Positions 1 through 64,000 of a DNA stretch of 64,000 nucleotides are shown here, piece after piece. The DNA comes from a virus. Made by a program: the position numbers and the translations under genes. The DNA lies in IMG/VR virus record IMGVR_UViG_3300045747_000454, positions 1 through 64,000 of that record; one strand, 5' to 3'. The notes under the pieces were generated by a model. That model was not told the DNA's origin. It worked only from the letters and a program-made list of their open reading frames with translations, and ran no database searches. How positions within the stretch are numbered: the first letter of the stretch is position 1; each line of letters opens with the position of its first letter.

Positions 1-33
1 CTAGCATGTTTGCATCCAATCTGTTGCGTCCTC

Positions 34-41
34 TATTTATC
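34..41 (-). promoter_or_regulatory. T4-type late promoter, leftward (GATAAATA)
   Basis: Read on the minus strand the bases are GATAAATA followed by G, the same motif that precedes the late genes elsewhere in the window. It points out of the left edge, so a late gene on the minus strand probably begins at or beyond position 1. An ATG on the minus strand at 7-5 is a candidate start, but too little sequence remains to test it. Confidence 0.6.
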
Positions 42-83
42 TGCGTGCTCGTCCTGCGCCCAAGTCGAGGGCAATACATAGCT

Positions 84-92
84 TGATACAAT
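84..92 (+). promoter_or_regulatory. Extended -10 promoter (TGATACAAT) of the Nudix operon
   Basis: TGATACAAT is an extended -10 element with no clear -35 hexamer upstream. The identical nonamer recurs at 62247, and TGATATAAT at 12113. It lies 27 bases before the Nudix start codon, and an AAAGGA ribosome-binding site follows at 107-112. It is divergent from the late motif at 34-41. Confidence 0.6.
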
Positions 93-118
93 GAGAACAA
101 CATAGCAAAGGATACTCC

Positions 119-847
119 ATGGCTGATACTGCTACCGAGCGGCTGCAACACGCGCTGCTTCAAACTGGAATGATGAACCAGCTGTTCATCGATGGAATCA
201 CGCTTGGCGCGTACGACGAGGCCTACGTTGAGGAGGCGCTCGCCAACTTCAAGGCCGCGCTGCACCCTGAACCACACAAGGTGTTTCATCGCTACGTCCT
301 CGGGTTCGTGTTCAATCGCAACCTGGGTCGAGTGCTGCTCGTCCTCAAGAATCGACCTGCGTGGCAGGCAAACAAGCTGAACGGCATCGGCGGCAAGATC
401 GAGGTCGGCGAGACGCCACTTCAGGCGATGGAGCGCGAGTTTCGTGAGGAGACCGGCTTCGTTCAGCGCCTTCGTCAGAAGGAGGACGAGGTCGACACGA
501 TTCAGTGGCACTACGTCGGCCGTCGACATCGCGTTGCGCAGTTCGACTATCAGGACGAAGCGTACGAGATGTTCATCTACGCCGCGTGGTGGGACGACGT
601 TCAACAGCTCGTTCAGAACGACTCGGCCAGCCGTGGCACCGACACGCGCTACCGCGGCCACATCTACACTTGGGAGCCCAACAGCCTCGCCGACGAGCCA
701 ATCGTTGCGCCAGTGCTGGATCGCAATCACCTGCACCGCATGGGCGTTCCAGGCCTCGTGTGGACGATGGAGGCAGCGCTCTGCTCCCTTCAAGAGGGCT
801 TCACCTTCGACGTCGAAGACCCGATGAAGCTTGAGCATCTGCTATGA
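119..847 (+). CDS. Nudix hydrolase
   Basis: The 242-residue product carries a complete Nudix box, GX5EX7REUXEEXGU, at about residues 92-114 (starting GKIEVGET and ending REFREETGF), with all catalytic glutamates present. Nudix enzymes hydrolyse nucleoside diphosphates linked to another moiety, using Mg2+. The substrate (dNTPs, ADP-ribose, NADH or capped RNA) cannot be read from the box alone. About 50 extra residues precede the domain, and the C-terminal part is family-unspecific. It is the first gene of an operon in which successive genes overlap by 4 bases (ATGA). AAAGGA at 107-112 supports the start. The neighbouring genes are also nucleotide or nucleic-acid enzymes, so a role in nucleotide-pool handling during infection is inferred. 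Confidence 0.93.
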   Translation: MADTATERLQHALLQTGMMNQLFIDGITLGAYDEAYVEEALANFKAALHPEPHKVFHRYVLGFVFNRNLGRVLLVLKNRPAWQANKLNGIGGKIEVGETPLQAMEREFREETGFVQRLRQKEDEVDTIQWHYVGRRHRVAQFDYQDEAYEMFIYAAWWDDVQQLVQNDSASRGTDTRYRGHIYTWEPNSLADEPIVAPVLDRNHLHRMGVPGLVWTMEAALCSLQEGFTFDVEDPMKLEHLL

Positions 848-1203
848 TCAAAGAGAAGCAGCTCATCAAGGTCGTTGGGACGACCGTCTCAGGCATTGAG
901 GGTGGGCGTCCATCAACCACGATCGCTCGCGGCATCGTGCAGCTCAAGCGTGGCGTCAAGCTGCACGAGTTCATCGATGCCTTTCTGCAAGAGCGTGGCA
1001 TCGTTCAGTACACGCTCCATTCGCGTGGTGACTCGTGGGCGATGGAGCCAACGCTGCTCATGCTTGGCAATCCGAAGCTCGTGCTGACCTACGTGTTCAC
1101 GCAGTTCCCACTCAGCGAGATCGGCTACTACGGGAAGGACCTGACGCGCGTCGAGCTCCTTCGTGACTTCAAGTTCCTCAAGCGCATTTTGGAGAAGCAA
1201 TGA
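844..1203 (+). CDS. Hypothetical protein, Nudix operon
   Basis: A 119-residue protein that I do not recognise. It starts inside the stop of the Nudix gene (ATGA overlap) and its own stop overlaps the next start, so it is very likely translated by coupling. The composition is mixed alpha/beta with a basic C-terminus (LLRDFKFLKRILEKQ). No signal peptide, membrane segment or metal-binding cluster is visible. Confidence 0.8.
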   Translation: MIKEKQLIKVVGTTVSGIEGGRPSTTIARGIVQLKRGVKLHEFIDAFLQERGIVQYTLHSRGDSWAMEPTLLMLGNPKLVLTYVFTQFPLSEIGYYGKDLTRVELLRDFKFLKRILEKQ

Positions 1204-1415
1204 TTGACTACGAGTTCATCATTGGTCTGAAGGATCTGATTCGCGGTGGCTTCGACAAGGCGCCAGAAGAAGTTCGTGAGCGCGTGATGGAGCTCTACAC
1301 ACCCTTCTACGTTCGCGACGGCTTTCTGTATGACGACGGCTCGCGTGGTTCAGTGCGCATGACGACCGGCGAGCTGCGCGACCTCATCACCTATCTGCTA
1401 CAGGAGAAGCAATGA
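1200..1415 (+). CDS. Small hypothetical protein, Nudix operon
   Basis: A 71-residue unrecognised protein overlapping both neighbours by 4 bases (ATGA), which is the main support for it being real. It is acidic to neutral and predicted soluble, with no cysteine motif or membrane segment. Function unknown. Confidence 0.75.
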   Translation: MIDYEFIIGLKDLIRGGFDKAPEEVRERVMELYTPFYVRDGFLYDDGSRGSVRMTTGELRDLITYLLQEKQ

Positions 1416-2038
1416 TTGTTGTTGGAATTTCAGGAGCGCAGGGTGGTGGCAAGTCCTCCATGCTCGCCGAGCTCAAGAATCGTGGTTGGCTAGTCGACGA
1501 CTTCAGAGTCAGTCGCGCCGTGCAAGCTCAACTCGGCTGGTCGGCGCTCACGAACGTGCTGGAGTCCTACGAGACGATGGTCGCCTTTCAGAACGAGGTG
1601 CTGCGACAGAAGCACGACCACGACTTGGCGCTGCACAACAAGTCCGGTGCTCGCACCATCGACGCCAAGGGTCACGTCGTCCTCGTCGAGCGCACCTTCG
1701 CCGACGTCGCCGCCTACACGCAGCTCTGGACTTGGAAGTTCATCGACCGTGGCGACGTCACGTTCACTGAGGGCATGCGCTTTCTCGCCGACTACTCTCG
1801 CCGCTGCTTCGAGGCGCACAATCAAATCTACGACGCCGTCGTGCTGCTTCCGTACATGCCGCACATTCCATGGGAGAATGATCCGAATCGCGCCAGTCGC
1901 GAGGACGCCGACAGGGTCTACGAGAGCGTTGAGATGTTCGCCAAGTATCGCACCGTCAGCAAGAGCTACACTATTTCACAACTAACCGTTGAGGACCGCG
2001 CTACCGAGGTCATCAACTTTCTGGAGACCCTTTCATGA
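1412..2038 (+). CDS. P-loop ATPase/kinase-like protein (AAA_28/NadR-kinase type)
   Basis: The 208-residue protein opens with a beta strand and a Walker A loop, GAQGGGKSS, at residues 8-16. The layout, with an N-terminal P-loop and the sequence HVVLVERTFADVAAYTQL in the middle, resembles small phage nucleotide or nucleoside kinases and the AAA_28 family that includes the NadR ribosylnicotinamide kinase domain. The phosphoryl acceptor is not identifiable. It overlaps both neighbours by 4 bases in the Nudix operon. A deoxynucleotide kinase or an NAD-precursor kinase are both possible; family-level assignment is firm only for the P-loop. Confidence 0.75.
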   Translation: MIVVGISGAQGGGKSSMLAELKNRGWLVDDFRVSRAVQAQLGWSALTNVLESYETMVAFQNEVLRQKHDHDLALHNKSGARTIDAKGHVVLVERTFADVAAYTQLWTWKFIDRGDVTFTEGMRFLADYSRRCFEAHNQIYDAVVLLPYMPHIPWENDPNRASREDADRVYESVEMFAKYRTVSKSYTISQLTVEDRATEVINFLETLS

Positions 2039-2685
2039 CCAAACCGATGTACTCACGCAACGCCCCAGGCCTCTACTCGCTGTGGATGGACTGGGAATCC
2101 TCTGGCGCTGACTTCGAGAACGGCCTCGACGGCACGGTGAAGAAGTACCAAGGCATCAGCGTTGGGCTCATCATCGCCAACAACGCCACGCTCGAGGAGG
2201 TCGACAGCCTCTACGTCGAGATGCAGTTCGACGGCAAGAAGTATCAGTGGACCGACCGTGCTCAGGAGATTCACGGCCTGTCCCGTGAGCACCTCGCCAC
2301 CTGCATGACGCGCGAAGAGGCGCTCGCCGAGATCATCGAGTTCCTGATGAAGTACTTCGGCACCGAGATCATCGCCACCATCCCGACCGAGCCGGATCAG
2401 AAGGTGCAGATCGGCGGGCACAACGTGCAGTTCGACATTCGAATGCTCGGTCAGCTCTTCGAGGACCTCGGCTTCAACGTTGGCATTCACCACGTCGTCA
2501 TCGACACCACCGCCGCTGCGTTCCTCACGATCGGCATGCACAAGTCTAACGACGTGTTCGTGTTCTTCGGCGCCGAGGTGCGCGGCAAGCACAACGCGCT
2601 CGATGACGCTCGTCAAGCCCTGCAAGCCGCTCGTGGCATCAAGCAGATCTTTCAAGTCGGCCTGGAGGCGATGAGCAACGTATGA
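2035..2685 (+). CDS. DEDDh 3'-5' exonuclease (DnaQ/oligoribonuclease-like)
   Basis: The 216-residue protein has the ordered exonuclease motifs of the DnaQ superfamily: Exo I WMDWESSG (D19, E21), the region IHGLSREHL, Exo II GHNVQFDIRML, and Exo III HNALDDARQAL, whose histidine makes it the DEDDh subclass. Such enzymes remove 3' nucleotides from DNA or short RNA with two metal ions. As a stand-alone protein it could proofread, recycle host nucleic acid or degrade oligoribonucleotides. The DNA polymerase at 7075 has its own exonuclease domain, so proofreading is not the obvious job. It overlaps both neighbours by 4 bases. Confidence 0.88.
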   Translation: MTKPMYSRNAPGLYSLWMDWESSGADFENGLDGTVKKYQGISVGLIIANNATLEEVDSLYVEMQFDGKKYQWTDRAQEIHGLSREHLATCMTREEALAEIIEFLMKYFGTEIIATIPTEPDQKVQIGGHNVQFDIRMLGQLFEDLGFNVGIHHVVIDTTAAAFLTIGMHKSNDVFVFFGAEVRGKHNALDDARQALQAARGIKQIFQVGLEAMSNV

Positions 2686-3221
2686 CCATTCTCGTCATCA
2701 AACCAGGCGCGCCTATCAGGTCCGGCCCAAGCAACTGGCCTCACCTCTTTCTGGCTGGCACGATCGATCAGGGCAACTCGGTCGATTGGCAAAGCACCGT
2801 GCCAGAGTTCTACAAGACGAAGGACATCGAGGACGTGGTCCTCGTCAATCCACGCCGTGACAACTGGAACCCGTCGGTCGAGCAGTCGATCACCGATCCA
2901 GAGTTTCACGCTCAAGTGTCATTCGAGCTCGGCCACATCGAGCAGGTCGATGCCGTCGCGATGTGGCTCGTGCCGGGCTCGCTGTCCCCGATCTCGCTGG
3001 CTGAGTTCGGCCTGCTCTGCGGCATGAAGTCCGCTGGGCACATCAATCGCCTGATCGTTGGCTGCCCAGCCGGCTTCTGGCGCAAGGGCAACGTCGAGAT
3101 GATGACCGACCGCTATGGCATTCCGCTGGTCGACACCATTGACGAGCTGCTCGAGGAGAGCTACGCGCTGATGATGCGCAACCATCAGCGCCGCATCGAG
3201 TTCTACAAGTCGAAGGTGTAA
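2682..3221 (+). CDS. Nucleoside 2-deoxyribosyltransferase-like protein
   Basis: The 179-residue protein contains LFLAGTIDQGNSVDWQ near residue 22, VLVNPRRDNW, and MWLVPGSLSPISLAEFGLL. This order is typical of the deoxyribosyltransferase-like fold, in which the FLAG/GTID strand and the acidic residue of the SLAEFG helix line the active site. Family members transfer (deoxy)ribose between bases or cleave nucleotides. The substrate is not predictable. It is the last gene of the Nudix operon and overlaps the exonuclease by 4 bases. A weak hairpin follows its stop codon. Confidence 0.72.
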   Translation: MTILVIKPGAPIRSGPSNWPHLFLAGTIDQGNSVDWQSTVPEFYKTKDIEDVVLVNPRRDNWNPSVEQSITDPEFHAQVSFELGHIEQVDAVAMWLVPGSLSPISLAEFGLLCGMKSAGHINRLIVGCPAGFWRKGNVEMMTDRYGIPLVDTIDELLEESYALMMRNHQRRIEFYKSKV

Positions 3222-3240
3222 CGACGACTTCTTCGTTACA
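3217..3240 (+). terminator. Weak hairpin at end of Nudix operon
   Basis: TGTAACGA (3217-3224) and TCGTTACA (3233-3240) form an 8-bp perfect stem with an 8-base loop overlapping the stop codon region. The downstream bases are AT-rich but have no run of T, so termination would be partial at best. Confidence 0.35.
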
Positions 3241-3269
3241 AAATTCTTGTTCAGGATTCTCAGGTTCAG

Positions 3270-3277
3270 TGTATAAT
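3270..3277 (+). promoter_or_regulatory. Sigma70-like -10 element (TGTATAAT)
   Basis: TATAAT at 3272-3277 is preceded by TG. TTGTTC at 3247-3252 is a poor -35 candidate. The -10 lies between GGTTC (3263-3267) and GAACC (3286-3290). The next gene starts at 3301, behind GGAG at 3291-3294. Confidence 0.6.
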
Positions 3278-3300
3278 AGGACATCGAACCGGAGAACCCT

Positions 3301-3537
3301 ATGACCACTAGCCGCATTGCCTGGCGCAAGACCCCGCTCACTCGCGAGCAGTGGGAAGCCAACTGCCACGCCTCGAGCCATCGTCACGAAGGCGAAACCA
3401 TCAACTACAACGAGAACCAAGGTGTGGTGAGCGCCTTCGTCCGGTGCTCGAACGGTGCCAGCGTCTTCATCGGCGCCTATTTCATCAAGAGCAACGAGCG
3501 CGACATCATCGCCGGCTGCGGTTGGAACCACGAATGA
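3301..3537 (+). CDS. Small hypothetical protein
   Basis: A 78-residue unrecognised soluble protein. It has its own promoter-like element and a GGAG ribosome-binding site 6 bases before the ATG. The last bases of the gene and the following AAGGAAG appear to form the ribosome-binding site that originally served the gene now starting at 4218, before an HNH gene separated them. Confidence 0.75.
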   Translation: MTTSRIAWRKTPLTREQWEANCHASSHRHEGETINYNENQGVVSAFVRCSNGASVFIGAYFIKSNERDIIAGCGWNHE

Positions 3538-3547
3538 AGGAAGTCAC

Positions 3548-4216
3548 CTAGATAATTCTGAACCCTTTATAAAATTCGCCTTTGGCGGAGGTGTGTTTTA
3601 GCGACGCAAGTGTAATGCCATTTTCACGACACCACGGAGTAATGCTGTAATGAGTAACTTGGTGCCCTAACAAATCCTCAACTATCCAAACTTTGGCTCT
3701 TGAGTTTTTAGACCCAGCGCTCTTCCCAGGTTGTGCCTTGAGTTTTATCCCTTTACGGTCTTTGTTCGATTGAACCATTCGTTGCTTATGTTCTTCAGAA
3801 TGCATTCCGCCGTACTGCACCCCATTGGCTCTGGCTAATGCTTGACCCGCTAAAAAGTTTGCGTAGTGTGAAGGAGACATCTTTCGACCCTTCCAAAATT
3901 CCGAAACCGTCGCAGCCCATTCTGTGCGTAATGCTTCAAATTGACGTGCAGTAAGTTTCCCGCCTATAACATGTCGCATTGTCCATAGTGCTTTACACAT
4001 CTTCTTTCTTGCAGACCCAGAGGTCATCTTCATAAGCAGATGATGTGCAACAAAATGTTGCTTTGCTGTGAGACGAACAAGGTTGTCCTTGGCGTTGGTC
4101 CCACCTAAAGATTTAGGGATGATGTGATGACGCTCAGAATAGCCTACAACTACTTGAACCTTCGCAGCGTTGATAAGACGCCAATAGCAATCTGAATACT
4201 TGTTGTGGATGAACAT
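3548..4216 (-). CDS. HNH homing endonuclease
   Basis: A 222-residue protein with an HNH core: RHHIIPKSLGGTN, then DNLVRLTAKQHFVAHHLL, at about residues 28-65. It is followed by a helix-rich region, a HSEEHKQRM segment like the NUMOD DNA-binding modules, and a C-terminal helix-turn-helix-like end (WCRENGITLASL). Such enzymes nick or cut a specific site so that their gene copies into cognate phages. It runs opposite to the surrounding genes and its base composition is visibly more AT-rich. Its ribosome-binding site (AGGAG, minus strand, 4227-4223) and a late-promoter motif (4245-4238) both lie inside the start of the plus-strand gene at 4218. It is related to the gene at 13441-14235. Confidence 0.88.
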   Translation of the reverse strand: MFIHNKYSDCYWRLINAAKVQVVVGYSERHHIIPKSLGGTNAKDNLVRLTAKQHFVAHHLLMKMTSGSARKKMCKALWTMRHVIGGKLTARQFEALRTEWAATVSEFWKGRKMSPSHYANFLAGQALARANGVQYGGMHSEEHKQRMVQSNKDRKGIKLKAQPGKSAGSKNSRAKVWIVEDLLGHQVTHYSITPWCRENGITLASLKHTSAKGEFYKGFRII

Positions 4217-4217
4217 T

Positions 4218-4442
4218 ATGGCTCCTGGTGATACACCTATTTATCGTGAAACTACATTTGTCTTCGGTGAGACCGAGGTTCGCAAGACCGGTCGCACCGC
4301 CACCAAACCCCTCCCCGGCAACAAAGTGCTGACCGTGGTCGAGGTTACGCCGGTCAACGAGGCCGATGGATTCTGGAAGAAGTTTGTTCAGACCACCGCG
4401 CTGCTGACCATTCAAGAAGCCCCAACGGAGCCTGAAAAATGA
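4218..4442 (+). CDS. Small hypothetical protein, start separated from its RBS
   Basis: A 74-residue unrecognised soluble protein. I place the start at ATG 4218 rather than the upstream in-frame start at 4200, because the latter would run into the HNH gene. No ribosome-binding site precedes 4218 now. If the block 3549-4217 is removed, AAGGAAG and TCACC come to lie directly before this ATG at ideal spacing. The present gene may therefore be poorly translated. It overlaps the next gene by 4 bases. Confidence 0.6.
   Translation: MAPGDTPIYRETTFVFGETEVRKTGRTATKPLPGNKVLTVVEVTPVNEADGFWKKFVQTTALLTIQEAPTEPEK
4238..4245 (-). promoter_or_regulatory. T4-type late promoter for the HNH gene (GATAAATA)
   Basis: GATAAATA on the minus strand, 22 bases before the HNH start codon at 4216, inside the coding sequence of the plus-strand gene. 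Spacing matches the other late motifs. Confidence 0.65.
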
Positions 4443-4684
4443 GCGCAAAGTACTCAATGGTCTCGACCTGGCAGATGATGCTGCTGGCGACCATCATGTC
4501 CATTCTCGTCTCTCTTCTCGTGTCGATAAATACATGGTACCTCCAATGGACCATGCTGCCAGTGGTGCGTCAAGATGCGTCAGGACAGTGCGTGAAGGTG
4601 GACAACTACTCCAACGGCCAAGCCTACAACTGCAACGACATCGGCGTGCTTCTGCGGCAATACCGCAAAGCGCCCGCTGAATGA
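4439..4684 (+). CDS. Single-span membrane protein with short periplasmic domain
   Basis: An 81-residue protein with one hydrophobic segment near residues 13-35 (MLLATIMSILVSLLVSINTW) after a short N-terminus, then about 45 polar residues with two cysteines (QCVKVDN and YNCND) that could form a disulfide outside the membrane. The small N-in/C-out plan is compatible with a holin-like or antiholin-like role, but I have no family match and it is not adjacent to the lysis genes. It overlaps both neighbours by 4 bases. A late-promoter motif lies inside it. Confidence 0.6.
   Translation: MSAKYSMVSTWQMMLLATIMSILVSLLVSINTWYLQWTMLPVVRQDASGQCVKVDNYSNGQAYNCNDIGVLLRQYRKAPAE
4525..4532 (+). promoter_or_regulatory. 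T4-type late promoter, rightward (GATAAATA)
   Basis: GATAAATA on the plus strand inside the membrane-protein gene, about 150 bases before the gene at 4681. It could give the three following virion-like genes late expression. Being inside a coding region, it may be coincidental. Confidence 0.4.
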
Positions 4685-5817
4685 AGAAATTCCTACACCT
4701 TCAATGCACAGTCTGCAACCGAACAATTGATCAGCTGGTCGACAACACTCACGTTGCCTCAGATCGCTGCACCATCACGCTCCGCTGCGCCGGTCACCTC
4801 GTCCCGGTCGTCTATCGAAACAACGCTCTAATCGCGCCGCAACCAGTTGTCGGCGTTGCTGATTGGACGTCACGCCACAAGGTCGCCGAAACGGTCGCGA
4901 TCAAATCAGCTAGCCTCATCACCGCTACGTCTGGTCCAACCACCACGACAATCGACCAGCGGCTGGTCATTGCTGTGCGCACCACCGCCCCGCTCACCAC
5001 CGCCAGCACGGCAGTGCTGACGCTCAACAAGCAGGTTGAGACCACCGTTGCCACCACGCAATTCGTCTATCGACGAGACGCCGCCTTCTCGTCGATTGAG
5101 GGCGTGGAGTCGGGCATTGAGAAGAAGACGCTGAGCTACAACACCACGTCGCAGAACATTGATGTCTACTTCGGCGGTATCAAGCTGACTCGCAATGTTG
5201 ACTACTGGCTCGCCGGTGATTCAGCTACAGCCATTGCCAACGCAATCACCTTCACCTCGCTCATCTCTGAGCCTGGCATCACGCAGGTCGACGTTGTTGT
5301 TTCCCCAAAGGTTACGGTCACACCAACCACCATCACGCTGAAGCGCAACAAGTACGACGAATCTCGCGTTGGCAGCGGCGCTTGGGAGAACGTTGACTTC
5401 GTCGACCGCTTCGTCGGCGGGACTTGGCAGCGCTATTACCTCTTCACAGCGGACATCGACTCGTCGGCTGACACGCTGCTGACAATCAACTCGCTCTACA
5501 CGGCCGAGCCGACGGTGCAGATTAGCAGCTACACCTCGCTTGACGTACTGCTTCTGCTCGCGCACGCTCCGTACTCGTCCATCGACCGCTACACTACCGT
5601 GGCGGCACCGTTGGCGAACATCACGGGCAGCAGCTATCTCAAGTACTCGGTCATCAGCGGCGGCAAGGTGCTGCAGCTTGTTGACTCAGCGGTGGTCAAC
5701 ATCTACCCACCGCTTCGCCTCTCAAAGTTCACCGTTGACCCAACGCTCACTACATCAACAGGGGTCAGCGACCTTATCACCATCGACGGCTCAGTCATTC
5801 TAGGACCAGACGCATGA
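4681..5817 (+). CDS. Putative virion structural protein with N-terminal Cys cluster
   Basis: A 378-residue Thr/Ser/Val-rich protein. The N-terminus has a zinc-ribbon-like cluster C9-x2-C12-x17-C30-x5-C36-x2-H39. The rest is beta-rich with alternating hydrophobic residues, as in phage tail and baseplate proteins. I do not recognise a specific family. It overlaps its neighbours by 4 bases and forms a unit with the next two genes. A late motif upstream at 4525 and the composition suggest a structural role; that is inference. Confidence 0.6.
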   Translation: MKKFLHLQCTVCNRTIDQLVDNTHVASDRCTITLRCAGHLVPVVYRNNALIAPQPVVGVADWTSRHKVAETVAIKSASLITATSGPTTTTIDQRLVIAVRTTAPLTTASTAVLTLNKQVETTVATTQFVYRRDAAFSSIEGVESGIEKKTLSYNTTSQNIDVYFGGIKLTRNVDYWLAGDSATAIANAITFTSLISEPGITQVDVVVSPKVTVTPTTITLKRNKYDESRVGSGAWENVDFVDRFVGGTWQRYYLFTADIDSSADTLLTINSLYTAEPTVQISSYTSLDVLLLLAHAPYSSIDRYTTVAAPLANITGSSYLKYSVISGGKVLQLVDSAVVNIYPPLRLSKFTVDPTLTTSTGVSDLITIDGSVILGPDA

Positions 5818-6272
5818 TCACACCAACAGTCCCGAGCTACTACATGATTCACGCCAGCGGCGAGGCAGCGGAGCTCATTGCCGCATCGGTCTCAGCTGGC
5901 GTCATGAGCGACATCGTCGAGGTCGTCGTGGTCTCGCGCAACTTCACCAACGACATCGAGCCAATCAACGAGATGGACGCATCGATGACCATCATCAAGT
6001 CTGGGCTTGGTCCTGACTTCACCGAGGCGTGCACCTTCAACCCACTCTACATTCCACAGAGCATCGACGCGCTGGATGATGTGCTTGAGGTCGAGGCAAA
6101 GTCGGACAACGTTCGCTTCGTTGGCATGAATGAAAATCCATTCGCCATCAAGGTGACTGAGGTCATCACCGGGCAGGACGAGTCCATCATCACAGCCATC
6201 ACGCGCTATCAACAGTTTGACCTGCCATCCTACGAGGTCATCATGGAACAACAACAAAGGGTGCTCAATTGA
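5814..6272 (+). CDS. Hypothetical protein, possible virion component
   Basis: A 152-residue unrecognised acidic protein coupled to its neighbours by 4-base overlaps (ATGA at its start, TTGA at its end). Sequence such as NPFAIKVTEVITGQDESIITAI is beta-rich. No catalytic motif, membrane segment or cysteine cluster is visible. Placement between two genes of structural character is the only functional hint. Confidence 0.7.
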   Translation: MITPTVPSYYMIHASGEAAELIAASVSAGVMSDIVEVVVVSRNFTNDIEPINEMDASMTIIKSGLGPDFTEACTFNPLYIPQSIDALDDVLEVEAKSDNVRFVGMNENPFAIKVTEVITGQDESIITAITRYQQFDLPSYEVIMEQQQRVLN

Positions 6273-6673
6273 GAGATCTCCGCGTCGCACACTTCGTCTA
6301 CACCGCCGTGGTCAAGCAAGACCAGGGCGCTACGTTTGACGCCGTCTCAATCTTTCCAGGGTTGGACGAGCTAACCCTACGCTCGCGCGTCTTTCCAAAC
6401 TACGCGGAGAGCGTCACGTCGTGCAAGAAGCTGCTCACCGACGTGACGGCGAACATCAACGAGGGGTTCGCTGAACCAAAGTTCAAGCTGGGCATCGAGG
6501 TCCACCCATCGGTCTCAGGTCAGAAGACCATCTCGAAGGACTGGGGCGACGACGAGGTCTCGCGCTTCTGGGTCTACGACAAGGGGATGGAGGGTCAGTC
6601 TCGCAACATCTCTGCGCTTTGCCGCGGCAGCATCTTCGCCATTGACCCGATCCAAGGACAGCCGAAGAGTTGA
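6269..6673 (+). CDS. Hypothetical protein with TTG start
   Basis: A 134-residue unrecognised protein. The start is TTG at 6269, overlapping the upstream stop (TTGA), with AAAGGGTG at 6256-6263 as ribosome-binding site. No upstream ATG fits. It is the last gene before the promoter of the polymerase operon. Confidence 0.6.
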   Translation: MRDLRVAHFVYTAVVKQDQGATFDAVSIFPGLDELTLRSRVFPNYAESVTSCKKLLTDVTANINEGFAEPKFKLGIEVHPSVSGQKTISKDWGDDEVSRFWVYDKGMEGQSRNISALCRGSIFAIDPIQGQPKS

Positions 6674-6689
6674 CCTGCTTTCAAGTTCG

Positions 6690-6737
6690 CCGATGGTGAG
6701 GAGTGAGATACAATCACCTGTCAATCACCACCATCGG
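6690..6737 (+). promoter_or_regulatory. Inverted repeat around the promoter of the polymerase operon
   Basis: CCGATGGTG (6690-6698) and CACCATCGG (6729-6737) are perfect 9-base inverted arms. Between them lies a -10 element TACAAT at 6709-6714, and a nested GTGA/TCAC pair (6703-6706, 6714-6717) flanks it. The arrangement looks like an operator or an mRNA leader hairpin ending just before the ATG at 6746. Confidence 0.45.
6709..6714 (+). promoter_or_regulatory. Sigma70-like -10 element (TACAAT) of the polymerase operon
   Basis: TACAAT in the context GAGATACAATCACC, 32 bases before the start codon at 6746. No convincing -35 is present. Confidence 0.5.
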
Positions 6738-6745
6738 ACACAATC

Positions 6746-7075
6746 ATGGCAAAGCAACCGCAAGAACTTACCACCGCAACCTCGAAGTTTCAGGACATCG
6801 GGACCATCATGAAGGACCCGAACCTGAAGGTTCGTCTGATGTCGCTCGTCGACGAAGCCGTCGATGCCAAGAGTGAGATTGCCAAGCAGCAGTCCACCAT
6901 CAAGGCGCTGCGCGACACCGCGCTCGAGGACCTCAAGCTGAACCCGAAGCTGTTCAGCGCGCTCGTTGCCTCGACCTTCAACAACGACTTCGCCAAGCGC
7001 AAGACCTCGCTCGAAGAGCAGGTCACGATGCTTGACCACATCATGGGTGAGGTCGGCTACACGAAGGGCGCCTAA
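6746..7075 (+). CDS. Small helical protein, possibly T4 DsbA-like dsDNA-binding protein
   Basis: A 109-residue, mostly helical, charged protein. The central region (SEIAKQQSTIKALRDTA, then LFSALVASTFNNDFAKR and LEEQVTMLDHI) recalls small dsDNA-binding proteins of T4-like phages (DsbA family) that assist late transcription. The likeness is weak and by eye. It is translationally coupled to the DNA polymerase (TAATG overlap of one base) and shares its promoter. No good Shine-Dalgarno precedes the start. Confidence 0.5.
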   Translation: MAKQPQELTTATSKFQDIGTIMKDPNLKVRLMSLVDEAVDAKSEIAKQQSTIKALRDTALEDLKLNPKLFSALVASTFNNDFAKRKTSLEEQVTMLDHIMGEVGYTKGA

Positions 7076-9999
7076 TGAGCTACGTCGGCGCAGCGTTCTC
7101 CTACGATGACGACAAGGTCCTCGTGTGGGAGCGCACCGACCCGGCGCAACGGGTCCTCAAGCGCATCGATGCGCCGCGGTACTTCTACGTGCCGGCGGAG
7201 GACGGTCCGCACGAGAGCATCTTCGGCGAACGGCTTGAGCGCCTTGACTTCGACACCGTCGATGACTTCAACCTTGCACTGAAGCAGTACCGCAACAAGC
7301 ACGAGTCGGACATTCAACCCCTGTTCAAGGTGTTGATGAACGACTACTACGGCAAGCCGCTGCCCGTGCTCAACTTCGCCTTCGTCGACATCGAAACCGA
7401 CACGCGCAAGGCGATTGGTTGGTCGACCGTGGCGAACCCGTACGCTGCGATCAACGCCGTCACGATCTACCAGTCGTGGACTGGCGACTACATCACGCTG
7501 CTCCTCCCGCCGAAGGGCTACGACACGAAGAACTTTCAACGTGACGTTGCGCTCGAGCTGGCGAAGCTTGAGCTCGACTTCGTGCCGAAGTTCAAGCTGT
7601 GTCGCGATGAGACCGAGCTGCTCACGCTCTACGTCGAGGCCATTCAGAACGCCGACATCATCTCAGGGTGGAACTCGGAGTTCTTCGACATCCCCTACAC
7701 GATGAAGCGGCTCGAGCGCATCAAGCCAGCGCTGCTGAAGAAGATGAGCTTTCTCGGCGCTCGCGCTCCGAAGGCTCAGACCGTGCTGCGCTTCGGCGAA
7801 GAGGCGATCACCTACAAGCTCTACGGTCGAACGCACCTCGACTATCTGGACCTCTTCAAGAAGTTCGCGCAGGACGTGAAGTACCCAACGTACTCGCTCG
7901 GCTTCGTCGGCGAGGCTGAGGTCGGCGCGCCGAAGATTCACTTTGACGAGCACTTCGAGGACTTCTACAACTACAACTTCGTCAAGTTCGCGTGCTACAA
8001 TGCTCGCGACGTTGACATTCTGGTCAAGATCAACAAGAAGCGCAAGCTGCTGCAGCTGGTCAACGCGATGGCGCACGACAACACGTGCCTCTTCGAGAAC
8101 CTCCTCGGCACCGTGCGCTACGTTGAGACCGCGCTCGTCAATCGCGCTCACCGCATTCACAATCAGATCACCCGCGACAAGATCACTCAGCTCAGCGATG
8201 GGCCGGTGGATGGTGCGCTCGTGCTTGACACGGTCGCTGGTCTGTGGAAGTGGTTGGGCTCAGTCGACATCAACTCGCTGTACCCGTCAGTCATTCGTGC
8301 GCTGAACATCTCGCCTGAGATGATCGTCGGCAACTTCATCAGCGGCAACTGCCGGCAAGAGCTGAAGTCGAATGGTCTGCGCTTCGTGCCCGAGAACAAC
8401 TCGCAGCTGCCCGACTGGAAGCGTGCGCTGATCAGTCGCAACTTCGATCGCAAGAACCCGAATCGTCCGCCAGACTCTGGTGGCACGACGGATGGCGAGT
8501 ACGACTGGGCTGGCATCATCGAGGGCGATGACCTGCCGCACACGCTGCGCCTTGGTGAGGTTGGCAAGAAACTGCTTGAGACCGATGAGGATGAGCTGAC
8601 CTTCACTGGCGCCGAGTGGCTCGACGTGATGACGGCACAGCAGTGGGCGCTCTCCGCCTTCGGCACGATGTTCGATCAGTCCCGTGGCCTTGGCATCATT
8701 CCAAAGGCGCTTGAAGCCTGGTACGCCGAGCGCAAGGCGCTGCAAGCTCAGAAGAAGCATTGGCAGACTGAGCACAAGCGTCTTCTCAAGGAGGGTGCAC
8801 CGCAAGCCGAGATCGACGCCGCTGAGGTGAAGGTCGAAGACTTTGAGCTGATGCAGATGTCGAAGAAGCTCACGCTGAACTCGACGTACGGCGCCATGCT
8901 CTCACCACACTTCGGCCTCGGTCGCAAGGAGATGGGTGCGTCGGTGACGGCGTGTGGTCGTGCTATCACGAACCACATGATCAAGACGATCGCGCAGGAG
9001 ATCACTGGCAAGACTGCTGAGGTCACGTGGTACTACGGCATCTCAGAGAAGCACGAGGACGAGAGCGGTGAAGTCAGATTCACCAACGGCAAGCGCTCAA
9101 GCTGCTTCATCGTCGACAATCAAACGATCAGCGACGTGACGCTGCTGTCCGACACCGACTCGTGCTACTTCCGAACGCTGCGCAACAACAAGGCCGACGC
9201 CATCGCTCGTGCTGACGAGATCGCTGACATCGTGAACGACGGCTTCCCAGAGTTCATGCGGTACACGTTCCGCTGCACCTCCGACAAGTACGACTCGCTC
9301 ATCAAGGCCGGACGTGAAATCGTCGGTCGTCGTGGTCTGTTCCTCGACGCCAAGAAGAAGTACACGATTCGCGTCGTGGACCTCGACGGCTTCGAAGTGC
9401 ACAAGCTGAAGATGATGGGCAGCGAGCTGAAGAAGGTCGACACGCCGAAGGTCATTCAAGACTTCCTCAAGGGTCTGCTCGAGATGATTCTCGACTGTCC
9501 AGACGAGCTCGAGGGTGATCTTGAGAGCGCACTCGAGGGCTACGTCAACTCGAAGCGTCGTGAGCTTGTGTTCAAGGTCGAGAACCCAATCGTGCTTGGC
9601 GCCGCCAAGGGCATCAACGGTCTCGATCAGTACTACGCCGAGTGGAAGCGAACTGAGAAGATTGGCAACGGCAAGTGCAAGCTGCCAGGCCACGTTCGTG
9701 CCGCCATCAACTACAACGAGATGGTCGAGCACTTCGAGGGCACGAGCGGCAAGCAGATTCGAGCCGGCGACAAGGGTCTCATCTTCTATCTGAAGCCGAA
9801 TGACTTCGGGCTCAAGTCGATCGCGATCCCAGTTGACTTCGACCACTTCCCAAAGTGGTTCGACGAGCACTTCACGATTGACCGTGCCATCACAGAAGCC
9901 AAGATGATCGACAGCAAGATCGAAGGCACCTACGAAGCGTTGGGCTGGGAAGTTCCCAATCCACAGCGCACCCTAGCAAAGAAGATACTGGAGTTCTGA
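7075..9999 (+). CDS. 43: DNA polymerase, family B (T4 gp43-like)
   Basis: The 974-residue protein has the complete family B motif set. The 3'-5' exonuclease motifs are FVDIETDT (D105, E107), SGWNSEFFDIPY and YNARDVDIL. The polymerase motifs are A SVDINSLYPSVI (D398), B KKLTLNSTYGAM and C SDTDSCYF (D693, D695). T4 gp43 is about 898 residues; the extra length lies mainly between motifs A and B. It synthesises the phage genome with the clamp at 10405, helicase at 17038 and primase at 16031. Clamp-loader genes 44 and 62 are not recognisable in this window. Confidence 0.97.
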   Translation: MSYVGAAFSYDDDKVLVWERTDPAQRVLKRIDAPRYFYVPAEDGPHESIFGERLERLDFDTVDDFNLALKQYRNKHESDIQPLFKVLMNDYYGKPLPVLNFAFVDIETDTRKAIGWSTVANPYAAINAVTIYQSWTGDYITLLLPPKGYDTKNFQRDVALELAKLELDFVPKFKLCRDETELLTLYVEAIQNADIISGWNSEFFDIPYTMKRLERIKPALLKKMSFLGARAPKAQTVLRFGEEAITYKLYGRTHLDYLDLFKKFAQDVKYPTYSLGFVGEAEVGAPKIHFDEHFEDFYNYNFVKFACYNARDVDILVKINKKRKLLQLVNAMAHDNTCLFENLLGTVRYVETALVNRAHRIHNQITRDKITQLSDGPVDGALVLDTVAGLWKWLGSVDINSLYPSVIRALNISPEMIVGNFISGNCRQELKSNGLRFVPENNSQLPDWKRALISRNFDRKNPNRPPDSGGTTDGEYDWAGIIEGDDLPHTLRLGEVGKKLLETDEDELTFTGAEWLDVMTAQQWALSAFGTMFDQSRGLGIIPKALEAWYAERKALQAQKKHWQTEHKRLLKEGAPQAEIDAAEVKVEDFELMQMSKKLTLNSTYGAMLSPHFGLGRKEMGASVTACGRAITNHMIKTIAQEITGKTAEVTWYYGISEKHEDESGEVRFTNGKRSSCFIVDNQTISDVTLLSDTDSCYFRTLRNNKADAIARADEIADIVNDGFPEFMRYTFRCTSDKYDSLIKAGREIVGRRGLFLDAKKKYTIRVVDLDGFEVHKLKMMGSELKKVDTPKVIQDFLKGLLEMILDCPDELEGDLESALEGYVNSKRRELVFKVENPIVLGAAKGINGLDQYYAEWKRTEKIGNGKCKLPGHVRAAINYNEMVEHFEGTSGKQIRAGDKGLIFYLKPNDFGLKSIAIPVDFDHFPKWFDEHFTIDRAITEAKMIDSKIEGTYEALGWEVPNPQRTLAKKILEF

Positions 10000-10000
10000 A

Positions 10001-10408
10001 ATGATTCGAAGCAAGCGCGCTCGCGATCGCCTACTCGCGCTGATCGACAAGGACTGCGGTTCGAAGTCGACGGTCTATGATCCTCGCTACCCGTCGGCGC
10101 TCAACACCGACCACATGTACTGCCGGTACATCCCGCCGTTGAAGATTCAGCACCTCAAGATGCCGGTGATGCAGGCGCACGAGCCGCGAATGCTGTCCGA
10201 CATGACGTCTGGTCTTCATCCGCGCATCGGCGAACCCTACCGTCGGCTCAAGATGCTGACGGCGGATGCCGTCGCCTGGGATCGCAACCCGTGCAGTGAG
10301 GTTGCGCTGCCTGGTCCTAGCCATCCTGCAATCGAGATGAAGATGCCGTCGATTGAGGATATGATGCTTTACAACAACCTTGACAACGACTACGACATCC
10401 CCGTATGA
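10001..10408 (+). CDS. Hypothetical protein between polymerase and clamp
   Basis: A 135-residue unrecognised protein rich in Pro, Met and Arg, with no clear fold signature. GGAG at 9990-9993 supports the start. It overlaps the clamp gene by 4 bases. The T4 position between genes 45 and 43 holds clamp loader and regA, but I see no resemblance to them. Confidence 0.7.
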   Translation: MIRSKRARDRLLALIDKDCGSKSTVYDPRYPSALNTDHMYCRYIPPLKIQHLKMPVMQAHEPRMLSDMTSGLHPRIGEPYRRLKMLTADAVAWDRNPCSEVALPGPSHPAIEMKMPSIEDMMLYNNLDNDYDIPV

Positions 10409-11130
10409 AGCTCTCTCGCCCTGACATCGACAACATCCGTGCCGCCCTCGTGGTGTGTCGCGCCGCTGGCATCGAATCCGTCGTCATCACCGACAACAAG
10501 GTTCGTGGCACGACGCCGACCACCAAGGTAAGCATCATCAGCGACGTGCCGCTGTCCTTCGACTCCAAGCTCGTCATCGGCATCGGGCGCGTCGACGACT
10601 TCGCAAGTCGTCTAGCACTGTTCCCGACTGACATCGCCATCGAGGGCAAGGAGAACGACACCGGCGCCGTGTCGCTGCTGACCATCACCGGTGGTCGCTC
10701 GCGCATTCAGTTCCGCTGCACCGCCGAACGCCTCATCAAGTATCCGAAGGCGAACAACGACGAGGCGGTCGCCTACGTCAAGGCGTCCAAGGGCGAGGTG
10801 CAGCAGCTCGTGCGCGCCATCAAGACCCTCGGGTCCGAGACGTTCGTGCTCGCCATCGGGCGTGACGGTATTGTTCGCCTCGAGTCGACCTCGCCGACGA
10901 ACGAAACCTTCGCGATGGAGCTCGCCGAACCTGTGGTCTTCGAGTCCGACCCGCAGGGAGTTGTACATACCTATGAGGGTGGTCGCGTGGCGTCAACTCT
11001 CGACCTCGCAGTTCGTGAGGTCGATGACGTCACACTGATCGTCGGCGAGATGGGTTCACTGACCTTCACCGCCGGTGGTCAGACAATGGTCGCGATCCCC
11101 GATGCAAACCAGGAGGATGACGATGAGTGA
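10405..11130 (+). CDS. 45: DNA sliding clamp (T4 gp45-like)
   Basis: A 241-residue acidic protein, close to the roughly 228 residues of T4 gp45. The two-domain pattern of alternating strands, the central basic stretch (RIQFRCTAERLIKYPKANND) and the highly acidic C-terminus (NQEDDDE) fit the PCNA-fold phage clamp. It tethers the polymerase to DNA and, in T4, activates gp55-dependent late promoters. The position close behind gene 43 agrees. Sequence identity to known clamps is low by eye, so context contributes much of the confidence. Confidence 0.82.
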   Translation: MKLSRPDIDNIRAALVVCRAAGIESVVITDNKVRGTTPTTKVSIISDVPLSFDSKLVIGIGRVDDFASRLALFPTDIAIEGKENDTGAVSLLTITGGRSRIQFRCTAERLIKYPKANNDEAVAYVKASKGEVQQLVRAIKTLGSETFVLAIGRDGIVRLESTSPTNETFAMELAEPVVFESDPQGVVHTYEGGRVASTLDLAVREVDDVTLIVGEMGSLTFTAGGQTMVAIPDANQEDDDE

Positions 11131-11482
11131 TTTTGACCTTCGCCGTGTTGGCGAGATGGCTACGCTTGAAGAGCACCTGCGCGCCACGCAGGAGAATGGG
11201 CGTGATGCTACACTGCTCGCAGAGCGTTGGACGCCGCGATTCACCTCGTTCGTGGATGGCGAGGTCGTGAAGATTTCGCTGCAGTACGATGGGCGGGCAG
11301 TCAGCGCCGTCTACAAGGCGAAGGACCTCGTCAACACCGACGTGACCTCCGCCACAACGCAGGTGCTTGAGACGCTCTTCACCGCGCTCATCTCCGACGC
11401 GCTGCGTCCGCTGTGCACCGCCGAGGTCGCCAAGGCGAAGGCGGCAGCTGAATCGCTTCGAAGCGTTGGGAGTCGGTGGTGA
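11123..11482 (+). CDS. Hypothetical protein downstream of clamp
   Basis: A 119-residue unrecognised protein. I start it at ATG 11123, preceded by AGGAGG at 11111-11116, rather than at an earlier in-frame ATG inside the clamp gene. It overlaps the clamp by 8 bases. The C-terminal half is helical and alanine-rich. Confidence 0.7.
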   Translation: MSDFDLRRVGEMATLEEHLRATQENGRDATLLAERWTPRFTSFVDGEVVKISLQYDGRAVSAVYKAKDLVNTDVTSATTQVLETLFTALISDALRPLCTAEVAKAKAAAESLRSVGSRW

Positions 11483-11832
11483 GCCTTTGGTCACGCATTC
11501 GCTCCTACTTCAGCCTCGGCAAGACGGTTGATGCGGCTGCTGCTCGTCAAGCCTTTCTTGACTATCAGCAGTCGCTCGAGACGCCGTGGGCTTCCTTCGA
11601 GATCGTGGACTTCAACGGCGAGCACGGCGTCAAGGTCGAGTTCACGTGGAACGCTGCATTCATCACGAAGATTCAAGAGCTTGGCTTTCACGCTGAGACG
11701 GAGGACGACAGCGTTCAGCTGTTCTTCTACGCCTCATCGATGCGCCCAACCAGCCTCGATGACATCGACGAGCCTGTTCAATCCGCAGCACACCCTCAGC
11801 TCACAGGCGAGGGGAACAGGCTTCAGACGTGA
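11479..11832 (+). CDS. Hypothetical protein, GTG start
   Basis: A 117-residue unrecognised protein starting at GTG 11479, which overlaps the previous stop (GTGA). An adjacent GTG at 11476 is an alternative. GGGAG just upstream is the likely ribosome-binding site. The N-terminus has an amphipathic, tryptophan-containing stretch (LWSRIRSYFSLGK); the rest is acidic. Confidence 0.65.
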   Translation: MSLWSRIRSYFSLGKTVDAAAARQAFLDYQQSLETPWASFEIVDFNGEHGVKVEFTWNAAFITKIQELGFHAETEDDSVQLFFYASSMRPTSLDDIDEPVQSAAHPQLTGEGNRLQT

Positions 11833-12155
11833 CGAGCGATGCCACCGTCGAGCGCATGAAGAACATCGTGACGTTCTGCACGCACATCGACTTTCCACAC
11901 GCTCACGTCGAGCTCAAGCTGCAAGAGGTCATTCCAACGCTGCCAAGCCTTGAGGACGCCGAGATCATCATGTGGATTCGCTCCACGTGGTGGCGAGCTG
12001 CCGAGCTCCCATCGTGGCAAATGTTGCACACACGAGCCCGTGAGGTGCTGACAATGCGTAACGGTGTAACGAGGGCGACTCAGCAATTGCGTGGCCTGAA
12101 CGTCCCAAGACGTGATATAATGTACTTCAACACAGGCAATTTGCCGCAGGACTAA
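11829..12155 (+). CDS. Hypothetical protein, GTG start
   Basis: A 108-residue unrecognised protein, coupled to the preceding gene through a GTGA overlap. It is mostly helical with several tryptophans (IMWIRSTWWRAAELPSWQ). It ends three bases before the RNase H gene, whose promoter lies inside its 3' end. Confidence 0.65.
   Translation: MTSDATVERMKNIVTFCTHIDFPHAHVELKLQEVIPTLPSLEDAEIIMWIRSTWWRAAELPSWQMLHTRAREVLTMRNGVTRATQQLRGLNVPRRDIMYFNTGNLPQD
12113..12121 (+). promoter_or_regulatory. Extended -10 promoter (TGATATAAT) of RNase H gene
   Basis: TGATATAAT is an extended -10 with perfect TATAAT, 37 bases before the RNase H start at 12159. It lies inside the preceding coding sequence. No good -35 is visible. 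Confidence 0.6.
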
Positions 12156-12158
12156 TTC

Positions 12159-13199
12159 ATGAAACGTCTCGTTGTCGATACAGCTAACCTGCTGTTCCGC
12201 GTCGCTGCAGCCCACGGCAAGTACAACGCCAAGCCTGGCGGCGATCCCAAGGAGCAAGCCGGGCTGGCGATGCATATGTCGCTCATGGCCCTCAAGGCTC
12301 AGTACAACCGCTTCAAGCCTGACCAGGTTGCCATCACCTTCGAGGGTGGCTCCAACTGGCGCAAGTCGCACACTCGTGGCGAGCGCGAGCAAGCTGCGGT
12401 CAGCGGTCGCCTCTACAAGGGCAATCGGGTCAAGGACGACTCGATGATTCCGTACTTCGAGCTCATGGACTCCTTCAAGCAGCTCGCATCCGAGCACACC
12501 TCGCTCGTCGTGCTGCAACACCCACTGCTCGAAGGCGACGACTGCGTCGCTGGCTACGCTCGCAAGTACTCGGCGCTTGGCGACGAGGTCATCGTCCTCT
12601 CCGACGACAAGGACTTCGTCACGCTGCTTCAATTGCCTGGCGTCAAGCTCGTTCGTCCTGACGGCACCTTCCGTGGTCTCGACAAGGTCACCAAGCTCCC
12701 CATCGATCCCAAGTTCTTCATGTACGAAAAGGCCTTCCGTGGCGACGTTGGCGATAACGTGCTTCCGGCCTATCCCAAGGTGCGCACGACCAAGCTGCAA
12801 GCGGCCTACGACGCTCTTCAAAAGGGCGACACGTACCTGCACAGCAACCTCATGAACGCCACCTGGGACTTCACTGACCCTGAGACCGGCGCCACTCGCA
12901 CCTTCCGTGTCGGCGACCTCTACGAGGAAAACATCATCCTCATGGACCTCGTCAACGGCCAGCCAGCCGACATTCAGGAGCTGCTCGAGCAAACCATCGA
13001 CCACGCCGTTGTCAATCACGGCACCTTCAGCTTGTTCCAGTTCCAACGGTTCTGCGGCAAGTTCTCGCTCAAGAAGATTGGTGACGAGGTCACCAACTTC
13101 ATTCCGCTGCTCTCCAGCACTGGCATCAACTCGCCGCACAAGGCCGAGACGAAGGCAATCGCCGCCGAGAAGAAGCGCAAGTCAACCCTGGTGTTCTGA
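12159..13199 (+). CDS. rnh: 5'-3' exonuclease / flap nuclease (T4 RNase H-like)
   Basis: The 346-residue protein has the PIN/FEN metal-site motifs in order: VDTANLLFR (residue 6 on), LLEGDDCVAGYA (near 125), VIVLSDDKDFVTLL (near 145) and RGDVGDNVLPAYP (near 195). T4 RNase H is about 305 residues. The enzyme removes RNA primers and flaps from lagging-strand fragments. The position in the replication region, two genes downstream of the clamp, supports this. The lysine-rich C-terminus (KAIAAEKKRKS) could bind DNA or a partner. Confidence 0.9.
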   Translation: MKRLVVDTANLLFRVAAAHGKYNAKPGGDPKEQAGLAMHMSLMALKAQYNRFKPDQVAITFEGGSNWRKSHTRGEREQAAVSGRLYKGNRVKDDSMIPYFELMDSFKQLASEHTSLVVLQHPLLEGDDCVAGYARKYSALGDEVIVLSDDKDFVTLLQLPGVKLVRPDGTFRGLDKVTKLPIDPKFFMYEKAFRGDVGDNVLPAYPKVRTTKLQAAYDALQKGDTYLHSNLMNATWDFTDPETGATRTFRVGDLYEENIILMDLVNGQPADIQELLEQTIDHAVVNHGTFSLFQFQRFCGKFSLKKIGDEVTNFIPLLSSTGINSPHKAETKAIAAEKKRKSTLVF

Positions 13200-13200
13200 C

Positions 13201-13437
13201 ATGGAAGTCATCGTCAACGGAATAGGTGGTCACGGCTACGAGGTCGAGGTCATTCGCCGAGCCCTCGAAGCGGCTGGCATCATCGTCATCATGGACAAGA
13301 CCACCAAGGACTGCTGGTCCATTCGCGACTGGCGCCTCGAGAAGAATCTCGTGCACGACGAGCGTGAGCGCATGCGCCGCTACGAGATCGAGCGCGTGGT
13401 CGTGCTGAAGGCTGGTCACACGCCGTGGGGTGGGTGA
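13201..13437 (+). CDS. Small hypothetical protein
   Basis: A 78-residue unrecognised protein starting one base after the RNase H stop. It reads as one beta-alpha-beta unit with a charged helix (HDERERMRRYEIERV). No motif is recognised. Confidence 0.65.
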   Translation: MEVIVNGIGGHGYEVEVIRRALEAAGIIVIMDKTTKDCWSIRDWRLEKNLVHDERERMRRYEIERVVVLKAGHTPWGG

Positions 13438-13440
13438 ACC

Positions 13441-14235
13441 TTAGATGATGTCGGTGCATGATAGCACTGACCAGCCCTTTGATGCGCCACGCGACACAGG
13501 TGTTGTGTCGCGCGTTGTTGCCTTGTTTCGAAGCGCATAGTACGACAGCTCGTGCTCAATGCAGAAGTCATTGCACGCCGATGTCAGGTGCAACTTGCCA
13601 GACGGCGATTGCAGCGACCAAGTCTTAGACATACCATTCTTAGCCCCGCGACGTTGTCGTGCTGCTTCACGATGACTTTCTGGTATGCCGCGTGCCCAGC
13701 GCTCTTGTGCGCGTTGACGCATGTTCTCGCGATGCTCGACAGAAAATACTCGGTCTTTCTGACTTTCGCTGCGCAATGCACGAAGCTCTGGTGTGTACGA
13801 TGCGGCAATGGCATTAGACAGATTTTGTCTAGCTTCATCTGTGATTGGCGCACGGTTTCGCTGAGACACAGACATCTTCGCGCGAGTTTCGTCCGTATGC
13901 CCGCGTGGGATATTCTTCACGAAGATTTCGTATAGGTGCCCATTCGGTGTGTGGCGTGGCATTGTCTTAGTGCCACGACGCATCGAGTGGAATGCGAAGT
14001 GCATCTTTCTCTTCGCATCGCCGTCCAACATCTTCGTCAACAGCAAATGGGCAATGAAGTGTTCGCGCGGCGTAAAGAGAACGAGGTTGACCTTCGTGTT
14101 TTTGCCACCAAGACACTTTGGGTGGATGTGGTGTGCTTCATAGTATTCGTCGCCCTTCGTACGAGGCAGCTCTTGCCTCGACCCCGTCAGCTCAAAATAC
14201 CAACGAGCGTATTTGTTGACCTTAGGTTCAAACAT
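13441..14235 (-). CDS. HNH homing endonuclease
   Basis: A 264-residue HNH protein. The core is EAHHIHPKCLGGKN, then VNLVLFTPREHFIAHLLL, at about residues 34-70. Repeated helical modules like NUMOD3 follow (HTDETRAKMSVSQRNR and SVEHRENMRQRAQERW). It is a paralogue of the gene at 3548-4216 and also runs opposite to its neighbours. GGAG (minus strand) lies 6 bases before the ATG, and a perfect TATAAATA late promoter lies 25 bases before it. It sits between genes of unknown function rather than inside one. Confidence 0.88.
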   Translation of the reverse strand: MFEPKVNKYARWYFELTGSRQELPRTKGDEYYEAHHIHPKCLGGKNTKVNLVLFTPREHFIAHLLLTKMLDGDAKRKMHFAFHSMRRGTKTMPRHTPNGHLYEIFVKNIPRGHTDETRAKMSVSQRNRAPITDEARQNLSNAIAASYTPELRALRSESQKDRVFSVEHRENMRQRAQERWARGIPESHREAARQRRGAKNGMSKTWSLQSPSGKLHLTSACNDFCIEHELSYYALRNKATTRDTTPVSRGASKGWSVLSCTDII

Positions 14236-14259
14236 AGGTTCTCCAGTTGTGTCATCTTT

Positions 14260-14267
14260 TATTTATA
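14260..14267 (-). promoter_or_regulatory. T4-type late promoter for HNH gene (TATAAATA)
   Basis: Perfect TATAAATA on the minus strand, 25 bases before the HNH start codon at 14235. This is identical to the T4 gp55-dependent consensus. Confidence 0.8.
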
Positions 14268-14270
14268 GAT

Positions 14271-14323
14271 TGCAGGGACTGCAGGCGGTTGTAAATACAA
14301 CCTGTATGTGGGATGTCCCTGCA
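14271..14323. repeat. Nested palindromes between divergent genes
   Basis: TGCAGGGAC (14271-14279) and GTCCCTGCA (14315-14323) form 9-base inverted arms. Inside them, GGTTGT (14287-14292) and ACAACC (14297-14302) form a 6-bp stem with an AAAT loop. The set lies between the HNH late promoter and the start of the gene at 14340. It could be an operator, a cruciform or a transcript hairpin. Confidence 0.6.
14290..14297 (+). promoter_or_regulatory. Late-promoter variant (TGTAAATA)
   Basis: TGTAAATA on the plus strand, 42 bases before ATG 14340 and inside the inner palindrome. The same variant precedes the PAAR gene on the other strand. It is weaker than the NATAAATA forms. Confidence 0.35.
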
Positions 14324-14339
14324 ACTGACTGGAGTTAAA

Positions 14340-14768
14340 ATGGCAAAGATCGAAAAGCGACCGACGGAAATGAGGCATGTTTTCCTGATCGATTGGGATG
14401 ACAATGGCATCTACAAGGAAATTGCCCTCGTCATGGAAGCCGGTGACGGTACGCTGTACGGCATCGAGGTCGAGAAGCTTCACCCGCTCGACAAGGGTCG
14501 TCTGAAGAAGTTCCTCGTGTCGGTCCACGCTGACAAGTACCCGCTGTGGGAGCTGCTCTCACAAGGTCGCCTGAACAACGGCGTCAACCCACTCGACTTC
14601 TTCCACACCAACTACGTCAAGGTCAAGCGTCCACGCGGCGCTGTGCTCGGTGGCGGCCTGGCCACGGTCGAGGTCTACACGGCTGAGCGTCAGATCGGCT
14701 CCGAGTTCGCCGACCCACGTGGTGGCGTCGTCTCGAACGAAGTTCCGTCCGCCTTCGCGGGGCGATAA
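14340..14768 (+). CDS. Hypothetical protein
   Basis: A 142-residue unrecognised soluble protein. I choose ATG 14340, preceded by GGAG at 14331-14334, over the in-frame ATG at 14313. The sequence has alternating strands (HVFLIDWDDNGIYKEIALVM) and a glycine-rich turn (GAVLGGGLATVEVY). A hairpin follows its stop codon. Confidence 0.7.
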   Translation: MAKIEKRPTEMRHVFLIDWDDNGIYKEIALVMEAGDGTLYGIEVEKLHPLDKGRLKKFLVSVHADKYPLWELLSQGRLNNGVNPLDFFHTNYVKVKRPRGAVLGGGLATVEVYTAERQIGSEFADPRGGVVSNEVPSAFAGR

Positions 14769-14775
14769 GCGTAAC

Positions 14776-14802
14776 CGCTCGTCCTAAAACCTAGGACGAG
14801 CG
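14776..14802 (+). terminator. Strong GC hairpin upstream of a promoter
   Basis: CGCTCGTCCTA (14776-14786) and TAGGACGAGCG (14792-14802) form an 11-bp perfect stem with a 5-base loop. No T run follows, so it is not a classical intrinsic terminator. TATAAT of the next promoter begins 16 bases downstream. Confidence 0.5.
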
Positions 14803-14817
14803 CCGCCTTAACCTTGG

Positions 14818-14823
14818 TATAAT
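14818..14823 (+). promoter_or_regulatory. Sigma70-like -10 element (GGTATAAT)
   Basis: TATAAT preceded by GG, 55 bases before the SLT start codon. The expected start site near 14830 excludes the left arm of the sequestering hairpin. Confidence 0.55.
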
Positions 14824-14837
14824 AGAGCTAGGTTGGA

Positions 14838-14845
14838 CCTAAATA
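14838..14845 (+). promoter_or_regulatory. Late-promoter variant (CCTAAATA)
   Basis: CCTAAATA on the plus strand, 33 bases before the SLT start codon. The identical octamer precedes the structural gene 35745-37391 on the minus strand, which supports it as a real variant. Confidence 0.45.
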
Positions 14846-14877
14846 CTGGTCCCACCAACTTTAACCAAGGTGTGACC

Positions 14878-15498
14878 ATGAAAAAAGTTCTATCAATGCT
14901 GGCATTGGTGACGATGCTGGCAATCATTGCGGCCTTCGCCCTCTTTTCCCACGTTCCAAAGTCTGCTCCGTCCTCCGTCATCGGCGAGAAGAGTGCGGGT
15001 GGTGTTGCTGTCGTGATGCCAGAGCGCGTGTCGATGTCGCAAGCGAAGATGCTGGCGACAGCCTATGACATCGCCAAGGCCGACGGCCACAAGGAGCCAG
15101 AGCTCGTGCAAGCCGTGCTGCTTCAAGAAACGCAGGCCGGCGCCAACCCGTCGTACAAGGTCGCCAATCCAGGCGCCGACGCCTACTTCGGGCCGATGCA
15201 GATCAAGCTCGCCGCAGCCCGCGACGTCCTGTCCAAGTGGCCGCAGCTCTTCGCTCAGTACGGCTTCCACACGCGCACCGACGACGAGGTCAAGGCCAAT
15301 CTGATTCTCAACGAGCACTTCAACATCGAGGTCGGGTCCAAGTACCTCCTCGTGCTGCAGCGCGACTACGGCTATCACGGTGAAGCGCTGCTCGTGGCCT
15401 ACAACAAGGGCCCGGGTGCTGCCGTCGGGATGACGAGCTCACCGTACTCGACCGGCGCGCTGGCCAAGCTGAACCAGCGCAAGGCTCGCAAGGCCTAA
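14878..15498 (+). CDS. Membrane-anchored SLT lytic transglycosylase-like protein
   Basis: A 206-residue protein. It starts at ATG 14878 (AAGG at 14867-14870), with a basic N-terminus and a hydrophobic segment MLALVTMLAIIAAFALF, a signal anchor or signal peptide. The SLT-type domain follows: ELVQAVLLQETQAG (catalytic Glu84), then YFGPMQIKLAAARD and GEALLVAYNKGPG, matching the E, GLMQ and AYN-G positions of soluble lytic transglycosylases. It would cleave the glycan strand of peptidoglycan from the periplasmic side, either for entry, for lysis or for assembly. It lies in the replication region, away from the lysin and spanins at 28758-31077. Its leader folds into a hairpin around the ribosome-binding site. 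Confidence 0.82.
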   Translation: MKKVLSMLALVTMLAIIAAFALFSHVPKSAPSSVIGEKSAGGVAVVMPERVSMSQAKMLATAYDIAKADGHKEPELVQAVLLQETQAGANPSYKVANPGADAYFGPMQIKLAAARDVLSKWPQLFAQYGFHTRTDDEVKANLILNEHFNIEVGSKYLLVLQRDYGYHGEALLVAYNKGPGAAVGMTSSPYSTGALAKLNQRKARKA

Positions 15499-15502
15499 AC
15501 CT

Positions 15503-15520
15503 GCTCCTCGGACGAGGAGC
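15503..15520 (+). terminator. GC hairpin upstream of a promoter
   Basis: GCTCCTC (15503-15509) and GAGGAGC (15514-15520) form a 7-bp stem with a GGAC loop, 5 bases after the SLT stop. There is no T run. TATAAT begins 14 bases downstream, the same arrangement as at 14776. Confidence 0.45.
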
Positions 15521-15533
15521 CTGTTCGAGCCGG

Positions 15534-15539
15534 TATAAT
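15534..15539 (+). promoter_or_regulatory. Sigma70-like -10 element (GGTATAAT)
   Basis: TATAAT with only 6 bases between it and ATG 15546. Transcription from it would begin at or next to the start codon, giving a leaderless mRNA. Confidence 0.55.
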
Positions 15540-15545
15540 AGCCGT

Positions 15546-15546
15546 A
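15546..15546 (+). promoter_or_regulatory. Predicted leaderless transcription start
   Basis: The first base of ATG 15546 lies 7 bases after the -10 element, the usual distance for +1. No ribosome-binding site precedes the ATG, which agrees with leaderless initiation. Confidence 0.35.
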
Positions 15547-16034
15547 TGAACAAGCTCCTCTCACTTACTAAAGGCGTCGTCACGCAGGACGACCTCGCGT
15601 TCGGCGAAGCACCACGCTACGGTGATGTCAGCTACGGTCTGGCAATCGAGCTAGCGCTCAAGCGACAGCTCGGTGAGCTGTCCGTGAGCGTGTCGACCTA
15701 CAATCACGCGCCATTTGCCTTCGTCTGTGAAGACTGGGGCAAGGGTCTCATTCGGTGCGAAGCTGATGGCGTCTATCGCCTCAACAGCACTGAGCTCGAG
15801 GTTGCTCGCACCGAGGTTCAGAATGGGCATCCATTCCCAATGGTTCTCGCGTGTCGAACCGAGCGGCGCAACGACGAGTACCTCGTTCGTGGCGTTGTCC
15901 ACTTCGCTGACGTGCTGAAGAACGACAAGCTGCACGAGTCGAACTTTCGCACTTGGGTCAAGCGCGTGAGCGGCTGGCGCGACGAGCGCTGCCACTACTT
16001 TCTCCACACTCAAATCAAACGTCTTCTCAAGTGA
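15546..16034 (+). CDS. Hypothetical protein, probably leaderless mRNA
   Basis: A 162-residue unrecognised soluble protein. The ATG follows the -10 element by 6 bases and has no Shine-Dalgarno. Its stop overlaps the GTG start of the primase gene by 4 bases, so it may couple primase translation. Strand and helix patterns alternate; no motif is recognised. T4 has no obvious counterpart at this position. Confidence 0.7.
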   Translation: MNKLLSLTKGVVTQDDLAFGEAPRYGDVSYGLAIELALKRQLGELSVSVSTYNHAPFAFVCEDWGKGLIRCEADGVYRLNSTELEVARTEVQNGHPFPMVLACRTERRNDEYLVRGVVHFADVLKNDKLHESNFRTWVKRVSGWRDERCHYFLHTQIKRLLK

Positions 16035-17047
16035 AGAAGCAAGCGTACCTCGGCGACCTCATTCGTGAGCGCGTCGCGCTTGGTCGTCTGGGAAACACCG
16101 GCTTCTACGAGCATCGGTGTCAGCTCTGCAACGACCACTCAGCGCGAGCTGGCTGGCGGCTCGAGCCTGACGAGGTGTTCTACAACTGCTACAACTGTCA
16201 CTTTCACGCCTCATACGAGGAGGGCACTGGCAAGTTCAGTCGGTGGATGAAGGAGGTTCTCGCCGCCAATGGCATCGTCGAGAAGGACGTTCAAGCAATC
16301 ACGTCGACCCTGTTCTTCAACAAGGACACGACCGAGAAGGTGCTGACGCTTGACTCGCTGACGAAGAAGGTCAACCTCCACACGCCAGAGATCGAGTTTC
16401 CGAGCCGTACCTTTCAACTTGGCAGCACCGGCAACGATGGTCATCAGGAGCCCTTGATTGAGTACCTGTTGGGCCGGCACGTTGACCCGTTGAGATTCTA
16501 CTTCAGCCTCGAGCCCGCCCACCTGCGCCGCGTCATCATTCCGTACTGGCGAGATGGCAAGCTGATCTACTGGCAGAGCCGGTCGATCGACCGCGAGGTC
16601 AAGCCACGCTATCGCAACTGCCCGATCGCCAAGGACGCGATCATCTACAACTTCGACCTGCTGAACCAGTACAGCGACGAACCATTGTTCGTGACAGAGG
16701 GCGCGTTCGACGCCGAGACGATCAACGGCATCTGCATTCTCGGCTCGTCGCTGAACGCTGCGAAGATCGAGCTGCTCAAGCGAACTCGTCGGCGCATCAT
16801 CTTCGTCATCGACCGTGACAGCAACGGCAGCGACCTCGGCGAGGACGTGCTGCGTCAGGGTTGGGAGCTGACGTTCGTCGATCCGAACGCCGATGACATC
16901 AACGACAGCGTTTGCAAGTTCGGCCTCATCTACACGATCTACACCCTAATTCGCAATGCGACGACTAAGTCAAAAGGTGTACAATCTAAAATGCAGCTTG
17001 GACTCGGGCTGCTTCAATCAAAACTCAGGAAGAGCCAATGGCACTAG
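16031..17047 (+). CDS. 61: DNA primase (T4 gp61-like)
   Basis: A 338-residue protein (T4 gp61 is about 342), starting at GTG 16031 in a GTGA overlap. It has an N-terminal zinc ribbon C30-x2-C33-x19-C53-x2-C56 and a TOPRIM domain, with LFVTEGAFDAE (catalytic Glu) and IIFVIDRDSNGSDLGED (DxD). Primase makes the RNA primers for lagging-strand synthesis and works in a complex with the helicase encoded next. The two genes overlap by 10 bases. A promoter-like TGTACAAT lies near its 3' end. Confidence 0.92.
   Translation: MKKQAYLGDLIRERVALGRLGNTGFYEHRCQLCNDHSARAGWRLEPDEVFYNCYNCHFHASYEEGTGKFSRWMKEVLAANGIVEKDVQAITSTLFFNKDTTEKVLTLDSLTKKVNLHTPEIEFPSRTFQLGSTGNDGHQEPLIEYLLGRHVDPLRFYFSLEPAHLRRVIIPYWRDGKLIYWQSRSIDREVKPRYRNCPIAKDAIIYNFDLLNQYSDEPLFVTEGAFDAETINGICILGSSLNAAKIELLKRTRRRIIFVIDRDSNGSDLGEDVLRQGWELTFVDPNADDINDSVCKFGLIYTIYTLIRNATTKSKGVQSKMQLGLGLLQSKLRKSQWH
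16980..16985 (+). promoter_or_regulatory. Sigma70-like -10 element (TGTACAAT) before helicase gene
   Basis: TACAAT preceded by TG inside the primase gene, 53 bases before the helicase start. It could give the helicase extra transcription. Confidence 0.4.
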
Positions 17048-18411
17048 AATTTCTCATGGATGCAGATGGGCAACGGTTGTATCTCAACGCGCTGCTCTCG
17101 TCACCGGACCTGTTCGCTCGGGTCAATCCAATTATCAAGCCGGAGTACTTCGATGGCAACATGCAGGGCGCAGTGCGATTTCTTCAATCGTACTATCAAG
17201 AATATCGATCAGTACCAGCGGGTCCTATTTTTCAGGCAGCTACAAAGAGCACACCAGAAATCTTTTCAATACCGCGTGGTGACGTCGACTACCTTGCCGA
17301 ACAGATCGCAGGCTTCTGTGCCGCCTCTGCAATGATCGAGGTCGCCCACAAGGTCCCAGGGCTCATTGAGAAGCAGGACTACGCGGGCATCATCGAGCAG
17401 TTCAAGTCAGCCTCGCTCATCGGGCTGCAGGACGACTTCGGCATCGAGTACTTCGAGAACGTGCTGGCACGGCTCGAGCGCGCTGAGACGACCGAGAAGG
17501 TCATCAGCACCGGGTGGAAGGACGTTGATGCCCTCATCGGCGGTGGCGTTGGACGACAAGAGCTCGTGCTGTTTCTCGCTCCGTCTGGCGGCGGCAAGTC
17601 CGTGAACATGCTGAACCTCGGCATCAATCTCATGGAGCAGGGCCTGAACGGCGTCATCATCTCAATCGAAATGAAGGACAGCAAATACGCCCTTCGTGCC
17701 GACCAGATGATCGCTCGCATTGCGTCACGCGACATTCTGCCGTGCAAGACGCAGGTCGCGAATGACATCGAAGCCTTCGGCACTCGCACCGGCGCCCGCC
17801 TCTTCATCAAGCGCATGCGAGAGGGCGTGACCAACGCCAACCACGTGCTCGCCTATCTGCGCGAGCTCGAAGCTCGCAAGGGCTTTCGGCCAGACTGGGT
17901 TGTCGTCGACTACCTCGACATCATGCAAGCCGCTCGCAAGACCGACTCGTCCAACATGTTCCTCAAGGATCAGATGGTGTCAGAAGAGGTGCGCGGCATT
18001 GGCTTCGACTACGACGCTATCATGATCAGCGGATCACAGCTCGGCAAGCACGCCACCGAGAAGATCAACGCTGGCGAGAAGACGCACCAAGGCGACGTGC
18101 AGGGTGGCTCGTCCAAGACGAACACGGCCGACCTGATGATCTCAACGGTGAAGACCGACGCGATGCACGAGGCTGGCGAGTACCGCTTCGAGTTCCCGAA
18201 GGCTCGAAACTCCGATGCCTCATCGAAGACGTGCATGATGCGCTGGAACAAGGAGACGCTGCGCGTCACCGACATGTCCGAGCCAGAGCTGAAGTTCAAG
18301 AAGAAGACATCGCTCACCATGGGCGACGCACCAAAGGCTGGCGTGCAGAAGATGACGCTCGCCGACCTAACCCGAACCCACGAAAAGATGCCGCCGACGG
18401 CGTATAAATAG
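17038..18411 (+). CDS. 41: Replicative DNA helicase (T4 gp41-like, DnaB fold)
   Basis: A 457-residue RecA-fold helicase (T4 gp41 is about 475). Walker A is FLAPSGGGKSVNMLN near residues 178-192, and the Walker B region is WVVVDYLDIMQA. The following MISGSQLGKHATEK and QGGSSKTNTADL match helicase motifs H3 and H4. The N-terminal helical domain precedes a linker at about residue 150. It unwinds duplex DNA 5' to 3' as a hexamer and partners with the primase upstream. Its last codons and stop form a perfect TATAAATA late promoter for the next gene. Confidence 0.95.
   Translation: MALEFLMDADGQRLYLNALLSSPDLFARVNPIIKPEYFDGNMQGAVRFLQSYYQEYRSVPAGPIFQAATKSTPEIFSIPRGDVDYLAEQIAGFCAASAMIEVAHKVPGLIEKQDYAGIIEQFKSASLIGLQDDFGIEYFENVLARLERAETTEKVISTGWKDVDALIGGGVGRQELVLFLAPSGGGKSVNMLNLGINLMEQGLNGVIISIEMKDSKYALRADQMIARIASRDILPCKTQVANDIEAFGTRTGARLFIKRMREGVTNANHVLAYLRELEARKGFRPDWVVVDYLDIMQAARKTDSSNMFLKDQMVSEEVRGIGFDYDAIMISGSQLGKHATEKINAGEKTHQGDVQGGSSKTNTADLMISTVKTDAMHEAGEYRFEFPKARNSDASSKTCMMRWNKETLRVTDMSEPELKFKKKTSLTMGDAPKAGVQKMTLADLTRTHEKMPPTAYK
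18403..18410 (+). promoter_or_regulatory. T4-type late promoter (TATAAATA)
   Basis: Perfect TATAAATA overlapping the end of the helicase gene and 35 bases before ATG 18445. It marks the switch from replication genes to a plus-strand late block. Confidence 0.8.
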
Positions 18412-18444
18412 CAACGTTACCAACCCACAAACGGAGTGTCATCC

Positions 18445-18729
18445 ATGACCGAACAAACCAAGACCATCACCCTCGACGGCGTCAGCTACAACGTGGCCGA
18501 CTTCAGCCAAGGCATTCAATCCGCCATCGTGATCTACAACAGCTTCCAAGCTGACCTGCAGAAGGAACAGCTCGCCGCCATGAAGACGCAAGCCGCGCTT
18601 CAGTCCGTCGGCAATCAGATCGCCGAAGCGGTCAAGAAGGAGCTGGCCGACAAGGCTGCCGTTGACGCCTCAGTCGATGACGCCGTTGACGCGTCAGTCG
18701 CTGCTGTCGAAGCTATGAACGACGAGTAA
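18445..18729 (+). CDS. DUF6447-like small helical protein
   Basis: A 94-residue protein with ITLDGVSYNVADFS followed by an amphipathic helix (LQKEQLAAMKTQAALQSV). This layout is seen in the uncharacterised DUF6447 family of phage and marine proteins; the match is by eye. I use ATG 18445, with GGAG at 18433-18436, rather than the in-frame GTG at 18436. It is flanked by a late promoter and a strong terminator, so it forms a one-gene late transcript, probably abundant. Function unknown; the acidic Ala/Val tail is unusual. Confidence 0.7.
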   Translation: MTEQTKTITLDGVSYNVADFSQGIQSAIVIYNSFQADLQKEQLAAMKTQAALQSVGNQIAEAVKKELADKAAVDASVDDAVDASVAAVEAMNDE

Positions 18730-18750
18730 GTCGCTCGAAGCTCACAAGTG

Positions 18751-18783
18751 AAGGACAAGGAGGTTCTGCCTCCTTGTCCTTTT
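18751..18783 (+). terminator. Intrinsic terminator
   Basis: AAGGACAAGGAGG (18751-18763) and CCTCCTTGTCCTT (18769-18781) form a 13-bp perfect stem with a TTCTG loop, ending in TTTT. It isolates the 94-residue gene from the late gene that follows. Confidence 0.9.
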
Positions 18784-18786
18784 GGG

Positions 18787-18794
18787 CATAAATA
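18787..18794 (+). promoter_or_regulatory. T4-type late promoter (CATAAATA)
   Basis: CATAAATA directly after the terminator and 34 bases before ATG 18821. A perfect hairpin, TAAGCTT-CACA-AAGCTTA at 18793-18810, overlaps the expected transcription start. Confidence 0.75.
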
Positions 18795-18810
18795 AGCTTC
18801 ACAAAGCTTA
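18793..18810 (+). repeat. Inverted repeat at late transcription start
   Basis: TAAGCTT (18793-18799) and AAGCTTA (18804-18810) form a 7-bp stem with a CACA loop. It would form a 5' hairpin on the late mRNA or mark a protein-binding site. Confidence 0.5.
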
Positions 18811-18820
18811 GCGATTCTAC

Positions 18821-21151
18821 ATGGCAGCAGACTACAAGCATCTTGAGGACCTTGATCCGAAGTCGTTCATCGATACGGTTCGTCGATTGGGGCAGCTACA
18901 AGTTTCGGAGAAGCTTGACGGCTCAGTCTTCTGGTTTGGTCTCGACGAAGCCGGCAACTTCTACACCAGTCGCCCGAACGCTCACGCTGAGCGCTTTCAC
19001 AGCGAAGCCGACTACCCGAACGTGCTGTCAAACAACTCGCTGCGCTCGGCTCACGCTGCACTTGAGGTGAAGCTTGGTGTCATCAAGGCTGCCCTACTGC
19101 CAGGCGATGCCATCGTGGCTGAAGCCATCTTCGGCAAGCAGGAGAAGACTGCTGTGTACGGTGCCGATGGCATTCACTACATCGCCATTCTCGACAGCGC
19201 TGAAGGAACGAATGAGCTCAAGGTCTCCAAGATCATCGCCGATTTTGCCAACACCGAGGTTGAAGCTCGCTCAATGACGGTCGAGTCGTCAGACGGAACG
19301 AACATCGACCGCAAGCTTGAGATGCACAAGTTTCGCTTCGTCACTGAGCCGCCGATTCACTCGTCAAAGCTCAAGGGCGTCAACGTCAACAGCGCTCTGA
19401 AGAAGCTTGAGCTGTGGCTTGACAACGTCTCAGGCGTCGATCGTCTGACAAACCTTGATCTGCTCACTGCAGACATGTCGTCAATCCCAGCCGAGCAGCG
19501 CGACGCAGCAAAGTCTGAGCGCAAGCGCGTGACAGCAGAGCTCAAGTCGAAGTTTCAACTGCCGATCAAGCGCGAGTTGCTCAGTGGTCTCGTCTCCAAG
19601 CTGAAGCCAACGCACGGTCCAACCAATCCCTTTCCGAATGAGGACAACGGCGTTGCTGGCGTCAACATCAAGGACCCAACGACTGGCGGGACCTACAAGC
19701 TCGTTGACACTGACGGCTTTGGCACCATCAAGGCGTTCAACAACGCTGTGATCGACACGATCTCTGGTTCTGTTCGCACTACCGATGATGAAGCCCCGCT
19801 CGAACAGCGCGGTGGCGTTGTTGGTCTGCTGCGCATTCAGATTGCCAAGCTTCTCGGCAATCAAGACCTTGCCATCAATCGCGAAGCTCGCAAGATCTTC
19901 GCTGGCGCCAAGGGTTCGCACGCCACTGAGACGCTGCGCAGCGTTGCAGCTACACTGCGTGCTGATGACTACCTCGGCACGCAGCGCAAGATCGAAGCGC
20001 TTGGGCAGCACGCGCTCGTCGAGCTTGACGCGCTGCTGACAAATTTCAAGAAGCATCAGCGCAAGTACACGCTGAAGCTGAAGACCGGACGCACTATTGG
20101 TCTGAGCCCAGAGGTCATCAAGCGCACCTATGGTGCCTTCGCTGAAGCGAAGAGCGAGGTGGCAGAGCTCATCGTTAACGTTAACAAGGCCGACAGCCTC
20201 ATCAAGCTTGTTGGCGTGCTGTATGGCAAGGATGCTGTGGCAGCGCACGCCACCAAGAACACTGAGCTGCACGAGGGTCTGCTGTCTGAGCGGCGCGTGC
20301 AAGTTGACATCTCTCACACGATTGAAGTCCCAGACTTCTGGACGCTGATGAACGTCTACTTCGCTACTGTGCTGGCGTCAGTTGTTATCTACAAGGCGCA
20401 GGACAACAATGGGGTGCTGCGCTTTGTTCGAGACCAAGCTCACCATCGTTTGAACCGACTCGAGCCGGGCATGAGCGCGCTGAACTACTGGGGCTACCTC
20501 GTTTGGAAGTCGAACACACCACGTGCGGTGCAAATCCTCGGCAAGAAGCTCGCCGCCGAAATGTCGCGTATCGCTCGCAAGGTCCCAGAGCAGCACGTTC
20601 GCTTTCTACACATGGAGCTGTCGTTCGGCAAGATGCTGAAGATCAACTGGGACGACCATCTGGCGACCATGATCTTCCTTCAGAAGCGCACTCCGTCGTT
20701 GAATACCGAGCGCATAAATAACCTCATCGAGGATGCGTTTCGCTACGACACCATGACGTTCGATGAGAAGGTCAAGTTTCTGCCGCGCATCTACTTCTAC
20801 GTTCAGCAGTTCGTCCCGATGTCGCCGCTTCAACCAAGACTGCGCATCATTCAGGACACGCTGCTTCAATTCGGAGACACGGCAAACACGCCGACCACTA
20901 TCGTAATGGCACCAAATCAAAAGCTACTCGGCGAGGATGGAGAGATTGCCGCAGGACCAGACTCAGGCCCAGCCGCGACGCCAACGACTGGGGCGACCAG
21001 CACGAACTCTGGCAGCATCTCAAACGTTCAAGGACGTGCCGGCAGGCACCCAAACATCGAGAAGCGAACACGCAAGGGTAAGCCACTCGGAAGAGACGGA
21101 CAGCCGCTTGGCGTGATGTTCCGTCGCCCACCACCAGGAGGAGTGAAATGA
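18821..21151 (+). CDS. Large late protein with ligase-like nucleotidyltransferase N-terminus
   Basis: A 776-residue protein with no close recognised relative. Residues 29-35 read SEKLDGS, the KxDG lysine motif (K31, D33, G34) of covalent nucleotidyltransferases such as DNA and RNA ligases. FYTSR and AEAIFGKQE follow at positions where those enzymes have motifs Ia and III. A clear motif V is not seen, so activity is uncertain. The remainder is mostly helical, and the last 90 residues are Gly/Thr/Pro-rich and then basic. It has a late promoter and no visible Shine-Dalgarno, and it overlaps the next gene by 4 bases. Late timing suggests a virion-associated or assembly-stage protein rather than a replication ligase. 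Confidence 0.6.
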   Translation: MAADYKHLEDLDPKSFIDTVRRLGQLQVSEKLDGSVFWFGLDEAGNFYTSRPNAHAERFHSEADYPNVLSNNSLRSAHAALEVKLGVIKAALLPGDAIVAEAIFGKQEKTAVYGADGIHYIAILDSAEGTNELKVSKIIADFANTEVEARSMTVESSDGTNIDRKLEMHKFRFVTEPPIHSSKLKGVNVNSALKKLELWLDNVSGVDRLTNLDLLTADMSSIPAEQRDAAKSERKRVTAELKSKFQLPIKRELLSGLVSKLKPTHGPTNPFPNEDNGVAGVNIKDPTTGGTYKLVDTDGFGTIKAFNNAVIDTISGSVRTTDDEAPLEQRGGVVGLLRIQIAKLLGNQDLAINREARKIFAGAKGSHATETLRSVAATLRADDYLGTQRKIEALGQHALVELDALLTNFKKHQRKYTLKLKTGRTIGLSPEVIKRTYGAFAEAKSEVAELIVNVNKADSLIKLVGVLYGKDAVAAHATKNTELHEGLLSERRVQVDISHTIEVPDFWTLMNVYFATVLASVVIYKAQDNNGVLRFVRDQAHHRLNRLEPGMSALNYWGYLVWKSNTPRAVQILGKKLAAEMSRIARKVPEQHVRFLHMELSFGKMLKINWDDHLATMIFLQKRTPSLNTERINNLIEDAFRYDTMTFDEKVKFLPRIYFYVQQFVPMSPLQPRLRIIQDTLLQFGDTANTPTTIVMAPNQKLLGEDGEIAAGPDSGPAATPTTGATSTNSGSISNVQGRAGRHPNIEKRTRKGKPLGRDGQPLGVMFRRPPPGGVK
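20713..20720 (+). promoter_or_regulatory. Possible internal late promoter (CATAAATA)
   Basis: CATAAATA inside the 776-residue gene, about 430 bases before the next start. It matches the motif but lies in coding sequence and may be coincidental. Confidence 0.25.
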
Positions 21152-21936
21152 TGTCACTACTGAAAGAGGTATCTGGCATCCCAGTGTACTCTCAACCAAA
21201 GGCCACAACTGGCACGCAAGATCTGAGTCAGAAGACCGATGCGTCTGACATTGGCTTCTCGACGATGCGCAACACAATCAACACCGACGGCAACATCAGC
21301 GGCTCTGATGTGGCATCGTATCTCGATCGTGCGGCTGAGCTGAACGACGAGGTCGACACGGTTCCATTCGGCCTTGAGACGAGCGACAATGAGATCGTCA
21401 AGGTCTACGTCAACGCTGAGCAAGCCGACGCCTTTGAAGACAAGATGAAGCAGCTGCTCGGCGCCGAGAAGGACATTGAAGAAGCGCTCAATGAGCTGGC
21501 AATGGACTTCGACATCGTTGATGTCGTGTGGCCAGAGGACAAGACCGAAGCCGCAGAGAACGAGGCGCCGATTGGCGACCCAAGCCACGACGACTTTGAT
21601 GACCTTGACAACGACGGCGAGATGGACACCATCGCCGAGTACGATGACCTGACCGAAAGCCTGGACCCAGACGCCGTCGTGTCGACTGAAGCAACCGAAG
21701 CCGAGCGGGCCACGTGGTCGCGCCTTGAGGCCGTCGTTGGTCAGCTTCACGCGCTTGGCACGGGTGGCGTTCGCGTCGTGACTGGATTGACTGAGGGCAA
21801 GTTCACCAAGACTGAGCTCATTCGAAAGTACATTGCTGAGAAGTACGCAGCCGACTGCGCAACTGCCATAAGCGTGTTGAAGCGTGCGGGTGTATCCCGT
21901 GAAGACTATCCATACTGGCTTGCTGAGCAAGCCTAA
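21148..21936 (+). CDS. Acidic late protein with capsid-targeting-like N-terminus
   Basis: A 262-residue unrecognised acidic protein. AGGAGG at 21136-21141 serves ATG 21148 or the adjacent ATG 21151. The N-terminus MMSLLKEV contains L-K-E, matching the (L/I)xE cleavage signature of T4 prohead protease and resembling the gene at 22787. The middle is very rich in Asp and Glu (DDFDDLDNDGEMDT). The C-terminal 70 residues are helical and could be a winged helix or adaptor. It lies in the plus-strand late block. An internal-head or scaffold role is inferred. Confidence 0.65.
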   Translation: MMSLLKEVSGIPVYSQPKATTGTQDLSQKTDASDIGFSTMRNTINTDGNISGSDVASYLDRAAELNDEVDTVPFGLETSDNEIVKVYVNAEQADAFEDKMKQLLGAEKDIEEALNELAMDFDIVDVVWPEDKTEAAENEAPIGDPSHDDFDDLDNDGEMDTIAEYDDLTESLDPDAVVSTEATEAERATWSRLEAVVGQLHALGTGGVRVVTGLTEGKFTKTELIRKYIAEKYAADCATAISVLKRAGVSREDYPYWLAEQA

Positions 21937-21950
21937 CTGAAGGAGACACC

Positions 21951-22787
21951 ATGTCACTTGGACAACAATTCCTGGCTCGCCTCAACGAAGCCAAGGCCCC
22001 AGCCCCGGTCAAGAAGAAGGCATTCACCTTCGACCCAGCTGTCGAGACGATGAAGCGCGGTATGCGCGACATCGGCGGTGAGAGCGATCTCGCCGACAAG
22101 ATTGCTGAGGTCATGTCGCTGTGCGGCATTCCTGGCATCTATCTGAACAAGCAGGACATCAAGGTCAGCGTGGTCGAGGCGGCTCAACAGCTGCGCACCA
22201 AGTCGGCTCGTGTTCGCTCGTTCTTGTCGCTGCACTCTGCGCTCTGTGCTTTCTATGGTGTCGAGGCTCTGGTGAAGGAAGCCAAGGCCGAGGTCGCTGA
22301 GTTCAGCGACGAAGAGCTCGAAGGCAGTCAGTTTCAGAAGATGGTCGAGGAAATCCTCGTGCTGCTCGGCGCTCCACGCGAGCTCGTGACTGGCGAAGCC
22401 AAGGCTCCCGTCAAGTCAAGCATGAAGCGCGCCATTGCCAAGCTTCGTCAAGATGAGAACGTTCGTATGGCAGTGCTCACGCTGGCTCGCTACGCTGGCA
22501 TCAAGATGAACGACGGCGTTGCTGGTGAGAAGAAGGTCGGCGGTCCGAAGAAGGTCGCGATGGAAGATGTTGCCGCACCGGCTGCTGCCCCAGCCGCTCC
22601 AAACATGTCCAACCTCTGGTTGTCTGCTGACAGCATCTTCAAGCATCTCGGTCTGAACCTGCAAGACGAAAAGCTGGTCCGCGTCGTCAACATGCCAGGT
22701 CTGATTCGCGCTGTCAAGGCCGCTTCGCGCAATCCGCAGACGAAGGCCGCAATGATCGCGTTTCTGAACAAGACCAAGGCTGAGTGA
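21951..22787 (+). CDS. Helical late protein with capsid-targeting-like N-terminus
   Basis: A 278-residue unrecognised protein, helical and rich in Ala and Lys, starting behind AGGAG. Its N-terminus MSLGQQFLARLNEA includes L-N-E at residues 11-13, the T4 prohead protease signature. It has an Ala/Pro linker (PAAAPAAPNM) at about residue 215. Neighbours on both sides have similar N-termini, which suggests a family of capsid-internal proteins. The gene overlaps the next by one base (TGATG). Confidence 0.65.
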   Translation: MSLGQQFLARLNEAKAPAPVKKKAFTFDPAVETMKRGMRDIGGESDLADKIAEVMSLCGIPGIYLNKQDIKVSVVEAAQQLRTKSARVRSFLSLHSALCAFYGVEALVKEAKAEVAEFSDEELEGSQFQKMVEEILVLLGAPRELVTGEAKAPVKSSMKRAIAKLRQDENVRMAVLTLARYAGIKMNDGVAGEKKVGGPKKVAMEDVAAPAAAPAAPNMSNLWLSADSIFKHLGLNLQDEKLVRVVNMPGLIRAVKAASRNPQTKAAMIAFLNKTKAE

Positions 22788-23476
22788 TGTCGCTGCTGCT
22801 TGAGGTTGCTAAGGTCGCTGAAGACGAACCGCTCACTCCAACGGGTGGGTGGAGCGTTGGCGACCTCGCGAACCTCGGCATGATGCTGTCGAGCGATGAC
22901 TTTTCGTTTCGCCTCGACTCGCACAATCTTAACGTTCTCTTCGACCTTGCTGAGAATGCTGAGGACGGTGAGGTTCGTACGACGAAGGGCGACATTCTCG
23001 AGGTGTCGACCCGCGAGAACGACATCGTCATTCGTCTTCAGGACGACGACACGTTTCCGAATGGGTTGCTGATCCCATTGAAGACGCTGAAGGATATGGG
23101 CATCGATCAGTATGAGGAAGATGATGGCGAATCAGTCGAGCAACCTGCTTCTGAGTTCGAGGACCTCAATGCCGATGATACTATAGTCGCTGAGGACTAT
23201 GTCAATCTTGACGAAGGTATCAAGAAAGCCTTTCGTCGCAGCGGTAGCAAGATCAAGCGTGGCTTTCGAGTCACGAGCGGGTTCCGTAAGGGACGCGTTG
23301 TTGCATCGGCTAAGGCTGCCTTTCGACCACGCGCTAAGGCTTCAACTCGCATGAAGCTGAAGATTGCTGGACGCAAGAAGAAGATCATTCGAATCATGAA
23401 GGGCAAGCGGACCCGCCGCCGCCCAATGTCTAAGCGACTCGTTCGCATGAACAAAACTCTCAGCCACCGCAAATGA
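22787..23476 (+). CDS. Late protein with acidic middle and highly basic C-terminus
   Basis: A 229-residue protein starting at ATG 22787 (TGATG with the previous stop; GTG 22784 is an alternative). The N-terminus MSLLLEV holds L-L-E. An acidic central stretch (QYEEDDGESVEQ) is followed by about 75 very basic residues, including AGRKKKIIRIMKGKRTRRR. That tail looks made to bind DNA or RNA, like basic internal head proteins. Its stop overlaps the next start by 4 bases. No named family is recognised. Confidence 0.65.
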   Translation: MSLLLEVAKVAEDEPLTPTGGWSVGDLANLGMMLSSDDFSFRLDSHNLNVLFDLAENAEDGEVRTTKGDILEVSTRENDIVIRLQDDDTFPNGLLIPLKTLKDMGIDQYEEDDGESVEQPASEFEDLNADDTIVAEDYVNLDEGIKKAFRRSGSKIKRGFRVTSGFRKGRVVASAKAAFRPRAKASTRMKLKIAGRKKKIIRIMKGKRTRRRPMSKRLVRMNKTLSHRK

Positions 23477-24153
23477 CCACCTTCACCTACCCCGAGCTAA
23501 CGACATCAAACGAACTCGGGTACAGGTGGTATCACACGAAGGGCGGCGCCTACCCGAGCATCACGACGGTGCTGGGCGCAACCAAGTCGCCTGAAGCTGC
23601 GGCTGCGCTGGAGAACTGGCGCAACTCAATGGGACACGAGGCGGCTGACGCCTTCTCCAAGGCTGCGACAGATCACGGCACGATGGTTCACTTGCTCGCA
23701 GAGCGTGGCTTCAATGGCGAGGATCCCTACGCCCCAGTGAACGGTGAGCCGGTGCCACAGAAGGCGATTGGCGCCTATCGTGCGCTGTCAACCAAGCTGA
23801 AGAAGGTTACTGCCGTCTACGGACAGGAGATGTCGCTCTACTCGACAGCGCTTGAGGTTGCTGGGCGCTGCGACCTGGCTGGCGAGTACAAGAGCGCTCC
23901 AGCCATCATCGACTTCAAGACGTCTGGGCGTGTCAAGGGCTACGAGAACATCGAGGACTATCCTCTTCAGCTCGCCTTCTACGCCATCGCGCACAACGAG
24001 CTGTTCGGCACCAACATCAACCGTGGCATCATTCTGATGACGGTTGGCGAGGGCTTCCCGATGGAGTTCAGCTACAACCTTGACGAGTACTACGAGCCGC
24101 TCGCAAAGCGCGTAGAACAGTTCTACCAGATGTTGATAAATAGAACCTACTGA
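23473..24153 (+). CDS. PD-(D/E)XK exonuclease (RecB/MGME1-like)
   Basis: A 226-residue protein. The core reads YPSITTVLGAT, HGTMVHLLAERG, VAGRCDLAGEY, AIIDFKTS and YPLQLAFYAIAHNE. These are the RecB-type motifs: a helix histidine, GxxD, the (D/E)xK strand, and Q-x3-Y. Such enzymes degrade single-stranded or duplex ends and occur in phage recombination and in mitochondria (MGME1). It lies in the late block rather than with the replication genes, so a role in DNA ejection, superinfection or end processing at packaging is possible. A late promoter overlaps its end. Confidence 0.85.
   Translation: MTTFTYPELTTSNELGYRWYHTKGGAYPSITTVLGATKSPEAAAALENWRNSMGHEAADAFSKAATDHGTMVHLLAERGFNGEDPYAPVNGEPVPQKAIGAYRALSTKLKKVTAVYGQEMSLYSTALEVAGRCDLAGEYKSAPAIIDFKTSGRVKGYENIEDYPLQLAFYAIAHNELFGTNINRGIILMTVGEGFPMEFSYNLDEYYEPLAKRVEQFYQMLINRTY
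24135..24142 (+). promoter_or_regulatory. T4-type late promoter (GATAAATA)
   Basis: GATAAATA in the last codons of the nuclease gene, 37 bases before ATG 24172. GAGGT at 24162-24166 follows as ribosome-binding site. Confidence 0.75.
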
Positions 24154-24171
24154 CAACAGTCGAGGTCATTC

Positions 24172-24633
24172 ATGGCAGATGTAAACGAATTTCAATTGGG
24201 GCTTGACACGAGCGCGCTTGCTAGCACGTCCGCACAGTCCGCACAGTCCGCACAGGTCTACTCAGGTGGCAACTCAGTCGTGGTCGGCGACCCAGTTGAC
24301 TATCCGCCGCCAGCCACTGAGGTGCCGAAGCGCACCATCAGCGTGTACGCCAACTCCATCAACGCCGTGTCGTACGACGTCAGCGGTGAGGTGGCGTGCT
24401 TTGACATCGTGTTCTCCGTCGGCATCATGGATTCAGACGGTTCGGCGTGCAAGACCTATCAAGTCGTCAAGCGCATCGGCATCGACAAGGAAAAGATTGC
24501 TGGTGAGGTCAAGGACTCCTCACCGGTCACGGTCGTCGAGGCATCAAAGCCTGAGCCGAAGAAGGTTATCAACGAGGGACGTTCGAAGCCATCAGAGCTC
24601 GAGCGCTTCCGCCGCATTGCAGGACTGGGGTAA
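24172..24633 (+). CDS. Hypothetical late protein with SAQ repeat
   Basis: A 153-residue unrecognised protein. The N-terminal 35 residues are low-complexity and include SAQSAQSAQ, encoded by a threefold 9-base repeat at 24229-24255. A beta-rich domain follows (RTISVYANSINAVSYDVS). The C-terminus (RSKPSELERFRRIAGLG) resembles tails of T4-like virion proteins. It has its own late promoter. Confidence 0.65.
   Translation: MADVNEFQLGLDTSALASTSAQSAQSAQVYSGGNSVVVGDPVDYPPPATEVPKRTISVYANSINAVSYDVSGEVACFDIVFSVGIMDSDGSACKTYQVVKRIGIDKEKIAGEVKDSSPVTVVEASKPEPKKVINEGRSKPSELERFRRIAGLG
24229..24255 (+). repeat. Tandem 9-base repeat, three copies
   Basis: TCCGCACAG occurs three times without interruption and encodes Ser-Ala-Gln three times. 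The perfect copies suggest recent expansion and possible length variation between related phages. Confidence 0.9.
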
Positions 24634-24636
24634 GCC

Positions 24637-25185
24637 ATGGGAAAGATTGTTGTTCTCGCATCCAATGAGGATGCTGAAGCCGTGAAGACGGCGCTCGACG
24701 GAGCCGGCGTCGACTACGAGGTCGTTGAGCCGACGCCGTCGAACATCCTTCACATCGTCATCGGTATGGTCGACGACGGTGAAGAGGAGCCAACTGATGA
24801 GGAACCGAAGGCCGAAGAGCCGAAGGAACCGAAGGCGCCAAAGGAGAAGAAGGAGCCACGCACCGATGACGCTGCGCCACCGCCTGAAGAGGAAGAGCTG
24901 CCAGTCGAGGAATCGCTTGGCACGGTCACCGTCGAAGGCGAGGTAATTCCGGCGATTCGTGGCACCGCCGACACCAGCGTGCTCTACGTTCACTTCGAAG
25001 AGCTAGGTCCGCGCACGACCTACAAGCTGAACGAAAGCGTCTGCAGCTTCTGGCCAAACGATCTCACGACGCCAATGTCCCGCATGTTGATCACCACCGA
25101 GCGTGGTGGGTCGATGTTTGAAGTGCTGGTGCGAGAAGGCGAAACGCGTCTCGTCGTCGGCAAGGATCTGGCTGCACTCTTCTGA
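24637..25185 (+). CDS. Hypothetical late protein with charged linker
   Basis: A 182-residue unrecognised protein with three parts: a small alpha/beta N-terminal domain (GKIVVLASNEDAEAVKTAL), a linker at about residues 50-90 made of Glu, Lys and Pro, and a C-terminal beta-rich domain (about 100-182). It starts 4 bases after the previous stop in the same transcript. No catalytic motif is visible. Confidence 0.65.
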   Translation: MGKIVVLASNEDAEAVKTALDGAGVDYEVVEPTPSNILHIVIGMVDDGEEEPTDEEPKAEEPKEPKAPKEKKEPRTDDAAPPPEEEELPVEESLGTVTVEGEVIPAIRGTADTSVLYVHFEELGPRTTYKLNESVCSFWPNDLTTPMSRMLITTERGGSMFEVLVREGETRLVVGKDLAALF

Positions 25186-25190
25186 ACCAA

Positions 25191-25850
25191 ATGACACATA
25201 TCAAATCACCGTTCATTGTCGTTGATGACTTCATCTCGCCGGCAAGCTGCGAACGCATCATCAAAGAGTATGGCATCACCGTCCCGTCCGTTGAGACGCT
25301 GGACGATGAGACCACTCGACCGCTGAAGCACTCGCGCATTCTACGCGACGGTGAATTCATGCTACTGCTCAAGGCAGCGGTGCAAGAACATCTTCAGACT
25401 ATACAAGAGCGCTACGGCGCCGACGTTGCTGGCATGGAGCCACCGGTCTTCTCACAGTACTTCGAGGATCAGAAGAATCCGTGCGAGCTGCACGGGTGCG
25501 AGAACGCGAAGTACGTGCGCAAGAAGTGGCTCAAGGTCAAGGACGTCGACCTCGTCGGCTACATCTGGCTGAAGGACTACAACAACGGCGTGCCGCTCGA
25601 CCCAAGCTACGAGGTCTACGGTGGCAAGCTCGAGTTTCCGGCCTTCAACTTCAGTCTCATTCCGCAGCGTGGAATGCTCGTGCTGTTTCCAGCCGGTCCG
25701 CACTTCATCACGGCAATCTCGCCAGTGATGCTCGGTACGCTTGAGCAGATCAAGATCACCATCAAGCTGCGCGTTGGCGAGGACGGCCTGTGGTTCTATC
25801 AACCAGCTGACTTTCCAGGTACGTATCAAGAATGGTTCGCCGAAGAATGA
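25191..25850 (+). CDS. 2OG-Fe(II) oxygenase-like protein, atypical metal motif
   Basis: A 219-residue protein with the double-stranded beta-helix layout of prolyl-hydroxylase-type oxygenases: a KLEFPAFNFSLIPQRGMLVLF strand pair, then PAGPHFITAISPV with H171 as distal iron ligand. The proximal HxD motif is not standard; the best candidate is H101-G-C-E104, so the aspartate is missing or replaced by glutamate at a shifted position. T4-like phages often carry such genes near structural clusters, with unknown targets. It overlaps the kinase-like gene by 4 bases. It may be active with an altered motif or may be a binding domain only. Confidence 0.7.
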   Translation: MTHIKSPFIVVDDFISPASCERIIKEYGITVPSVETLDDETTRPLKHSRILRDGEFMLLLKAAVQEHLQTIQERYGADVAGMEPPVFSQYFEDQKNPCELHGCENAKYVRKKWLKVKDVDLVGYIWLKDYNNGVPLDPSYEVYGGKLEFPAFNFSLIPQRGMLVLFPAGPHFITAISPVMLGTLEQIKITIKLRVGEDGLWFYQPADFPGTYQEWFAEE

Positions 25851-26494
25851 AAGTTCAAGAGCTGCTCGCCGAGGAATCCCTTCACGACTACCTGATTCGG
25901 TTGGTCGACAAGGAGGGCATCACGAAGCTTGGTGGCGGCGCCTTCTCGCAGGTCTTTCAGCATCCGCAGTTCCACAACGTTGTGACGAAGGTCTACACGG
26001 CGAAGGACAAGAAGTACGCAGCGTACGCGGCGTGGTGTCAGGCGAATCAGAGCAATCCGTACGTCCCGCAGATCATCGAGCAGCTGCCGTTCACGCACGG
26101 CAAGCAGAAGTACATCATCCTCTTCATGGAGAAGATGACGCCAATCAAAGACGAGAGCCAGCTCTTTCGCGCTTGGGTTCGAGCGCTGAAGCTGCCGAAG
26201 GACGGTCCAGACAACGAAGAGATTCTAGATCACTTCTCGAACTACGTTGAGGACGATGACTCTGGCGAGCTCGCCAAGGGGTTGAAGCTTGCCTTCGGTC
26301 TTGGTTATGGTGACACGAACCTCGTCAAGATCTGGACTCACATTCTGACCTATGGGGTCAAGAACATTGACCTTCACAGTGGCAACGTGATGCTGCGCAA
26401 CAAGCAGCTCGTGTTCACCGACCCAGTCGCTGGAACTCCAGACTACAAGAACTGGATCGGCAAGATCTCTTCAAAGCCTGAAGAGGATCAGTAG
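25847..26494 (+). CDS. Protein-kinase-like protein with capsid-targeting-like N-terminus
   Basis: A 215-residue protein. I use ATG 25847 (ATGA overlap) rather than 25832. The kinase-fold signature is present in order: glycine-rich loop LGGGAFSQVF (29-37), VVTKVY with K48, a hinge YIILFMEKM, a catalytic loop NIDLHSGNVML (D175, N180) and VFTDPV (D192). The fold is shorter than a full eukaryotic-type kinase, nearer to small phage or aminoglycoside-kinase-type enzymes. The N-terminus MKVQELLAE closely resembles the T4 capsid-targeting peptide, ending in L-A-E. It ends tail-to-tail with the minus-strand structural genes. Packaging in the head and injection is inferred, not shown. Confidence 0.72.
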   Translation: MKVQELLAEESLHDYLIRLVDKEGITKLGGGAFSQVFQHPQFHNVVTKVYTAKDKKYAAYAAWCQANQSNPYVPQIIEQLPFTHGKQKYIILFMEKMTPIKDESQLFRAWVRALKLPKDGPDNEEILDHFSNYVEDDDSGELAKGLKLAFGLGYGDTNLVKIWTHILTYGVKNIDLHSGNVMLRNKQLVFTDPVAGTPDYKNWIGKISSKPEEDQ

Positions 26495-27468
26495 GGTTGC
26501 CACGCTCCAGCGATAGCTGAATCGCCTACCCACTCGTAGATGGTGTTGTGCTCAGAGAGCCCACCGTCCTGCATCTCTCCATAGCTGACGTGAACGAGCG
26601 CTCGACAAGGTCCGGTGCGCTCTTTGTTCGGTGTGTCCGGTAGACCATCGCCGTTCTTGAGGCGAGTTGCCACGAAGGCGGTCAGCACTGAGTCGTCCAC
26701 CTTATCGTCCTGCTTGTCGTTCAGCTCGCCACGCGCAGGGGCGATGCCATTCCCAGATTCAGGTGTTGATGGCAGAGCTGTCCGTGGGATCATCTCCACC
26801 CAAGGGTCGTTATCATTGATTTGCGTTCGCAGGTCGTCGATGTCCCAGCCAACCGAGGTTGTTGTGGTGCCAGTTCCGCTGCCACTTGCGTCGGCGACGG
26901 GCGTCACCGTTTTGCTCAAAAGCGGATACATTCGAAAGCGCTGCTGAACGGAAATGACGTCAGGCGCAGCGAAATCCGCAGCACTTTTCGTGGTCTTAAG
27001 GGAGATCTCTCCCGGCACAAAAAACAAGCGGCCTGGCGTGAATGGCGAAGTAGTTGGCGTCGGCAGCGTGTATGGCTGCCCGATCCTCATCAAATTCCTT
27101 ATTTGCCAACTAATGCTATATTTCTGTGCGGATGGTGTGGGCGTTGTCAGCCCCTCAAATTGCCAGAGGTCCTGCGCTGTCCCAGACAGCTCGAACACGT
27201 CGAGAGCAGCCCCAACAACGTTCTCTGCTTCCTTGAGGTTGTGATTGGTGACGATGCAGTAGGCTTCGGCATCAACGGCTCCGGCTGGGTGAATCTCGAC
27301 AACCTCGATGGTGATGTTGTTGCCAGCCACGCCAGGATCGCGAGCGCGAAAGTAGGTTCCTCCAATCCAAAGGCGCGCCCGCCGACTAGAGCAGGTTCGG
27401 AGCTGAACTCGGGTCGTGAATAGGTTCGGCGGCTTGAAACCGTAGGTTGGGACGACGATGTTCTTCAT
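26488..27468 (-). CDS. Putative virion structural protein
   Basis: A 326-residue beta-rich protein. The segment RARDPGVAGNNITIEVVE at about residue 42 resembles a short motif seen in tail-sheath-type proteins (PGxxGNxIxVEV), but the whole is too short to be a sheath. The middle is Thr/Ser/Gly-rich. It overlaps the PAAR gene upstream by 4 bases and lies at the end of its transcript, suggesting a tail-tip or baseplate accessory role. Its end overlaps the convergent kinase-like gene by 7 bases. Confidence 0.65.
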   Translation of the reverse strand: MKNIVVPTYGFKPPNLFTTRVQLRTCSSRRARLWIGGTYFRARDPGVAGNNITIEVVEIHPAGAVDAEAYCIVTNHNLKEAENVVGAALDVFELSGTAQDLWQFEGLTTPTPSAQKYSISWQIRNLMRIGQPYTLPTPTTSPFTPGRLFFVPGEISLKTTKSAADFAAPDVISVQQRFRMYPLLSKTVTPVADASGSGTGTTTTSVGWDIDDLRTQINDNDPWVEMIPRTALPSTPESGNGIAPARGELNDKQDDKVDDSVLTAFVATRLKNGDGLPDTPNKERTGPCRALVHVSYGEMQDGGLSEHNTIYEWVGDSAIAGAWQPY

Positions 27469-27791
27469 GGGCTGTCGAAGCTGACGCCACCCTCGGCTGA
27501 TGGCGTCGTGTCAGGCAGAACGATACCATCATGCCAGGCGGAGCCGCAGTTGTGAATGCGAATCTTCGTCTTGCCACGAATGGCGGCTGGTCGCCCATTG
27601 ACGAAGACGGTGACCTCCTTGGACACCACGAAGTACGTCGGCGGATAGCAGCCGTGCCCAGTGGTCTGCGGCAGATCATCAGTGGCGGCGCCGCCTACCG
27701 GCATGCCGTTGATGAAGACGTCCGACGACCCAGTCGCTACGTGATCACCACACGAGATTGGGTCGCCGATTCTTGCTACGTTGCCTGCCAT
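27465..27791 (-). CDS. PAAR-domain tail spike tip protein
   Basis: A 108-residue PAAR protein: ARIGDPISCGDHVATGSSDV, FINGMPVGG, GHGCYP, VFVNGRPAAIRGKTKI and HNCGSAW. The Cys and His residues would bind the metal at the point of the cone. PAAR proteins cap the central spike (gp5-like, encoded at 56553) and pierce the outer membrane. AGGAGG precedes the start, and a late-promoter variant lies 32 bases before the ATG. It is separated from the other baseplate genes by about 25 kb. Confidence 0.92.
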   Translation of the reverse strand: MAGNVARIGDPISCGDHVATGSSDVFINGMPVGGAATDDLPQTTGHGCYPPTYFVVSKEVTVFVNGRPAAIRGKTKIRIHNCGSAWHDGIVLPDTTPSAEGGVSFDSP

Positions 27792-27822
27792 TTGTAACAG
27801 CCTCCTGTCGTTACGCTTTACC

Positions 27823-27830
27823 TATTTACA
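27823..27830 (-). promoter_or_regulatory. Late-promoter variant (TGTAAATA) for PAAR gene
   Basis: TGTAAATA on the minus strand, 32 bases before the PAAR start codon at 27791. It is divergent from the plus-strand -10 element at 27847. Confidence 0.5.
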
Positions 27831-27846
27831 GAATGCAGGATCGGTG

Positions 27847-27852
27847 TATAAT
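27847..27852 (+). promoter_or_regulatory. Sigma70-like -10 element (TGTATAAT)
   Basis: TATAAT preceded by TG, between the inverted arms ATGCAG (27833-27838) and CTGCAT (27855-27860). It drives the plus-strand island at 27859-28786 inside the minus-strand late region. ATG 27859 is 6 bases downstream. Confidence 0.6.
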
Positions 27853-27858
27853 GGCTGC

Positions 27859-27882
27859 ATGAACTTCGAAAGCCAATCGTGA
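27859..27882 (+). CDS. Possible 7-residue leader peptide
   Basis: ATG 27859 opens a 7-codon reading frame (MNFESQS) whose TGA overlaps the GTG start of the next gene (GTGA). The ATG sits where the -10 element would place +1, so the peptide would be translated from a leaderless mRNA. It could couple translation of the gene at 27879. Confidence 0.3.
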   Translation: MNFESQS

Positions 27883-28079
27883 ATGCTCAAGAACTCCTGA
27901 TGGCCGCCTTTATGACCATGCTCACCGAGGATGAACAAAGCCTCCTCGCCGAACGCCTGGCCGACGGCGCCAACTTCCTCGATGCCGGCGAAGCCGAAGA
28001 GTGGCTCGTCAAGATCGCCGCTGGCCTTCGGTTCAGCGTCGACTACGGTGGCGACATTCCTCATCCTTGCCTGCGCTGA
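27879..28079 (+). CDS. Small hypothetical protein of plus-strand island
   Basis: A 66-residue acidic helical protein. The GTG start at 27879 overlaps the stop of the mini reading frame; an in-frame ATG at 27900 is the alternative. No Shine-Dalgarno is clear for either. Function unknown. Confidence 0.5.
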   Translation: MNAQELLMAAFMTMLTEDEQSLLAERLADGANFLDAGEAEEWLVKIAAGLRFSVDYGGDIPHPCLR

Positions 28080-28086
28080 GGTCACC

Positions 28087-28365
28087 ATGTTCACCATCAT
28101 CGAGTTCGGCCTCTTCACCTACCTGCTCGAAGAGCTCGAGCGCAAGGGTTGGACCGTCAAGCGCGCCGCCAACCTGCCGCGTGATCCGACAGACACCAAG
28201 GAACCGCTCTACCACTACCTGATGCGACGCAATGGCGAGTTCGTCTACGAGCCGACGTACAGCTGCCCGATGCCGCACGTCTTCGAATCCGAGGACGCCG
28301 CCTCCAAGTTCGTCAATGCTCAACCCAACGAGCAACACCTTCAACCCATTCCCGAGGACATCTGA
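28087..28365 (+). CDS. Small hypothetical protein of plus-strand island
   Basis: A 92-residue unrecognised protein starting at ATG 28087, behind GAGGT. The first half is a hydrophobic helix that is probably buried rather than in a membrane (FGLFTYLLEELERKGWTV). Earlier in-frame starts overlap the preceding gene and are less likely. Confidence 0.65.
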   Translation: MFTIIEFGLFTYLLEELERKGWTVKRAANLPRDPTDTKEPLYHYLMRRNGEFVYEPTYSCPMPHVFESEDAASKFVNAQPNEQHLQPIPEDI

Positions 28366-28367
28366 AC

Positions 28368-28553
28368 ATGCCAACCACACTCTCGCTTCATCATCACGAT
28401 GAGGTCCTTCGAATCGTTAGCGCCGAGCATGTCTTCGTGGCGCGCAAGTCCGACGTTCTGATCGTCGACGGTCGTCGCATGGTCGTTCTCGAAGTTCAGG
28501 TCGAGTACGTCGACGACCGCACCTTCGTTCGCATCTACCTGTCGAGCTTCTGA
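28368..28553 (+). CDS. Small hypothetical protein of plus-strand island
   Basis: A 61-residue, mostly beta-strand protein (VFVARKSDVLIVDGRRMVVL). It starts 2 bases after the previous stop and overlaps the next gene by one base (TGATG). No family is recognised. Confidence 0.6.
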   Translation: MPTTLSLHHHDEVLRIVSAEHVFVARKSDVLIVDGRRMVVLEVQVEYVDDRTFVRIYLSSF

Positions 28554-28786
28554 TGCACACCCTCCTCATTCTCGACGTTCACACGCTCATCGGCACAGAC
28601 GCGCAGACCATCAGCGCCATTGCGACCAAGGCTGGCCTGAGCTGCGCCTTCTCGGCTGGATCGCAGCCGCAGGTCTTCGTGTTCGGCGATACCGACGGCG
28701 CGCTCGATGCTCTGTCGACGCTCAAGCAGCACGGCAAGGTTGCCTATCACGGCAAGGTCACGCCAACGGGATTGGCAACGACTTGA
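28553..28786 (+). CDS. Small hypothetical protein of plus-strand island
   Basis: A 77-residue alpha/beta protein with a Thr/Ala-rich middle (TISAIATKAGLSCAFSAG). It starts in a TGATG overlap. Its 3' end overlaps the convergent lysin gene by 29 bases, so the two mRNAs are complementary at their ends. Confidence 0.6.
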   Translation: MHTLLILDVHTLIGTDAQTISAIATKAGLSCAFSAGSQPQVFVFGDTDGALDALSTLKQHGKVAYHGKVTPTGLATT

Positions 28787-30380
28787 CGTAGGCCTGACGG
28801 TCAGTTGTTCGAGCAATCCAACCCTTCTGATAGGTCGGGTTCAATCCGCTGATGAATGCGAGCGCTGACTTGGTCAGCAGCTCGCACGCGGCGTCCTGCT
28901 CGGCCTTCGTGTTGTACGTACCCGTGAGCCCAGCGCCCTGACGAATCTTCTTGGCGTTGTTGGGTCCGTGCAGATAGTTCAAGTCGAACATCAGAATGGC
29001 GATCAAGGCTGGCTCGGTGTCAAGGTGATACAGCGTCCAGTAGTTCGACTTACCAAACGACTTGGCCTGATCGTAGGTCAGCGTCGTGACAACGATGTTC
29101 GGCTTGTTCGGGTTCTGCGCAACGCCGAACTTCGTCTCACCGCCTGGAAAGTTCGGGCCTGGCTTGTAACCACACTGCTTGCGATTGAGCGGCGTCTCGA
29201 TCTTGCCAGCATCTAGGTCCGCATCACCCGGCGACCACTGGGGTTGCGTCATCCAGTGCGGACCAACCTCGTGCTGCATCGTGAAGAACCACGCCTTCTC
29301 GAAGGCGTCTCCACTGGGGAGTGCCGGCGGCACGTAGGGCGGCGGTGGTGGGGCTGCAGCACCCGTCTCTGGATTGACATTGCCGGCTGGGCAGGGCGCT
29401 CCCTTGGCGGCGCTGTCTGGGGCGCTCACCGCGCTGCCACCACCAGCCTGCGTCTGAGCACCTTGTGGATCGCCGGTTGGCGTTGTCTCAGGTGCAGTTG
29501 TAACGCCCTCACGAATGTATGGGAGCGGGTCGACTGGCGTGCCGTTTGGCAGCCGAACTTCGAAGTGCAGGTGATTGCCAGTTGAGGAGCCCGTTGTGCC
29601 CTCATGTCCGATGCGGGTGCCGGCTGCAACCTTCTGGCCTGTGGTCACGAAGATGCGCGCCATGTGGCCATACGTCGTGCCGCACATGACCTCACCAGAC
29701 CCGTTGGCGTGTTGAATCTTGACGCAGTTGCCATAGCCAGAGGTGAGCGTTCCGCTGACGCCAGCGAACGTCACCGTGCCATCGGCAGCAGCGAGCACGT
29801 CGCCCGTGTGCCGATCAGTGTACTTCATGTCGACGCCGGTGTGCAGCTTCTGCGCCTTGGTGATTGGGTGAACGCGCGGTCCAAACTTGCTGTTGACGAT
29901 GGCGCCGGGCAACGGGTGAATCATCGTGATGCCGTTGGTGGCGGTGCCCTTCACCGGTGAGAAGCGAAACGTGCGCGAGTCGATCTCTGTACCAGCAGCG
30001 TCGAGCGCCGTGACCAGCACCTCGAATGGCTTGCCAAGATCAGCGTCATTGAACTTGCCCGTGAGGTGTCCGTTGGTGAAGACGATCGGAGCCGGCAGCG
30101 CTGGCGTTAGTGTCCAAGTGACTGCGACCTTCGTCGAGCCAGGCGTCAGCGTGAAGGTGGTGTCGAGACTGGCGTCTGACGCCTTGACGAAGATGCCGGT
30201 GTTGGCAATCTTGTCTGGCGGGTGTTCGGTCGCGTCATCCATCTTGCCGGTCTGATCGCCCATGCGCGCAGCGTAGCACTCAATGGATTCACCTGGCTGC
30301 ATTGCCGTCTCTGGGCCAGCGTTGGCGCCATCGGCACCTTCGCCGAGACTAATCTCTGGTGGTTCAGGACAGCAGCTCAC
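28758..30380 (-). CDS. Bifunctional lysin: M23 endopeptidase plus GH108-like muramidase
   Basis: A 540-residue protein with two peptidoglycan-cleaving modules. Residues about 150-290 form an M23/LytM domain: SKFGPRVHP, LHTGVDM near 178 and GNHLHFEVR near 272 supply the zinc histidines and aspartate. After a Pro/Gly/Ala-rich linker (about 295-355), residues about 365-510 resemble GH108 muramidases, with MQHEVGPHW (catalytic Glu), GGETKFGVAQN and a YW pair. The N-terminal 150 residues contain an Ig-like beta domain. No signal peptide is seen, so it is either a virion-associated or a holin-dependent enzyme. It overlaps the o-spanin gene by 4 bases, which favours lysis. Confidence 0.85.
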   Translation of the reverse strand: MSCCPEPPEISLGEGADGANAGPETAMQPGESIECYAARMGDQTGKMDDATEHPPDKIANTGIFVKASDASLDTTFTLTPGSTKVAVTWTLTPALPAPIVFTNGHLTGKFNDADLGKPFEVLVTALDAAGTEIDSRTFRFSPVKGTATNGITMIHPLPGAIVNSKFGPRVHPITKAQKLHTGVDMKYTDRHTGDVLAAADGTVTFAGVSGTLTSGYGNCVKIQHANGSGEVMCGTTYGHMARIFVTTGQKVAAGTRIGHEGTTGSSTGNHLHFEVRLPNGTPVDPLPYIREGVTTAPETTPTGDPQGAQTQAGGGSAVSAPDSAAKGAPCPAGNVNPETGAAAPPPPPYVPPALPSGDAFEKAWFFTMQHEVGPHWMTQPQWSPGDADLDAGKIETPLNRKQCGYKPGPNFPGGETKFGVAQNPNKPNIVVTTLTYDQAKSFGKSNYWTLYHLDTEPALIAILMFDLNYLHGPNNAKKIRQGAGLTGTYNTKAEQDAACELLTKSALAFISGLNPTYQKGWIARTTDRQAYVKSLPIPLA

Positions 30381-30667
30381 TTAGATGCCGCCGATGCTGC
30401 TGGAGCTGGCGCCTCGTAGAACTTGACGAGCGTGGTGATCATTCCTTCAAGGCGATACTGCCGCTCTTCAGTCGCACGAATCCACTGAGCGAGATCTACT
30501 TGAGTAGCGCCAGAGGCAGGAATGTTCGGTGGATAGGGTGGCAGACGCTTCAGCTCAGCGGGAGCTGTGCGCACCACGTAGTGATACTCAGGCACGACGA
30601 TCTCCTTGGTTCGCACCATTGAGTCGCAGCCAACGAGCAGCAGGCAGAAGAGCAGCGCGTACCTCAT
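30377..30667 (-). CDS. o-spanin (Rz1-like outer-membrane lipoprotein)
   Basis: A 96-residue protein with a lipoprotein signal: a short basic start, hydrophobic ALLFCLLLVG, and the lipobox cysteine at position 14. The mature part is Pro-rich (LKRLPPYPPNIP) and ends in a short helix and an Ala-rich tail. It would sit in the outer membrane and pair with the inner-membrane spanin encoded just upstream to fuse the membranes at lysis. The two genes overlap by 4 bases. Confidence 0.82.
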   Translation of the reverse strand: MRYALLFCLLLVGCDSMVRTKEIVVPEYHYVVRTAPAELKRLPPYPPNIPASGATQVDLAQWIRATEERQYRLEGMITTLVKFYEAPAPAASAASK

Positions 30668-31077
30668 GGCATCTCTCCGCGATTGGCCCGATCGACCTGA
30701 ATCTGATGGACCACCGCAGCAAGGACAGGGCTGAGCTCGACCTGATTCGCTGGGTCGTTGCGCTGAGCAGCAATGATGTCTCCAAGTCGCCCAATCGTCA
30801 CGGCATCCTTCTTGCGTTTTGCTTCGAGGCTGGCGACGGCTGCATCGGCTGAGACCTTCTCAGCTTGCAGATCGGCGATGGTCTGCGCGTTCATCGCTGC
30901 AATGCCAATCGCCTTGTCACGAGCGGAGATAGCTTCTTCCTTCTCAAGCACCGCTTGCGCTTGAGCGGCCTTCGACTTCTGCAGCTTCAGATACTGCAAC
31001 CCTCCCCAAGCGCCAATGCAGGCGATGGAGAGAGCAGCACAGATGGCTACGAGCTTCGTTGACAATAGCCCAAACAT
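30664..31077 (-). CDS. i-spanin (Rz-like inner-membrane protein)
   Basis: A 137-residue protein with one N-terminal membrane segment (LVAICAALSIACIGAWGG) followed by a long Ala/Glu/Lys coiled coil (about 30-105). This is the usual plan of an inner-membrane spanin with a periplasmic helix. It overlaps the o-spanin gene by 4 bases. A holin is not recognisable next to it. Confidence 0.82.
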   Translation of the reverse strand: MFGLLSTKLVAICAALSIACIGAWGGLQYLKLQKSKAAQAQAVLEKEEAISARDKAIGIAAMNAQTIADLQAEKVSADAAVASLEAKRKKDAVTIGRLGDIIAAQRNDPANQVELSPVLAAVVHQIQVDRANRGEMP

Positions 31078-31104
31078 GTTGGGTCTCCTTCTGCTGTGTT
31101 CGCG

Positions 31105-31320
31105 TCAGCTCAGGCGAACGATACCTGTCTGAGCTGACGTGAACGTGATGACCACTTGATTGTCTGATGTCACCTGAATCTTGAGAGGCAGAACTACCTC
31201 TGATTGTCCAGTGTGTGGAATGACAACATCAACGTTTGGCTTGCGGCCAAGGTTGTGGTTCACCGTCCAAGTGGAAGACGCTGAAGATTGCGTGTGGGTG
31301 TAGACTGGAATACCTACCAT
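31105..31320 (-). CDS. Single-module fibre protein (HNLG domain)
   Basis: A 71-residue protein that is essentially one copy of the YTHTQSSASSTWTVNHNLG domain found in the neighbouring tail-fibre genes. It has strands ending in VVITFTSAQTGIVRL. It lies 2 bases after the next module gene in the same transcript. It probably decorates a tail fibre or baseplate; the ligand is unknown. Confidence 0.75.
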   Translation of the reverse strand: MVGIPVYTHTQSSASSTWTVNHNLGRKPNVDVVIPHTGQSEVVLPLKIQVTSDNQVVITFTSAQTGIVRLS

Positions 31321-31322
31321 GA

Positions 31323-31550
31323 TTACACCACCGATGCATAGCCGCTGAGCACTTCACCGAACGACACCGTGCAGGTGGTGTCGCTTACGTAGGTGACGGC
31401 TTGCGGAATGACCTTCTGCAGCTCACCATCAACCGTGACGTAGGCGTCAACGATTGGGTAGTCATGCAGATTGTGAATGATGGTCCACGTAGCCGCAGGA
31501 GTATCCTGCGTATGGTTGTAGACCGTGGCAATACGACGCGTGAGAGCCAT
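31323..31550 (-). CDS. Single-module fibre protein (HNLG domain)
   Basis: A 75-residue protein containing one HNLG-type domain (VYNHTQDTPAATWTIIHNL), in which the usual glycine after HNL is lost. It is related to the genes on both sides by domain. It is cotranscribed with them from the late promoter at 32195. Confidence 0.72.
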   Translation of the reverse strand: MALTRRIATVYNHTQDTPAATWTIIHNLHDYPIVDAYVTVDGELQKVIPQAVTYVSDTTCTVSFGEVLSGYASVV

Positions 31551-31559
31551 GATGACTCC

Positions 31560-32159
31560 TTACAGCAGGCGGGCGTAGCCGACCTGCGGTGTGGTGAAGG
31601 TGACCGTGACGCGATTGGCTGTGTCGTGAACGATTGACGATGGCTGAACTTCATTGAGGCCGATGAAGACGCGCACGATTGGGTGGTAGCCGAGATTGTG
31701 GTCAATGGTCCAAGTAGTCGAGGCTGAGCCTTGATTGAACGTGAACGCGTAGGCCGGCTTTGGATTGCCTTCAAACGAGCCAGTGACCACAACCGCCTTG
31801 CCAGCGACGGCGGAGTTGAAGTAGATCGTAGCGGTCGTTGGGGTCTGAACCAGAATTTCATCTGGCATAAGGACCTTGTTGTCTGTGCCATAGACCTGAA
31901 CATTGACCTCTGTCGTGTTGAGGTTGTGAGTGATGTTCCAAGTAGCTGAAGCACTACCTTGTGAGTGCGTGTACGACGTGATCTCACGCGTGAGTGGAAC
32001 CCAGACTGGGAGCGCTCCAGCGCCGACGCAGATGTAGACGATGCTATTCACGAAGGCCAGCTGTCCAACAACTGGCGCGTCTGGGAAATTGGTGAGAGTA
32101 CTCAGCGCAGCATTCTGCACCTCGTTCTGCTGTAGATTGGCGTGGCCGTAGAACTTCAT
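31560..32159 (-). CDS. Short tail-fibre protein with two HNLG domains
   Basis: A 199-residue protein. The N-terminal 55 residues (GHANLQQNEVQNAALSTL, then GQLAFVNSIVYIC) match the start of phage fibre proteins that carry a short attachment domain. Two HNLG domains follow, beginning SYTHSQGSASATWNITHNL and AFTFNQGSASTTWTIDHNLG. A late promoter is present 36 bases before the start. It likely is a receptor-binding or adaptor subunit. Confidence 0.75.
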   Translation of the reverse strand: MKFYGHANLQQNEVQNAALSTLTNFPDAPVVGQLAFVNSIVYICVGAGALPVWVPLTREITSYTHSQGSASATWNITHNLNTTEVNVQVYGTDNKVLMPDEILVQTPTTATIYFNSAVAGKAVVVTGSFEGNPKPAYAFTFNQGSASTTWTIDHNLGYHPIVRVFIGLNEVQPSSIVHDTANRVTVTFTTPQVGYARLL

Positions 32160-32194
32160 TTGAGTGTCCCTTTACTGTTGTGAGCTGTTGCCTC

Positions 32195-32202
32195 TATTTA
32201 TG
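32195..32202 (-). promoter_or_regulatory. T4-type late promoter (CATAAATA)
   Basis: CATAAATA on the minus strand, 36 bases before the start at 32159, directly after the terminator of the long fibre gene. It heads the transcript of fibre modules, spanins and lysin. Confidence 0.78.
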
Positions 32203-32212
32203 GGCGGGCAAC

Positions 32213-32239
32213 AAAAAAGGGCGGCTTGCGCCGCCCTTT
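32213..32239 (-). terminator. Intrinsic terminator after long fibre gene
   Basis: On the minus strand AAAGGGCGGC, a GCAA tetraloop and GCCGCCCTTT are followed by TTT: a 10-bp perfect stem with a T run. It separates the fibre transcript from the lysis transcript. Confidence 0.9.
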
Positions 32240-32261
32240 CGGGATTTACCTCAGGGAGGTG

Positions 32262-35036
32262 TTATGCCACGCCCATGACAACAGCCTTGCCAGTGATGGC
32301 GGTGTTGAAGGTCACGGTGAGTTGAGTCGTGCTGTCGAACACGATCGACTGTGGGATCACCACGTTGTCGGTAGCGTCAACGATCGTCACGTTGCAGTAC
32401 TTGGTGCCGAGGTTGTGCGTGACAACCCATGATGTGGCAGCAGCCGAGATGGTGTCAACGTGGAAGATCTTCTTGGCTTGCCAAGCAGAGCCGTCGCCGA
32501 TGAGAGCGTACGTTGCGGTCGGTGCGGCAGAGCCGACGTCTTGCAGATCGCCAAGGTTGACGGAACCAGCAACGTCGACGCGGGACACTGGGACCCAGTC
32601 GCCAGCTGACTTCGTGAGCAGCGTGCCAGTAGCAGCGAGGTCGGCAGACGACACGTTGTCCAGATCGTCGAGCGTTGCGAGCAGGCTGACAGCACCAGAC
32701 GAGACGCTGAAGTGAGCGCTGTTGAACGAAGCGAGACCCTTGGTGGATACATCAGCATCAGCAACGCTGATCGTCACCGAGTTGGCGGCAGACACGGTCG
32801 TGATCGGAGCGGAGCCACCGACGATCGAGAACGATTCGCCAAGTGCCACTGCGTCAGAGCCAGTGGTGCCAGTGACGGTGATCGTGCTGTTGACGAGTTG
32901 AGCGTTGTCAACACCAGCAGCCTTGATCGTGACTTCACCAGCAACGTCAACTGCAAAGTCGGCCGTAGCGAACTTGGCGGTACCGCGCTGAGTCGTCGAA
33001 GCGATTTCAGCCGACACTGTGAACGTGCTGCCAGACAGCGCGGTGATGACGCCTGAGGTGGTGTCACCGAAGACCGACAGGGTCGAGCCGAGAGCAACGG
33101 AGCCAGTACCAACGCCGTCACCGTCGAGGGTGAGGGTGCTGTTGACGAGCTGAGTGTTCGTCACGCCAGCAGGCTTGATGAACAGACCAGCAGCGCTTTG
33201 GCCAAGACCACCGGTGGCACCAGAGTCGAGCATCAGGTACAGCTGTGATGGCGAAGACGTGAGACGGTTCGTACCGTTCGAGGTCAGGATCAGGGCGCCA
33301 GTAGCGGAGTCGAACAGGTCGATACCAACTTCGTCAGATGGGAGTTCGGTGATGCCGGCACCAACGTTGATGTTGACCGTGTTGCCAGAAGCAACAAGAC
33401 CGACACCCCAGTTGTAGGTGGACGAACCAGAGAACTGAGCGAAGGCAACAGCGGTGGTGCCAACGGCGACGACTTCAGCGGTTTGTGTCCAGCCGCTGTC
33501 GGCATTCGCGGTGCCTTCAGTGACGAACACGGTAGCGCCAGCGAACTCGGCGGCGAGGTCCATGTCAGTAGCGCGGGTGGCAAGGTTGCCAGTGCTGCTG
33601 TAGACGTAGATACCGTTCTGGGCTGGGAGCGTCTGGTTCTTGACCAGGATGCGATCGCCGTTGGCGAGATTGACGCCGTCGATTGCGGTGAGTGAGCCGC
33701 CGGTGAGGTCAAGGTTGCCAGTAGAGGCGACGCGAACAGCAGTCTTCCACGAGAGACCAGCGGCGATCGAGTCAACGTAAGCCTTGTTGGCTGCGTCGGT
33801 ATCGGCGGTTGGCAGATTCGGGAGGATGAGCTTGGAACCAACACCGGTGAACGTCAGCACAGCGCCGGAGTCCATCGTGTCGCCAGCGGCGTGCACATAG
33901 GTGGTTTCGGCGATAGCTTCGATGTCTGTCAGAAGAACGGCGGTAGTGCCAGTGACGCGACCATAGCCGTCAGTAGCCAGCTTCAGGAACGTACCAGAGG
34001 CGCTGTTGGTGACAGTAGCCAGGTCGATCGTTGGGGCAGCAGCGACGCCATCACCGTTGGTGATGACGACACGGGCAGAAGAGCCTGAAACGAGAGCGCG
34101 GTTGGTCCATGCGCTAGTACCAGTACGGACTGCGAAGCCAGTGCCAGCAAGACCTTCGAGGCCAGCCAGGTCGTCAGCGAGAGCGAACGTGATGTCGCCA
34201 GCAACGCCGTCTGGATTGGTGATGGTGACACCTGCGGCAGGAGCAACGGTCGTACGACCAGCGTACGCGTTGTCAGCGGTCTGAACGATGATGCCATTCG
34301 TGTTGAACACTGCGAGAGCCGTCAGACCAGCGTCGAGACCTTGCTTGCCGTTGAGCTGGGTCTGGATGGCAGACGTGACGCCTGTGACGTAGTTCAGCTC
34401 AGTCGTCGAGAGCGTAGCGCCAGTCAGCTTGTTCAGCTCGACGGCGGACGAAGTGACGGCGTGAAGCTTGACGAAGTCGGCGAGGACTGCACCGCCGGTG
34501 TGGAGCTCATTGAGCTCGGCAACGGTCGTGGTGACATCGGAAACGTCAGCGAGGACCAGGGTGTGGTCAACCCACTGGCCAGCGCCCGTGCCGTGGAACA
34601 GGAACTTCGGACCGGCTGGTGAAAGAGCAGCGCCGCCAGACGACAACGTCACGTCATTCAGTTCGAACAGCGAGTCATTGGCTTGCGCGTAGTTGGCGAT
34701 CTGCTGGATGGCGTTCGTGAACGACGTTGGGCTGGTCAGAGCGTCGGTGTTGGTGAAGCCAGCAGCGTTGAATACGCCTTCGCTGGTGATGCCAGCGCCG
34801 AGAGCGGTTTCGATTGCGTCACCTTCGACTTGGCTGAAAGCGTTGCCACCAGTGGCGAGTGCTTCCCAAGCGGAGGCGGTACCCTTGTAGAGGGTGGTGT
34901 TCGTCGAGATGTAGACGAGACGACCGGCATCTGCAGCGCCAGCGTGAGTTGGCAGCGAACCAAGCTTTTCGACGCGCAGGTTGGTGATTTCTGACGCGGA
35001 GGAAGCGTCAAATACGAGTGAGCCATTGATCTTCAT
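32262..35036 (-). CDS. Long tail-fibre protein
   Basis: A 924-residue Ala/Thr/Val-rich protein. The N-terminus (GSLVFDASSASEITNLRVEKLG, first part; AGRLVYISTNTTLYKG) is a fibre attachment domain. A long middle follows of repeated short strands such as VNSTLTLDGDGVGTGSVALG. An IDG module lies near residue 465 (GVNLANGDRILVKNQ). The C-terminus is one HNLG domain (SWVVTHNLGTKYCNVTIV). It is probably the main receptor-binding fibre, trimeric by analogy. An intrinsic terminator follows. No late motif immediately precedes it, so it is read from 35326 or further upstream. Confidence 0.82.
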   Translation of the reverse strand: MKINGSLVFDASSASEITNLRVEKLGSLPTHAGAADAGRLVYISTNTTLYKGTASAWEALATGGNAFSQVEGDAIETALGAGITSEGVFNAAGFTNTDALTSPTSFTNAIQQIANYAQANDSLFELNDVTLSSGGAALSPAGPKFLFHGTGAGQWVDHTLVLADVSDVTTTVAELNELHTGGAVLADFVKLHAVTSSAVELNKLTGATLSTTELNYVTGVTSAIQTQLNGKQGLDAGLTALAVFNTNGIIVQTADNAYAGRTTVAPAAGVTITNPDGVAGDITFALADDLAGLEGLAGTGFAVRTGTSAWTNRALVSGSSARVVITNGDGVAAAPTIDLATVTNSASGTFLKLATDGYGRVTGTTAVLLTDIEAIAETTYVHAAGDTMDSGAVLTFTGVGSKLILPNLPTADTDAANKAYVDSIAAGLSWKTAVRVASTGNLDLTGGSLTAIDGVNLANGDRILVKNQTLPAQNGIYVYSSTGNLATRATDMDLAAEFAGATVFVTEGTANADSGWTQTAEVVAVGTTAVAFAQFSGSSTYNWGVGLVASGNTVNINVGAGITELPSDEVGIDLFDSATGALILTSNGTNRLTSSPSQLYLMLDSGATGGLGQSAAGLFIKPAGVTNTQLVNSTLTLDGDGVGTGSVALGSTLSVFGDTTSGVITALSGSTFTVSAEIASTTQRGTAKFATADFAVDVAGEVTIKAAGVDNAQLVNSTITVTGTTGSDAVALGESFSIVGGSAPITTVSAANSVTISVADADVSTKGLASFNSAHFSVSSGAVSLLATLDDLDNVSSADLAATGTLLTKSAGDWVPVSRVDVAGSVNLGDLQDVGSAAPTATYALIGDGSAWQAKKIFHVDTISAAATSWVVTHNLGTKYCNVTIVDATDNVVIPQSIVFDSTTQLTVTFNTAITGKAVVMGVA

Positions 35037-35063
35037 GGGATTCCCTTTCGATGGGTAGTTGAA

Positions 35064-35294
35064 TTACGTAATACGTCGCGTCGCTGTTGTCAGCGCTTTG
35101 ATCGCATTGTTGAACGAGATTGGCTCAACCAGGCATTTGCCCAAATCGAACTCTGCGAGAACTTCAGTGTCGACGTCAGCGAAGCAGAAGATGCCACGAT
35201 TACCTTGCTTGTCGATTCGGTCAAGCTTGTAGCCCTTTACTTTCAAGGCTGCTGCCAGAACGATGTCCGACGATTCAATGTGTCGTTTTGTCAT
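35064..35294 (-). CDS. DUF5659-like small protein
   Basis: A 76-residue protein with IESSDIVLAAALKVKGYKLD, RGIFCFADVDTEV and ISFNNAIKALTTATRR. The order (SSD helix, K/R-phenylalanine strand, C-terminal helix) matches the uncharacterised DUF5659 family common in phages. It lies between fibre genes and has its own late promoter. Function unknown. Confidence 0.65.
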   Translation of the reverse strand: MTKRHIESSDIVLAAALKVKGYKLDRIDKQGNRGIFCFADVDTEVLAEFDLGKCLVEPISFNNAIKALTTATRRIT

Positions 35295-35325
35295 TGCTCT
35301 ACTGTGTGATCTGCTTTTCGAAACC

Positions 35326-35333
35326 TATTTATC
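35326..35333 (-). promoter_or_regulatory. T4-type late promoter (GATAAATA)
   Basis: GATAAATA on the minus strand, 32 bases before the start at 35294, and probably also serving the long fibre gene. Confidence 0.75.
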
Positions 35334-35340
35334 AGGATGC

Positions 35341-35748
35341 TCAAAACAGCATCAGAATTGCACGCCCACTTATCGGCGTGTTGAACAGAACCTCGACGTG
35401 ATCGTAGTCCACGATGCGCACGACGTCAGCATAGACCAGCTCGTCGGTGTCATCCCAGATCGTGACCTGCAGCTTGCGAGTGTTCTTTGCGTGTAGAATG
35501 GACCAAGTGGATGCCGCAAGAGCCTGCACGTGCTCGTACGCCATGACATTCTGAATGGTCGTCGTCCCAGTGACGATGACCTGACCAGAACCGTCGGTAG
35601 CTGTACCGTCGGCGAAGATGAGCGCCTTGCCAGCGACGTGAAAGTGCGGACCAGCAATACCACCGGCATTGATGGTCGCACCGTCCGCCAGCAACCCCTG
35701 CTCGCCGAGCTCAGGGATCAGAATGATTGGGACCTTGACGACGCTCAT
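35341..35748 (-). CDS. Tail-associated protein with divergent HNLG domain
   Basis: A 135-residue beta-rich protein. The C-terminal half (ALAASTWSILHAKNTRKLQV to ISGRAILMLF) aligns with the HNLG domains of the neighbours, with HNLG changed to HAKN. The N-terminus contains a GPHFHVAGKALIF segment. It overlaps the next upstream gene by 4 bases. Confidence 0.65.
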   Translation of the reverse strand: MSVVKVPIILIPELGEQGLLADGATINAGGIAGPHFHVAGKALIFADGTATDGSGQVIVTGTTTIQNVMAYEHVQALAASTWSILHAKNTRKLQVTIWDDTDELVYADVVRIVDYDHVEVLFNTPISGRAILMLF

Positions 35749-37391
35749 GGACGAACCTCAACTGACAATGAAGTGGTGTTGTCGCCAATTGTCAGGTCGA
35801 GATCAGGGCTTGAAACAGTGCCTTGAATAGTCAAATGTCCAGTCTTAGACTGTGCTGTGATCGTTACGTAGCTCGGACCAACCTCATTGCCAGACCCAAG
35901 TGTGCTCAGCACCGGCAGGTTCACAATGGTCCGACCGCCTGTTCGAACCACCGTCGAGCCAACGGCAAGACCAGAGACCTGAATCTGCTCATCGTGAATA
36001 TCTGGAATCACGAGGACACGAGTGATGGTGTTGGCTGTGAGCAGACCTTGATTGCGAATCTTGACGCCGATTTGGAACGAGCTGTTGCGCAGCGTAGAGA
36101 CTGGACCAGTGATGCTGATGCCAAGATTGGCTTCGGCTCCACCTGGCAGCCCTTGATTGACTGTGATGACTCCGACCTTGACTTCGTCGTCGAAACCAAA
36201 GTTGTTGATGGCGCGCAGGCGAACCGTGTAGATGCCTGGCGTTGCGAAGGTATAGGATGGGTGTGTTGCTGTAGAGTCGACCACACCGTCATTGGTGAAG
36301 TCCCACTCGTATTGTGTCACCGTGTTCAACGTCATGTTCGTAAAGTTCACGATGAGCGGTGCTGTACCGACCACCGTCGAGACGCTGAAGTCAGCGATTG
36401 GCACGCGCGAATCAACTGGCGGTGGCAACGGCACGAACTGGTCGAGAATGATTGGAGGTTGAACGTCGATGTAGATGGAGTCGGTGTCCCAGACATAGCC
36501 GGCAACCTGCAACACGCCTGTTGTTGGTGGCGTCGTTGTGACCTCGCCAAAGGGACCACTGAACACTGGGCGGTCAATCTGCGCTGCGGTGAACGCCCAC
36601 GATTCGTTTCGAACCAGACCGTCGGTCGTGATGTAGCCAACCTCGTTGTCATCAAGCGTTTCGGTGGCGATGCCAGCGATGCGAGACATGAAGTCGGTGC
36701 TGCGATTCAGCAGAACGCGCCGACCAGCGCCAACGCGAACCAGACTGAAGGCCGGAATCGGCTCATCAGCCATGCCAGACAGCAGGTCGGTTTCAAAGCG
36801 AACTCGACGGGCAGAGTTGTTGACAACGACAAGCCCAGCCGTCGTTGTCACAAAGGTGCCATCTGACTGCCGCAATGGCTTCAGATAGGCGTCGAGAACA
36901 ATGTTGCCGGCATCAAAGTCACCGCTGATGCCGGCTTGTGTGCCGATTGGGAACGTGCGAATGATTGAGCCAGCGGTGAGCCAGCCAGCGAAGACACGAA
37001 TCTTCTCAACCCACTTGCGTCCGTTCCACACGAACATCGTGGTTGACTGCGTGTCGAACCAGTGTTGGTCATCAAGTGGATTGACTGGCGGCGTGCCAGC
37101 AAAGATTGGTGGACGAAGCGTGAGACCACGCGTCAGCTCGCCAGTTAGAAGATTGACGTCCCAGTAGAGGTAAGAGGTAACGCTTGCCGGGATTGGACCC
37201 CACGCCCGAGTGACCGTCCGAATTTCTTCAACGATGTAGTTGGCATCGCGATGCGCGAACACGACGATAGTCGGGTCTGGTTGGACCAGCAAATCGACGA
37301 AGTCACCAACGCTTGACCTCTGAAGAAAAATTGGAGTCGAGAGCGCGTCTGACTGATACCGTGCTAGACCCTGGCGGAAGTTGATTTTCAT
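35745..37391 (-). CDS. Virion protein with PKD and CARDB-like domains
   Basis: A 548-residue structural protein. The first 330 residues are of a type seen in T4-like tail genes (YWDVNLLTGELTRG, DQHWFDTQSTTMFVWNG). A PKD domain follows at about 335-420, with the signature YEWDFTNDGVVDS and YTFATPGIYTVRL. The last 120 residues resemble a CARDB or DUF11 beta-sandwich (FQIGVKIRNQGLL). Such Ig-like domains bind surface polysaccharide or strengthen fibres. A CCTAAATA late-promoter variant precedes the start. Confidence 0.8.
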   Translation of the reverse strand: MKINFRQGLARYQSDALSTPIFLQRSSVGDFVDLLVQPDPTIVVFAHRDANYIVEEIRTVTRAWGPIPASVTSYLYWDVNLLTGELTRGLTLRPPIFAGTPPVNPLDDQHWFDTQSTTMFVWNGRKWVEKIRVFAGWLTAGSIIRTFPIGTQAGISGDFDAGNIVLDAYLKPLRQSDGTFVTTTAGLVVVNNSARRVRFETDLLSGMADEPIPAFSLVRVGAGRRVLLNRSTDFMSRIAGIATETLDDNEVGYITTDGLVRNESWAFTAAQIDRPVFSGPFGEVTTTPPTTGVLQVAGYVWDTDSIYIDVQPPIILDQFVPLPPPVDSRVPIADFSVSTVVGTAPLIVNFTNMTLNTVTQYEWDFTNDGVVDSTATHPSYTFATPGIYTVRLRAINNFGFDDEVKVGVITVNQGLPGGAEANLGISITGPVSTLRNSSFQIGVKIRNQGLLTANTITRVLVIPDIHDEQIQVSGLAVGSTVVRTGGRTIVNLPVLSTLGSGNEVGPSYVTITAQSKTGHLTIQGTVSSPDLDLTIGDNTTSLSVEVRP

Positions 37392-37417
37392 CGGCAGTGA
37401 TGGCTAAGTTCAGAGGC

Positions 37418-37425
37418 TATTTAGG
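37418..37425 (-). promoter_or_regulatory. Late-promoter variant (CCTAAATA)
   Basis: CCTAAATA on the minus strand, 27 bases before the start at 37391, the same variant as at 14838. Confidence 0.55.
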
Positions 37426-37448
37426 CATTCCGGCTCGTTTCAACAGGC

Positions 37449-38084
37449 TCAAACATTCTCTTCGACGATGAAGGCGGTCTGACCGTAGCCATCGTAGGTG
37501 TGCGTGCTAGTTTGATTTATATCGAGCATTCCAACGGCGCCAACGGCGACTTCGAGCGTGTACAGCGCTGTGTCTCGAGAGTTTGGATTGTCAACGAACG
37601 AAATCGAAATGTGCTGCGACTTGTGCGCCTCGAGCTGAGACACCACGAAGCCAACTGGACGTTTGTCACGAAACACCGTCGTCAGCATGTGGCAGCTCTT
37701 CTCGTGCTCGACGGTGAAGCTCGCCATGCCTGACATTCCACCACGACGTGTAGCTGGAGCGATAGCCACGCTGCCGAGACAAATGCCAGTCCCAGCAACC
37801 GGAAGTTGTTTGACATCCACGGCCTTCTCAATCTCTCGACGCTGTGGACCGATGCCCTCGGCTTTGCGGGTTCGTGGGTGGTCAATTCGAACCCACAATG
37901 TACCGTCGTTGACGTAGATGCCGGCGGCAAACCATGGGATGGTGTTGGTTGAAAGGTCGGCCAGCAGCACGAACATCTCACCTTGCTTCGGCGCCCGCGG
38001 CATGACATGACCTGTTGGGATGCTGAAGCGTTGAAAGTTCAACCCGACGGTTTCTGGGGCGGTGTAGGTTCCAAGTGAGCGCAT
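37449..38084 (-). CDS. Virion structural protein, unknown
   Basis: A 211-residue beta-rich protein. No named family is recognised. It lies in the tail and baseplate region between two recognisable structural genes, with short gaps and no promoter of its own. It probably is a baseplate or fibre-connector protein. Confidence 0.65.
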   Translation of the reverse strand: MRSLGTYTAPETVGLNFQRFSIPTGHVMPRAPKQGEMFVLLADLSTNTIPWFAAGIYVNDGTLWVRIDHPRTRKAEGIGPQRREIEKAVDVKQLPVAGTGICLGSVAIAPATRRGGMSGMASFTVEHEKSCHMLTTVFRDKRPVGFVVSQLEAHKSQHISISFVDNPNSRDTALYTLEVAVGAVGMLDINQTSTHTYDGYGQTAFIVEENV

Positions 38085-38107
38085 ATGAGTATGGGTGTTG
38101 GTTTGTC

Positions 38108-38734
38108 TTAGCTCACCGAGATGGTCAGCGTGTAGGTCATCACGAGCTCACGATTGCCGGTGTGCTCAATCGGTGAGAAGACCAGATGCGACAGCATCAG
38201 CTCACCCGCTGGGTTCAGCGAGAAGGTTCCGGTGCCGTCGGTGTGCTTCGTGAAGAGACCGAGCTCGTCAAAGAAGTATGGACTGACGGAGGCAGCCCCA
38301 TCAATCTGACCAGCGTTGGTGATGTCTGTTGGGTTCGTGAACCCTTCGTTCGCAGAGATGACGCAGGTCACGATGACGCGAGTCATCGTCGTTGCTGGGA
38401 TGTTCGTGAACGTCACGCTGTTGCCAACGCCGACCTCGGCGTCCGAGTCATCCAGCACCTCAACGTAGGTTGGGTTGTAGAGGTCGGCATCGTCGGCGAT
38501 GGTGTTCGGCGGGTTGAACACAATCTGCTGCAGACCGTTGATGTAGGTTCCACGGTTGCCAAACTTAATCTTGAAGACTTGATAGTTGGCGGCGTTCGAC
38601 AGCCCTCGAGCGATTGCCGTTGCCATGTTCTTCGGGTGAATGGCATTCGACTTGTCGAGCAGCACCTCACCAGTGATACGGTCCTTGATGACGACGTGGC
38701 CAGCAACGGTTGTTTTCAGAATTTCTTGAGACAT
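38108..38734 (-). CDS. T4-like virion protein (VIKDRITGEVLLDKSNAIH type)
   Basis: A 208-residue protein with the N-terminus GHVVIKDRITGEVLLDKSNA, then AIARGLSN and KIKFGNRGT. This type recurs in baseplate regions of T4-like and marine myoviruses, without a known role. The C-terminal half is a beta-sandwich (FFDELGLFTKHTDGTGTF). A late promoter lies 29 bases before the start. Confidence 0.7.
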   Translation of the reverse strand: MSQEILKTTVAGHVVIKDRITGEVLLDKSNAIHPKNMATAIARGLSNAANYQVFKIKFGNRGTYINGLQQIVFNPPNTIADDADLYNPTYVEVLDDSDAEVGVGNSVTFTNIPATTMTRVIVTCVISANEGFTNPTDITNAGQIDGAASVSPYFFDELGLFTKHTDGTGTFSLNPAGELMLSHLVFSPIEHTGNRELVMTYTLTISVS

Positions 38735-38762
38735 AGGAGAATCCTCAGGTTTGAGCGTGTTG

Positions 38763-38770
38763 TATTTATC
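38763..38770 (-). promoter_or_regulatory. T4-type late promoter (GATAAATA)
   Basis: GATAAATA on the minus strand, 29 bases before the start at 38734, overlapping the stop of the preceding gene. Confidence 0.75.
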
Positions 38771-41700
38771 ACGGACCAGGCACCAGATAAATCTTGGCTT
38801 CGGTTAGGGATGGTAGCGTGACCTCGATGGCCCAGCTCGCCTCGTGCAGACGATAGTCGACCGGCGCAGCTTCGTGCATCAGCACGCGCGTTGCAGTCAG
38901 CTGAACTGCAGCCGTCGCACCTGGCAGCCAGACCCAGACCTGCGGAATCGGCATCGCCAGAAAGGCAGCGTAGTTCGACTCCGTCCAGAGGAAGCGAATC
39001 TGAACGACGTTGGCCGGCGATGTCACGGTCAGCGGCGTTGAGAAGCCCTCGTATGTCGTGCCGGCAGGTTGAATCAACGGGTTCGGCACGGTCTGTCCGA
39101 TTGGCAGAGTGTTCGAGTGCAGAATGGCTGTCGCCAGTCCGGTGGTGATGTTCGTGGCAACGACGAGCAGAGCGTCGCGCATCACCGAGCCGAAGGCAAC
39201 GCCGCTCTCAGGATAGCCGAAGCCGGTCAGCGATGGCAGCAGCTCTTCAGGATGCGCAGCAATATGCGCCTCAACGAGCCCAAGATAGTCGACCAGCTCA
39301 GTCTGAGCGATGTCATTGTTGACGAGGAAGCCGCTAAGCAGAATCAACGCTTGCTGCAGCTTGACTGTCTGCGCGACCGTCGGCGACGGCAGCACCGACA
39401 GCTCCTTCGCCGTCATGAACGTGCCAGTCAGCGGAACGCCAAGGTCGAAGTAGCCGTTGACGTTGTCCTCTGAGTCGTACGGCAGGTTACCGTGGCCGGC
39501 TAGAAAGCGTCCAGTCTGCGCGTCGCTCACGCCAGTCGCAGCGCTTTCTGGCTGGGCAATGTTGATGACCCAATCGTTCGTTTCAGGCATCGACACCGCT
39601 GCAGTATCGTGCAGCAGATAGTCGGTCGATGTCAGGCCAGCGCTGATGAAGAAGTTGAGCGTCTCGGTGATGTTGGCTCGCACTCTGTCGCCAGAGCCAG
39701 CGTTGTAGATGACAATGTTTGCTTCAGAGTTGAGCGGCAGATATGCAGCCGAGAAGGTCGCATCCCACGTGAAGACCGAGCCAGTCAGCGTTCCAACCAA
39801 GTCGCCAGTGCTGGTGGAGCGAACATCAATCGCCGTCTGGTCGTCAGAGAACACGGCGATTGATGTTGCGCTGTCGCGCGGTGACAGCGTCAGCGGTAGC
39901 CACGTTGTCAGCAGGTCAGTCTCTGGTGAGGTCGTGCTGAGCGCGATTGGGCTGAGACCAGTTGTCGTGTCCGTGTAGTGTGGGTCAATCGAGATTGGCG
40001 CCAGCTGAGTGATTGACGGCACTGACACGCTCAGGTCGTAGTTCAGATTGATGCCAAGCGACTCATTGAGGCGACCATCAACCAGCAGAAAGTCATTGGT
40101 GTTTGGTCGACGGTCCAGCGCATCAGGATTCAGAATGATGACGTCCTGTCCTGCCCAAGTGTCAAAGTCATCTGCCGTGATGACGAGCCGCAGCGAAACT
40201 ACGTCAGCCGCTGTGAAGTTGGCGATGAGCGTGATGTGGTCATCTGTGAAGGTGCCAATCATTGGCAGGCGTCCAACAATGCCACGGTCAGAGGCGTGAA
40301 CCGTCCAGCCGATGTTGACGCTGGCTTGCAGCACTGGCGTCAGCGTGTAGGTGCGGTTCGGCGCGTCGAAGCGCAGGCGAGTCAGGGCAAGCGTGCCAGC
40401 ACCAACAGTCCAGTGATTCAGCGAGGTCGGCTCCAGCATTGCAGAGTTGTGCAGCATCGCCGTTGGCTGCTGAATTGTGAAGCCGATCTTGCCGTTCCAG
40501 TAGGCATCGCCAACCACGGCGTTCGCCTGCCAGCCAGAGGTAGAGCCGTGAACCAGATAGGTAGGCTTGCTCGTGAAGGTCTTGAAGGTGAACTTGTCGC
40601 CAGCACCGAAGCCAGCATCGCCTGGTCGCAGCGTGAAGTGAATGCCAAGCGCCTTGAACGAGTAGCCCTCATTCGCACCAGCGCCCAGCGCGGTGAGCGT
40701 GCAGGTCGTAGTTGGAATGGCTGCGCCACCGTCGGTGCGAATGCACGCCACCGTGTAGGTCGTCGCCGAGGTGAAGGTCACCGTCCAGTTGCCTGCCGGT
40801 GCTTCGTAGAAGCCGTCGCCGTGCGGCATCAACCGTGCGCCGTAGATTGACGAGAGCCCAGCTGGCAGGTCGTCAAGGACAGCGTTCGGATTGCTGATGC
40901 CGAAGGAGAACACATCACCACCAGACACGGCAGGAACGTCGTTGATCACCACGCCGATGAATGGGCGAGTGCCCTCAACTAGCGTGAATGAGATGCCCTG
41001 CGCAGTGTTGTTGAAGGTGGCACCGACGGCAACCGTTCCAAGCGAGGTGCTGGTTGTGAAGTTGTTGTCAGAGTAGGTGACGGCAAAGGTTGATGCGTAG
41101 TAGACTGAGATCTCTGGCGGAATCGGTGCGCCGCCAATCGGCACGTCCGTTGCCACTGGGCGAGCCAGGTCAGGGATTGCTGTGATGCGCCACTTGCGCC
41201 CAGCCACGGCATTCTGCGCCATCTGTAGATTGAACAGCACCATGTCGTAGTCTGTGAAGCGAGTCGCATAGGCAAAGTTGATAGCCGTGGTTGTGCCAGC
41301 GTAGAGCGCGTCCTGATTGTCGAACGAGTCAAGGTCGTAGCCAAAGCCGAGGTCAAGGTCCTCAATCTTGGCTGGGTCGTTCTTGACGTGAATGAAGAAG
41401 CGGTCACCCTCGTGAAACGTATAGGCGGAGCCAGCGTTGATTCTGAAGCCGATGCGTCCGGCGAAGGTGATCTGATTGCCGACCGTCGCGACGCCGGTGA
41501 ACGACGGCATTCTGTCGTGCGTGACATCGAAGGTAGTGCCATCGGCGCGAGCGGTCAGCACCACGTAGCCGGTGTCGAGCAGCTGTCCAGACAGGGCGAC
41601 GTTTGACAGATACCCGTAGCGAGTCGTGGTCAGCGTTGGGCGAGTATAGGACGTTGGTGTCGTCTTGATGACGGTCCAAGTCTCGAGCGGAGCGTCTGGA

Positions 41701-43169
41701 CCAAAGACGATGCGATTGCGATTGCGAATCGTCAGCGTTGTATTCAGCGGTGGCTGTGTCAAATGGGTGATGACGAATGAGAAGTGTGGCGAGGTGAAGG
41801 TTGCACCAGTCGGAGTCGCCACAACCCAACCAATGTATCCCTCCAGCTCGCTGAAAACGGTGTAGTACGGAGCCGCTGCATCAGCGGCGATGATGCGCCA
41901 AACGTCAGCTGGATTGGCGGTCAGCGTAGCGTCGATGTTCGTGATGGTCGCGTAGGCGTTCGCGACGCTGTTGTACTCTGGGTGCCCAGGCTCACGCACA
42001 TCGAACTCGCCGTAGGCGTTGAAGTAGAATGGCGGTGAGAAGGACGCGAAGGCTTCGCTGACGTACTGCGTCGATGCGCCAGCAGAGTCGCCAACCCAGC
42101 CAAGATAGCCAGCCACCACGCTCGTGCCATCGGCAAGCAGCTGATTCAACAATGGCTCGTAGTTGCTTCGAAAGAGTGGCAACGCTGGGTCACCAGACAC
42201 ATTCGACCACGGCAGATGACTGGCGCCAGTCGCATCAACGTCAATGAGACGATGATACAGAGTGTTGTAGGCTGTGAGGCTAGTTGAAGGCAGCAGCGCC
42301 ACTCGGTCCTGCACCCAAGAGATTAGCTTGTAGCCAGTAAGCACCGGCACCGTGAAGCCGTCGGTGATTAGGCGATTGCGAAGTACGGTGTAGTCGGCGA
42401 CGGCCGGCGCAGCGTTGACGGTTGCCAGCAGCCCATTGAGCAGCGTTCGAGCATCAGTCGAGATGGTCAACGCTCCAATCGCCGTGAGCAGCGCCTTGAC
42501 CTTGGAGATGGCAGACTTCGAATTCGTCGTGTCATTGCCACGCAGTCGAGCAATCTCTGACGCGTGAGAGACAATACCGTCCTTGCGAACATCCACCCAC
42601 TGTGGCAAAAAGTGCTCACCAGCGTCGTCCGTCTGACGAACTCGAAACTGAAAGGCACCTTGACTGCGAAAGTAGTCGAGACCTTCGTACAGTGGTTCGG
42701 TGCGAGCGCGAACGCCCTCACGCTCAACCAACACGTCGGCGACACCGTCAAACGTCTGCTTCGAGTAGACGTACGGGACGGTCGACAGCTCGCTGACCTC
42801 GTCTCGACCAACCTTGATTGCGCCGACGCCTGGCAGTAGCGTGAGCGGATCCGTGTTCAGTGGCCAGCCCTTGCCAAACGGCGAGTGCAGCGCCTTCATC
42901 GGCATTGCGAGCGATGAACCAACACCACCAGAGAAGTAGTTGTACAGCCAGGTCGAGCTGACGTGCGTGAAGGTCTTCGTAGCCTCGGTGAGCTTGACGC
43001 TCATCGTGTCAGCGAACTGATACTCCTCGACGACGTCGGTCAGCTTAGAGTGATATGGCTTTGTGTCCTCGATGAAGGAAGCCAGCGCACCAACGTAGCG
43101 GGAGGACCGCGTCAGAAAGTTATTCGACTGAGCGTACCTTGCGCTGCGATTGTGGAAAGTGTTGGCCAT
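38769..43169 (-). CDS. Giant baseplate/tail structural protein (1466 residues)
   Basis: A 1466-residue protein. The N-terminus (LTRSSRYVGALASFIEDTKP, YHSKLTDVVEEYQF) resembles starts of large structural proteins in T4-like phages. The body carries several copies of the WT-type beta module (for example GNWTVTFTSATTYTVACI ending GAGDKFTFKT), also present in gp6 and the 2946-residue protein. The C-terminal part is helical, then strand-rich. It starts 3 bases after the giant protein upstream and is probably cotranscribed with it. Role inferred: baseplate wedge or fibre-attachment scaffold. Confidence 0.75.
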   Translation of the reverse strand: MANTFHNRSARYAQSNNFLTRSSRYVGALASFIEDTKPYHSKLTDVVEEYQFADTMSVKLTEATKTFTHVSSTWLYNYFSGGVGSSLAMPMKALHSPFGKGWPLNTDPLTLLPGVGAIKVGRDEVSELSTVPYVYSKQTFDGVADVLVEREGVRARTEPLYEGLDYFRSQGAFQFRVRQTDDAGEHFLPQWVDVRKDGIVSHASEIARLRGNDTTNSKSAISKVKALLTAIGALTISTDARTLLNGLLATVNAAPAVADYTVLRNRLITDGFTVPVLTGYKLISWVQDRVALLPSTSLTAYNTLYHRLIDVDATGASHLPWSNVSGDPALPLFRSNYEPLLNQLLADGTSVVAGYLGWVGDSAGASTQYVSEAFASFSPPFYFNAYGEFDVREPGHPEYNSVANAYATITNIDATLTANPADVWRIIAADAAAPYYTVFSELEGYIGWVVATPTGATFTSPHFSFVITHLTQPPLNTTLTIRNRNRIVFGPDAPLETWTVIKTTPTSYTRPTLTTTRYGYLSNVALSGQLLDTGYVVLTARADGTTFDVTHDRMPSFTGVATVGNQITFAGRIGFRINAGSAYTFHEGDRFFIHVKNDPAKIEDLDLGFGYDLDSFDNQDALYAGTTTAINFAYATRFTDYDMVLFNLQMAQNAVAGRKWRITAIPDLARPVATDVPIGGAPIPPEISVYYASTFAVTYSDNNFTTSTSLGTVAVGATFNNTAQGISFTLVEGTRPFIGVVINDVPAVSGGDVFSFGISNPNAVLDDLPAGLSSIYGARLMPHGDGFYEAPAGNWTVTFTSATTYTVACIRTDGGAAIPTTTCTLTALGAGANEGYSFKALGIHFTLRPGDAGFGAGDKFTFKTFTSKPTYLVHGSTSGWQANAVVGDAYWNGKIGFTIQQPTAMLHNSAMLEPTSLNHWTVGAGTLALTRLRFDAPNRTYTLTPVLQASVNIGWTVHASDRGIVGRLPMIGTFTDDHITLIANFTAADVVSLRLVITADDFDTWAGQDVIILNPDALDRRPNTNDFLLVDGRLNESLGINLNYDLSVSVPSITQLAPISIDPHYTDTTTGLSPIALSTTSPETDLLTTWLPLTLSPRDSATSIAVFSDDQTAIDVRSTSTGDLVGTLTGSVFTWDATFSAAYLPLNSEANIVIYNAGSGDRVRANITETLNFFISAGLTSTDYLLHDTAAVSMPETNDWVINIAQPESAATGVSDAQTGRFLAGHGNLPYDSEDNVNGYFDLGVPLTGTFMTAKELSVLPSPTVAQTVKLQQALILLSGFLVNNDIAQTELVDYLGLVEAHIAAHPEELLPSLTGFGYPESGVAFGSVMRDALLVVATNITTGLATAILHSNTLPIGQTVPNPLIQPAGTTYEGFSTPLTVTSPANVVQIRFLWTESNYAAFLAMPIPQVWVWLPGATAAVQLTATRVLMHEAAPVDYRLHEASWAIEVTLPSLTEAKIYLVPGP

Positions 43170-43172
43170 TTA

Positions 43173-46100
43173 TTAGTCGTACGTTGATGCGGCTGAGGTG
43201 TCATTGACGACGCGGATTGAGTAGACGGACAGGCGCGACGTCTTGAAGACGTCCGTCAGCTCGAAGTTCGAAGCCAGCAGGTCATTCAGAGCGCCAAAGA
43301 AGACCTCATTGATTTGCATTGGCTTAGCGGCTGTCCAGATTGTCGTCATTGTCTTTCGCGTTGCGGCGGCTGTTTCGAACCACTTGTCCTGGTCGTTGAA
43401 GTCGAGAGCGGTGATGAAGTCGGCAGGATAGGCGCCACTTGCGGATGGCGGGACTGTCTTGTCGACGAGCTGTGTATTTACAATGGTTTTGGTGACGGTG
43501 GAAATCAACAAATCCTTCGGTGCCAGCGTCTGCTCGGGTCCGAACCCAAACTGCGTGCGAGTACCGTTGCGCTCGTCATAGCCGACGCGCCGCAGCGCTG
43601 GCACGGCGTTGCCGGCTGCGTCCTGTCCTGCCAGCGAGTCCGTCAGCTTCAGCCACAGCGCTTCTGGAATCGTCGTGCGCTGTCCAGGACGAATCAGCGT
43701 CCACTCGGTGTGCGTGTCCTTCAGGTCGAGCTGGTTCGGGTCGTCGCGCAGCGTGAAGTTGCGCGTGAAGCGCAGCTTGAACGTGTCGTCCTTGCCAACG
43801 ACGTAGGACAGACCAGAGATCGTGATGGCGTCGTAGCGATAGCTCTGCGAGCCACTTGGCGGCAGCAGATGCTGAAAGGTCAGATAGTTAGCCGGACCAT
43901 CGCGCAGCGCCTGAGCGATTGCGTTGGTCGACAGCTTCTTGTTGCGAGCGGCGATGGTCTTGTTGGTGACCCAGAAGTAGTAGATCGGCGAGGACGGTGC
44001 GCCATCGATGTCGCGCGTCGACAGCACGACGTACTCATAGTCCTTCTTGTACTGATGTTGAAAGGTCAGGTCATCGGCAACATCTGGGTTGAATGCCAGC
44101 TCGGCAGCGCTCGGTTCGTACTTGCGAATGATTGCCACGACGGTCGAGTACGGTTGAACGTTGGCGACGGTGATGGTTGCACCGGTAATGGTGTAGTTCG
44201 CCGTCAGCTGAATCAAACCATCGACGTAGACTGAGGTGCGTGAAGCGTCGATGTCAGTGGTGCTGACCAGCGGAGACGCACCAACGGTGGATAGGCGAAC
44301 TGTGTCAACGACACTCCAGTCGGTCCACGCCGTAGCGTAGCGCTCGATGACCGTGCCGTCGTTCAGCGTCCACGGTGTCTTGGCGTAGGCGACCGCCTCT
44401 TGAACCTGAGTCAGCGTGAAGGCTGGCGCAGAGATGAGCTCACCAAGGTATGGCTTCCAAGCTGAGTTCGGCTGCTTGCCATCGGCATCAAGCTCTGCCT
44501 GCGTTGGCACAGACCAAGCGCGCCACTCGGTGCGACCAGCATCGAGCGTGTCATTGGAGAAGCCGTCAGTTGGAATGGCTGGCCACGGTGTAATTTCAGA
44601 GAGCGTCGCAGCATCGCGAATCGTCACGTTGGCGCCAAGCGCTGCAGCAATCGAGTCGCGCAGCACGGTCACACTCGCCGTGCCGCCAGTCATCGTCGTC
44701 ACGGAGATGCGCAGACCGAAGGTCGGCAGATCGAACAGCTGAACCTCGCCAGTCACGAACTCGACGTTCGGCGCTGGTGGTTCAACGATGCTGGTCGTAG
44801 CGATGGACGATTGCGAGATGGCAAGCAGCTCAACGCGACCGCTGTCGACCTCAGTGACGCGCAGCGAGTGCGTGTAGTCGTAGATGATGACGCCGGTGTT
44901 CGTCTCAAGGCGAGCAGCGACATTGTCGTCCTGCAGCAGGTGCGAGAACAGCATTGGACCGACTACGTCCGTGTAGGTCAGCATCGAAACGGCGACCTTC
45001 AGCGTGATGCCAGCCAGCGTCAGCGTGACTGGCGCCAGAGTAGGCTGCGGCTGCGCCGTCTCGACGAAGCGCTTGGCACCAATGGCAACGACTTGACCCT
45101 CGCTCAGTGGGCGCAGGTCTGTTGCCACATTGTTCCAGGCGCCGATGCGAGAACCGAGCACGATGCCGTAGTCGCTGAACAGACCACGCTCAAGCGAGGC
45201 GGTGGTGCCATTGATGTAGAGGCGAGAGTCGAACGAGTGATTGAAGACTGGGTGAATCTCTGCAAGTGGGCGCGCTGCCTTCGACCAAGCGATTGGACGA
45301 ATGCTCCACTCGCGGTCACGAAGGTAGGTTTGCTGCAGCGCAACCTCACCGGCAGCCTTGGTGTTCGAATCAAGGCTGGCGTTACCAGCCTGCTCAGCGG
45401 CGAGCGCGTTGTACTCGCTTGGTGGCACTGGCGACTGCACCCACTCGTAGATGTCGATGGTCGAATAGTCGGTCAGCGCACCCCAGCGCGAGAGGCGAGC
45501 TGGACGATCTTGAAAGATGACATCGTCGTAGTACGGCAGATAGGCGAGATTTGTCGTATCGAACCAGACACGACCCAGCTCGTTGTCGCCCCATGGGCGC
45601 AGCGGGTCATACGAATTGTTGTTCGCTACCTTCGTGCTGACGTTGTACTTCGCTGGGTTGATCATTGAGGTGACGTTGACTGACTCGAGCGCCGTGGCGT
45701 TGTGCTGACCAGCGGCAGGATGCCAGAATGGAATCTCCTCGATCAGCTCGTTAGCCACGTAGTTGATCAGCTTGATTGGGCTGTACTTCGGCGTGGCGGC
45801 TCCATAGCCGGTGATGGTGATCGAGCCAGCCGTGCCAGCGATCACCGTCGTGGCGTTCAGCTGCGTTGCCAGCGAATCGCTGATGACCAGCTTGTCGGCA
45901 ATGAAGGGCACCGTGATGACCTCACCGACCGTCACGACCTTGGTGTACGAGCCAAGCACGGCAGCCTTGAAGAACGTGTCGAGGTTCAGGTCATCGATCG
46001 AGAACCAACGAGCCTCATCGTAGTTGTAGATTGGCGTGAAGCCCTCGTTCGACAGCGTGCGGCTATCGAATTGCAGCTGCGTGAACTGTTGCACGGTGTC

Positions 46101-49100
46101 GGTCGTCTTCAGCTTCAGCTCTGGGAAGGTGCGCTCACGAGCGTCACCGTACTCGGCAACCTTGTACGCCCAGTACTCGTCGATCTTCGCCTCTTGAAAG
46201 CGATCGTTGTTCAGAAAGGCGGTCACCGACATGTTGGTGCCCTTCATCTGAATCAGACCACGCCAGAAGTTGAACTGCGACTTCTCTTGAATGTCGAGGT
46301 TGTCGAAGTAGTCCTTCGTGTTGAAGCCAAGCAGCGCCAGCGCGTGGCGAGTTGTCTGCACGGTCTCGAAGGCCTTCGACGGATCGTAGTAGGCGGCGAT
46401 GTTGTCGGTCGAAGCCTGCAGATTCTGACGAACCTCATTGCCAACGAGGTAGTGACCACCATACTCTGGTCGCATCGTCTCAGATCCCTGACGACGACCG
46501 TTGAACTTGTAGGTCACGACGCGTGAGCCGGTGAATGGTTGATACAGCACACCGTTGCTGATGCTGCTCTCAACGTAGCGTCCAAAGATGAAGAGGTGTT
46601 CATACTCGTCGAGCTGAGCGTGCGCCGAGTACATTGCCACCGCGCTACCGAAGCGCGACAGCTTGTTGCCGCGAATGGCGTAGATTTCGTCCGAGCGCAT
46701 CTTGCGTCCGCCAAGGTCGAAGACCGCTGGGTGAATGTTGATGTCAAACAGACCAGCATCGGAGAACTCTGACAGCAGCCCAGAGTCCTGTTGAATCCAC
46801 AGCTGCTCTGTGAATGGCGAGACGACGATGCCCTGCTCGACCTCAACACCAAGATACAGCGTGTTCAGGAACTTCTCAATCTCGAGCTGCCACGTGCGAA
46901 GACGATTCGTTTCAGCGTCTGTGTTCGTCTCAAGGTCGAGCGCGAAGCGCCAACCGTCGACAAGCAGCTTCTGCGTGTAACCGAAGAGGAAGTTGACAAC
47001 GTTCTGCGCACCGGTGATTGTCAGCGGGAAGTCGGCAGTCAGCACGCCAGTGTTCTGCGTGTACTGCTTCCAAACGGTGTCCGTCGTTCGCTGGTCGAGA
47101 ACGTTGAACGTCTCGAACGTTCCAGCAGGGTCGACATTGTAGTAGTCGACGCTAGTGTGCAGCGGATTGTAGTTCTCGATACGGAATGTCCAATCGGCAG
47201 CGTCGGTAGCTGGATGAACCAGACCGTCGTCGGTGAGAACGTTGTCGCCGATGATCGTGATCGAGATGCGCAATCCGTAGATCCACAGGTCGCGCGTGAA
47301 GCTGTTCTTCTTGACGATGAGGTCGTAGCTCGACGTCGTCAGAGAGTCTGAGTCGGTGTAGACAACGAGGTCATCAGTCGAAACGAGACCACCAGCACGG
47401 TAGCCCATGTCAACATCCCAATTACGATAGGCGTCGATGGCGTAGGAGCCAGTTGTGTCGATGGCGACTTGTCGAAGAGCGTGCGTGAAGGTCTGACCGA
47501 AGCCATGAAAGATGTGGCGCAGCGCTGGCGCGAACGTGATGGTCGTCGGCGTGAAGGTGAACTTGTCGCCCTTGTGGAATGGTTGTCCAAAATCCTCGAT
47601 GCGCAGCCCAGTGAGCCCTGATAGATTGACCGTGGCACCCTCACGAGCGTAGCCGATGATGACGCCAGCTGAGTTGCGAACCGTAAAGTTCTGATAGCGC
47701 TGATTGCCGGCAACCTCATAGGCGTCATAGGTGATTGTGCCGCTGATGGTCGCGCTCGTGATTGAGCAAGAGCTCGCACGGTCGATTTGACGAATCTCGT
47801 CGCCATGCAGCAGAAAGCGCTTGTGGCCTGGAATGCTGACGTCGTAGCCATCGTAGAGCAGACCATCAACGGACACCCAGTTGTAGCCCCAGCAGTAGCT
47901 GAGGAACAGCAGCGGGTCGTACTTGAACAGAGCGCGCACGAGCGAGTAGCGATACTCGACGGTCGTCTTCCACGCCGTCTCGACTGGACTGTTCTGTCCG
48001 TAGGCGTAGCCGTTCAGCTTGTTCGGTGGACTCTGCGTTGTCAGCGCATTGACTGACTGTGGGTTGGTTGCGCTGACGTACGGCGCGAGCAGCACGTCGC
48101 GAACCGTATCAACGGAGAGGCGCAGCGTCGGACGACGACTTTGAATGTTGGCCCAGAGCGACGCGTTCCAGTAGCGAACCTGCTGAAAGACGACCGAGCT
48201 AACACCAAGGTTGGCAACGCTGTAGCGCAGCACCCACTTGGTGCCAACGTACGAGGTGCCCTCAAGAACGGCAACGTAGCTGTTCTGAATCAGCGAGACG
48301 GCAGCACGAGTCCAACCGCCAGCCGAGGCGGTCCAAATCCCGTTGTTGGCTGCTGTGGTTTCGCTGGTCAGCAGCACGCGGTCTCCAGCGCGCAGAATGA
48401 CTCCATCGATTGTTTGCAACCCTGACAGCACGGTAGAACCAGCCGTGGTCTTGACGGCGCGAACGTAGCCAGCATCGTAGAAGGTGCCGTTGTCAATCGT
48501 GTCTGGCGTGGCGTACGGCTTCGATGCCGCCACGAGCGCGGGCTCTGTCGCATCCCAATCGGCGAACGTAGCGTAGCCGAGCAGGCGCCACGGCTCGATG
48601 TTTGGACGATGCGTGACGAGAACGCCTGACACCGTGCGCTGATGCGCCTCGAGCACGTCGTACCAGCGGGCAGGTGTCGTTGCCACGTTGAGCGTCACGC
48701 CAGGGCTGAGCATGGCGTTCGAGTAGTTCCACGTCAGCGCGTTGGTTGAGACGTAGTCAGAACCCAGCGGGTCGAAGTTGTTGCGTGATGCGAAGAGGAA
48801 CAGCTCCTTCTTGAGCAGGTCTTGATAGTCTGGCGCTGCGAGAATCGCCTGCGCCGCCGATGATCCATCGAAGATGACGCGAGCATTTGGATTGCAGTGG
48901 TCGTACAGGCGCTGTTCAATTTTCAGCAGTACCTGATTGAGCGTGTCAGCGAGGCTGATGACGCGCCAGGCGCCAGCCGAAGCGTCGTAAGCCTCCATGA
49001 TGCTCGTGCCCTGCGTCATGTGAATCCACAGCATGCCATCAAACGGCGCTGGTGGTGGTGTTTGTGCCGTGCCACCAAGCGCTGTTCGGTTGGTACCATT

Positions 49101-52013
49101 CGGCAGCGTGACAACCTTGTCGTACTGAGTGTCGAGAATCTGCTGACGGAAGTCGTTCGAATCAACCCACAGCGACGAGCTGTGCCCATCGTGATGGAAC
49201 AACATCAGCGTGCCAACTATGGTGTTGTAGTCAATGGCTGGGAGAGCTCGTGGTAGCGCGCCAAGCTGCGGCAGCGTGGCTGGGAAGCCAGTGACACCAG
49301 AGGTTGAATCGTACAGCACCTGACGAACGTCATTGTCAGCCGCGCGAATCGACAGAATGTAATCGACGAGAGCGTCAATCTTCGCGTCCTGCGCCGCCGT
49401 ACTATCGTAGTCAACAACGCCGTGCGAGACGAAGTACTGAGCGATGTTCTGCTTGAAGATGTCCTCAACAGCGCCAAGCCCGTTGATGTACTGCTTCTGC
49501 GCTAGGTCGATGATGCTGATTGGAGTCGAATCCTTCTGCATCAGCAGCGCAGCGAGCAGCGAGTGTTGCTCGCTCCAGCTCTTGATGACGCCGCCGAAGG
49601 CTTCATCGAGCGTCGTGCCAGGTGGTTGATTCAGCAGAATGCTGCGAAAGTGTCCATAGAGCGAGCCCTCAAGAATGTCGTCGCTGGCATTGTTGTACGG
49701 GTTGTTGATGAACGACCGCGAGACCTGATAGGCGCCAATCTTGTTGACGTCAGCGGCTTCGCCGCCATAGAGGTCCGCCACGTTGTCAGCAGCATCACGA
49801 TAGACGTAGCGCGGCGACTCGGCGTTGCCGATGCGAATAGTGAAGGTGTCGCCAACGTCGTAGGCAAGCGTGCCATTGGAGATGGTGAAGCTGAGCTCAG
49901 CGCTAGAGTATGGAACGCCGACAGTAGCCGAATTGACTCCGCTTGGAAGAACAACCGTCTTTGAGCCACTGACGCTGAACGTCGTGGGACTAGCTGCTGT
50001 CAGCGTCCACACCTGCTGTTGAGTGGTCGCTGTTGGGATGACAGAAATGATTTGACCCTTGCTAGCGCCAGTGAAGACTGGGGTCGAGGCGACTGGACCA
50101 GCGGAGACCGTGAAGGTGAAGGTTTCACCAACGGCGAACGGAACTTGACCATCGCTGACGAGCAGCGTGAACTGCGTGTTCGAGAAGAGTCCGCCAACGG
50201 TGACAACGCCTGGCGCACCAGCCGGTCCTGAGTTCGAACCTGATGCCAGAAAGGTTGACGGCGATGTTGCAACCAGCGTCCACGTTTGCGGTGTTGCCGA
50301 GTCGAATGGCACCAGGCTGGCGATGACGCCCTTGCCCTTGCCGACGAATGACGTATCAATCAGCGTTGGAACAGAGTAGCCAGCATGCCAGATGCTGTGA
50401 AGCGAACCATTGACCTTGTAGAACAGCGAGTTGCCATTCTCATCTACCAGACCATGATTGAAGATGTAGTCGGCGCTATCGGTCGTGCTTGCCTTGACGC
50501 GCTTCTGCAGCACAGCATCAAGGTCTGCCATCGGATCATCAGCGTAGAAGAAGATGGAGCTGACGCGACCGGCGTGCGTGCCGTCGTACCGATACAGGTC
50601 GAACATCGGCAGCTGATTGAACTCAGTCTTCTGCTGCTCGAACACGTAGCCAGAGTCCGATGGAGCGCCATCAGCATCGACATAGCCATTCAGCTGAAGG
50701 TTGCTATCATACTCGATGATTGGGCGCGATGCCTGAATGATGCCAGCGGTGTCGACGCCAAGCGCTTCAAGCTCAGTGATGCTGTACCAACGATTGCCCT
50801 CACGCCAGTCATTGGTGTTGCTTGGGTCAAGTGAGGCAGACCACGAGTTGCCTGCCGTCGAGGCGAAGAGCTTGTCAGCATTGACCGTACCGCTGCTGCC
50901 GACCCAGACACGAGCGTCAGCTACGATGTAGGCGCCATCGTAGTCTGCAGCGCGCGTCCAAGCGCGAGGACCAACAATGTAGATGCCGTTCTCTGTAGCG
51001 ACGTTATCCTTGACCAGCACGCGCTGTCCGGCTTCGAGAGTGATGCCATCAATCGTCTGATAGGCGTTCAACGTCTCGATGCCGACAATGCGACCCTTGA
51101 GTCCTGACGTAATCGTCTGGGCGATGCTATAGGTGGTGGAGATGAACTGCGTCGAGATGGTGAAGGTGTCGGTGGCAGCGAACTTCTCATTGTCGGACCA
51201 GACGCCAAGCTCGTTGAGAATCGGACTGCGCTGAATTGTCAGCTTGAGCAGCTGAACTGGAGCGCCGGCGCCAAGCTGAACCTTGAAGTAGAACACGTCA
51301 TAGACGACAGATCCAGGCAGCGCAGCATTCACCGTTGGCATCGTCGAGAGCGTGCAGCGCAGCGTTGATGAGTTGATGAGCGTCTGCATTCCGCTGATGA
51401 CCGCCGTGTAGCTGCCAAGCGAGTCGAGAGCCTGCAGCGTGAAGTGCAGTGAATCCGTGAAGGTGATTTTGAAGCGTTGATCAACGAAGCCAGAGCCAGT
51501 GCGAACGACAGATGTTGTGGTGGCAACGACGGCGCTAAGCTTATTCAAGTCAGCGTTGGCTGGGCGAGCAATGGCATAGTACTCTGGGTTTGTCCCAAGC
51601 CAGAAGTAATTGAAGTAGTTGGCGAACTTGTCGATGTTGATTGGTGGCAGGTAGTTGTTTGCCTGCGAGTATAGCCAGCGCTGACCAGCCGTCTTGACGC
51701 CAAGTGTCTCAGCCTTGCGAATGATGTCCTGCACGGTGAAGGCGTGCGTCTCGACGCCCTGCTTGAAGTTCAGCACTGGGATGATGGCGTTGATGTCACG
51801 CTCGACCGTCGACTGTGGAACACGAACCGTCTGGTCATCGAACGACGTTGGCTTGTGGCCGACGTAGCCGTACAGTGGCACGCTCTCGTCGTGCGTCATC
51901 ATTCGATTGAACAGATTGTCGATCAGGCCCGTGATCACAGGGTTCCGAAGGTTGCTCGGGACGTACTGCGTCAGGTCGTTGAACGGAAGGGCAAAGTCGA
52001 TCTTTTGTGCCAT
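43173..52013 (-). CDS. Giant baseplate/tail structural protein (2946 residues)
   Basis: The largest gene in the window. The N-terminus (DLTQYVPSNLRNPVITGLID, NLFNRMMTHDESVPLYGYVG) is of a kind found downstream of gene 6 in T4-like marine phages, where T4 has wedge protein gp7 and its partners. It contains two IDG modules (near residues 325 and 1200: IDGITLEAGQRVLVKDN, IDGVILRAGDRVLLTSE) and two adjacent WT modules (about 560-720). No enzyme motif is seen. A wedge or inter-wedge scaffold linking baseplate to fibres is inferred from position and size. A late promoter is 26 bases before the start. Confidence 0.75.
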   Translation of the reverse strand: MAQKIDFALPFNDLTQYVPSNLRNPVITGLIDNLFNRMMTHDESVPLYGYVGHKPTSFDDQTVRVPQSTVERDINAIIPVLNFKQGVETHAFTVQDIIRKAETLGVKTAGQRWLYSQANNYLPPINIDKFANYFNYFWLGTNPEYYAIARPANADLNKLSAVVATTTSVVRTGSGFVDQRFKITFTDSLHFTLQALDSLGSYTAVISGMQTLINSSTLRCTLSTMPTVNAALPGSVVYDVFYFKVQLGAGAPVQLLKLTIQRSPILNELGVWSDNEKFAATDTFTISTQFISTTYSIAQTITSGLKGRIVGIETLNAYQTIDGITLEAGQRVLVKDNVATENGIYIVGPRAWTRAADYDGAYIVADARVWVGSSGTVNADKLFASTAGNSWSASLDPSNTNDWREGNRWYSITELEALGVDTAGIIQASRPIIEYDSNLQLNGYVDADGAPSDSGYVFEQQKTEFNQLPMFDLYRYDGTHAGRVSSIFFYADDPMADLDAVLQKRVKASTTDSADYIFNHGLVDENGNSLFYKVNGSLHSIWHAGYSVPTLIDTSFVGKGKGVIASLVPFDSATPQTWTLVATSPSTFLASGSNSGPAGAPGVVTVGGLFSNTQFTLLVSDGQVPFAVGETFTFTVSAGPVASTPVFTGASKGQIISVIPTATTQQQVWTLTAASPTTFSVSGSKTVVLPSGVNSATVGVPYSSAELSFTISNGTLAYDVGDTFTIRIGNAESPRYVYRDAADNVADLYGGEAADVNKIGAYQVSRSFINNPYNNASDDILEGSLYGHFRSILLNQPPGTTLDEAFGGVIKSWSEQHSLLAALLMQKDSTPISIIDLAQKQYINGLGAVEDIFKQNIAQYFVSHGVVDYDSTAAQDAKIDALVDYILSIRAADNDVRQVLYDSTSGVTGFPATLPQLGALPRALPAIDYNTIVGTLMLFHHDGHSSSLWVDSNDFRQQILDTQYDKVVTLPNGTNRTALGGTAQTPPPAPFDGMLWIHMTQGTSIMEAYDASAGAWRVISLADTLNQVLLKIEQRLYDHCNPNARVIFDGSSAAQAILAAPDYQDLLKKELFLFASRNNFDPLGSDYVSTNALTWNYSNAMLSPGVTLNVATTPARWYDVLEAHQRTVSGVLVTHRPNIEPWRLLGYATFADWDATEPALVAASKPYATPDTIDNGTFYDAGYVRAVKTTAGSTVLSGLQTIDGVILRAGDRVLLTSETTAANNGIWTASAGGWTRAAVSLIQNSYVAVLEGTSYVGTKWVLRYSVANLGVSSVVFQQVRYWNASLWANIQSRRPTLRLSVDTVRDVLLAPYVSATNPQSVNALTTQSPPNKLNGYAYGQNSPVETAWKTTVEYRYSLVRALFKYDPLLFLSYCWGYNWVSVDGLLYDGYDVSIPGHKRFLLHGDEIRQIDRASSCSITSATISGTITYDAYEVAGNQRYQNFTVRNSAGVIIGYAREGATVNLSGLTGLRIEDFGQPFHKGDKFTFTPTTITFAPALRHIFHGFGQTFTHALRQVAIDTTGSYAIDAYRNWDVDMGYRAGGLVSTDDLVVYTDSDSLTTSSYDLIVKKNSFTRDLWIYGLRISITIIGDNVLTDDGLVHPATDAADWTFRIENYNPLHTSVDYYNVDPAGTFETFNVLDQRTTDTVWKQYTQNTGVLTADFPLTITGAQNVVNFLFGYTQKLLVDGWRFALDLETNTDAETNRLRTWQLEIEKFLNTLYLGVEVEQGIVVSPFTEQLWIQQDSGLLSEFSDAGLFDINIHPAVFDLGGRKMRSDEIYAIRGNKLSRFGSAVAMYSAHAQLDEYEHLFIFGRYVESSISNGVLYQPFTGSRVVTYKFNGRRQGSETMRPEYGGHYLVGNEVRQNLQASTDNIAAYYDPSKAFETVQTTRHALALLGFNTKDYFDNLDIQEKSQFNFWRGLIQMKGTNMSVTAFLNNDRFQEAKIDEYWAYKVAEYGDARERTFPELKLKTTDTVQQFTQLQFDSRTLSNEGFTPIYNYDEARWFSIDDLNLDTFFKAAVLGSYTKVVTVGEVITVPFIADKLVISDSLATQLNATTVIAGTAGSITITGYGAATPKYSPIKLINYVANELIEEIPFWHPAAGQHNATALESVNVTSMINPAKYNVSTKVANNNSYDPLRPWGDNELGRVWFDTTNLAYLPYYDDVIFQDRPARLSRWGALTDYSTIDIYEWVQSPVPPSEYNALAAEQAGNASLDSNTKAAGEVALQQTYLRDREWSIRPIAWSKAARPLAEIHPVFNHSFDSRLYINGTTASLERGLFSDYGIVLGSRIGAWNNVATDLRPLSEGQVVAIGAKRFVETAQPQPTLAPVTLTLAGITLKVAVSMLTYTDVVGPMLFSHLLQDDNVAARLETNTGVIIYDYTHSLRVTEVDSGRVELLAISQSSIATTSIVEPPAPNVEFVTGEVQLFDLPTFGLRISVTTMTGGTASVTVLRDSIAAALGANVTIRDAATLSEITPWPAIPTDGFSNDTLDAGRTEWRAWSVPTQAELDADGKQPNSAWKPYLGELISAPAFTLTQVQEAVAYAKTPWTLNDGTVIERYATAWTDWSVVDTVRLSTVGASPLVSTTDIDASRTSVYVDGLIQLTANYTITGATITVANVQPYSTVVAIIRKYEPSAAELAFNPDVADDLTFQHQYKKDYEYVVLSTRDIDGAPSSPIYYFWVTNKTIAARNKKLSTNAIAQALRDGPANYLTFQHLLPPSGSQSYRYDAITISGLSYVVGKDDTFKLRFTRNFTLRDDPNQLDLKDTHTEWTLIRPGQRTTIPEALWLKLTDSLAGQDAAGNAVPALRRVGYDERNGTRTQFGFGPEQTLAPKDLLISTVTKTIVNTQLVDKTVPPSASGAYPADFITALDFNDQDKWFETAAATRKTMTTIWTAAKPMQINEVFFGALNDLLASNFELTDVFKTSRLSVYSIRVVNDTSAASTYD

Positions 52014-52038
52014 CTTGCTAGCCAGTGAGAGGATAGGC

Positions 52039-52046
52039 TATTTATG
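52039..52046 (-). promoter_or_regulatory. T4-type late promoter (CATAAATA)
   Basis: CATAAATA on the minus strand, 26 bases before the start of the 2946-residue protein at 52013. Confidence 0.78.
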
Positions 52047-52072
52047 GCATTGCGAGATTTCAAAAAGTTGGG

Positions 52073-52564
52073 TTACGGTAGGACGGCGTCCTTACGAATC
52101 AGCCAGACGCGCGTGACATCCTTACTCCAAGCCTTGATGACATTCTTAGACCAACTGCGAAAGTTGGCGTCGTCAACCTTCTCGAGGTCCGTGACTCGAA
52201 CGTAGCCGAGCTGCGCCGCGTGCCGCCCGACTATAGCATCGTAGAGCTTGACTCGGCTTAGCTCGCTGTTCTTGGAGCTGAAGCCAATGCCAAGTGGCTT
52301 GTTCTCGGCGACGGCTTTCTTCAACACGTCAAAGACCGTGCTGAGAATGCGCAGAGCAACGATCCTGTCGGCTGGACTATCGCCAATCAGATCCCACGTT
52401 CCCTTTCGCTTGAAATCGACGATGTAGGTCTGACCACCCTGCCACCAATCGAGCGTGATAATGACAAGCTCATTCGAGCCATCCAGAAAGTGCGCCTCAA
52501 TGCTCTTGTTGTTCTCTTCAACCTCGTACTTGTACGGAGAGTCAAGCAGCTCTTGCAGAATCAT
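52073..52564 (-). CDS. Hypothetical late protein after gp6
   Basis: A 163-residue protein starting at the ATG at 52564, which overlaps the gp6 stop (ATGA); the longer frame into gene 6 is not used. The N-terminus MILQELLDSP resembles the capsid-targeting-like peptides of the plus-strand late block, but has LLD where the cleavage glutamate would be. The rest is alpha/beta (ELVIITLDWWQGGQTYIVDF, then LYDAIVGRHAAQLGYVRV) and vaguely acetyltransferase-like. Function unknown. Confidence 0.7.
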   Translation of the reverse strand: MILQELLDSPYKYEVEENNKSIEAHFLDGSNELVIITLDWWQGGQTYIVDFKRKGTWDLIGDSPADRIVALRILSTVFDVLKKAVAENKPLGIGFSSKNSELSRVKLYDAIVGRHAAQLGYVRVTDLEKVDDANFRSWSKNVIKAWSKDVTRVWLIRKDAVLP

Positions 52565-55500
52565 TTGACGGCCTGCCTGATCACGGTTGGCGTCAGAGCG
52601 TCGACGATCTCGATGTCGCCCAACTCTGCTGCGGATTGAAGAATCTCGTCGATGCCTGACTCGACGGTGAACATCGCACCGAATGAGTTCGTGCTGTACG
52701 TTGGCACCAGCACGACCGTCGCCACGTCGGCAGGCAAGCGCTGGTGAATCAGACTGGACAGCTCGGTGGCGTAGAACGTGTCGCCGAAGTCCCAAGTGTC
52801 GATGCTGAAGTACGTGTTGATGACGTTCAGAATCTCTTCCTTGATGCGCTCGTTCGTCAGCGTCGAGGACTGCGCACGAACGACCTTGAACTTGGCGCGC
52901 AGCTGAGGTTCAGCAAGACCACCGAAGAGCAGGCGCAGCTTGCCTGGATGCAGCACGAGCGTGTCGCTCAGCATCTTGTTCTCAAGCAGATAGCCGTAGG
53001 TGTTGCGCAGGTCGAGCGGCGTCGGTGGCGTCGGAGCAGACAGCGAGGTGCCACGCACGTAGCTGATGACGTTGTCGTAGTAGCCGCGCGTCATCAGATA
53101 GGCGTCGTGAATGTTCGTTGGCGACGGATCGATGACGTTCGTGAATGGTGTGAAGTGCTCCCACATGAAGTCGAGGCCCTTGTCGCTGTTCGACACGGAC
53201 GACAGCTTTGGCATACGAAGGTTGCGCCCGTGCGTCAGCGAGTTGTTGATTGTGGCGCCAGCTTGCCAGGATCCAGGCGTCGGGTCAGCGGCAGACAGCA
53301 CGGTTGGCGTTGCCAGCGAGAAGTACTCGTAGCTGTCGGCGGCAAATGTTTCAAACTGCAGCAGGCGATCAGGGATCAGGTCGCCAGAGGTGTCCTCATT
53401 CAGCAGGTCAGACGGCACGATTTCAAGCTGATTGACGTTGATCGATCCGCTTGAATCACGAACAGCACCGACAACGTCGTACAGCTGTGAAGTGCCAAGC
53501 GGCTGTCCAGCCGTGTCGAGATTGGAGCGCAGCACCTTGACATTGTCGAAGACGCGCTTCTTAGTGTCGGTGTCGATGAGAACATCAAGATTGTTGTACC
53601 AAAAGCGAGTCGTTGGCGACTCGACGATGAGCTTGAAGTTGCGATGATTGACCTCGTAGCCAACGACTTGCAGCGTCGAGACGGCGCGAATCTTGCGAAC
53701 GAAGATGACCCAGCTATGCTGCTTCAAACTCGTCGTTGTGGTGAAGACCTGCGGGTCTGCCATTGACGAGGCGAAGTCAACCATGCCTGGCGCTGACGCT
53801 GGCATGATCTGCCACCAACCATTCAGATTGACCTTGCAGGTCCACGTCGGACTGGCGGCACCGCTGGTTGCTGAGCGAAGAGACAGCACACCGGTTGCGC
53901 TGGTGTCGAGAATGAAGGCGTCACCTGCGACGAGCGTCGTCGTGCCCTGCGTCACGGTGAACATCGGAGTGCTGTTCGTGAAGCCAACAGGCTGAATGTC
54001 GTACTCACTGCCAATCTTGCCAGTCGGGAATGTCCCACGCAGATTGGAGCGCACAGCCAGCGTCAAACCATCAGCTTGAACTTCAATCGTCCAAACCTCA
54101 CCAGCTTGCCAGAATCCGCTTGCAACCCAAGTGCCGTTGATTGCAATGGTACCATTGCCGATTGCAGCGAGCGTGCGATTGTAGCGCAGTCCAAAGTAGT
54201 CTTGAGCAGCGACCGATTGAATGCCTGAGCCAGTGTCGCCAGGTGGCGACTTGTTGATGCTGTCGATGGTGCGTGGCAGCGTCGCATCGTAGAGGTTGCC
54301 ATCGTCCTCAGCGTTTGGACCTTGAACTGGAATGACGCCGAGCAGCGTGCCGTTGGCGTCAACAACTCGATTCAGCGGCTCGCCGTACCAGTGACGGTCG
54401 ATGAGGCCCTGCATCGCAGTCTTCTCCTTGAGCGAGCCGTTGCCAGCAAAGCCAAGAACGGTATCGACCTTGGTCGTGGAGCCGACGATGTTGTATGGTC
54501 GAGCGCGATTGTCCTCGATGAACTTGCGGCGGGGCGCCGACACAACACCACGAGTGGCTGGGTCAGTTGCCGAAATGTGCAGCAGCAGGTCAACGACGCC
54601 TGGCTCCTTGAGCAGCGGTTCGATGACGTCATCGATGAGACCCTTGCCAGACACGCTCGTCGTGATCGTGTTCATCGTCATGACGTAGCGCATGACCAGG
54701 TCGTCGCCGAACAGCTTGACATTCTCGTACTGACCTGATGCGTCGTTCCAGTCGATGTACTTTGGCTGTCCAGCGAAGGTGCGATTGATCGTTTTGAGGC
54801 GAAGGATGGTTGGGTCCTTCAGCAGAAACGTGTTGTAGTCCTGCCCATTGACCATGCGGTTCTGAGCGTAGTAGGTTGCCGGCGCTGAGCGACGAACGTG
54901 CTCAATCGACTCGGTGGCTGAACCATTCTGCAGCGTCGAGGTCAGACTGAACGTCATCGTGATCGATTCGGCGTTGCCGAGCGTCGACGTGTAGTTCAGC
55001 GCCATCACCTGATTCGAAATGCGATTCTTCTGAATGACGATGCTGCGGTTCGCTGACTGACGAAGCCAGAAGCGATACGAGCCGATCGGCGCGTCAGAGA
55101 AGTCACCATCGCCAAAGATGACGGTGACCTGATCATTCTCGCGAGTATCGACCTCGAACTTCTTGCGAGTGCTGCGAATGTCGTTGAAGACCAGATTCTG
55201 CTCAGCGACTGTATCAACCTGCTGCCAACGCTCTGCCACGCTGCCATTCAACGCCAGACCTTGAACCCAGACGTCAGTGTGATTGACGTTCTCAGGATCG
55301 AAGTCGAGGCGACGATTTGGAAGGCGCTGCGTGATGTCGTAGTCGATGCGCGTCAGAATGCCCTGCTTCGTGAAGAACAGAAAGCCAGTGTAGTCTGAGC
55401 CGTCGCCAATACCGTCGTTGGCGTACATGATTGAGAGCGGCGCTTGAAGGTCAGGCTCACGCTCGAACGGACCATTGTCGTCGACGTCAGCTGACACGAT

Positions 55501-56127
55501 TTCCATGTTGAACGACTCGAGACCAGTTGACGCCTTGTAGGCGAACACCGCATTACGCAGAGTGGCAGGGTCGTTGCGCAGCGCGTAAAGGTCAAACACG
55601 ACATCGCCAACCGTCTGTGTCTTCTGTGGTTGGCCGAGACGCGAACGAAGAATACGGTTCATGACGAGCGTGAACTGCTCCTTCCAATTCACGTTGTTCG
55701 CATCGTTCCACGTGATGGTTAGACCAGAGAGGTCGACGCCACGACTGTCGATGACGCGCTCGGTCGTCGAGACGGTGGTGACCTTCACCAGACCACGCAC
55801 TGGAATGTTGCGCGTCGCCTTGTAGCTGATGAGCTTGGCGAGCTTGAGAATCGACTGCTTGCGCTGCGCCGTCGTGATGAAGTTCTCGTGCGCAACCATG
55901 TCGACACGGTAGGCGAGCTGCTCGGCGATGTACGCAAACAACTCGAGCATCGCGATGAACTCAGACGACTGAATGTAGTCGTTGAACTGCTCGGGATAGT
56001 ACGTGCGCGTGTAGTCAACCAGCGACTGCTTGATTGTGTCGAAGTCGTACGAAACGAAGGAGACTGCGTTGAAAGCCTGATAGATCTTGTCCCAGGTTTC
56101 AGCGGAGTAGGTTGTGCGAAGCGCCAT
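52561..56127 (-). CDS. 6: Baseplate wedge subunit gp6-like (J-type), enlarged
   Basis: A 1188-residue protein. The N-terminus (YTRTYYPEQFNDYIQSSEF, then IAMLELFAYIAEQLAYRVDM and AQRKQSILKLAKLISYKA) is the hallmark of T4 gp6 and J-type baseplate proteins. The C-terminal core (KFKVVRAQSSTLTNERIKEE) is also conserved. T4 gp6 is about 660 residues; here a middle region of several hundred residues is extra and holds a WT beta module at about 665-745. It forms the wedge ring of the baseplate. Gene 25 precedes it, and a late promoter lies 27 bases before its start. Confidence 0.93.
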   Translation of the reverse strand: MALRTTYSAETWDKIYQAFNAVSFVSYDFDTIKQSLVDYTRTYYPEQFNDYIQSSEFIAMLELFAYIAEQLAYRVDMVAHENFITTAQRKQSILKLAKLISYKATRNIPVRGLVKVTTVSTTERVIDSRGVDLSGLTITWNDANNVNWKEQFTLVMNRILRSRLGQPQKTQTVGDVVFDLYALRNDPATLRNAVFAYKASTGLESFNMEIVSADVDDNGPFEREPDLQAPLSIMYANDGIGDGSDYTGFLFFTKQGILTRIDYDITQRLPNRRLDFDPENVNHTDVWVQGLALNGSVAERWQQVDTVAEQNLVFNDIRSTRKKFEVDTRENDQVTVIFGDGDFSDAPIGSYRFWLRQSANRSIVIQKNRISNQVMALNYTSTLGNAESITMTFSLTSTLQNGSATESIEHVRRSAPATYYAQNRMVNGQDYNTFLLKDPTILRLKTINRTFAGQPKYIDWNDASGQYENVKLFGDDLVMRYVMTMNTITTSVSGKGLIDDVIEPLLKEPGVVDLLLHISATDPATRGVVSAPRRKFIEDNRARPYNIVGSTTKVDTVLGFAGNGSLKEKTAMQGLIDRHWYGEPLNRVVDANGTLLGVIPVQGPNAEDDGNLYDATLPRTIDSINKSPPGDTGSGIQSVAAQDYFGLRYNRTLAAIGNGTIAINGTWVASGFWQAGEVWTIEVQADGLTLAVRSNLRGTFPTGKIGSEYDIQPVGFTNSTPMFTVTQGTTTLVAGDAFILDTSATGVLSLRSATSGAASPTWTCKVNLNGWWQIMPASAPGMVDFASSMADPQVFTTTTSLKQHSWVIFVRKIRAVSTLQVVGYEVNHRNFKLIVESPTTRFWYNNLDVLIDTDTKKRVFDNVKVLRSNLDTAGQPLGTSQLYDVVGAVRDSSGSINVNQLEIVPSDLLNEDTSGDLIPDRLLQFETFAADSYEYFSLATPTVLSAADPTPGSWQAGATINNSLTHGRNLRMPKLSSVSNSDKGLDFMWEHFTPFTNVIDPSPTNIHDAYLMTRGYYDNVISYVRGTSLSAPTPPTPLDLRNTYGYLLENKMLSDTLVLHPGKLRLLFGGLAEPQLRAKFKVVRAQSSTLTNERIKEEILNVINTYFSIDTWDFGDTFYATELSSLIHQRLPADVATVVLVPTYSTNSFGAMFTVESGIDEILQSAAELGDIEIVDALTPTVIRQAVK

Positions 56128-56153
56128 GAAGAATGTCCTGTGTGAGCGTCAGC

Positions 56154-56161
56154 TATTTATG
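56154..56161 (-). promoter_or_regulatory. T4-type late promoter (CATAAATA)
   Basis: CATAAATA on the minus strand, 27 bases before the gp6 start at 56127, overlapping the end of gene 25. Confidence 0.78.
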
Positions 56162-56549
56162 ATCCAACGGGGAACGTGAGCTTGAGCGTTTCCTTCGTGT
56201 TCAGGCGAAGGTAGATGACGTCAACAAAGGCGACGATGGCGTTGTTGTCTGGCAGCGCCATGACGGCAATGTCAACCATCTGAAGGCGAGGGTCGTACTC
56301 AATGACCATTCGCAAATCGTCCTCAACGACTTTCAGGCTTCGCTCGTCAAGTGGCTCGAACGCCATCATCGGAATGCGCGTGCCGAAGTTCGGTTGCATG
56401 ACGCGCTCGCCAGGCGTCGTGTAGATATGGTTGAGCAGATCACGCTTCACGGTTTCGAAGTCGGTGGTCGTGAACGGACCACCACGCGTCTCGTAGCTGC
56501 TCGCAGTGGAAAAACCACGGTAGATTGCTGCATTAGGATTGAAGGACAT
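56157..56549 (-). CDS. 25: Baseplate wedge protein gp25-like
   Basis: A 130-residue protein, matching T4 gp25 (about 132). The conserved region reads GERVMQPNFGTRIPMMAFEPL, followed by DERSLKVVEDDLRMVI. It joins the wedge to the first sheath ring. In the family this region often carries EPR; here it is EPLDER, a modest change. It lies 3 bases after the gp5-like gene, in the usual order gp5, gp25, gp6. Confidence 0.92.
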   Translation of the reverse strand: MSFNPNAAIYRGFSTASSYETRGGPFTTTDFETVKRDLLNHIYTTPGERVMQPNFGTRIPMMAFEPLDERSLKVVEDDLRMVIEYDPRLQMVDIAVMALPDNNAIVAFVDVIYLRLNTKETLKLTFPVGS

Positions 56550-56552
56550 ACG

Positions 56553-57677
56553 TTACGCTTTCCAGTTTGGGCCACGCTTGCCCGTAGTGCCAGGCCTCGG
56601 CCAGGGCTCGTGATCAGGCACGATGGTAGGTTTATCAGCGCACTTCGCCTCGGTGGCCTTGGGACCGTTCAGTTGAATCGCTGTGCCAGTCAGGAACAGA
56701 ATGCCCTTCGACAGAATGTTGAACTTCACGCCAGACGTCAGGTCAAGACCACCGTCACCAGAAAGTGAAACATCCTCGCACGCCGTCATGCGCGCGTGCC
56801 CAGTCGCGTTGAGGTTCAGATTCTTGCCAGCCTGAAGATTGATGTTGCCAAGCGCCGACACGTTGAAGTCACCGCCAGTCGACATGCTGATAGCCTCGGC
56901 TGCGTAGATGTGCACGTGGCCATCAGCGTCGAGCTCGACCCAAGTCTTGCCCTGCGCCGTCGAGACGTAGATGCGCTCGTTGGCGTCGTCGAAGATGACC
57001 TGATGCCCTTCAGCAGTCTTGATGCGAATGCGAGCAAAGCGGGCATCGTCCTGCAGAATGATGGCGTGTCGCCCAGGCGTCGTAATGCAGTAGGTCTGTG
57101 GGTCAAGCCCAGTGCTCTCGGTATCCTTGTCCTTGACCGTGGCAGTGCGCGTCGAGTAGCCCTCTGCGTCAGACTTGTCCGTCAGCGCCTGCGCAGCCTG
57201 TCGCTCGTAGGCGCCACGCGTCTTGGCAATCGAATCACCGAGCTTGCCGTTGAACTGCGCCTTCAGATTTGAGGCGGCTGGTTCAATCGTCTCGAAGGTG
57301 TCTGACACTGGGGCACCACCATCCTTGTTGCGACCGGCAGGCAGCGAGCGATTCGTGTGCACATCGAAGTATGAGCCCATGTAGACGCGCAGGCTCGGGT
57401 CGTCGTAGAGGAAACCGATGATGACGTGAGCGCCGACGCGCGGCACAGCCCACAGTCCGTAGGCGACTGGTCCAGTCGCCTTGGCGCCGCTGCCACCGCC
57501 AGCGTAGTCCTCAGCAGAGCCAGCTAGCTGCGAGGTGTAGAGAACCCACGGCAGCGTGTTGACGTCGAACGAGGTCAGGTCGCCATCGATTGACGGACAC
57601 CAGACCTTGAAGCGACCCATCTCTTGTGGGTCAGCCGTTTCAACAACTACGCCCTCAACTAGTCCTGGCAAATTCAC
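56553..57677 (-). CDS. 5: Baseplate central spike gp5-like (OB fold plus beta helix, no lysozyme)
   Basis: A 374-residue protein. The N-terminal OB fold (LVEGVVVETADPQEMGRFKV, LWAVPRVGAHVIIGFLYDD) and the C-terminal beta-helix repeats (VELDADGHVHIYAAEAISM, GNINLQAGKNLNLNATGHA) match gp5/VgrG-type spikes. T4 gp5 is about 575 residues because it includes a lysozyme domain, absent here. The trimeric spike is tipped by the PAAR protein at 27465. Peptidoglycan cleavage at entry must come from another protein, perhaps the M23/GH108 lysin or the SLT protein. Confidence 0.88.
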   Translation of the reverse strand: MNLPGLVEGVVVETADPQEMGRFKVWCPSIDGDLTSFDVNTLPWVLYTSQLAGSAEDYAGGGSGAKATGPVAYGLWAVPRVGAHVIIGFLYDDPSLRVYMGSYFDVHTNRSLPAGRNKDGGAPVSDTFETIEPAASNLKAQFNGKLGDSIAKTRGAYERQAAQALTDKSDAEGYSTRTATVKDKDTESTGLDPQTYCITTPGRHAIILQDDARFARIRIKTAEGHQVIFDDANERIYVSTAQGKTWVELDADGHVHIYAAEAISMSTGGDFNVSALGNINLQAGKNLNLNATGHARMTACEDVSLSGDGGLDLTSGVKFNILSKGILFLTGTAIQLNGPKATEAKCADKPTIVPDHEPWPRPGTTGKRGPNWKA

Positions 57678-59713
57678 TTCGTCTCCTTAGCTGGTGTTCC
57701 TTGAGTCGCTGGACCTGCGGCGGCAATCTTGTTGCCGCCGAAGATGTTGTGCGAGTAGAGCTCGAGCGTCTGCGTGAAATTGTGCCCAGTAAACTCATTC
57801 GACACCTTGAACACCGTATAGTAGCAGTCGGTCAGCACGCTGGTAGCGTAGTCGCCGTCTAGCTCAGTGTTGGTCTTGAAGTCGACGTTCGGACCCATGA
57901 CCTTGACGCGAACGAAGACTGGCGAGGCGATGTAAGAAGCTTCAGACAGCGCAGATTCTTGCATCTTGAACTTGCCATTACCCTTACCCTCAAAGCCGAG
58001 GCGAGCAATGCGAGCGTCGAGGTCAGCACGATACTTCAGCACGCCGTCTGCATCGCCCGCTGGCCTGTGGTCGAGCAGCGTGTCGATGTTGAACTTGTGC
58101 AGAATTTCTGGATTGCCCTTAATGCGCATCGCCACGGTAATTGGCGAGCCAGCGTAGAACTTTGTGAGGTTAGCTGTGTAGCGCTGCGCCTCTTGCTGTT
58201 GCTCTAGCTGCTTGGCGCCAGATGCCATCTCGTCGCTTATCTTCTTGAAGTTCATCTTGACCGCGTCCGTGTCAAGCGGCATCAACAGCGGGTCCTTCGG
58301 ACGAGTGTAGAGCAGGTCCTCAATGGCGCGCTTCACGTCGTCTGATTGCGTCTTGTCGGCAGCAACGCGCAGCGCTCCATCACCCATGCGCAGATTGGAG
58401 GCAAGCAGAAACTGAAAGTCTTGAACCTTCATCTCGAACTCAAGAATGTCCTTGTTCGCGCCGGTGAAGATGTAATCGTATTCGATGAAGTTCTGTGGAA
58501 CGCGCTTCTCGGTGCCAGTCGTACCGTCTGGCACAAGCTTGTACCAACGAGCTTCCTTCTCGCTGACGGTCGTTGGCGTTGACTTCTGATGCAGAAAGAC
58601 GTTCGGCACCTCGAACTCGTAGACGTCAATGTGAACTGTGAGCGTTTCTTCATCGCTTGTGATGCCGACCAAATGCTTGTAGAATTTGATGGAGCCTTCT
58701 TTGATTGAGTCGCGCTGTTGAAAGTTGCCGAGCTTGGCAATCTCTGGGACCTGCACGAAGATGAGGTCGAGCGCCTTAGTCAGCGAGGTCCCTGGTGGTA
58801 CGGCGCTGTACGATGTGGCAACCTTGCCAGCCTTCTCATCTGCCGCCTTCTTGGCGTCAATAGCACGCTGAGCAGCATCACGAATGCGCTCCTCCGCCTT
58901 GCCAGACACGCCGCCCGCAAATGTCATGTCATTCCAGGCGTCTGGAATCGTGATTTGATACTGCACCATTCGTCCAGTCGTCTTCGTACTGCCAGTGCCA
59001 TTCAGCACGCCTTGAACTGCGCCGTAGTACTCTTTTGAGACCGCGTTCAATCGGTCGTTGAGACTTTTGATGGCGCTGCTGAGCTTGTTGTCTTCTGACT
59101 TGTACGACGTTGCCGTTGAGACCGTGAGAAAGCGACCGAAGCGATTGACATTGAAGTTCATGTTTGGCATGAACTCGAGCGTGTAGGTGCCACGCCCAAA
59201 GTCGAGATTGATGTCCATGCGATTCAGATGCATTGGAATCGTTTCAGACTGCACAGTCTCTGATGAGCCGTCTGGATGGTGGCCGACGAAGATGGTGCGC
59301 AGCATGAAGACCATGCCATCGTAGTTTGTCTGCAGCTGCTTGTCCATCAACCACTGCATGAAGTTGCCGAAAGAGATGCCGACGCTGTCGAGAATCTGCA
59401 TCGATAGGTCAGTCGCCAGATTCGACGTTGCCGCACCGGCCTGCAACCCATTGACGTACACATCGTACTTCAGCGATTCAACGGTGAATTGTCCGAAGCG
59501 GCGTGTGTCGAGAACAAGATACACGTCGTCATTGACGCCACCAACGCTGATTGGCGCGCCAAGATAGGTGGCAGCGTCGATAGCTTCAAGCGTGGCTTGC
59601 TTAAAGGATGAGTTCGCAAAGTTGAGTGCAGTCTGCGTCGTTCGGCAGGCCACGAGAATGTAGTGAATCGAGTACGACGAAAAGTCGTCAAGTGGATTTT
59701 TGATGTATGGCAT
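57674..59713 (-). CDS. Putative baseplate hub protein
   Basis: A 679-residue protein between gp53 and gp5 counterparts, overlapping gp5 by 4 bases. Several regions (VYLVLDTRRFGQFTVESLKY, DINLDFGRGTYTLEFMPNM) are beta-rich. The position is that of hub subunits such as T4 gp27, which binds gp5, but it is nearly twice as long (T4 gp27 is about 391) and I do not see a clear sequence match. A central helical region (AQRAIDAKKAADEKAGK) may be a coiled coil. Confidence 0.65.
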   Translation of the reverse strand: MPYIKNPLDDFSSYSIHYILVACRTTQTALNFANSSFKQATLEAIDAATYLGAPISVGGVNDDVYLVLDTRRFGQFTVESLKYDVYVNGLQAGAATSNLATDLSMQILDSVGISFGNFMQWLMDKQLQTNYDGMVFMLRTIFVGHHPDGSSETVQSETIPMHLNRMDINLDFGRGTYTLEFMPNMNFNVNRFGRFLTVSTATSYKSEDNKLSSAIKSLNDRLNAVSKEYYGAVQGVLNGTGSTKTTGRMVQYQITIPDAWNDMTFAGGVSGKAEERIRDAAQRAIDAKKAADEKAGKVATSYSAVPPGTSLTKALDLIFVQVPEIAKLGNFQQRDSIKEGSIKFYKHLVGITSDEETLTVHIDVYEFEVPNVFLHQKSTPTTVSEKEARWYKLVPDGTTGTEKRVPQNFIEYDYIFTGANKDILEFEMKVQDFQFLLASNLRMGDGALRVAADKTQSDDVKRAIEDLLYTRPKDPLLMPLDTDAVKMNFKKISDEMASGAKQLEQQQEAQRYTANLTKFYAGSPITVAMRIKGNPEILHKFNIDTLLDHRPAGDADGVLKYRADLDARIARLGFEGKGNGKFKMQESALSEASYIASPVFVRVKVMGPNVDFKTNTELDGDYATSVLTDCYYTVFKVSNEFTGHNFTQTLELYSHNIFGGNKIAAAGPATQGTPAKETK

Positions 59714-60085
59714 TTAGACGATTGGGAGAATAGCGATTGGAACTTCGCGAGTCGAGGCAACGCCGCCAGGCGTTCCGGCAAGCAGCGCTTGCAAACGAGA
59801 CTTCGACGGCATATTGAGAACGACGCCCTCGGTGATCTCGCCATATGGGTCAAGAATGTTGTTGTACTGAGCGACGACCCACCACACGCGAGGTTCGTTG
59901 TAGAACATGGTTGTGATGAGGTCGAGGCGTCCGACTAGCGCCTTCTCAACGACGTAGGTCGTGTCGTCGATGTTCAACGAGAAGCCGATGCGATCCCACC
60001 ACTCAATGGCGTTGGCATTGACCTCGGTTGTCCCGCCGCTTACGTAACGAGACGTTTTCACTAGAGTGCTATTCTTTTCGGCCAT
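59714..60085 (-). CDS. 53: Baseplate wedge protein gp53-like
   Basis: A 123-residue protein starting at the ATG at 60085 (TGATG overlap with the upstream stop; TTG 60088 is an alternative). GRLDLITTMFYNEPRVWWVV and QYNNILDPYGEITEGVVL match the conserved core of T4 gp53, a LysM-like fold in the wedge. T4 gp53 is longer (about 196). Context among gp48/54-, gp5- and gp25-like genes supports it. Confidence 0.85.
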   Translation of the reverse strand: MAEKNSTLVKTSRYVSGGTTEVNANAIEWWDRIGFSLNIDDTTYVVEKALVGRLDLITTMFYNEPRVWWVVAQYNNILDPYGEITEGVVLNMPSKSRLQALLAGTPGGVASTREVPIAILPIV

Positions 60086-61383
60086 CAATCGCCTCCGTCA
60101 ATTCCAAAGCTACCGGTCTGTTGCAGCGAGCCAATCTTCAGCGTGGTTGGAATCTTAGCTGTAGCGTTTGAAATCAATTCAGACGCCTTGGCTTGCGCCT
60201 GCGCCATGAATGAAGGTCCATTCAGCATCGAGCCGGCGAATGCTGGGTCGATGGCTGGTGTTATTCCAGACAACGTTGCTCCGCTGGTGTCCGTGAGATA
60301 CTTCGGATCCTGCATCAGCTTATTTGGCATAGTCACTGTCTGAGCCTCTTGCTTGTTAGCCGCTGCGTGTGGTGAGGTCGGACCAGCTGTGTCTTCGTTT
60401 GCCGGCGCCTTGAAGGCGTCTGCGTAAAAGCCAAGACGATACCGATCAAGATTGAAGTTGTTGAACTCCGTCGTACTGTAGCTCTCGGTCAGATTGATGG
60501 CCACCGACATCACGGCAGGGAATGGTGTCTTTGGCTCCGATGACGGTTTGTTCAACTTCTGCGGGTCAGTCTCGTTGTCAATGTCGATTGGGTCCCAGGC
60601 AGGAAGATAGTCAACGTCCTTTGGCCAAGTCCAGTTCAGCGTGGTGACAACCACCGGCACCTCACCGACAAGACCGCGTAGACCCTTCAGCTTGAGCACT
60701 GGCGGTGGCGCACCGATCTTGCCCTTGAACTGCGGGTCCTTTGCGGTGGCGGCACCGAAGTACGGCATGACCCAAGCGCGCAGTCGAAAGATATTGCGAA
60801 GATTGATTGATGCCTCAGCCGAGGTGCGCGAGATGAACATGCAGTTCAGATTCCAAGTCGTGCTGTCTGTGCCCTTGTACTTTTGAAAGGCACCTGGAAA
60901 CTGTGGTGGTGCAACTGCGTCATACTGCGCACCGCGATTCTCAACGATGTCAGGCAGCACGACGAACTCCATGACGTAGCCCTCGCTGTCGGTCAGCGAG
61001 ACGATGTGCTCCTTGTCGAGCATCACCACACCAGACAAAGCTTTCGCCTGAGCGGCTGTCGTAGTGGAGGTGCCAATCGCGCTGCTTGGAACTAACGCGC
61101 CAGGATTGGCGCCGCCGAGCGCACCAATCTTCTTCTGCGCATCGCCAATCTTCAAACCAAAGCCAGCTGCGATTGCTGCCGCACCCTCCTTAGCCTTGGT
61201 CGGAAGGTTGCTGAGTGAGAAGCCGCCGACCTGATACTTTGTAGCTTCGTTTGCGAGGCTTGCAAGACGCTGTCCAGCTGACTGCATCTCTGGATTGTCG
61301 CCGCTCTCGGCAATGGCTCGAGCAGCCTTGTCAGCGATTGATTCACCTGCCGCTGGCAGCTTAAATGCTCCGTAGTCTTCCAT
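60085..61383 (-). CDS. Baseplate-tail tube junction protein (gp48/gp54-like)
   Basis: A 432-residue protein. The core EFVVLPDIVENRGAQYDAVA, WNLNCMFISRTSAEASINLR and FRLRAWVMPYFGA has the character of the T4 tube-initiation proteins gp48 and gp54 (364 and 320 residues), which cap the hub and start tube growth. Which of the two it corresponds to is not clear; only one such gene is in the window. The first 100 residues are helical and Ala-rich. It overlaps gp53 by 1 base and follows the nucleotidyltransferase gene by 1 base. Confidence 0.7.
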   Translation of the reverse strand: MEDYGAFKLPAAGESIADKAARAIAESGDNPEMQSAGQRLASLANEATKYQVGGFSLSNLPTKAKEGAAAIAAGFGLKIGDAQKKIGALGGANPGALVPSSAIGTSTTTAAQAKALSGVVMLDKEHIVSLTDSEGYVMEFVVLPDIVENRGAQYDAVAPPQFPGAFQKYKGTDSTTWNLNCMFISRTSAEASINLRNIFRLRAWVMPYFGAATAKDPQFKGKIGAPPPVLKLKGLRGLVGEVPVVVTTLNWTWPKDVDYLPAWDPIDIDNETDPQKLNKPSSEPKTPFPAVMSVAINLTESYSTTEFNNFNLDRYRLGFYADAFKAPANEDTAGPTSPHAAANKQEAQTVTMPNKLMQDPKYLTDTSGATLSGITPAIDPAFAGSMLNGPSFMAQAQAKASELISNATAKIPTTLKIGSLQQTGSFGIDGGD

Positions 61384-62172
61384 TTACTTCTTCGCCTTCG
61401 CAGCCTTAGCAGCCGCCTTCGCTGCTTCCTTTGCATCAAGCGCAGCCTGCTTTGCAGCCGCCTTCTCAGCAGCCGCTGCAGCCTTGGCGTCAGCCTCCGC
61501 CTTCTCGGCTGCAGCTGCTGTCGCCAGCGATGCAGCTACCTTCTTGAAGATGATGTCAGACAGCGATTGCTTGACGCCGAGAATCTTGGCGAACGCAACC
61601 TTGTAACCCATCTTCACGGCGAGACGCGCCATCGAACCTGAGATCATGTGAACTGGAATGTCCTCGCCCTTTTCGGCGATGGCGAGAATCTCCTCAGACG
61701 GAGTTCCCTCGTCATCTGGGTCGCTGCGCTCCTCAAGCCCTGGCATCACGACGTGCTCGAGCTTCTCGCCGTTCGGACCGGTGAAGTACTTGTCAAGCAG
61801 CTCGATGTACTTGGACGCCCGGTCTGAACCTGCGGCGATGGCGTAGGGTTCGTAGCCGGCCTTCCGAACCTCCTCGAAGGCAGCCATGGCCGACGGGGCG
61901 GTGATGATCTTGACGCCGTTGGCTCGGCCGGAGGCCGTCATGAACTTGATGCGATCCTCAGCGCTCAGCGGGTTCTTGCTCAGATCCTTTGAGGTTTCGG
62001 CGCCGGCAACGACCACGACGATCGGCACCACGCCCTTGTGCTCACGCTCGAACTTCTTCATTCGGTCGATGACTGTGTAGTGTCCGGCGGTTGGCGGGTT
62101 GAAGCGACCAACGGCGACGACGGCTCGAGTCTTCTGCTGCCCAACCGTGTCCTCAAAAAGGTCTTGATCCAT
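61384..62172 (-). CDS. Cytidylyltransferase-like nucleotidyltransferase (NadM/NMNAT type)
   Basis: A 262-residue protein starting at the ATG at 62172, behind GGAG; a longer frame to 62205 overlaps the late promoter and is rejected. VAVGRFNPPTAGHYTVIDRM contains the HxGH-type site (TAGH), and HMISGSMARL is the ISSTxxR-type site. IAAGSDRASKYIELLDKY resembles nicotinamide-nucleotide adenylyltransferases. The last 50 residues are an Ala/Lys/Glu-rich helix (AAAEKAAAKQAALDAKEAAK). It heads the baseplate transcript, an unusual place for a metabolic enzyme, so it may be a virion component. Confidence 0.82.
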   Translation of the reverse strand: MDQDLFEDTVGQQKTRAVVAVGRFNPPTAGHYTVIDRMKKFEREHKGVVPIVVVVAGAETSKDLSKNPLSAEDRIKFMTASGRANGVKIITAPSAMAAFEEVRKAGYEPYAIAAGSDRASKYIELLDKYFTGPNGEKLEHVVMPGLEERSDPDDEGTPSEEILAIAEKGEDIPVHMISGSMARLAVKMGYKVAFAKILGVKQSLSDIIFKKVAASLATAAAAEKAEADAKAAAAAEKAAAKQAALDAKEAAKAAAKAAKAKK

Positions 62173-62195
62173 AAGTAGTCTCCGATGCGGTGGAG

Positions 62196-62203
62196 TATTT
62201 ATC
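62196..62203 (-). promoter_or_regulatory. T4-type late promoter (GATAAATA) of baseplate operon
   Basis: GATAAATA on the minus strand, 24 bases before the start at 62172. It heads the operon of nucleotidyltransferase, gp48/54-like, gp53, hub, gp5 and gp25. Confidence 0.8.
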
Positions 62204-62206
62204 AAG

Positions 62207-62224
62207 ATCAGGCATCCTGATTTT
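62207..62224 (+). terminator. Small hairpin with T run
   Basis: ATCAGG (62207-62212), loop CAT and CCTGAT (62216-62221) are followed by TTT on the plus strand. It is small but T-tailed. It would stop plus-strand antisense transcription before the promoter at 62247. Confidence 0.35.
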
Positions 62225-62264
62225 CGTGAGCATTGTCGCTCGCAAATGATACAATGTACTCACG
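62225..62264 (+). promoter_or_regulatory. Inverted repeat overlapping the gene 55 promoter
   Basis: CGTGAGCATTG (62225-62235) pairs with CAATG-TA-CTCACG (62252-62264), 11 base pairs with a 2-base bulge. The right arm overlaps the -10 element TACAAT at 62250-62255. It could be an operator or a leader hairpin. Confidence 0.45.
62247..62255 (+). promoter_or_regulatory. Extended -10 promoter (TGATACAAT) for GIY-YIG and gene 55
   Basis: TGATACAAT, identical to the nonamer at 84-92, lies 48 bases before the GIY-YIG-like start. It would also transcribe gene 55 and gene 47. Confidence 0.6.
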
Positions 62265-62303
62265 CTGTCTCCCACCTAAACTCCCGTAAGAAGGGCAAAA
62301 CTG

Positions 62304-62849
62304 ATGACAGCACCCAAAAAGCACTGTTTCACGATCTATCACATCCCAGGTCTAAAGGTCGGATGTACTTCAAACTTCAAGAAGCGTCAGAAGGCGTATC
62401 CCGAAGGAACGATCTTCGAAGTGATTGAGGTTCTGGAAGGCATCTCAGAAGAAGCCGCAGGCAACCGCGAGTGGGAATGGGCGGATCACTATGGCTATCA
62501 GCGTGGCGGCTTCTACGCCAATCATTGGGGCAACCACATCACCGACGAAATGAAGTCGGTCCTCGGCAAGAAGGGCGGCAACGCCTTGGCAGCTCAAGGT
62601 CGCAAGTGGGGTCCGCAATCCGACGACCATCGCGAGAAGATCGGTGCTCCACAGCGTGGTGTGCCACGCAAGAAACACGATGCGGCATCCAAAGCCAATC
62701 TCGCCGCCAAGCTCAAGGGCGCAACAGTGTGGGTTGTGAAAGATCAATCCCCTGTGAAGGTACGAACTGAGGCTCTTCAAGACTACTTGTCTGCGGGCTA
62801 TCAGCGTGGTCGGAAACTCAAGTCGGGAGGTCATCATGACTGCGCCTAA
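62304..62849 (+). CDS. GIY-YIG-like homing endonuclease
   Basis: A 181-residue protein. FTIYHIPGLKVGCTSNFKKR gives TIY and KVGCTSN at the GIY and YIG positions, followed by RQKAYP. NREWEWADHYGYQRGG follows, typical of phage GIY-YIG proteins. The middle has a NUMOD3-like DDHREKIGAPQRGVPRKKHD region, and the end is like the C-terminal module of the HNH gene at 3548 (VWVVKDQSP against VWIVEDLLG). It starts with MTAPKK, the same six residues as gene 55 just downstream, and overlaps gene 55 by 14 bases. Confidence 0.78.
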   Translation: MTAPKKHCFTIYHIPGLKVGCTSNFKKRQKAYPEGTIFEVIEVLEGISEEAAGNREWEWADHYGYQRGGFYANHWGNHITDEMKSVLGKKGGNALAAQGRKWGPQSDDHREKIGAPQRGVPRKKHDAASKANLAAKLKGATVWVVKDQSPVKVRTEALQDYLSAGYQRGRKLKSGGHHDCA

Positions 62850-63309
62850 GAAGATGGTCAAAGTTCGTAAGGAACGTTCGACTTCTACAAGAAATCACTA
62901 CGTCACCAACCAGCAGCTGATCGAGGCAATCGCTGAGGACAAGGCAAACGGCATGAAGCTTTCCAACAAGCTCGCCGGTTACCTGCACATGATCGCCGAG
63001 CGGTACTCATACAGCCCGTCGTTCGCCGGCTACTCCTTTCGCGAGGACATGGTCTCGGTCGCTGTGATGAACCTCGTCGCCAACTGGCACAAGTTCGATC
63101 CGGCAAAGTCCGACAACCCCTTCGCGTTCTACACGACGGCAGCCTATCGTTCGTTTCTGCAGTACCTTGCTGACGAGAAGAAGCATCGCGAGATTCGCGA
63201 CAACCTGCTCGTGAATGCTGGTGCCTCGCCGTCGTTCGCCTATCAGGACAAGACGAAGCCTGGTGCAACCCACGACGAAATGGCGTTCCGTTCCTCCTCG
63301 GAGGACTGA
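62836..63309 (+). CDS. 55: Late-transcription sigma factor (T4 gp55-like)
   Basis: A 157-residue protein (T4 gp55 is about 185) starting at ATG 62836 behind GGGAGGT. HYVTNQQLIEAI, then GYLHMIAERYSYSPSFAGYS, REDMVSVAVMNLVANWHKFD and NPFAFYTTAAYRSFLQYLAD correspond to the region 2-like core of gp55. It directs host RNA polymerase to TATAAATA promoters together with gp33 and the sliding clamp. Many such promoters are present here. The C-terminus (DEMAFRSSSED) lacks an obvious hydrophobic clamp-binding tail. No gp33 was recognised. Confidence 0.93.
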   Translation: MTAPKKMVKVRKERSTSTRNHYVTNQQLIEAIAEDKANGMKLSNKLAGYLHMIAERYSYSPSFAGYSFREDMVSVAVMNLVANWHKFDPAKSDNPFAFYTTAAYRSFLQYLADEKKHREIRDNLLVNAGASPSFAYQDKTKPGATHDEMAFRSSSED

Positions 63310-63314
63310 TCAAC

Positions 63315-64000
63315 ATGGCGAAGATTCACACCGCCCGGGTTAGGGGCGAGATCACCAAGCTGGCGATGTTCACGGACATTCACTGGGGCGCTCGCAACAA
63401 CTCTGACCAGCACAACCTCGACAACCTCGACTACATCGATTGGTTCATCGAGCGCGCCAAGGAGGAGAAGCCGAGCCACATCGCCTTTCTCGGCGACTGG
63501 TTCGAGAATCGCAACGCCATCAACGTGCGCACGCTGAACCACGCCACTGAGGGTGCTCGCCGTCTGAACGCGCTCGGCATTCCAATCATCTTCATCGTCG
63601 GCAATCACGATCTGTACCATCGGTCGAATCGCAAGATCTTCAGCACGAACATGTTCGACGATCTTGAGAACTTCACCGTCATCAGCGAGCCAACTCGCCT
63701 GTCCAAGGACTGGTTCGTCGCACCGTTTCTGTTTCGTGACGAGTACCCAACCTTCACCGAGGATCTGAACAACTCGAAGTTCGTGCTTGGTCACTTCGAG
63801 TTTCGCAACTTCGTCGTGACGGGTGCGACGCGCGTGATGGAGCACGGACCAGACGCTGAGCTGTTCTCAGGTCCCAAGTACATCTTCTCTGGGCACTTTC
63901 ACAAGCGGCAGCACAATCGCAACATCGTCTACATCGGCAACACGTTCCCGACGAACTACGGCGATGCTGGCGACAATCAGCGTGGCTGCGCTGTGTTCGA
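63315..64000 (+). CDS. 47: Recombination nuclease, Mre11/SbcD-like (T4 gp47), partial
   Basis: Starts at ATG 63315 and runs off the right edge after 228 codons. The metallophosphatase motifs are present in order: MFTDIHWG (DxH), FLGDWFENR (GD), IVGNHDLYHR (GNHD), LGHFEFR and SGHFHKRQ (GHxH). With gp46 (expected downstream), it trims DNA ends for recombination-dependent replication. Its GGAGGA ribosome-binding site (63300-63305) lies in a short palindrome with TCCTCC (63292-63297) at the end of gene 55, so translation of gene 55 may open it. Confidence 0.94.
   Translation, partial: MAKIHTARVRGEITKLAMFTDIHWGARNNSDQHNLDNLDYIDWFIERAKEEKPSHIAFLGDWFENRNAINVRTLNHATEGARRLNALGIPIIFIVGNHDLYHRSNRKIFSTNMFDDLENFTVISEPTRLSKDWFVAPFLFRDEYPTFTEDLNNSKFVLGHFEFRNFVVTGATRVMEHGPDAELFSGPKYIFSGHFHKRQHNRNIVYIGNTFPTNYGDAGDNQRGCAVF

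Follow-up and report, generated by a model that had tools for sequence, protein, structure and literature searches.

The window analyzed here is a stretch of 64,000 nucleotides from a 116,033-base viral contig, of an uncultured phage, whose genes were called with a codon-usage script. A 206-amino-acid protein with an N-terminal hydrophobic helix is encoded on the plus strand at 14878-15498 (the start was taken as 14878) and resembles an SLT-type lytic transglycosylase in its Pfam profile and predicted fold. The Pfam SLT match scored 20.7 bits, just below the cutoff of 21.3, and the SLT profile matched no PDB sequence. An AF2 model (pLDDT of 75.5) had MltE as its best PDB match (E value of 9.9e-4), and Glu84 was invariant in 14 aligned sequences. 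The "SLT lysozyme" of the earlier note on this DNA is fairly termed lysozyme-like, although a role as the lysis enzyme is not established.

The SLT gene is surrounded, on the plus strand, by homologues of DNA polymerase, clamp, exonuclease, primase, and helicase; the recognized structural genes fall between 32 and 62 kb, on the minus strand. Since the gene upstream of SLT (14313-14768) is co-directional, early or middle read-through into SLT is likely. An antisense homing endonuclease gene (13441-14235) lies just upstream of that gene, with TATAAATA approximately 30 nt ahead of its start. The features of the SLT leader and of late transcription are as follows.

10405-11130, plus strand: sliding clamp, gp45-type (phrog_223, E value of 3.4e-5)
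14776-14802, plus strand: 11-bp hairpin CGCTCGTCCTA/TAGGACGAGCG just upstream of the mask, without a U tract (from the fold)
14811-14818, plus strand: left arm of the outer stem, ACCUUGGU / ACCTTGGT (letters and MFE fold)
14815-14823, plus strand: host-type extended -10 TGGTATAAT, a perfect match overlapping the left arm, predicted start near 14830
14835-14852, plus strand: inner stem GGACC/GGTCC with loop TAAATACT (MFE fold)
14838-14845, plus strand: very likely late promoter CCTAAATA, predicted start near 14851 (motif and genome statistics)
14864-14871, plus strand: right arm of the outer stem, ACCAAGGU / ACCAAGGT (letters and MFE fold)
14867-14870, plus strand: Shine-Dalgarno (SD) AAGG of the SLT gene, inside the right arm
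14878-15498, plus strand: SLT-like lytic transglycosylase gene
37418-37424, minus strand: CTAAATA late promoter (the same 8-mer, CCTAAATA) ahead of the gene starting at 37391
62836-63309, plus strand: gp55-type late sigma factor (phrog_234, E value of 6.5e-33)

Fold of the SLT leader and the predicted promoters within it

The MFE fold pairs 14811-14818 with 14864-14871, 14823-14827 with 14859-14863, 14831-14833 with 14854-14856, and 14835-14839 with 14848-14852, leaving 14840-14847 as the terminal loop. The earlier note had paired the two outer arms across the AAGG, and letters, coordinates, and MFE fold all agree. It had also placed a TATAAT over the left arm, which is present as part of the perfect extended -10, and a late-type motif in the loop of an inner stem, where UAAAUACU indeed forms the loop. 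Folding energy gave z scores of −4.2 (14780-14910) and −5.0 (14760-14905), with 0 of 200 shuffles folding equally well. No Rfam family matched in the window. A transcription terminator was ruled out for the outer stem because no U tract follows the right arm. Where the separate 14776-14802 hairpin lies, terminator-like hairpins with U tracts are common in SLT relatives.

In read-through RNA, the SLT SD sits in the helix of the 8-bp arm and costs 7.9 kcal/mol to open. The cost fell to 4.2 and 4.3 kcal/mol for RNAs beginning at 14830 and 14851, respectively, and was still 6.9 kcal/mol for an RNA beginning at 14848. When all sequence upstream of the late start was shuffled, 3 of 1,000 shuffles reached 7.9 kcal/mol; the observed cost was reached in 32 of 1,000 shuffles of the 5' untranslated region (5'UTR), in 30 of 1,000 shuffles of the SD flanks, and in 74 of 1,000 when the extended -10 and everything downstream were kept fixed. 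The last figure is the highest because the extended -10 already contributes pairs. Among the 77 SD-bearing genes of the genome, SLT ranked fifth by SD-opening cost, and its own 60 upstream nucleotides masked the SD better than all 49 upstream sequences swapped in. The SLT hairpin taken alone is thus more than chance, yet not overwhelmingly so, since the promoter letters by themselves provide some of the left arm; it is moderate evidence.

The promoter class of the loop motif was assessed by its distribution. TAAATA occurs at 39 sites in the 116-kb contig, 26 of them 20 to 50 nt before a predicted start codon; among the other 14 arrangements of these letters, only the overlapping ATAAAT exceeds 2. 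The positional enrichment was found in relatives as well, and the letters preceding TAAATA in this phage vary (CA, GA, TG, TA, and CC). Given these statistics, CCTAAATA, which lies 38 nt ahead of the SLT ATG, is very likely a late promoter, and the motif belongs to a genuine promoter class of this phage. The contig encodes both a gp55-type sigma and a sliding clamp, as in T4-type late transcription.

Other promoter arrangements were seen nearby. At 14289-14304, a putative late promoter lies within a palindrome, GGTTGTAAATACAACC, upstream of a gene starting at 14340, and ACTGTAAATACAGT, which is similar to this palindrome, is found ahead of the SLT region in L004/L014. At 15532-15546, a TATAAT ends 6 nt ahead of the ATG of the next gene, which has no SD; this spacing and the missing SD suggest a leaderless transcript. 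L004 has a like layout, with TGTTACAAT near 5656 and an ATG at 5669.

Arms, fold, promoter class, and SD-opening cost were computed here, as was the covariation of GH108 leaders described below. From these we infer transcripts, start sites, repression in cells, and SLT timing. As the probable reading, we favor a read-through mask that is formed by the 14811-14871 hairpin and removed when transcription starts within it, a device also present on the GH108 endolysin of the clade. RNA entering from upstream genes would carry the left arm and fold, hiding the SLT SD. RNA begun at the host-type promoter (near 14830) or at the gp55-type late promoter (near 14851) would be without the left arm, and SLT would be translated; initiation would remove the arm because the arm is built from promoter DNA. 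With both promoters inside the mask, only read-through SLT RNA would be silenced. The delay of lysozyme claimed in the earlier note does not follow, since the perfect extended -10 would yield unmasked SLT RNA early, from host polymerase. Judged from its promoters, SLT could be expressed early, late, or both.

SLT leaders of relatives

SLT leaders of relatives were examined for the same arrangement. Of the 27 leaders folded, 24 have an SD, including that of the window, which leaves 23 SD-bearing relatives; one leader that begins at a contig end (L013) and three without an SD (L023, L024, and L009) were excluded, and L068, L069, L071, and L074 were inspected by eye only. No named phage relative of the SLT region was found by blastn or tblastn, and no SLT relative was confirmed among GTDB genomes.

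Only one of the 23 relatives, L014, gained more than 3 kcal/mol. Here 12 pairs cover the GGAG and an extended -10 lies between the arms, so that opening the SD costs 14.2 kcal/mol in read-through RNA versus 0.9 kcal/mol from the local start; 0 of 1,000 shuffles matched this under each of two nulls. The L014 mask differs in sequence from that of the window and has a sigma70-type promoter with no TAAATA between the arms. The recurrent feature among the relatives was a promoter dedicated to the gene, in many cases preceded by a terminator-like hairpin: in 11 of the 23, an extended -10 or a TATAAT-like element lies between −53 and −85, and most have a promoter and a 5'UTR hairpin without outer-arm pairing. 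The comparison of relatives for compensatory changes in the arms, proposed in the earlier note, therefore revealed no covariation among SLT orthologues, which fail this test as a group because the window and L014 are the sole leaders that stand out.

A small local stem with the AAGG of the SD in its loop was seen in the SLT leaders of L017, L019, L021, L025, L027, and L071 (for example, AACACU-AAGG-AGUGUU and UGCU-AAGG-AGCA). This stem appears to covary among SLT relatives and, unlike the mask, would be present in every transcript.

It is possible, if doubtful, that SLT is ordinarily and independently promoted and that its extended -10 (TTGGTATAAT) pairs with a CCAAGG-type SD by coincidence to give the outer arms; the inner 5'UTR hairpin, of which many relatives have one, would then alone matter, e.g., for mRNA stability. 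The promoter-kept shuffles and the predominance of relatives lacking outer-arm pairing are as this explanation would have it; however, L014 shows independent and much stronger masking at the same gene, and late genes are masked across the clade (see below).

The textbook example of lysis delayed by a ribosome binding site hidden in early RNA is T4 gene e, where masking cuts translation approximately 100-fold. That SLT is a lysis enzyme under strict control of this kind, served by the late promoter only with the TATAAT inactive or repressed, is unlikely. The late core is exactly in the loop, and no stand-alone GH108 endolysin was found in the 116 kb of this phage, although the contig may be incomplete. 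Against this, the perfect extended -10 is in a position that recurs among relatives, and contig 3300031417_000403 encodes both an SLT (L020) and a GH108 (L175) protein. SLT may not be the main endolysin or lysis enzyme, since relatives can carry SLT together with a stand-alone GH108 gene, and the mask there lies on GH108.

Predicted masking of late genes and GH108 endolysins in the clade

The read-through mask was next considered for late genes in general, by swapping the sequence just upstream of a gene's late start for that of another late gene and comparing SD masking. A first test of 19 genes on this contig alone, with 8 further late genes left out for want of a recognizable SD, was weak (Fisher P values of 0.04 by shuffling and 0.09 by swapping). 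With 50 late genes from five contigs, own sequence at −13 to −1 masked more than swapped sequence (reached in 3 of 20,000 permutations), as did the 60 nt upstream (104 of 20,000). Six further contigs with 119 late genes gave 1 of 20,000 permutations, a result driven by G008 (0 of 5,000) and G012 (41 of 5,000); G004, G005, G011, and G014 were not significant singly. Gains of at least 3 kcal/mol were found for 10 of 50 genes (4.8 expected by swapping) with 60 upstream nucleotides and for 6 of 119 (2.4 expected) with 13. Masking is thus a minority feature and not a general rule of late genes.

The device was clearest on the stand-alone GH108 endolysin. In G012, the masked gene encodes a GH108 endolysin (phrog_315, E value of 8.8e-44; PF05838). 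The leader folds into one long hairpin without interruption, whose left arm contains the late promoter and whose right arm contains the SD and AUG (z score of −6.75). Among 15 records, four (G004, G007, G009, and G012) have stand-alone phrog_315 frames of approximately 200 amino acids, nine have phrog_315 only within a frame of 517 to 558 amino acids, and two short records have none. Late promoter and mask were present in all four stand-alone leaders, with differing arm sequences.

A wider scan found 69 GH108 loci, which reduced to 56 distinct leaders (L233 was dropped for too little upstream sequence), and 53 of the 56 have a TAAATA late promoter. After removal of the three without TAAATA, one without an SD, and one with the SD upstream of the start, 51 leaders were usable. 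Their mean SD-opening cost was 1.72 kcal/mol from the late start, 7.52 kcal/mol with their own upstream sequence, and 4.12 kcal/mol with swapped sequence (0 of 20,000 permutations, own versus swapped), and 44 of the 51 gained at least 3 kcal/mol, compared to 17.4 expected. The effect held in low- and high-GC halves (0 of 10,000 each); per-leader shuffles were less striking than the pooled test, with P values of ≤0.05 in 25 of 51.

The GH108 arms covary, with pairing kept through compensatory change. In the leader type with the arm at −7 to +1, helices of at least 7 bp occurred in 14 of 51 leaders versus a mean of 1.43 and a maximum of 6 over 2,000 swaps, and among 19 leaders with at least 6 pairs, position −4 is C-G, G-C, G-U, U-A, or A-U. 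A second, AT-rich leader type has its arm farther upstream. Such joint changes, G-U pairs included, are as expected for RNA. They make a DNA-level role of the inverted repeats, as an operator at the promoters, very improbable: the left arm does overlap promoter letters, and some late promoters lie in palindromes (14292 and 83908/83931), but the partner of the GH108 arm is the SD flank, in sequence that varies between phages.

A GH108 endolysin mask is also found in a cultured phage. Pseudomonas phage Astolliot (OM982621, Otagovirus) has CCUCCGAC-UAAAUAUG-GUUGGAGG before a GH108-like gene, with CTAAATA at the loop like that of the window, and the letters in Pseudomonas phage Milchi are identical. 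Of the 15 CTAAATA sites present in 45 kb of Astolliot, 10 are 15 to 60 nt ahead of annotated starts. A mask cleared by initiation would, on the GH108 gene, stop early and upstream transcripts from making the lysis enzyme. The T4 gene e type of control proposed in the earlier note is thus well supported for the clade, where the evidence comprises late promoters, raised SD-opening cost, and covarying arms in GH108 leaders and the Astolliot example; for this SLT gene, whose orthologues' arms do not covary, it is probable.

Comparison with known masked genes

In T4 gene e, long transcripts sequester the SD, late promoters adjoin the ribosome binding site, and late RNA is without the 5' strand (PMC3014915). 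The SLT leader is alike in that its SD would lie in a read-through helix, with the late promoter so placed that late RNA would lack the 5' strand. It differs in its gene (an SLT transglycosylase, and GH108 in relatives, rather than T4 lysozyme), in an extra host-type promoter inside the mask, and in its late core, CCTAAATA; in one GH108 leader type, moreover, the left arm fills −5 to −1 between late box and start. The most compact mask would, on balance, be these five bases from late box to start site, which would make promoter and translational lock one element.

The same hairpin logic operates on T4 soc, 49, and I-TevI and on segB and Aeh1 mobE, late genes within long early or middle transcripts (PMC3014915; PMC2988022), and the logic is common with this phage on unrelated genes. 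The Aeh1 late promoters, CTAAATA, have a C at −12 and a TAAATA core (PMC1524935; PMC2988020), also in common with this phage, which differs in mixing CATAAATA, GATAAATA, GTAAATA, and CTAAATA. According to a 2010 review, the gene e structure is found in close T4 relatives and several T4-like phages are without it (PMC3014915). Among the open-licence PMC papers searched, no description of masking of GH108 or SLT enzymes was found. The logic is already known on T4 e, soc, 49, and I-TevI, and its use on GH108 and SLT enzymes appears to be new.

We consider it likely, with some reserve, that gp55-type phages have repeatedly used initiation-cleared masking as a timing device, which settled independently on nonhomologous genes: T4 lysozyme, GH108 endolysins, SLT, a resolvase-like nuclease, and homing endonucleases. 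Covariation in some 50 distant leaders of another endolysin family would show a widespread, selected lysis-timing lock that can be read from sequence. Astolliot or Milchi offers a cultured phage for a direct test of the endolysin mask, and the mask offers a way to predict genes that a phage must not express early.

The nuclease is encoded in this phage by a masked late gene at 66996-67544 (arms UAGCUCC/GGAGCUA). Since its product is a RusA-like resolvase by PHROGs and PDDEXK_15 by Pfam, the likeness to T4 49 is only suggestive.

Further leaders were observed in the contig and its relatives. A homing endonuclease gene has a very strong hairpin over its SD (L042:1825-1910, contig 85825-85910; z score of −7.3) that may enclose a promoter; which codon starts the gene is ambiguous, and the hairpin, at 85881, may fall partly within the gene if the true start is the ATG at 85845. 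At contig 83906-83932 (L041/L042), two divergent putative late promoters together make up an inverted repeat, by which the SD of gene 83940 is masked as well. On the minus strand, a single open reading frame of 2,946 amino acids (43173-52013) lies behind a putative late promoter. In the relatives examined, a late promoter precedes the gene of a small conserved protein of unknown function (24172-24633 here; L097-L106) at an almost constant distance, and SD-complementary letters follow TAAATA in several members.

Follow-up and report, generated by a model that had tools for sequence, protein, structure and literature searches.

This locus raises the question of whether short N-terminal peptides mark a set of phage proteins for the inside of the head. 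T4 uses such a peptide to bring three internal proteins and Alt into its head. The window analysed here, 64,000 nucleotides long, comprises bases 1-64,000 of a virus record of 116,033 bases in total. A preliminary description had picked out four of its genes as encoding candidate capsid-targeted, protease-cut proteins on account of N-termini ending in (L/I)xE, namely MMSLLKE (gene start at 21148), MSLGQQFLARLNE (21951), MSLLLE (22787) and MKVQELLAE (25847). All four open reading frames (ORFs) are present with these N-termini. We consider it probable that this block, together with two gene arrays and other genes, encodes proteins with tags for loading into the prohead core and subsequent cutting by a gp21-family protease.

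Among the products of the same 116,033-base record are a prohead protease of the gp21 family (Peptidase_S77, E=6e-24) and, as major capsid protein, a member of the gp23 family (Gp23, E=4e-86). Judged by the capsid protein, the closest named phages are Stenotrophomonas phages RAS14/CM1 and Xanthomonas phage XacN1 at 45% identity, followed by PA5oct and the 121Q group. Since the records of some uncultivated relatives reach 250-370 kb, the 116-kb record probably represents part of the genome of a giant myovirus related to T4. A comparison of 22787 with genome contigs, made for host assignment, gave no match. About 40 relatives conserve [LM]xE↓(T/N) at one position in the N-terminal region of the capsid protein, with a variable middle residue (arrows here and below divide a motif at its candidate cut or boundary). 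This sequence would fit the substrate rule expected of the gp21-type protease lineage and, by analogy with T4, is presumably where the capsid protein is cut.

Of 121 called starts, 22 have a loose (L/I/F)xE in their first 13 or so residues, compared with 54 of 572 internal methionines (9.4%; p=0.01). Because this enrichment is only about 2-fold, the loose motif is weak evidence by itself and was dropped. A tight pattern was built to resemble the T4 peptides, namely hydrophobic-x-x-hydrophobic-hydrophobic-x-E immediately following the start, with its expectation computed from internal start codons. Start calls filtered for Shine-Dalgarno sequences missed coupled starts, hence the count was redone without the filter. 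The tight tag then appeared at 19 N-termini, those of unrelated proteins among them, in the 116-kb record against 1.7 expected (11-fold), and at 25 against 1.8 in a relative, G021 (349,660 bases). The XacN1 region around the capsid genes held just two isolated matches. Taken alone, the motif first noted would not have convinced; its tight, T4-like form is strongly enriched. It is very improbable that the LxE starts reflect chance or a shared habit of translation initiation and that the genes behind them are ordinary ones, late or early. That the loose motif is no more than 2-fold in excess speaks for such an origin; against it stand the 11-fold excess of an N-terminal tight form, conservation at the protein level in genome-specific variants ending φ-x-E (φ, hydrophobic), and the conservation of the 21951 element inside fused ORFs described below.

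Outside the window lie two tandem arrays of diverging paralogues, one of 7 genes (88,600-93,125) and one of 8 paralogues plus a Zeta-toxin/AAA-like gene (105,550-112,948). Nearly all members start with MKLxDLFE, MITFKQFLxE or similar, and the same peptide also starts further, unrelated proteins, among them an amidoligase-like protein (93,907) and the Zeta-like ATPase (109,053). Among 38 relative records, 11 contain homologues of one array and 10 of the other, with the tag mostly kept, and most of 75 array homologues are tagged. Tags from one genome resemble each other more closely than tags from different genomes, with the variants MITFKQ, MRFKD and M(R/K)WxQL all ending in φ-x-E. Both predicted structures are confident, with the tag as a low-confidence first block.

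The class of enzyme that the arrays represent was also considered. One array protein, A4, has a nearly invariant R49 in a strand, an STS-like strand followed by a helix, and an invariant E251, a resemblance of pattern only to ADP-ribosyltransferases. Searches of the array proteins against Pfam, PDB sequences, PDB folds and T4 Alt gave no ADP-ribosyltransferase match. As the tests were negative or gave no clear outcome, we did not file the arrays under this class, for which the R...STS...E resemblance was the sole pointer. In a viral fold library the matches were restricted to the lineage, with Agrobacterium phage Atu_ph07 among the named ones, and dropped sharply past rank 30.

The T4 controls, taken from T4's own record, are MKTYQEFIAE↓A for IPII and IPIII, MKTFKEF for IPI, MELITELFDE↓D for Alt and MAKINELLRE↓S for gp24. 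The features of a T4-type capsid-targeting sequence (CTS) recur here, in that a cognate gp21-family protease is accompanied by a φ-x-E site in the capsid protein, the N-terminal form ending φ-x-E in 25847 and the arrays matches that of T4 IP/Alt/gp24, and the tag is common to non-homologous proteins and conserved apart from their bodies. The peptides of about 10 residues are near-identical to those of the T4 internal proteins IPI-IPIII (MKTYQEFIAE versus MITFKQFLAE and MKVQELLAE). The system differs from T4 in having at least 19 tagged genes in a 116-kb fragment, tandem arrays of paralogues, a kinase and other enzymes, and further types of tag. The T4 Alt tag MELITELFDE likewise resembles MKLxDLFE, and Alt provides the precedent for packaging an enzyme that modifies the host; the array proteins, however, lack sequence similarity to Alt, and an ADP-ribosyltransferase class for them is only putative.

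Within the window the tight form is found only in 25847 (25847-26494, plus strand), whose N-terminus MKVQELLAE↓ESL had been likened to the T4 internal-protein peptide and does match the T4 IP/Alt/gp24 form. Its product, described at first as kinase-like, belongs to the T7 gp0.7-like protein kinase family (phrog_15752, E=2e-20). The profile match is accompanied by a glycine loop, the Lys, DxHxGN and DP motifs, which are conserved in most of 11 sequences, and the ATG start overlaps the stop of the upstream gene. In the same 11 sequences the first nine residues are 51% identical and the body 29%, so that the N-terminus is indeed conserved apart from the rest of the protein. Divergent relatives carry the tags MKIFELIQE↓E, MRVQELLTE↓E and MRFKQFIAE↓E, and more distant homologues start MxxxEL(x)GIKKF/Y and lack the cut-site glutamate. 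Four relatives have the kinase gene some 8 kb downstream of the capsid gene. In T7 itself, gp0.7 is an early product, expressed from the phage genome. The 25847 protein shares its family and kinase motifs but differs in a capsid tag that suggests delivery with the virion, and it looks like the best effector candidate within the window; the other three proteins do not look like effectors.

Further context comes from Atu_ph07, in which gp53-gp62 form a homologous array with N-termini M(R/K)WxQL(T/N)E. Its gene numbering was matched to the published account via gp4, gp5, gp18 and gp70. That account gives 131 virion proteins identified by mass spectrometry and, in its treatment of CDS 31-76, a virion cluster with 29 of 46 products detected (PMC6102473). 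The gp53-gp62 array falls inside this cluster; with 29 of 46 detected and 10 array genes, the count does not arithmetically force detection of any array protein. The two systems thus share homologous arrays, φ-x-E-type tags and, as far as the published cluster description goes, a virion gene cluster defined by mass spectrometry; they differ in that the proteins are only about 25% identical. The description of the cluster speaks of structural proteins of unknown function and leaves tags unmentioned (PMC6102473).

From the tags, the protease and the Atu_ph07 cluster, packaging of the tagged proteins into the head appears likely. An N-terminal helix might instead bind another partner, such as a replication or membrane complex, and a short hydrophobic element would suit such a use. 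We regard this as distinctly unlikely given the close match to T4 capsid-targeting sequences, the φ-x-E site of the co-encoded protease lineage and the position of the Atu_ph07 homologues within what its account describes as a virion-protein cluster.

Genes 21148, 21951 and 22787 lack the tight form and were therefore validated through their homologues. Their tags differ in form from the T4 CTS, yet are conserved. The first gene (21148-21936, plus strand) encodes an acidic protein (21 K+R, 57 D+E) with the tag M(M)SLLKE, matching what in relatives is the N-terminal portion of a larger protein. Its homologues begin with MKLLSE, MSLLKE, MNLLKE, MKTSLLKE, MKLIQE and the like, followed by a variable linker. 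Nearly all of the 15 listed have M-x-LL-x-E (an LL- or LI-type peptide) and most have φ-x-E within 14 residues; the cut-site glutamate is not strictly kept.

The second gene (21951-22787, plus strand) carries the N-terminal tag MSLGQQFLARLNE↓AKA, which we followed by comparison of homologues. It is a separate gene here and in the relatives G011 and L210, and lies inside a fused ORF in others; many relatives unite 21148 and 21951 in a single ORF of about 470-1000 amino acids. The fused ORFs contain the element, as MTIGSKFLARVLQE↓A, internally at the matching point, where an internal start is also possible. Nearly all of ten relatives keep M(S/T)(I/L)GxxFLxR(V)LxE with A or G as the next residue, be it gene-initial or internal, and its retention in either position favours a role as a protease site or in targeting.

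The third gene (22787-23476, plus strand) encodes a putative precursor with the tag MSLLLE, an acidic domain (residues 1-143; 8 K+R, 37 D+E) and a basic tail. The highly basic tail that had been claimed is evident in residues 144-229, where 86 residues hold 35 K+R and 0 D+E. At the boundary of domain and tail stands the candidate site NLDE↓GIK, whose E143 does not vary among the 19 sequences compared (18 homologues plus the window protein). The site reads φ-x-E↓(G/A)(I/V)(K/R) in nearly all, a hydrophobic φ being present in nearly all, and the tails of the 19 contain 16-37 basic and 0-5 acidic residues. We read this protein as one that would yield a protamine-like basic peptide. Its N-terminal LLxE recurs in 12 of the 18 sequences that are complete at that end; a more distant clade has lost it. 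Homologues lacking the LxE peptide would, by the terms of the preliminary description, have refuted its idea; the outcome speaks for the idea in 21148, 21951 and 25847, with a mixed picture for 22787. As a separate matter, 22787 was rejected as a homologue of T4 gp68, the basic core protein (hhalign probability 0.1%), and no direct homologues of the three genes were found in named phages.

In relatives, the three genes have their counterparts within one larger conserved protein or operon, and they look more like prohead-core precursors than effectors. On another account, the peptides serve only the assembly of structural proteins of the head core, which remain in the head or are cleared from it, with no delivery to the host. 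The conservation of the three genes, the union of 21148 and 21951 as one protein in relatives and the acidic/basic 22787 precursor are all in its favour, as is the cutting of T4 core proteins into fragments that leave the capsid (PMC5694885). As an explanation of the whole set it nonetheless seems doubtful, because the same tag is found on a kinase, an amidoligase, a Zeta-like ATPase and diversifying arrays, none of them plausible as part of a scaffold. The original suggestion of capsid-targeted, protease-cut proteins is well supported through the protease, the capsid site and the conserved tags, most strongly where the kinase and the genes beyond the window are concerned; its further step, cargo injected in the manner of Alt, is conjecture.

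A further tag, R-x-LAG(I/L), forms the extreme C-terminus of the scaffold in most capsid relatives examined. It also begins small genes between the protease and the scaffold, where it is usually followed by φ-x-E (e.g. MEHSRLLHLAGVPLTE↓A). Among 338,720 residues, many of them from related sequences, the LAG motif was counted 66 times C-terminally, 34 times N-terminally and 56 times internally. In the window, 24172 (24172-24633, plus strand) encodes a protein with the C-terminal tag VVE↓ASKPEPKKVINE↓GRSKPSELERFRRIAGLG, sharing R-x-LAG(I/L) with the scaffold C-terminus, and most of its homologues retain (I/V)VE ... RFRxLAGL at the C-terminus. No comparable LAG motif or tag was seen in the regions of XacN1 (around the capsid genes) and T4 that were examined.

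We therefore favour a model of loading and cutting, in which short terminal tags would recruit proteins into the prohead core and the gp21-family protease would cut after φ-x-E, releasing mature proteins inside the head. Tag A, the T4-type N-terminal peptide, is carried by the kinase in the window and, outside it, by the array paralogues, the amidoligase and the Zeta-like ATPase, which are probable cargo for delivery to the host. Tag B, M-x-LL-x-E or FLxRVLxE, belongs to 21148, 21951 and 22787 as putative prohead-core precursors, and in 22787 a cut at the second, invariant site may free a highly basic, DNA-binding tail. Tag C, R-x-LAG(I/L), stands at the C-termini of the scaffold and of 24172 and at the N-termini of the small core genes. 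Tags B and C are additions to the T4 scheme. The phage probably packages many more proteins than T4, and perhaps injects them. There is about an even chance, in our view, that this giant lineage related to T4 uses modular, removable terminal tags to load dozens of proteins for host delivery, among them a kinase like gp0.7 and uncharacterised enzymes of two expanded families, and that the same protease makes a protamine-like peptide.

Processing of head cargo by a prohead protease is shared with the SPN3US/phiKZ-type giant phages (PMC5694885), in which several propeptides exceed 100 residues compared with 6-14 residues here. Open-access literature linking capsid targeting with jumbo phages, in a limited set, consisted of the SPN3US papers only, and the novelty of the present tags is provisional because that set is limited. 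At least 19 genes carry the tag in what is part of a single genome, and related giant phages have it too, among them the cultured Atu_ph07 with its published virion mass spectrometry. This offers a sequence rule predicting proteins of the giant-phage head interior, most of them otherwise unannotated, and existing data would serve to test this rule. A further suggestion is that a host-takeover kinase of the T7 type can arrive ready-made, rather than being expressed after infection.

The neighbouring genes add several minor observations. Upstream of the three core-like genes, 18821-21151 (plus strand) encodes a 776-amino-acid protein with a ligase-like KLDGS start and no tag, whose G021 homologue is 39% identical; by eye, Atu_ph07 gp66 is similar to the start of this product. 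Adjoining the three genes, 23473-24153 (plus strand) encodes an untagged PD-(D/E)XK exonuclease (phrog_298, E=1e-49) with an apparent counterpart, again by eye, in Atu_ph07 gp35 within the virion cluster. On the minus strand, 61384-62172 encodes a cytidylyltransferase-like protein (phrog_3041, E=4e-16) with the possible tag MDQDLFE↓DTVG, and its homologues start MEEFIFE↓ATVG and ..FLFE↓GTAG.

The product of window 22787-23476 is an acidic/basic precursor in which the boundary Glu is invariant, and the 86-residue tail that follows this residue carries 35 basic and no acidic residues. The motif R-x-LAG(I/L) is found at the C-termini of both the scaffold and the product of window gene 24172-24633, and at the N-termini of small genes between the prohead protease and the scaffold (window 24172-24633 and, on a piece of the same record beyond the window, L002:17329-18216, 16289-16558 and 16577-16873). 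A phi-x-E site lies close to the motif in every one of these cases.

Two tandem paralogue arrays bearing capsid-type tags are located at L003:9601-14126 and L004:7551-14949, also beyond the window. The array proteins gave confident predicted models, with which a PDB fold search returned no match; for the second array family, which was the one tested, viral fold matches were confined to giant-phage relatives. PHROG 12810 (788 aa) shows similarity to the array family as well as to the Zeta-like ATPase; gp53 of Agrobacterium phage Atu_ph07 (778 aa; L196:1485-3821) therefore seems to be a fusion of these two proteins with a single shared tag.

Within the window, the cytidylyltransferase-like protein encoded at 61384-62172 (minus strand) is possibly a further tagged protein, its start showing a conserved (L/I)FE|xT(V/A)G. 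The start of the 776-aa protein (18821-21151), close to which lies a ligase-like KLDGS motif, resembles Atu_ph07 gp66, a member of the virion cluster, when the two are compared by eye.

Directly downstream of the capsid gene region are two small neighbouring genes (L003:1383-1843; record 80382-80842), at least one with an acyl-carrier-protein-like DSL motif (GFDSLDS). Judged by eye, probable homing endonucleases are encoded at window 3548-4216 and 13441-14235 (minus strand; HNH-like) and, beyond it, at L003:632-1249 and 6882-7697 (GIY-YIG-like), one GIY-YIG-like gene directly following the capsid gene. By the same inspection, window 27465-27791 (minus strand) has the appearance of a PAAR-type tail spike tip protein.

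What the first reader, a model, noticed from the sequence alone, without database searches (positions are those of the whole stretch)
25847..26494. Kinase-fold protein at the end of the late block, with a T4 CTS-like peptide
Glycine loop, VxK lysine (K48), DLHSGN catalytic loop (D175, N180) and DP in place of DFG (D192) are all present in 215 residues. Late expression plus the N-terminal MKVQELLAE would make it an injected protein that modifies host proteins at the start of infection. T4 uses an ADP-ribosyltransferase for that; a kinase would be a different solution.
Basis: partly seen in the sequence, partly recalled or inferred. Interest (0 to 1): 0.72.

Follow-up and report, generated by a model that had tools for sequence, protein, structure and literature searches.

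The report
T7-type kinase with capsid-packaging tag
A large T4-related phage carries a relative of the phage T7 protein kinase fitted with what looks like the short tag that T4-type phages use to load proteins into their heads, so it may be injected with the DNA and start modifying host proteins before any phage gene is read.

Summary
Observation confirmed. The 215-aa ORF is a protein kinase: profile match to T7 gp0.7-type kinases (E 2e-20), K48, D175, N180 and D192 conserved in 71-72 of 72 proteins, confident model (pLDDT 85.5) whose listed structural matches are kinases. The N-terminal MKVQELLAE resembles T4 capsid-targeting peptides: 5th of 133 genes of the record, reached by 10 of 20,000 own-residue shuffles, ending in the L-x-E expected for a gp21-type protease. 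The record encodes that protease, gp20 and gp23, and 18 further genes with such N-termini in one region. A T4-type late-promoter motif heads the kinase's operon. A 55% homologue elsewhere in a related record keeps the tag and has its own motif; 70 other relatives do not match the tag pattern. Best reading: a T7-type kinase redeployed as a packaged, injected effector. Packaging, cleavage, activity and substrates are untested. New variant of a known kind.

The parts
24136..24142 (+). T4-type late promoter core ATAAATA, 36 nt before the first gene of the presumed operon
   Evidence: 26 sites in the record against about 5 expected; 19 of 26 lie 25-65 nt upstream of a same-strand start (random mean 0.6, maximum 4 in 2000 trials)
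24172..24633 (+). operon gene 1, unknown protein (153 aa)
   Evidence: best family E 0.09
24637..25185 (+). operon gene 2, acidic unknown protein (182 aa)
   Evidence: best family E 0.049
25191..25850 (+). operon gene 3, 219 aa, very weak 2OG-Fe(II) oxygenase match (E 0.3)
   Evidence: 54% identical protein in the homologue's record
25847..26494 (+). gp0.7-type protein kinase, 215 aa, last gene of the operon
25847..25873 (+). CTS-like N-terminal peptide MKVQELLAE; predicted prohead-protease cut after E9 (L-A-E)
   Evidence: model helix 3-7, break 8-11, mean pLDDT 61 for residues 1-10
25928..25948 (+). glycine loop L28-S34 (LGGGAFS)
25988..25990 (+). K48, ATP-binding lysine
   Evidence: 72 of 72
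26369..26386 (+). catalytic loop D175-L-H-S-G-N180
   Evidence: D175 71 of 72, N180 71 of 72
26420..26425 (+). D192-P193 in place of DFG
   Evidence: D192 71 of 72, P193 72 of 72
26488..27468 (-). convergent gene that closes the block (326 aa, unknown)
   Evidence: no convincing family match

Best explanation
The gene encodes a T7 gp0.7-type protein kinase domain that a T4-superfamily phage makes late from an ATAAATA promoter. The first 9 residues act as a capsid-targeting sequence that carries the protein into the prohead core; the gp21-type S77 protease then cuts after L-A-E9 and leaves a compact kinase of about 206 residues inside the head. It is ejected with the DNA and phosphorylates host proteins at once, most likely defence and/or transcription proteins as its T7-type relatives do. 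Shown here: kinase homology, fold and catalytic residues; CTS-like peptide beyond chance; protease and T4-type head genes in the same record; late-promoter motif; tag and motif kept in a homologue at another place. Inferred: packaging, cleavage, injection, activity, substrates.
For: PHROG 15752 (T7-type kinase) E 2e-20, 2828 E 2e-12, 18305 E 5e-11. Catalytic columns. Model pLDDT 85.5, pTM 0.76; the 50 PDB rows shown are protein kinases or an aminoglycoside phosphotransferase; VIA Z 8.6 to Mps1/TTK over 127 residues, 3.2 A. T4 propeptides read from T4 DNA: ipII/ipIII MKTYQEFIAE, Alt MELITELFDE, gp24 MAKINELLRE. Kinase N-terminus score 24, rank 5 of 133; record total, kinase included, 7 at 20 or more against 0.25 expected; own-residue shuffle 10 of 20,000. 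Homologue 25, rank 1 of 225; best of the 70 other kinases 19, median of all 72 is 7. Portal, S77 protease, capsid protein. Late motif; homologue has TAAATA 28 nt before its ATG. Of 5 tag-pattern genes with a counterpart in the homologue's record only the kinase keeps the pattern there. A cultured T4-type Rhizobium phage with the protease has a kinase-like protein annotated to start MKSFSEHIAES.
Against: No virion proteome was available. Only one close homologue was found. The tag score rests on three T4 seeds and unrelated genes also match: T4 gene 25 scores 17, and the tag of window genes 17038, 52073, 61384 and 100682 is not kept in their counterparts, so those four look like chance. The pattern count is not clearly raised in the homologue's record (12 of 225 against 7.8), where the protease was not found (no scaffold or capsid counterpart either, so perhaps a fragment). 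The kinase lies about 48-53 kb from the head genes. The protein ends 22 residues after P193, so an ordinary activation segment/APE is missing and activity is not assured. In JSS1 the shut-off domain was needed for full counter-defence in vivo (PMC12345140, passages) and it is absent here.
Confidence: 0.64

Rival explanations
1. Late-acting cytoplasmic kinase: made late and acting in the same infected cell (superinfection exclusion, lysis timing, virion protein phosphorylation); the N-terminal resemblance to CTS is chance or an ordinary amphipathic start.
For: Late-type motif; some genes that are not head genes also resemble CTS. PMC8008677 (passages) reads a late HipA-like phage kinase that way.
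Against: Tag strength and its retention in the homologue at another place; a cluster of CTS-tagged genes in the same record.
Confidence: 0.22
2. Head-assembly kinase: enters the core by its tag but phosphorylates core or capsid proteins during assembly rather than host proteins.
For: Same tag and protease argument as the best explanation.
Against: gp0.7-type relatives act on host proteins (PMC12345140, PMC5569994, passages); the kinase profile found nothing in 6 of 8 named T4-superfamily phages, so it is accessory.
Confidence: 0.07
3. Pseudokinase or small-molecule phosphotransferase (APH-like) that keeps the fold but does not phosphorylate proteins.
For: APH(2'')-Ia is among the top structural matches; the segment after DP is truncated.
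Against: The catalytic residues are kept; the sequence profile is that of kinases reported to phosphorylate many host proteins (PMC12345140 passages).
Confidence: 0.07

Closest known systems
T7 gp0.7 / JSS1_004 kinase (PHROG 15752, 2828, 18305)
   Same: Kinase domain: LGxGxFS loop, K, D-x-H-x-x-N, DP; 26% identity to T7 gp0.7, 19-31% to 30 other relatives
   Different: No C-terminal shut-off domain; glycine loop at residue 28 instead of 48-115 (starts taken as the longest frame); CTS-like start; late-type operon in a T4-type phage instead of an early gene beside the phage RNA polymerase
T4 CTS-bearing internal proteins IPI-III and Alt
   Same: Short N-terminal peptide ending in L/I-x-E (ipII, ipIII; Alt ends L-F-D-E), S77 protease, late-type promoter motif
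   Different: Cargo is a protein kinase; T4 Alt is an ADP-ribosyltransferase and the IPs are small proteins
Rhizobium phage RHph_I1_18 'putative protein kinase' QIG70573
   Same: Kinase-like (profile probability 96.6), annotated N-terminus MKSFSEHIAES, phage has the S77 protease
   Different: DFRRDN instead of DLHSGN; annotated start is TTG, and my own gene caller put the start inside, at 1318

Membership tests
gp0.7-type phage protein kinase domain | Significant match to the family profiles | tested here: met
   E 2e-20, 2e-12, 5e-11; T7 gp0.7 itself has no significant Pfam match either (best E 0.66)
gp0.7-type phage protein kinase domain | Glycine loop, VxK lysine, D-N catalytic loop, metal-binding D | tested here: met
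gp0.7-type phage protein kinase domain | Protein kinase fold | tested here: met
   TM-scores are modest (about 0.3-0.4)
gp0.7-type phage protein kinase domain | Phosphorylates proteins | not testable with these tools
   needs an assay
Complete T7 gp0.7 host shut-off protein (kinase + shut-off domain) | Basic C-terminal shut-off domain | tested here: not met
   protein ends 22 residues after P193
Complete T7 gp0.7 host shut-off protein (kinase + shut-off domain) | Early gene beside single-subunit RNA polymerase | tested here: not met
   neighbours; late motif
T4-type CTS-tagged packaged head protein | Short N-terminal peptide ending in an L/I-x-E-like cut site | tested here: met
   (resemblance; cleavage untested)
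T4-type CTS-tagged packaged head protein | gp21-type S77 prohead protease and T4-type head genes in the same genome | tested here: met
T4-type CTS-tagged packaged head protein | Late synthesis | tested here: inconclusive
   promoter motif present, no transcript data
T4-type CTS-tagged packaged head protein | Found cut, inside the mature head | not testable with these tools
   needs virion mass spectrometry
T4 Alt ADP-ribosyltransferase | ART domain | tested here: not met
   the ORF is a kinase

The most novel reading that the evidence does not exclude
A T7-lineage defence-disarming kinase is shared with T4-superfamily phages, without its shut-off domain, with a capsid-targeting peptide and a late promoter, and is delivered as preformed enzyme together with a battery of about 18 other CTS-tagged effectors, so that host phosphorylation starts at DNA entry.
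Probability: 0.5. Interest if true: 0.85.

Novelty: new variant of a known kind. Interest (0 to 1): 0.7.

Why it matters
Phage kinases of this type are reported to disarm several bacterial defences (PMC12345140, passages), but as early-transcribed genes of T7-like phages they must first be expressed while defences are active. A head-packaged kinase would act before transcription. It would add phosphorylation to ADP-ribosylation as a virion-delivered host modification, and it suggests a testable sequence rule (late motif, M-x(2-5)-[EDQ]-[FLY]-x-x-E start, S77 protease in the genome) for finding injected effectors in uncharacterised large phages; the rule has false positives.

Tried and rejected
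Pfam, PDB-sequence and PADLOC searches of the kinase gave nothing useful (PADLOC AbiEi E 0.0025 judged chance). A first structure model from two sequences was poor (pLDDT 52.7) and was not used. The genome-contig scan confirmed none of 233 candidates. Kinase profiles found nothing in T4, Atu_ph07 and XacN1 and nothing in 6 of 10 records (those three, CBB, RaK2, SCTP-2); RAS14 gave a weak match with internal stops, not pursued. The viral structure library lists 194-aa proteins of CBB and RaK2 among its weaker matches, not pursued. Relatives of the Rhizobium kinase and of the second kinase of the homologue's record were sought in viral contigs: none, and only itself. That the tandem arrays are ADP-ribosyltransferases rests on motifs alone: no PDB match, no match to T4 Alt, no Pfam match for 5 members scanned as such (E below 0.039). 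The exact T4 motif TATAAATA is not enriched (2 sites); ATAAATA is in G000 but not in the homologue's record (2 sites), where TAAATA is not more frequent than expected (38 against 39) but is placed 25-50 nt before starts in 24 of 38 cases. The starts of genes 21148 and 22787 were first thought CTS-like; they do not match the T4-derived pattern. No Rfam family lies in 20000-32000.

Mended on re-check: the count of T4 genes that are seeds or copies, the identity range, the distance to the head genes, the Atu_ph07 count; neighbours were compared. Late synthesis was set to inconclusive.

Full report
What is there. The ORF at 25847-26494 (+) is intact, 215 aa. It starts on an ATG that overlaps the stop of the previous gene and ends against a convergent gene. 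The window is the first 64 kb of a 116,033-bp IMG/VR virus record, G000. A near-identity search of 20,000-32,000 in the annotated phage collection found nothing.

It is a kinase of the T7 gp0.7 type. PHROG profiles: 15752 (described as protein kinase, inhibitor of host transcription) E 2e-20, 2828 E 2e-12, 18305 E 5e-11. Pfam has no match above its cut-off (best E 0.036), but neither has T7 gp0.7 itself (best E 0.66). Aligned with T7 gp0.7, three T7-like phage kinases (26-28% identity) and a 55% homologue, the invariant columns include L28 G29 G31 F33 S34, K48, D175, H177, G179, N180, D192 and P193. A profile scan of viral contigs gave 71 loci, 67 of them contigs of 38-43 kb (T7-like in size), one the homologue's 190-kb record, three short contigs. 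Over these and the window protein K48 and P193 are 72 of 72, D175, N180 and D192 71 of 72. For the 71 the start was taken as the first start codon of the open frame, so some N-termini are too long.

Structure. With 32 sequences AlphaFold2 gives pLDDT 85.5, pTM 0.76. The 50 PDB rows shown are protein kinases or APH(2'')-Ia, best E 9.7e-5, TM to the query 0.28-0.40. VIA-align gives Z 8.6 to Mps1/TTK over 127 residues at 3.2 A, model range 18-196; Z near 8 alone would be weak, but all 50 rows are kinases and agree with the sequence. The chain ends 22 residues after P193. T7 gp0.7 goes on at length there; this protein does not.

The N-terminal peptide. T4 N-termini were translated from T4 DNA: ipII and ipIII MKTYQEFIAE-A, Alt MELITELFDE-D, gp24 MAKINELLRE-S, gp22 MLKEQLIAE-A; the cut positions marked here are recalled, not in the call. 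T4 internal proteins and Alt enter the prohead through a CTS of 10-20 residues that gp21 then removes (PMC5694885, passages; CTS also in PMC3012670, passages). A pattern written from these T4 peptides matches 24 of 133 called genes of G000 against 4.4 expected from internal positions; shuffled N-termini give mean 3.7, maximum 10 in 500. In the homologue's record it matches 12 of 225 against 7.8 (shuffle mean 5.5, maximum 13), not significant. Scored by BLOSUM62 against three T4 seeds, G000 has 7 genes at 20 or more (0.25 expected), the kinase 5th with 24, one of the seven (102989) an unlikely case; the homologue's record has 4 (0.15 expected), its kinase first with 25; RHph_I1_18 has 5 (0.5 expected); T4 has 8 (0.35 expected), five of which are the seeds' own genes or the alt.-1 duplicate. 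Shuffling the kinase's own residues 2-31 reaches 24 in 10 of 20,000 trials. Among the 72 kinases only the window protein and the homologue match the pattern; the next best score is 19, the median 7. Five pattern genes of G000 have a blastp counterpart in the homologue's record (17038, 25847, 52073, 61384, 100682); only the kinase's counterpart also has the pattern. This speaks for the kinase's tag being selected and against the other four being real tags.

The machinery is in the same record. Portal PF07230 E 2.5e-89, prohead protease PF03420 E 5.8e-24 (phrog_207 E 2.2e-53), major capsid protein PF07068 E 4.3e-86; a protein at 77328 sits where a scaffold should (phrog_10922, function unknown). 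The protease family is found in 5 of 6 records searched: G000, T4, RHph_I1_18, Atu_ph07, XacN1; not in the homologue's record. The capsid proteins of G000 and XacN1 have L-I-E-T and L-A-E-T near the place where T4 gp23 has L-T-E, so an L-x-E cut is plausible for this clade. The listed nearest capsid proteins are those of Stenotrophomonas phages CM1 and RAS14 and Xanthomonas phage XacN1 (45%), all of 319-385 kb.

The kinase has company. Of the 24 pattern matches 19 lie between 88.6 and 113 kb of G000; one of them (100682) is doubtful, which leaves 18. Two tandem families there, at 88,600-93,125 (7 genes, 6 matching the pattern) and 105,550-112,948 (8 genes, 7 matching), are homologous to each other (99.5%), and Agrobacterium phage Atu_ph07 and Salicola phage SCTP-2 have relatives. 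In Atu_ph07 8 of 10 consecutive genes start M[KR]WxQL[TN]E. Their conserved R-G after a hydrophobic pair, R-S-x-S and E-[IV]-[MW] look like an ADP-ribosyltransferase R-S-E pattern (recalled), but no search here confirms it. Also with such starts: a zeta-toxin-like P-loop protein (109,053) and an amidoligase-like protein (93,907).

Late expression. ATAAATA occurs 26 times in G000 (about 5 expected); 19 of 26 lie 25-65 nt before a same-strand gene start (random mean 0.6, maximum 4 in 2000). One, at 24136, precedes the four closely spaced genes that end with the kinase. In the homologue's record TAAATA lies 25-50 nt before starts in 24 of 38 cases, one of them 28 nt before the kinase. That this is a late promoter rests on its likeness to T4 TATAAATA (recalled) and its position.

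Same clade, other place. 58 of 133 G000 genes have a blastp match in the homologue's record. The window kinase's neighbours 23473, 24172 and 25191 have counterparts side by side at 148-151 kb there (51%, 34% and 54% identity) without a kinase; the kinase is at 54 kb. So tag, motif and kinase stay together although the place differs.

Phylogeny. In a tree of 23 rows (rows 80% or more identical to a kept one were dropped), the window kinase and its homologue form one group (100/100) on a long branch apart from the 21 others. The root is a midpoint, so direction of transfer is not shown.

A second case. The homologue's record has a second kinase-like gene directly after the first (profile probability 94.9), starting MRVDELTG, without a clear L-x-E. 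Its only match in the phage collection, weak (E 0.03), is in Rhizobium phage RHph_I1_18: a kinase-like protein annotated to start (TTG) with MKSFSEHIAES, seed score 27. My gene caller put that start at 1318 instead, so this case depends on the annotation. The same phage has a gene starting MAKTYKEFIAEA, score 46.

Mechanism. gp0.7 phosphorylates host RNA polymerase (PMC5569994, passages). [quoted passage not shown] in vivo it also needed its shut-off domain (PMC12345140, passages; the primary papers it cites were not seen). A packaged kinase could reach such targets before any transcription. I rate kinase-family membership about 0.93, packaging and injection about 0.68, and early action on host defence or transcription proteins, given packaging, as likely; the whole chain is 0.64.

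Print status. Searches (open PMC papers only; titles and abstract starts; one search showed 15 of 272) listed no paper on a CTS-tagged or head-packaged phage protein kinase. PMC9503650 (passages) already argues that ARTs are often head-packaged in myoviruses. The jumbo-phage review PMC13282480 has no occurrence of 'kinase' or 'capsid targeting' in its main text, and PMC7824862 none of 'protein kinase'. PMC8008677 (passages) counts two characterised phage protein kinases.

Noticed in passing
same record, 88600-93125 and 105550-112948 (L007, L008; outside the window): Two homologous tandem arrays (7 and 8 paralogues), mostly with CTS-like starts and an ART-like R-S-E motif pattern; relatives in tandem in Atu_ph07.
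   Followed up: partly
same record, 109053-109817 and 93907-95454 (L008, L007): CTS-like starts on a zeta-toxin-like P-loop protein (PF06414 E 1.2e-7) and an amidoligase-like protein (PF12224 E 5.6e-10).
   Followed up: no
L002:10648-11448: Second kinase-like gene in tandem with the kinase of the homologue's record; start MRVDELTG.
   Followed up: partly
Rhizobium phage RHph_I1_18, 41968-42375 and 1201-1866: Near-copy of the T4 internal-protein CTS (MAKTYKEFIAEA) on a small protein, and a kinase-like protein annotated with MKSFSEHIAES.
   Followed up: partly
window-wide, e.g. 18788, 24136: Late-promoter-like ATAAATA / TAAATAG, mostly 28-47 nt before gene starts, in place of T4 TATAAATA.
   Followed up: yes
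23473-24153: Exonuclease-like protein (phrog_298 E 1e-49) just upstream of the kinase operon.
   Followed up: no
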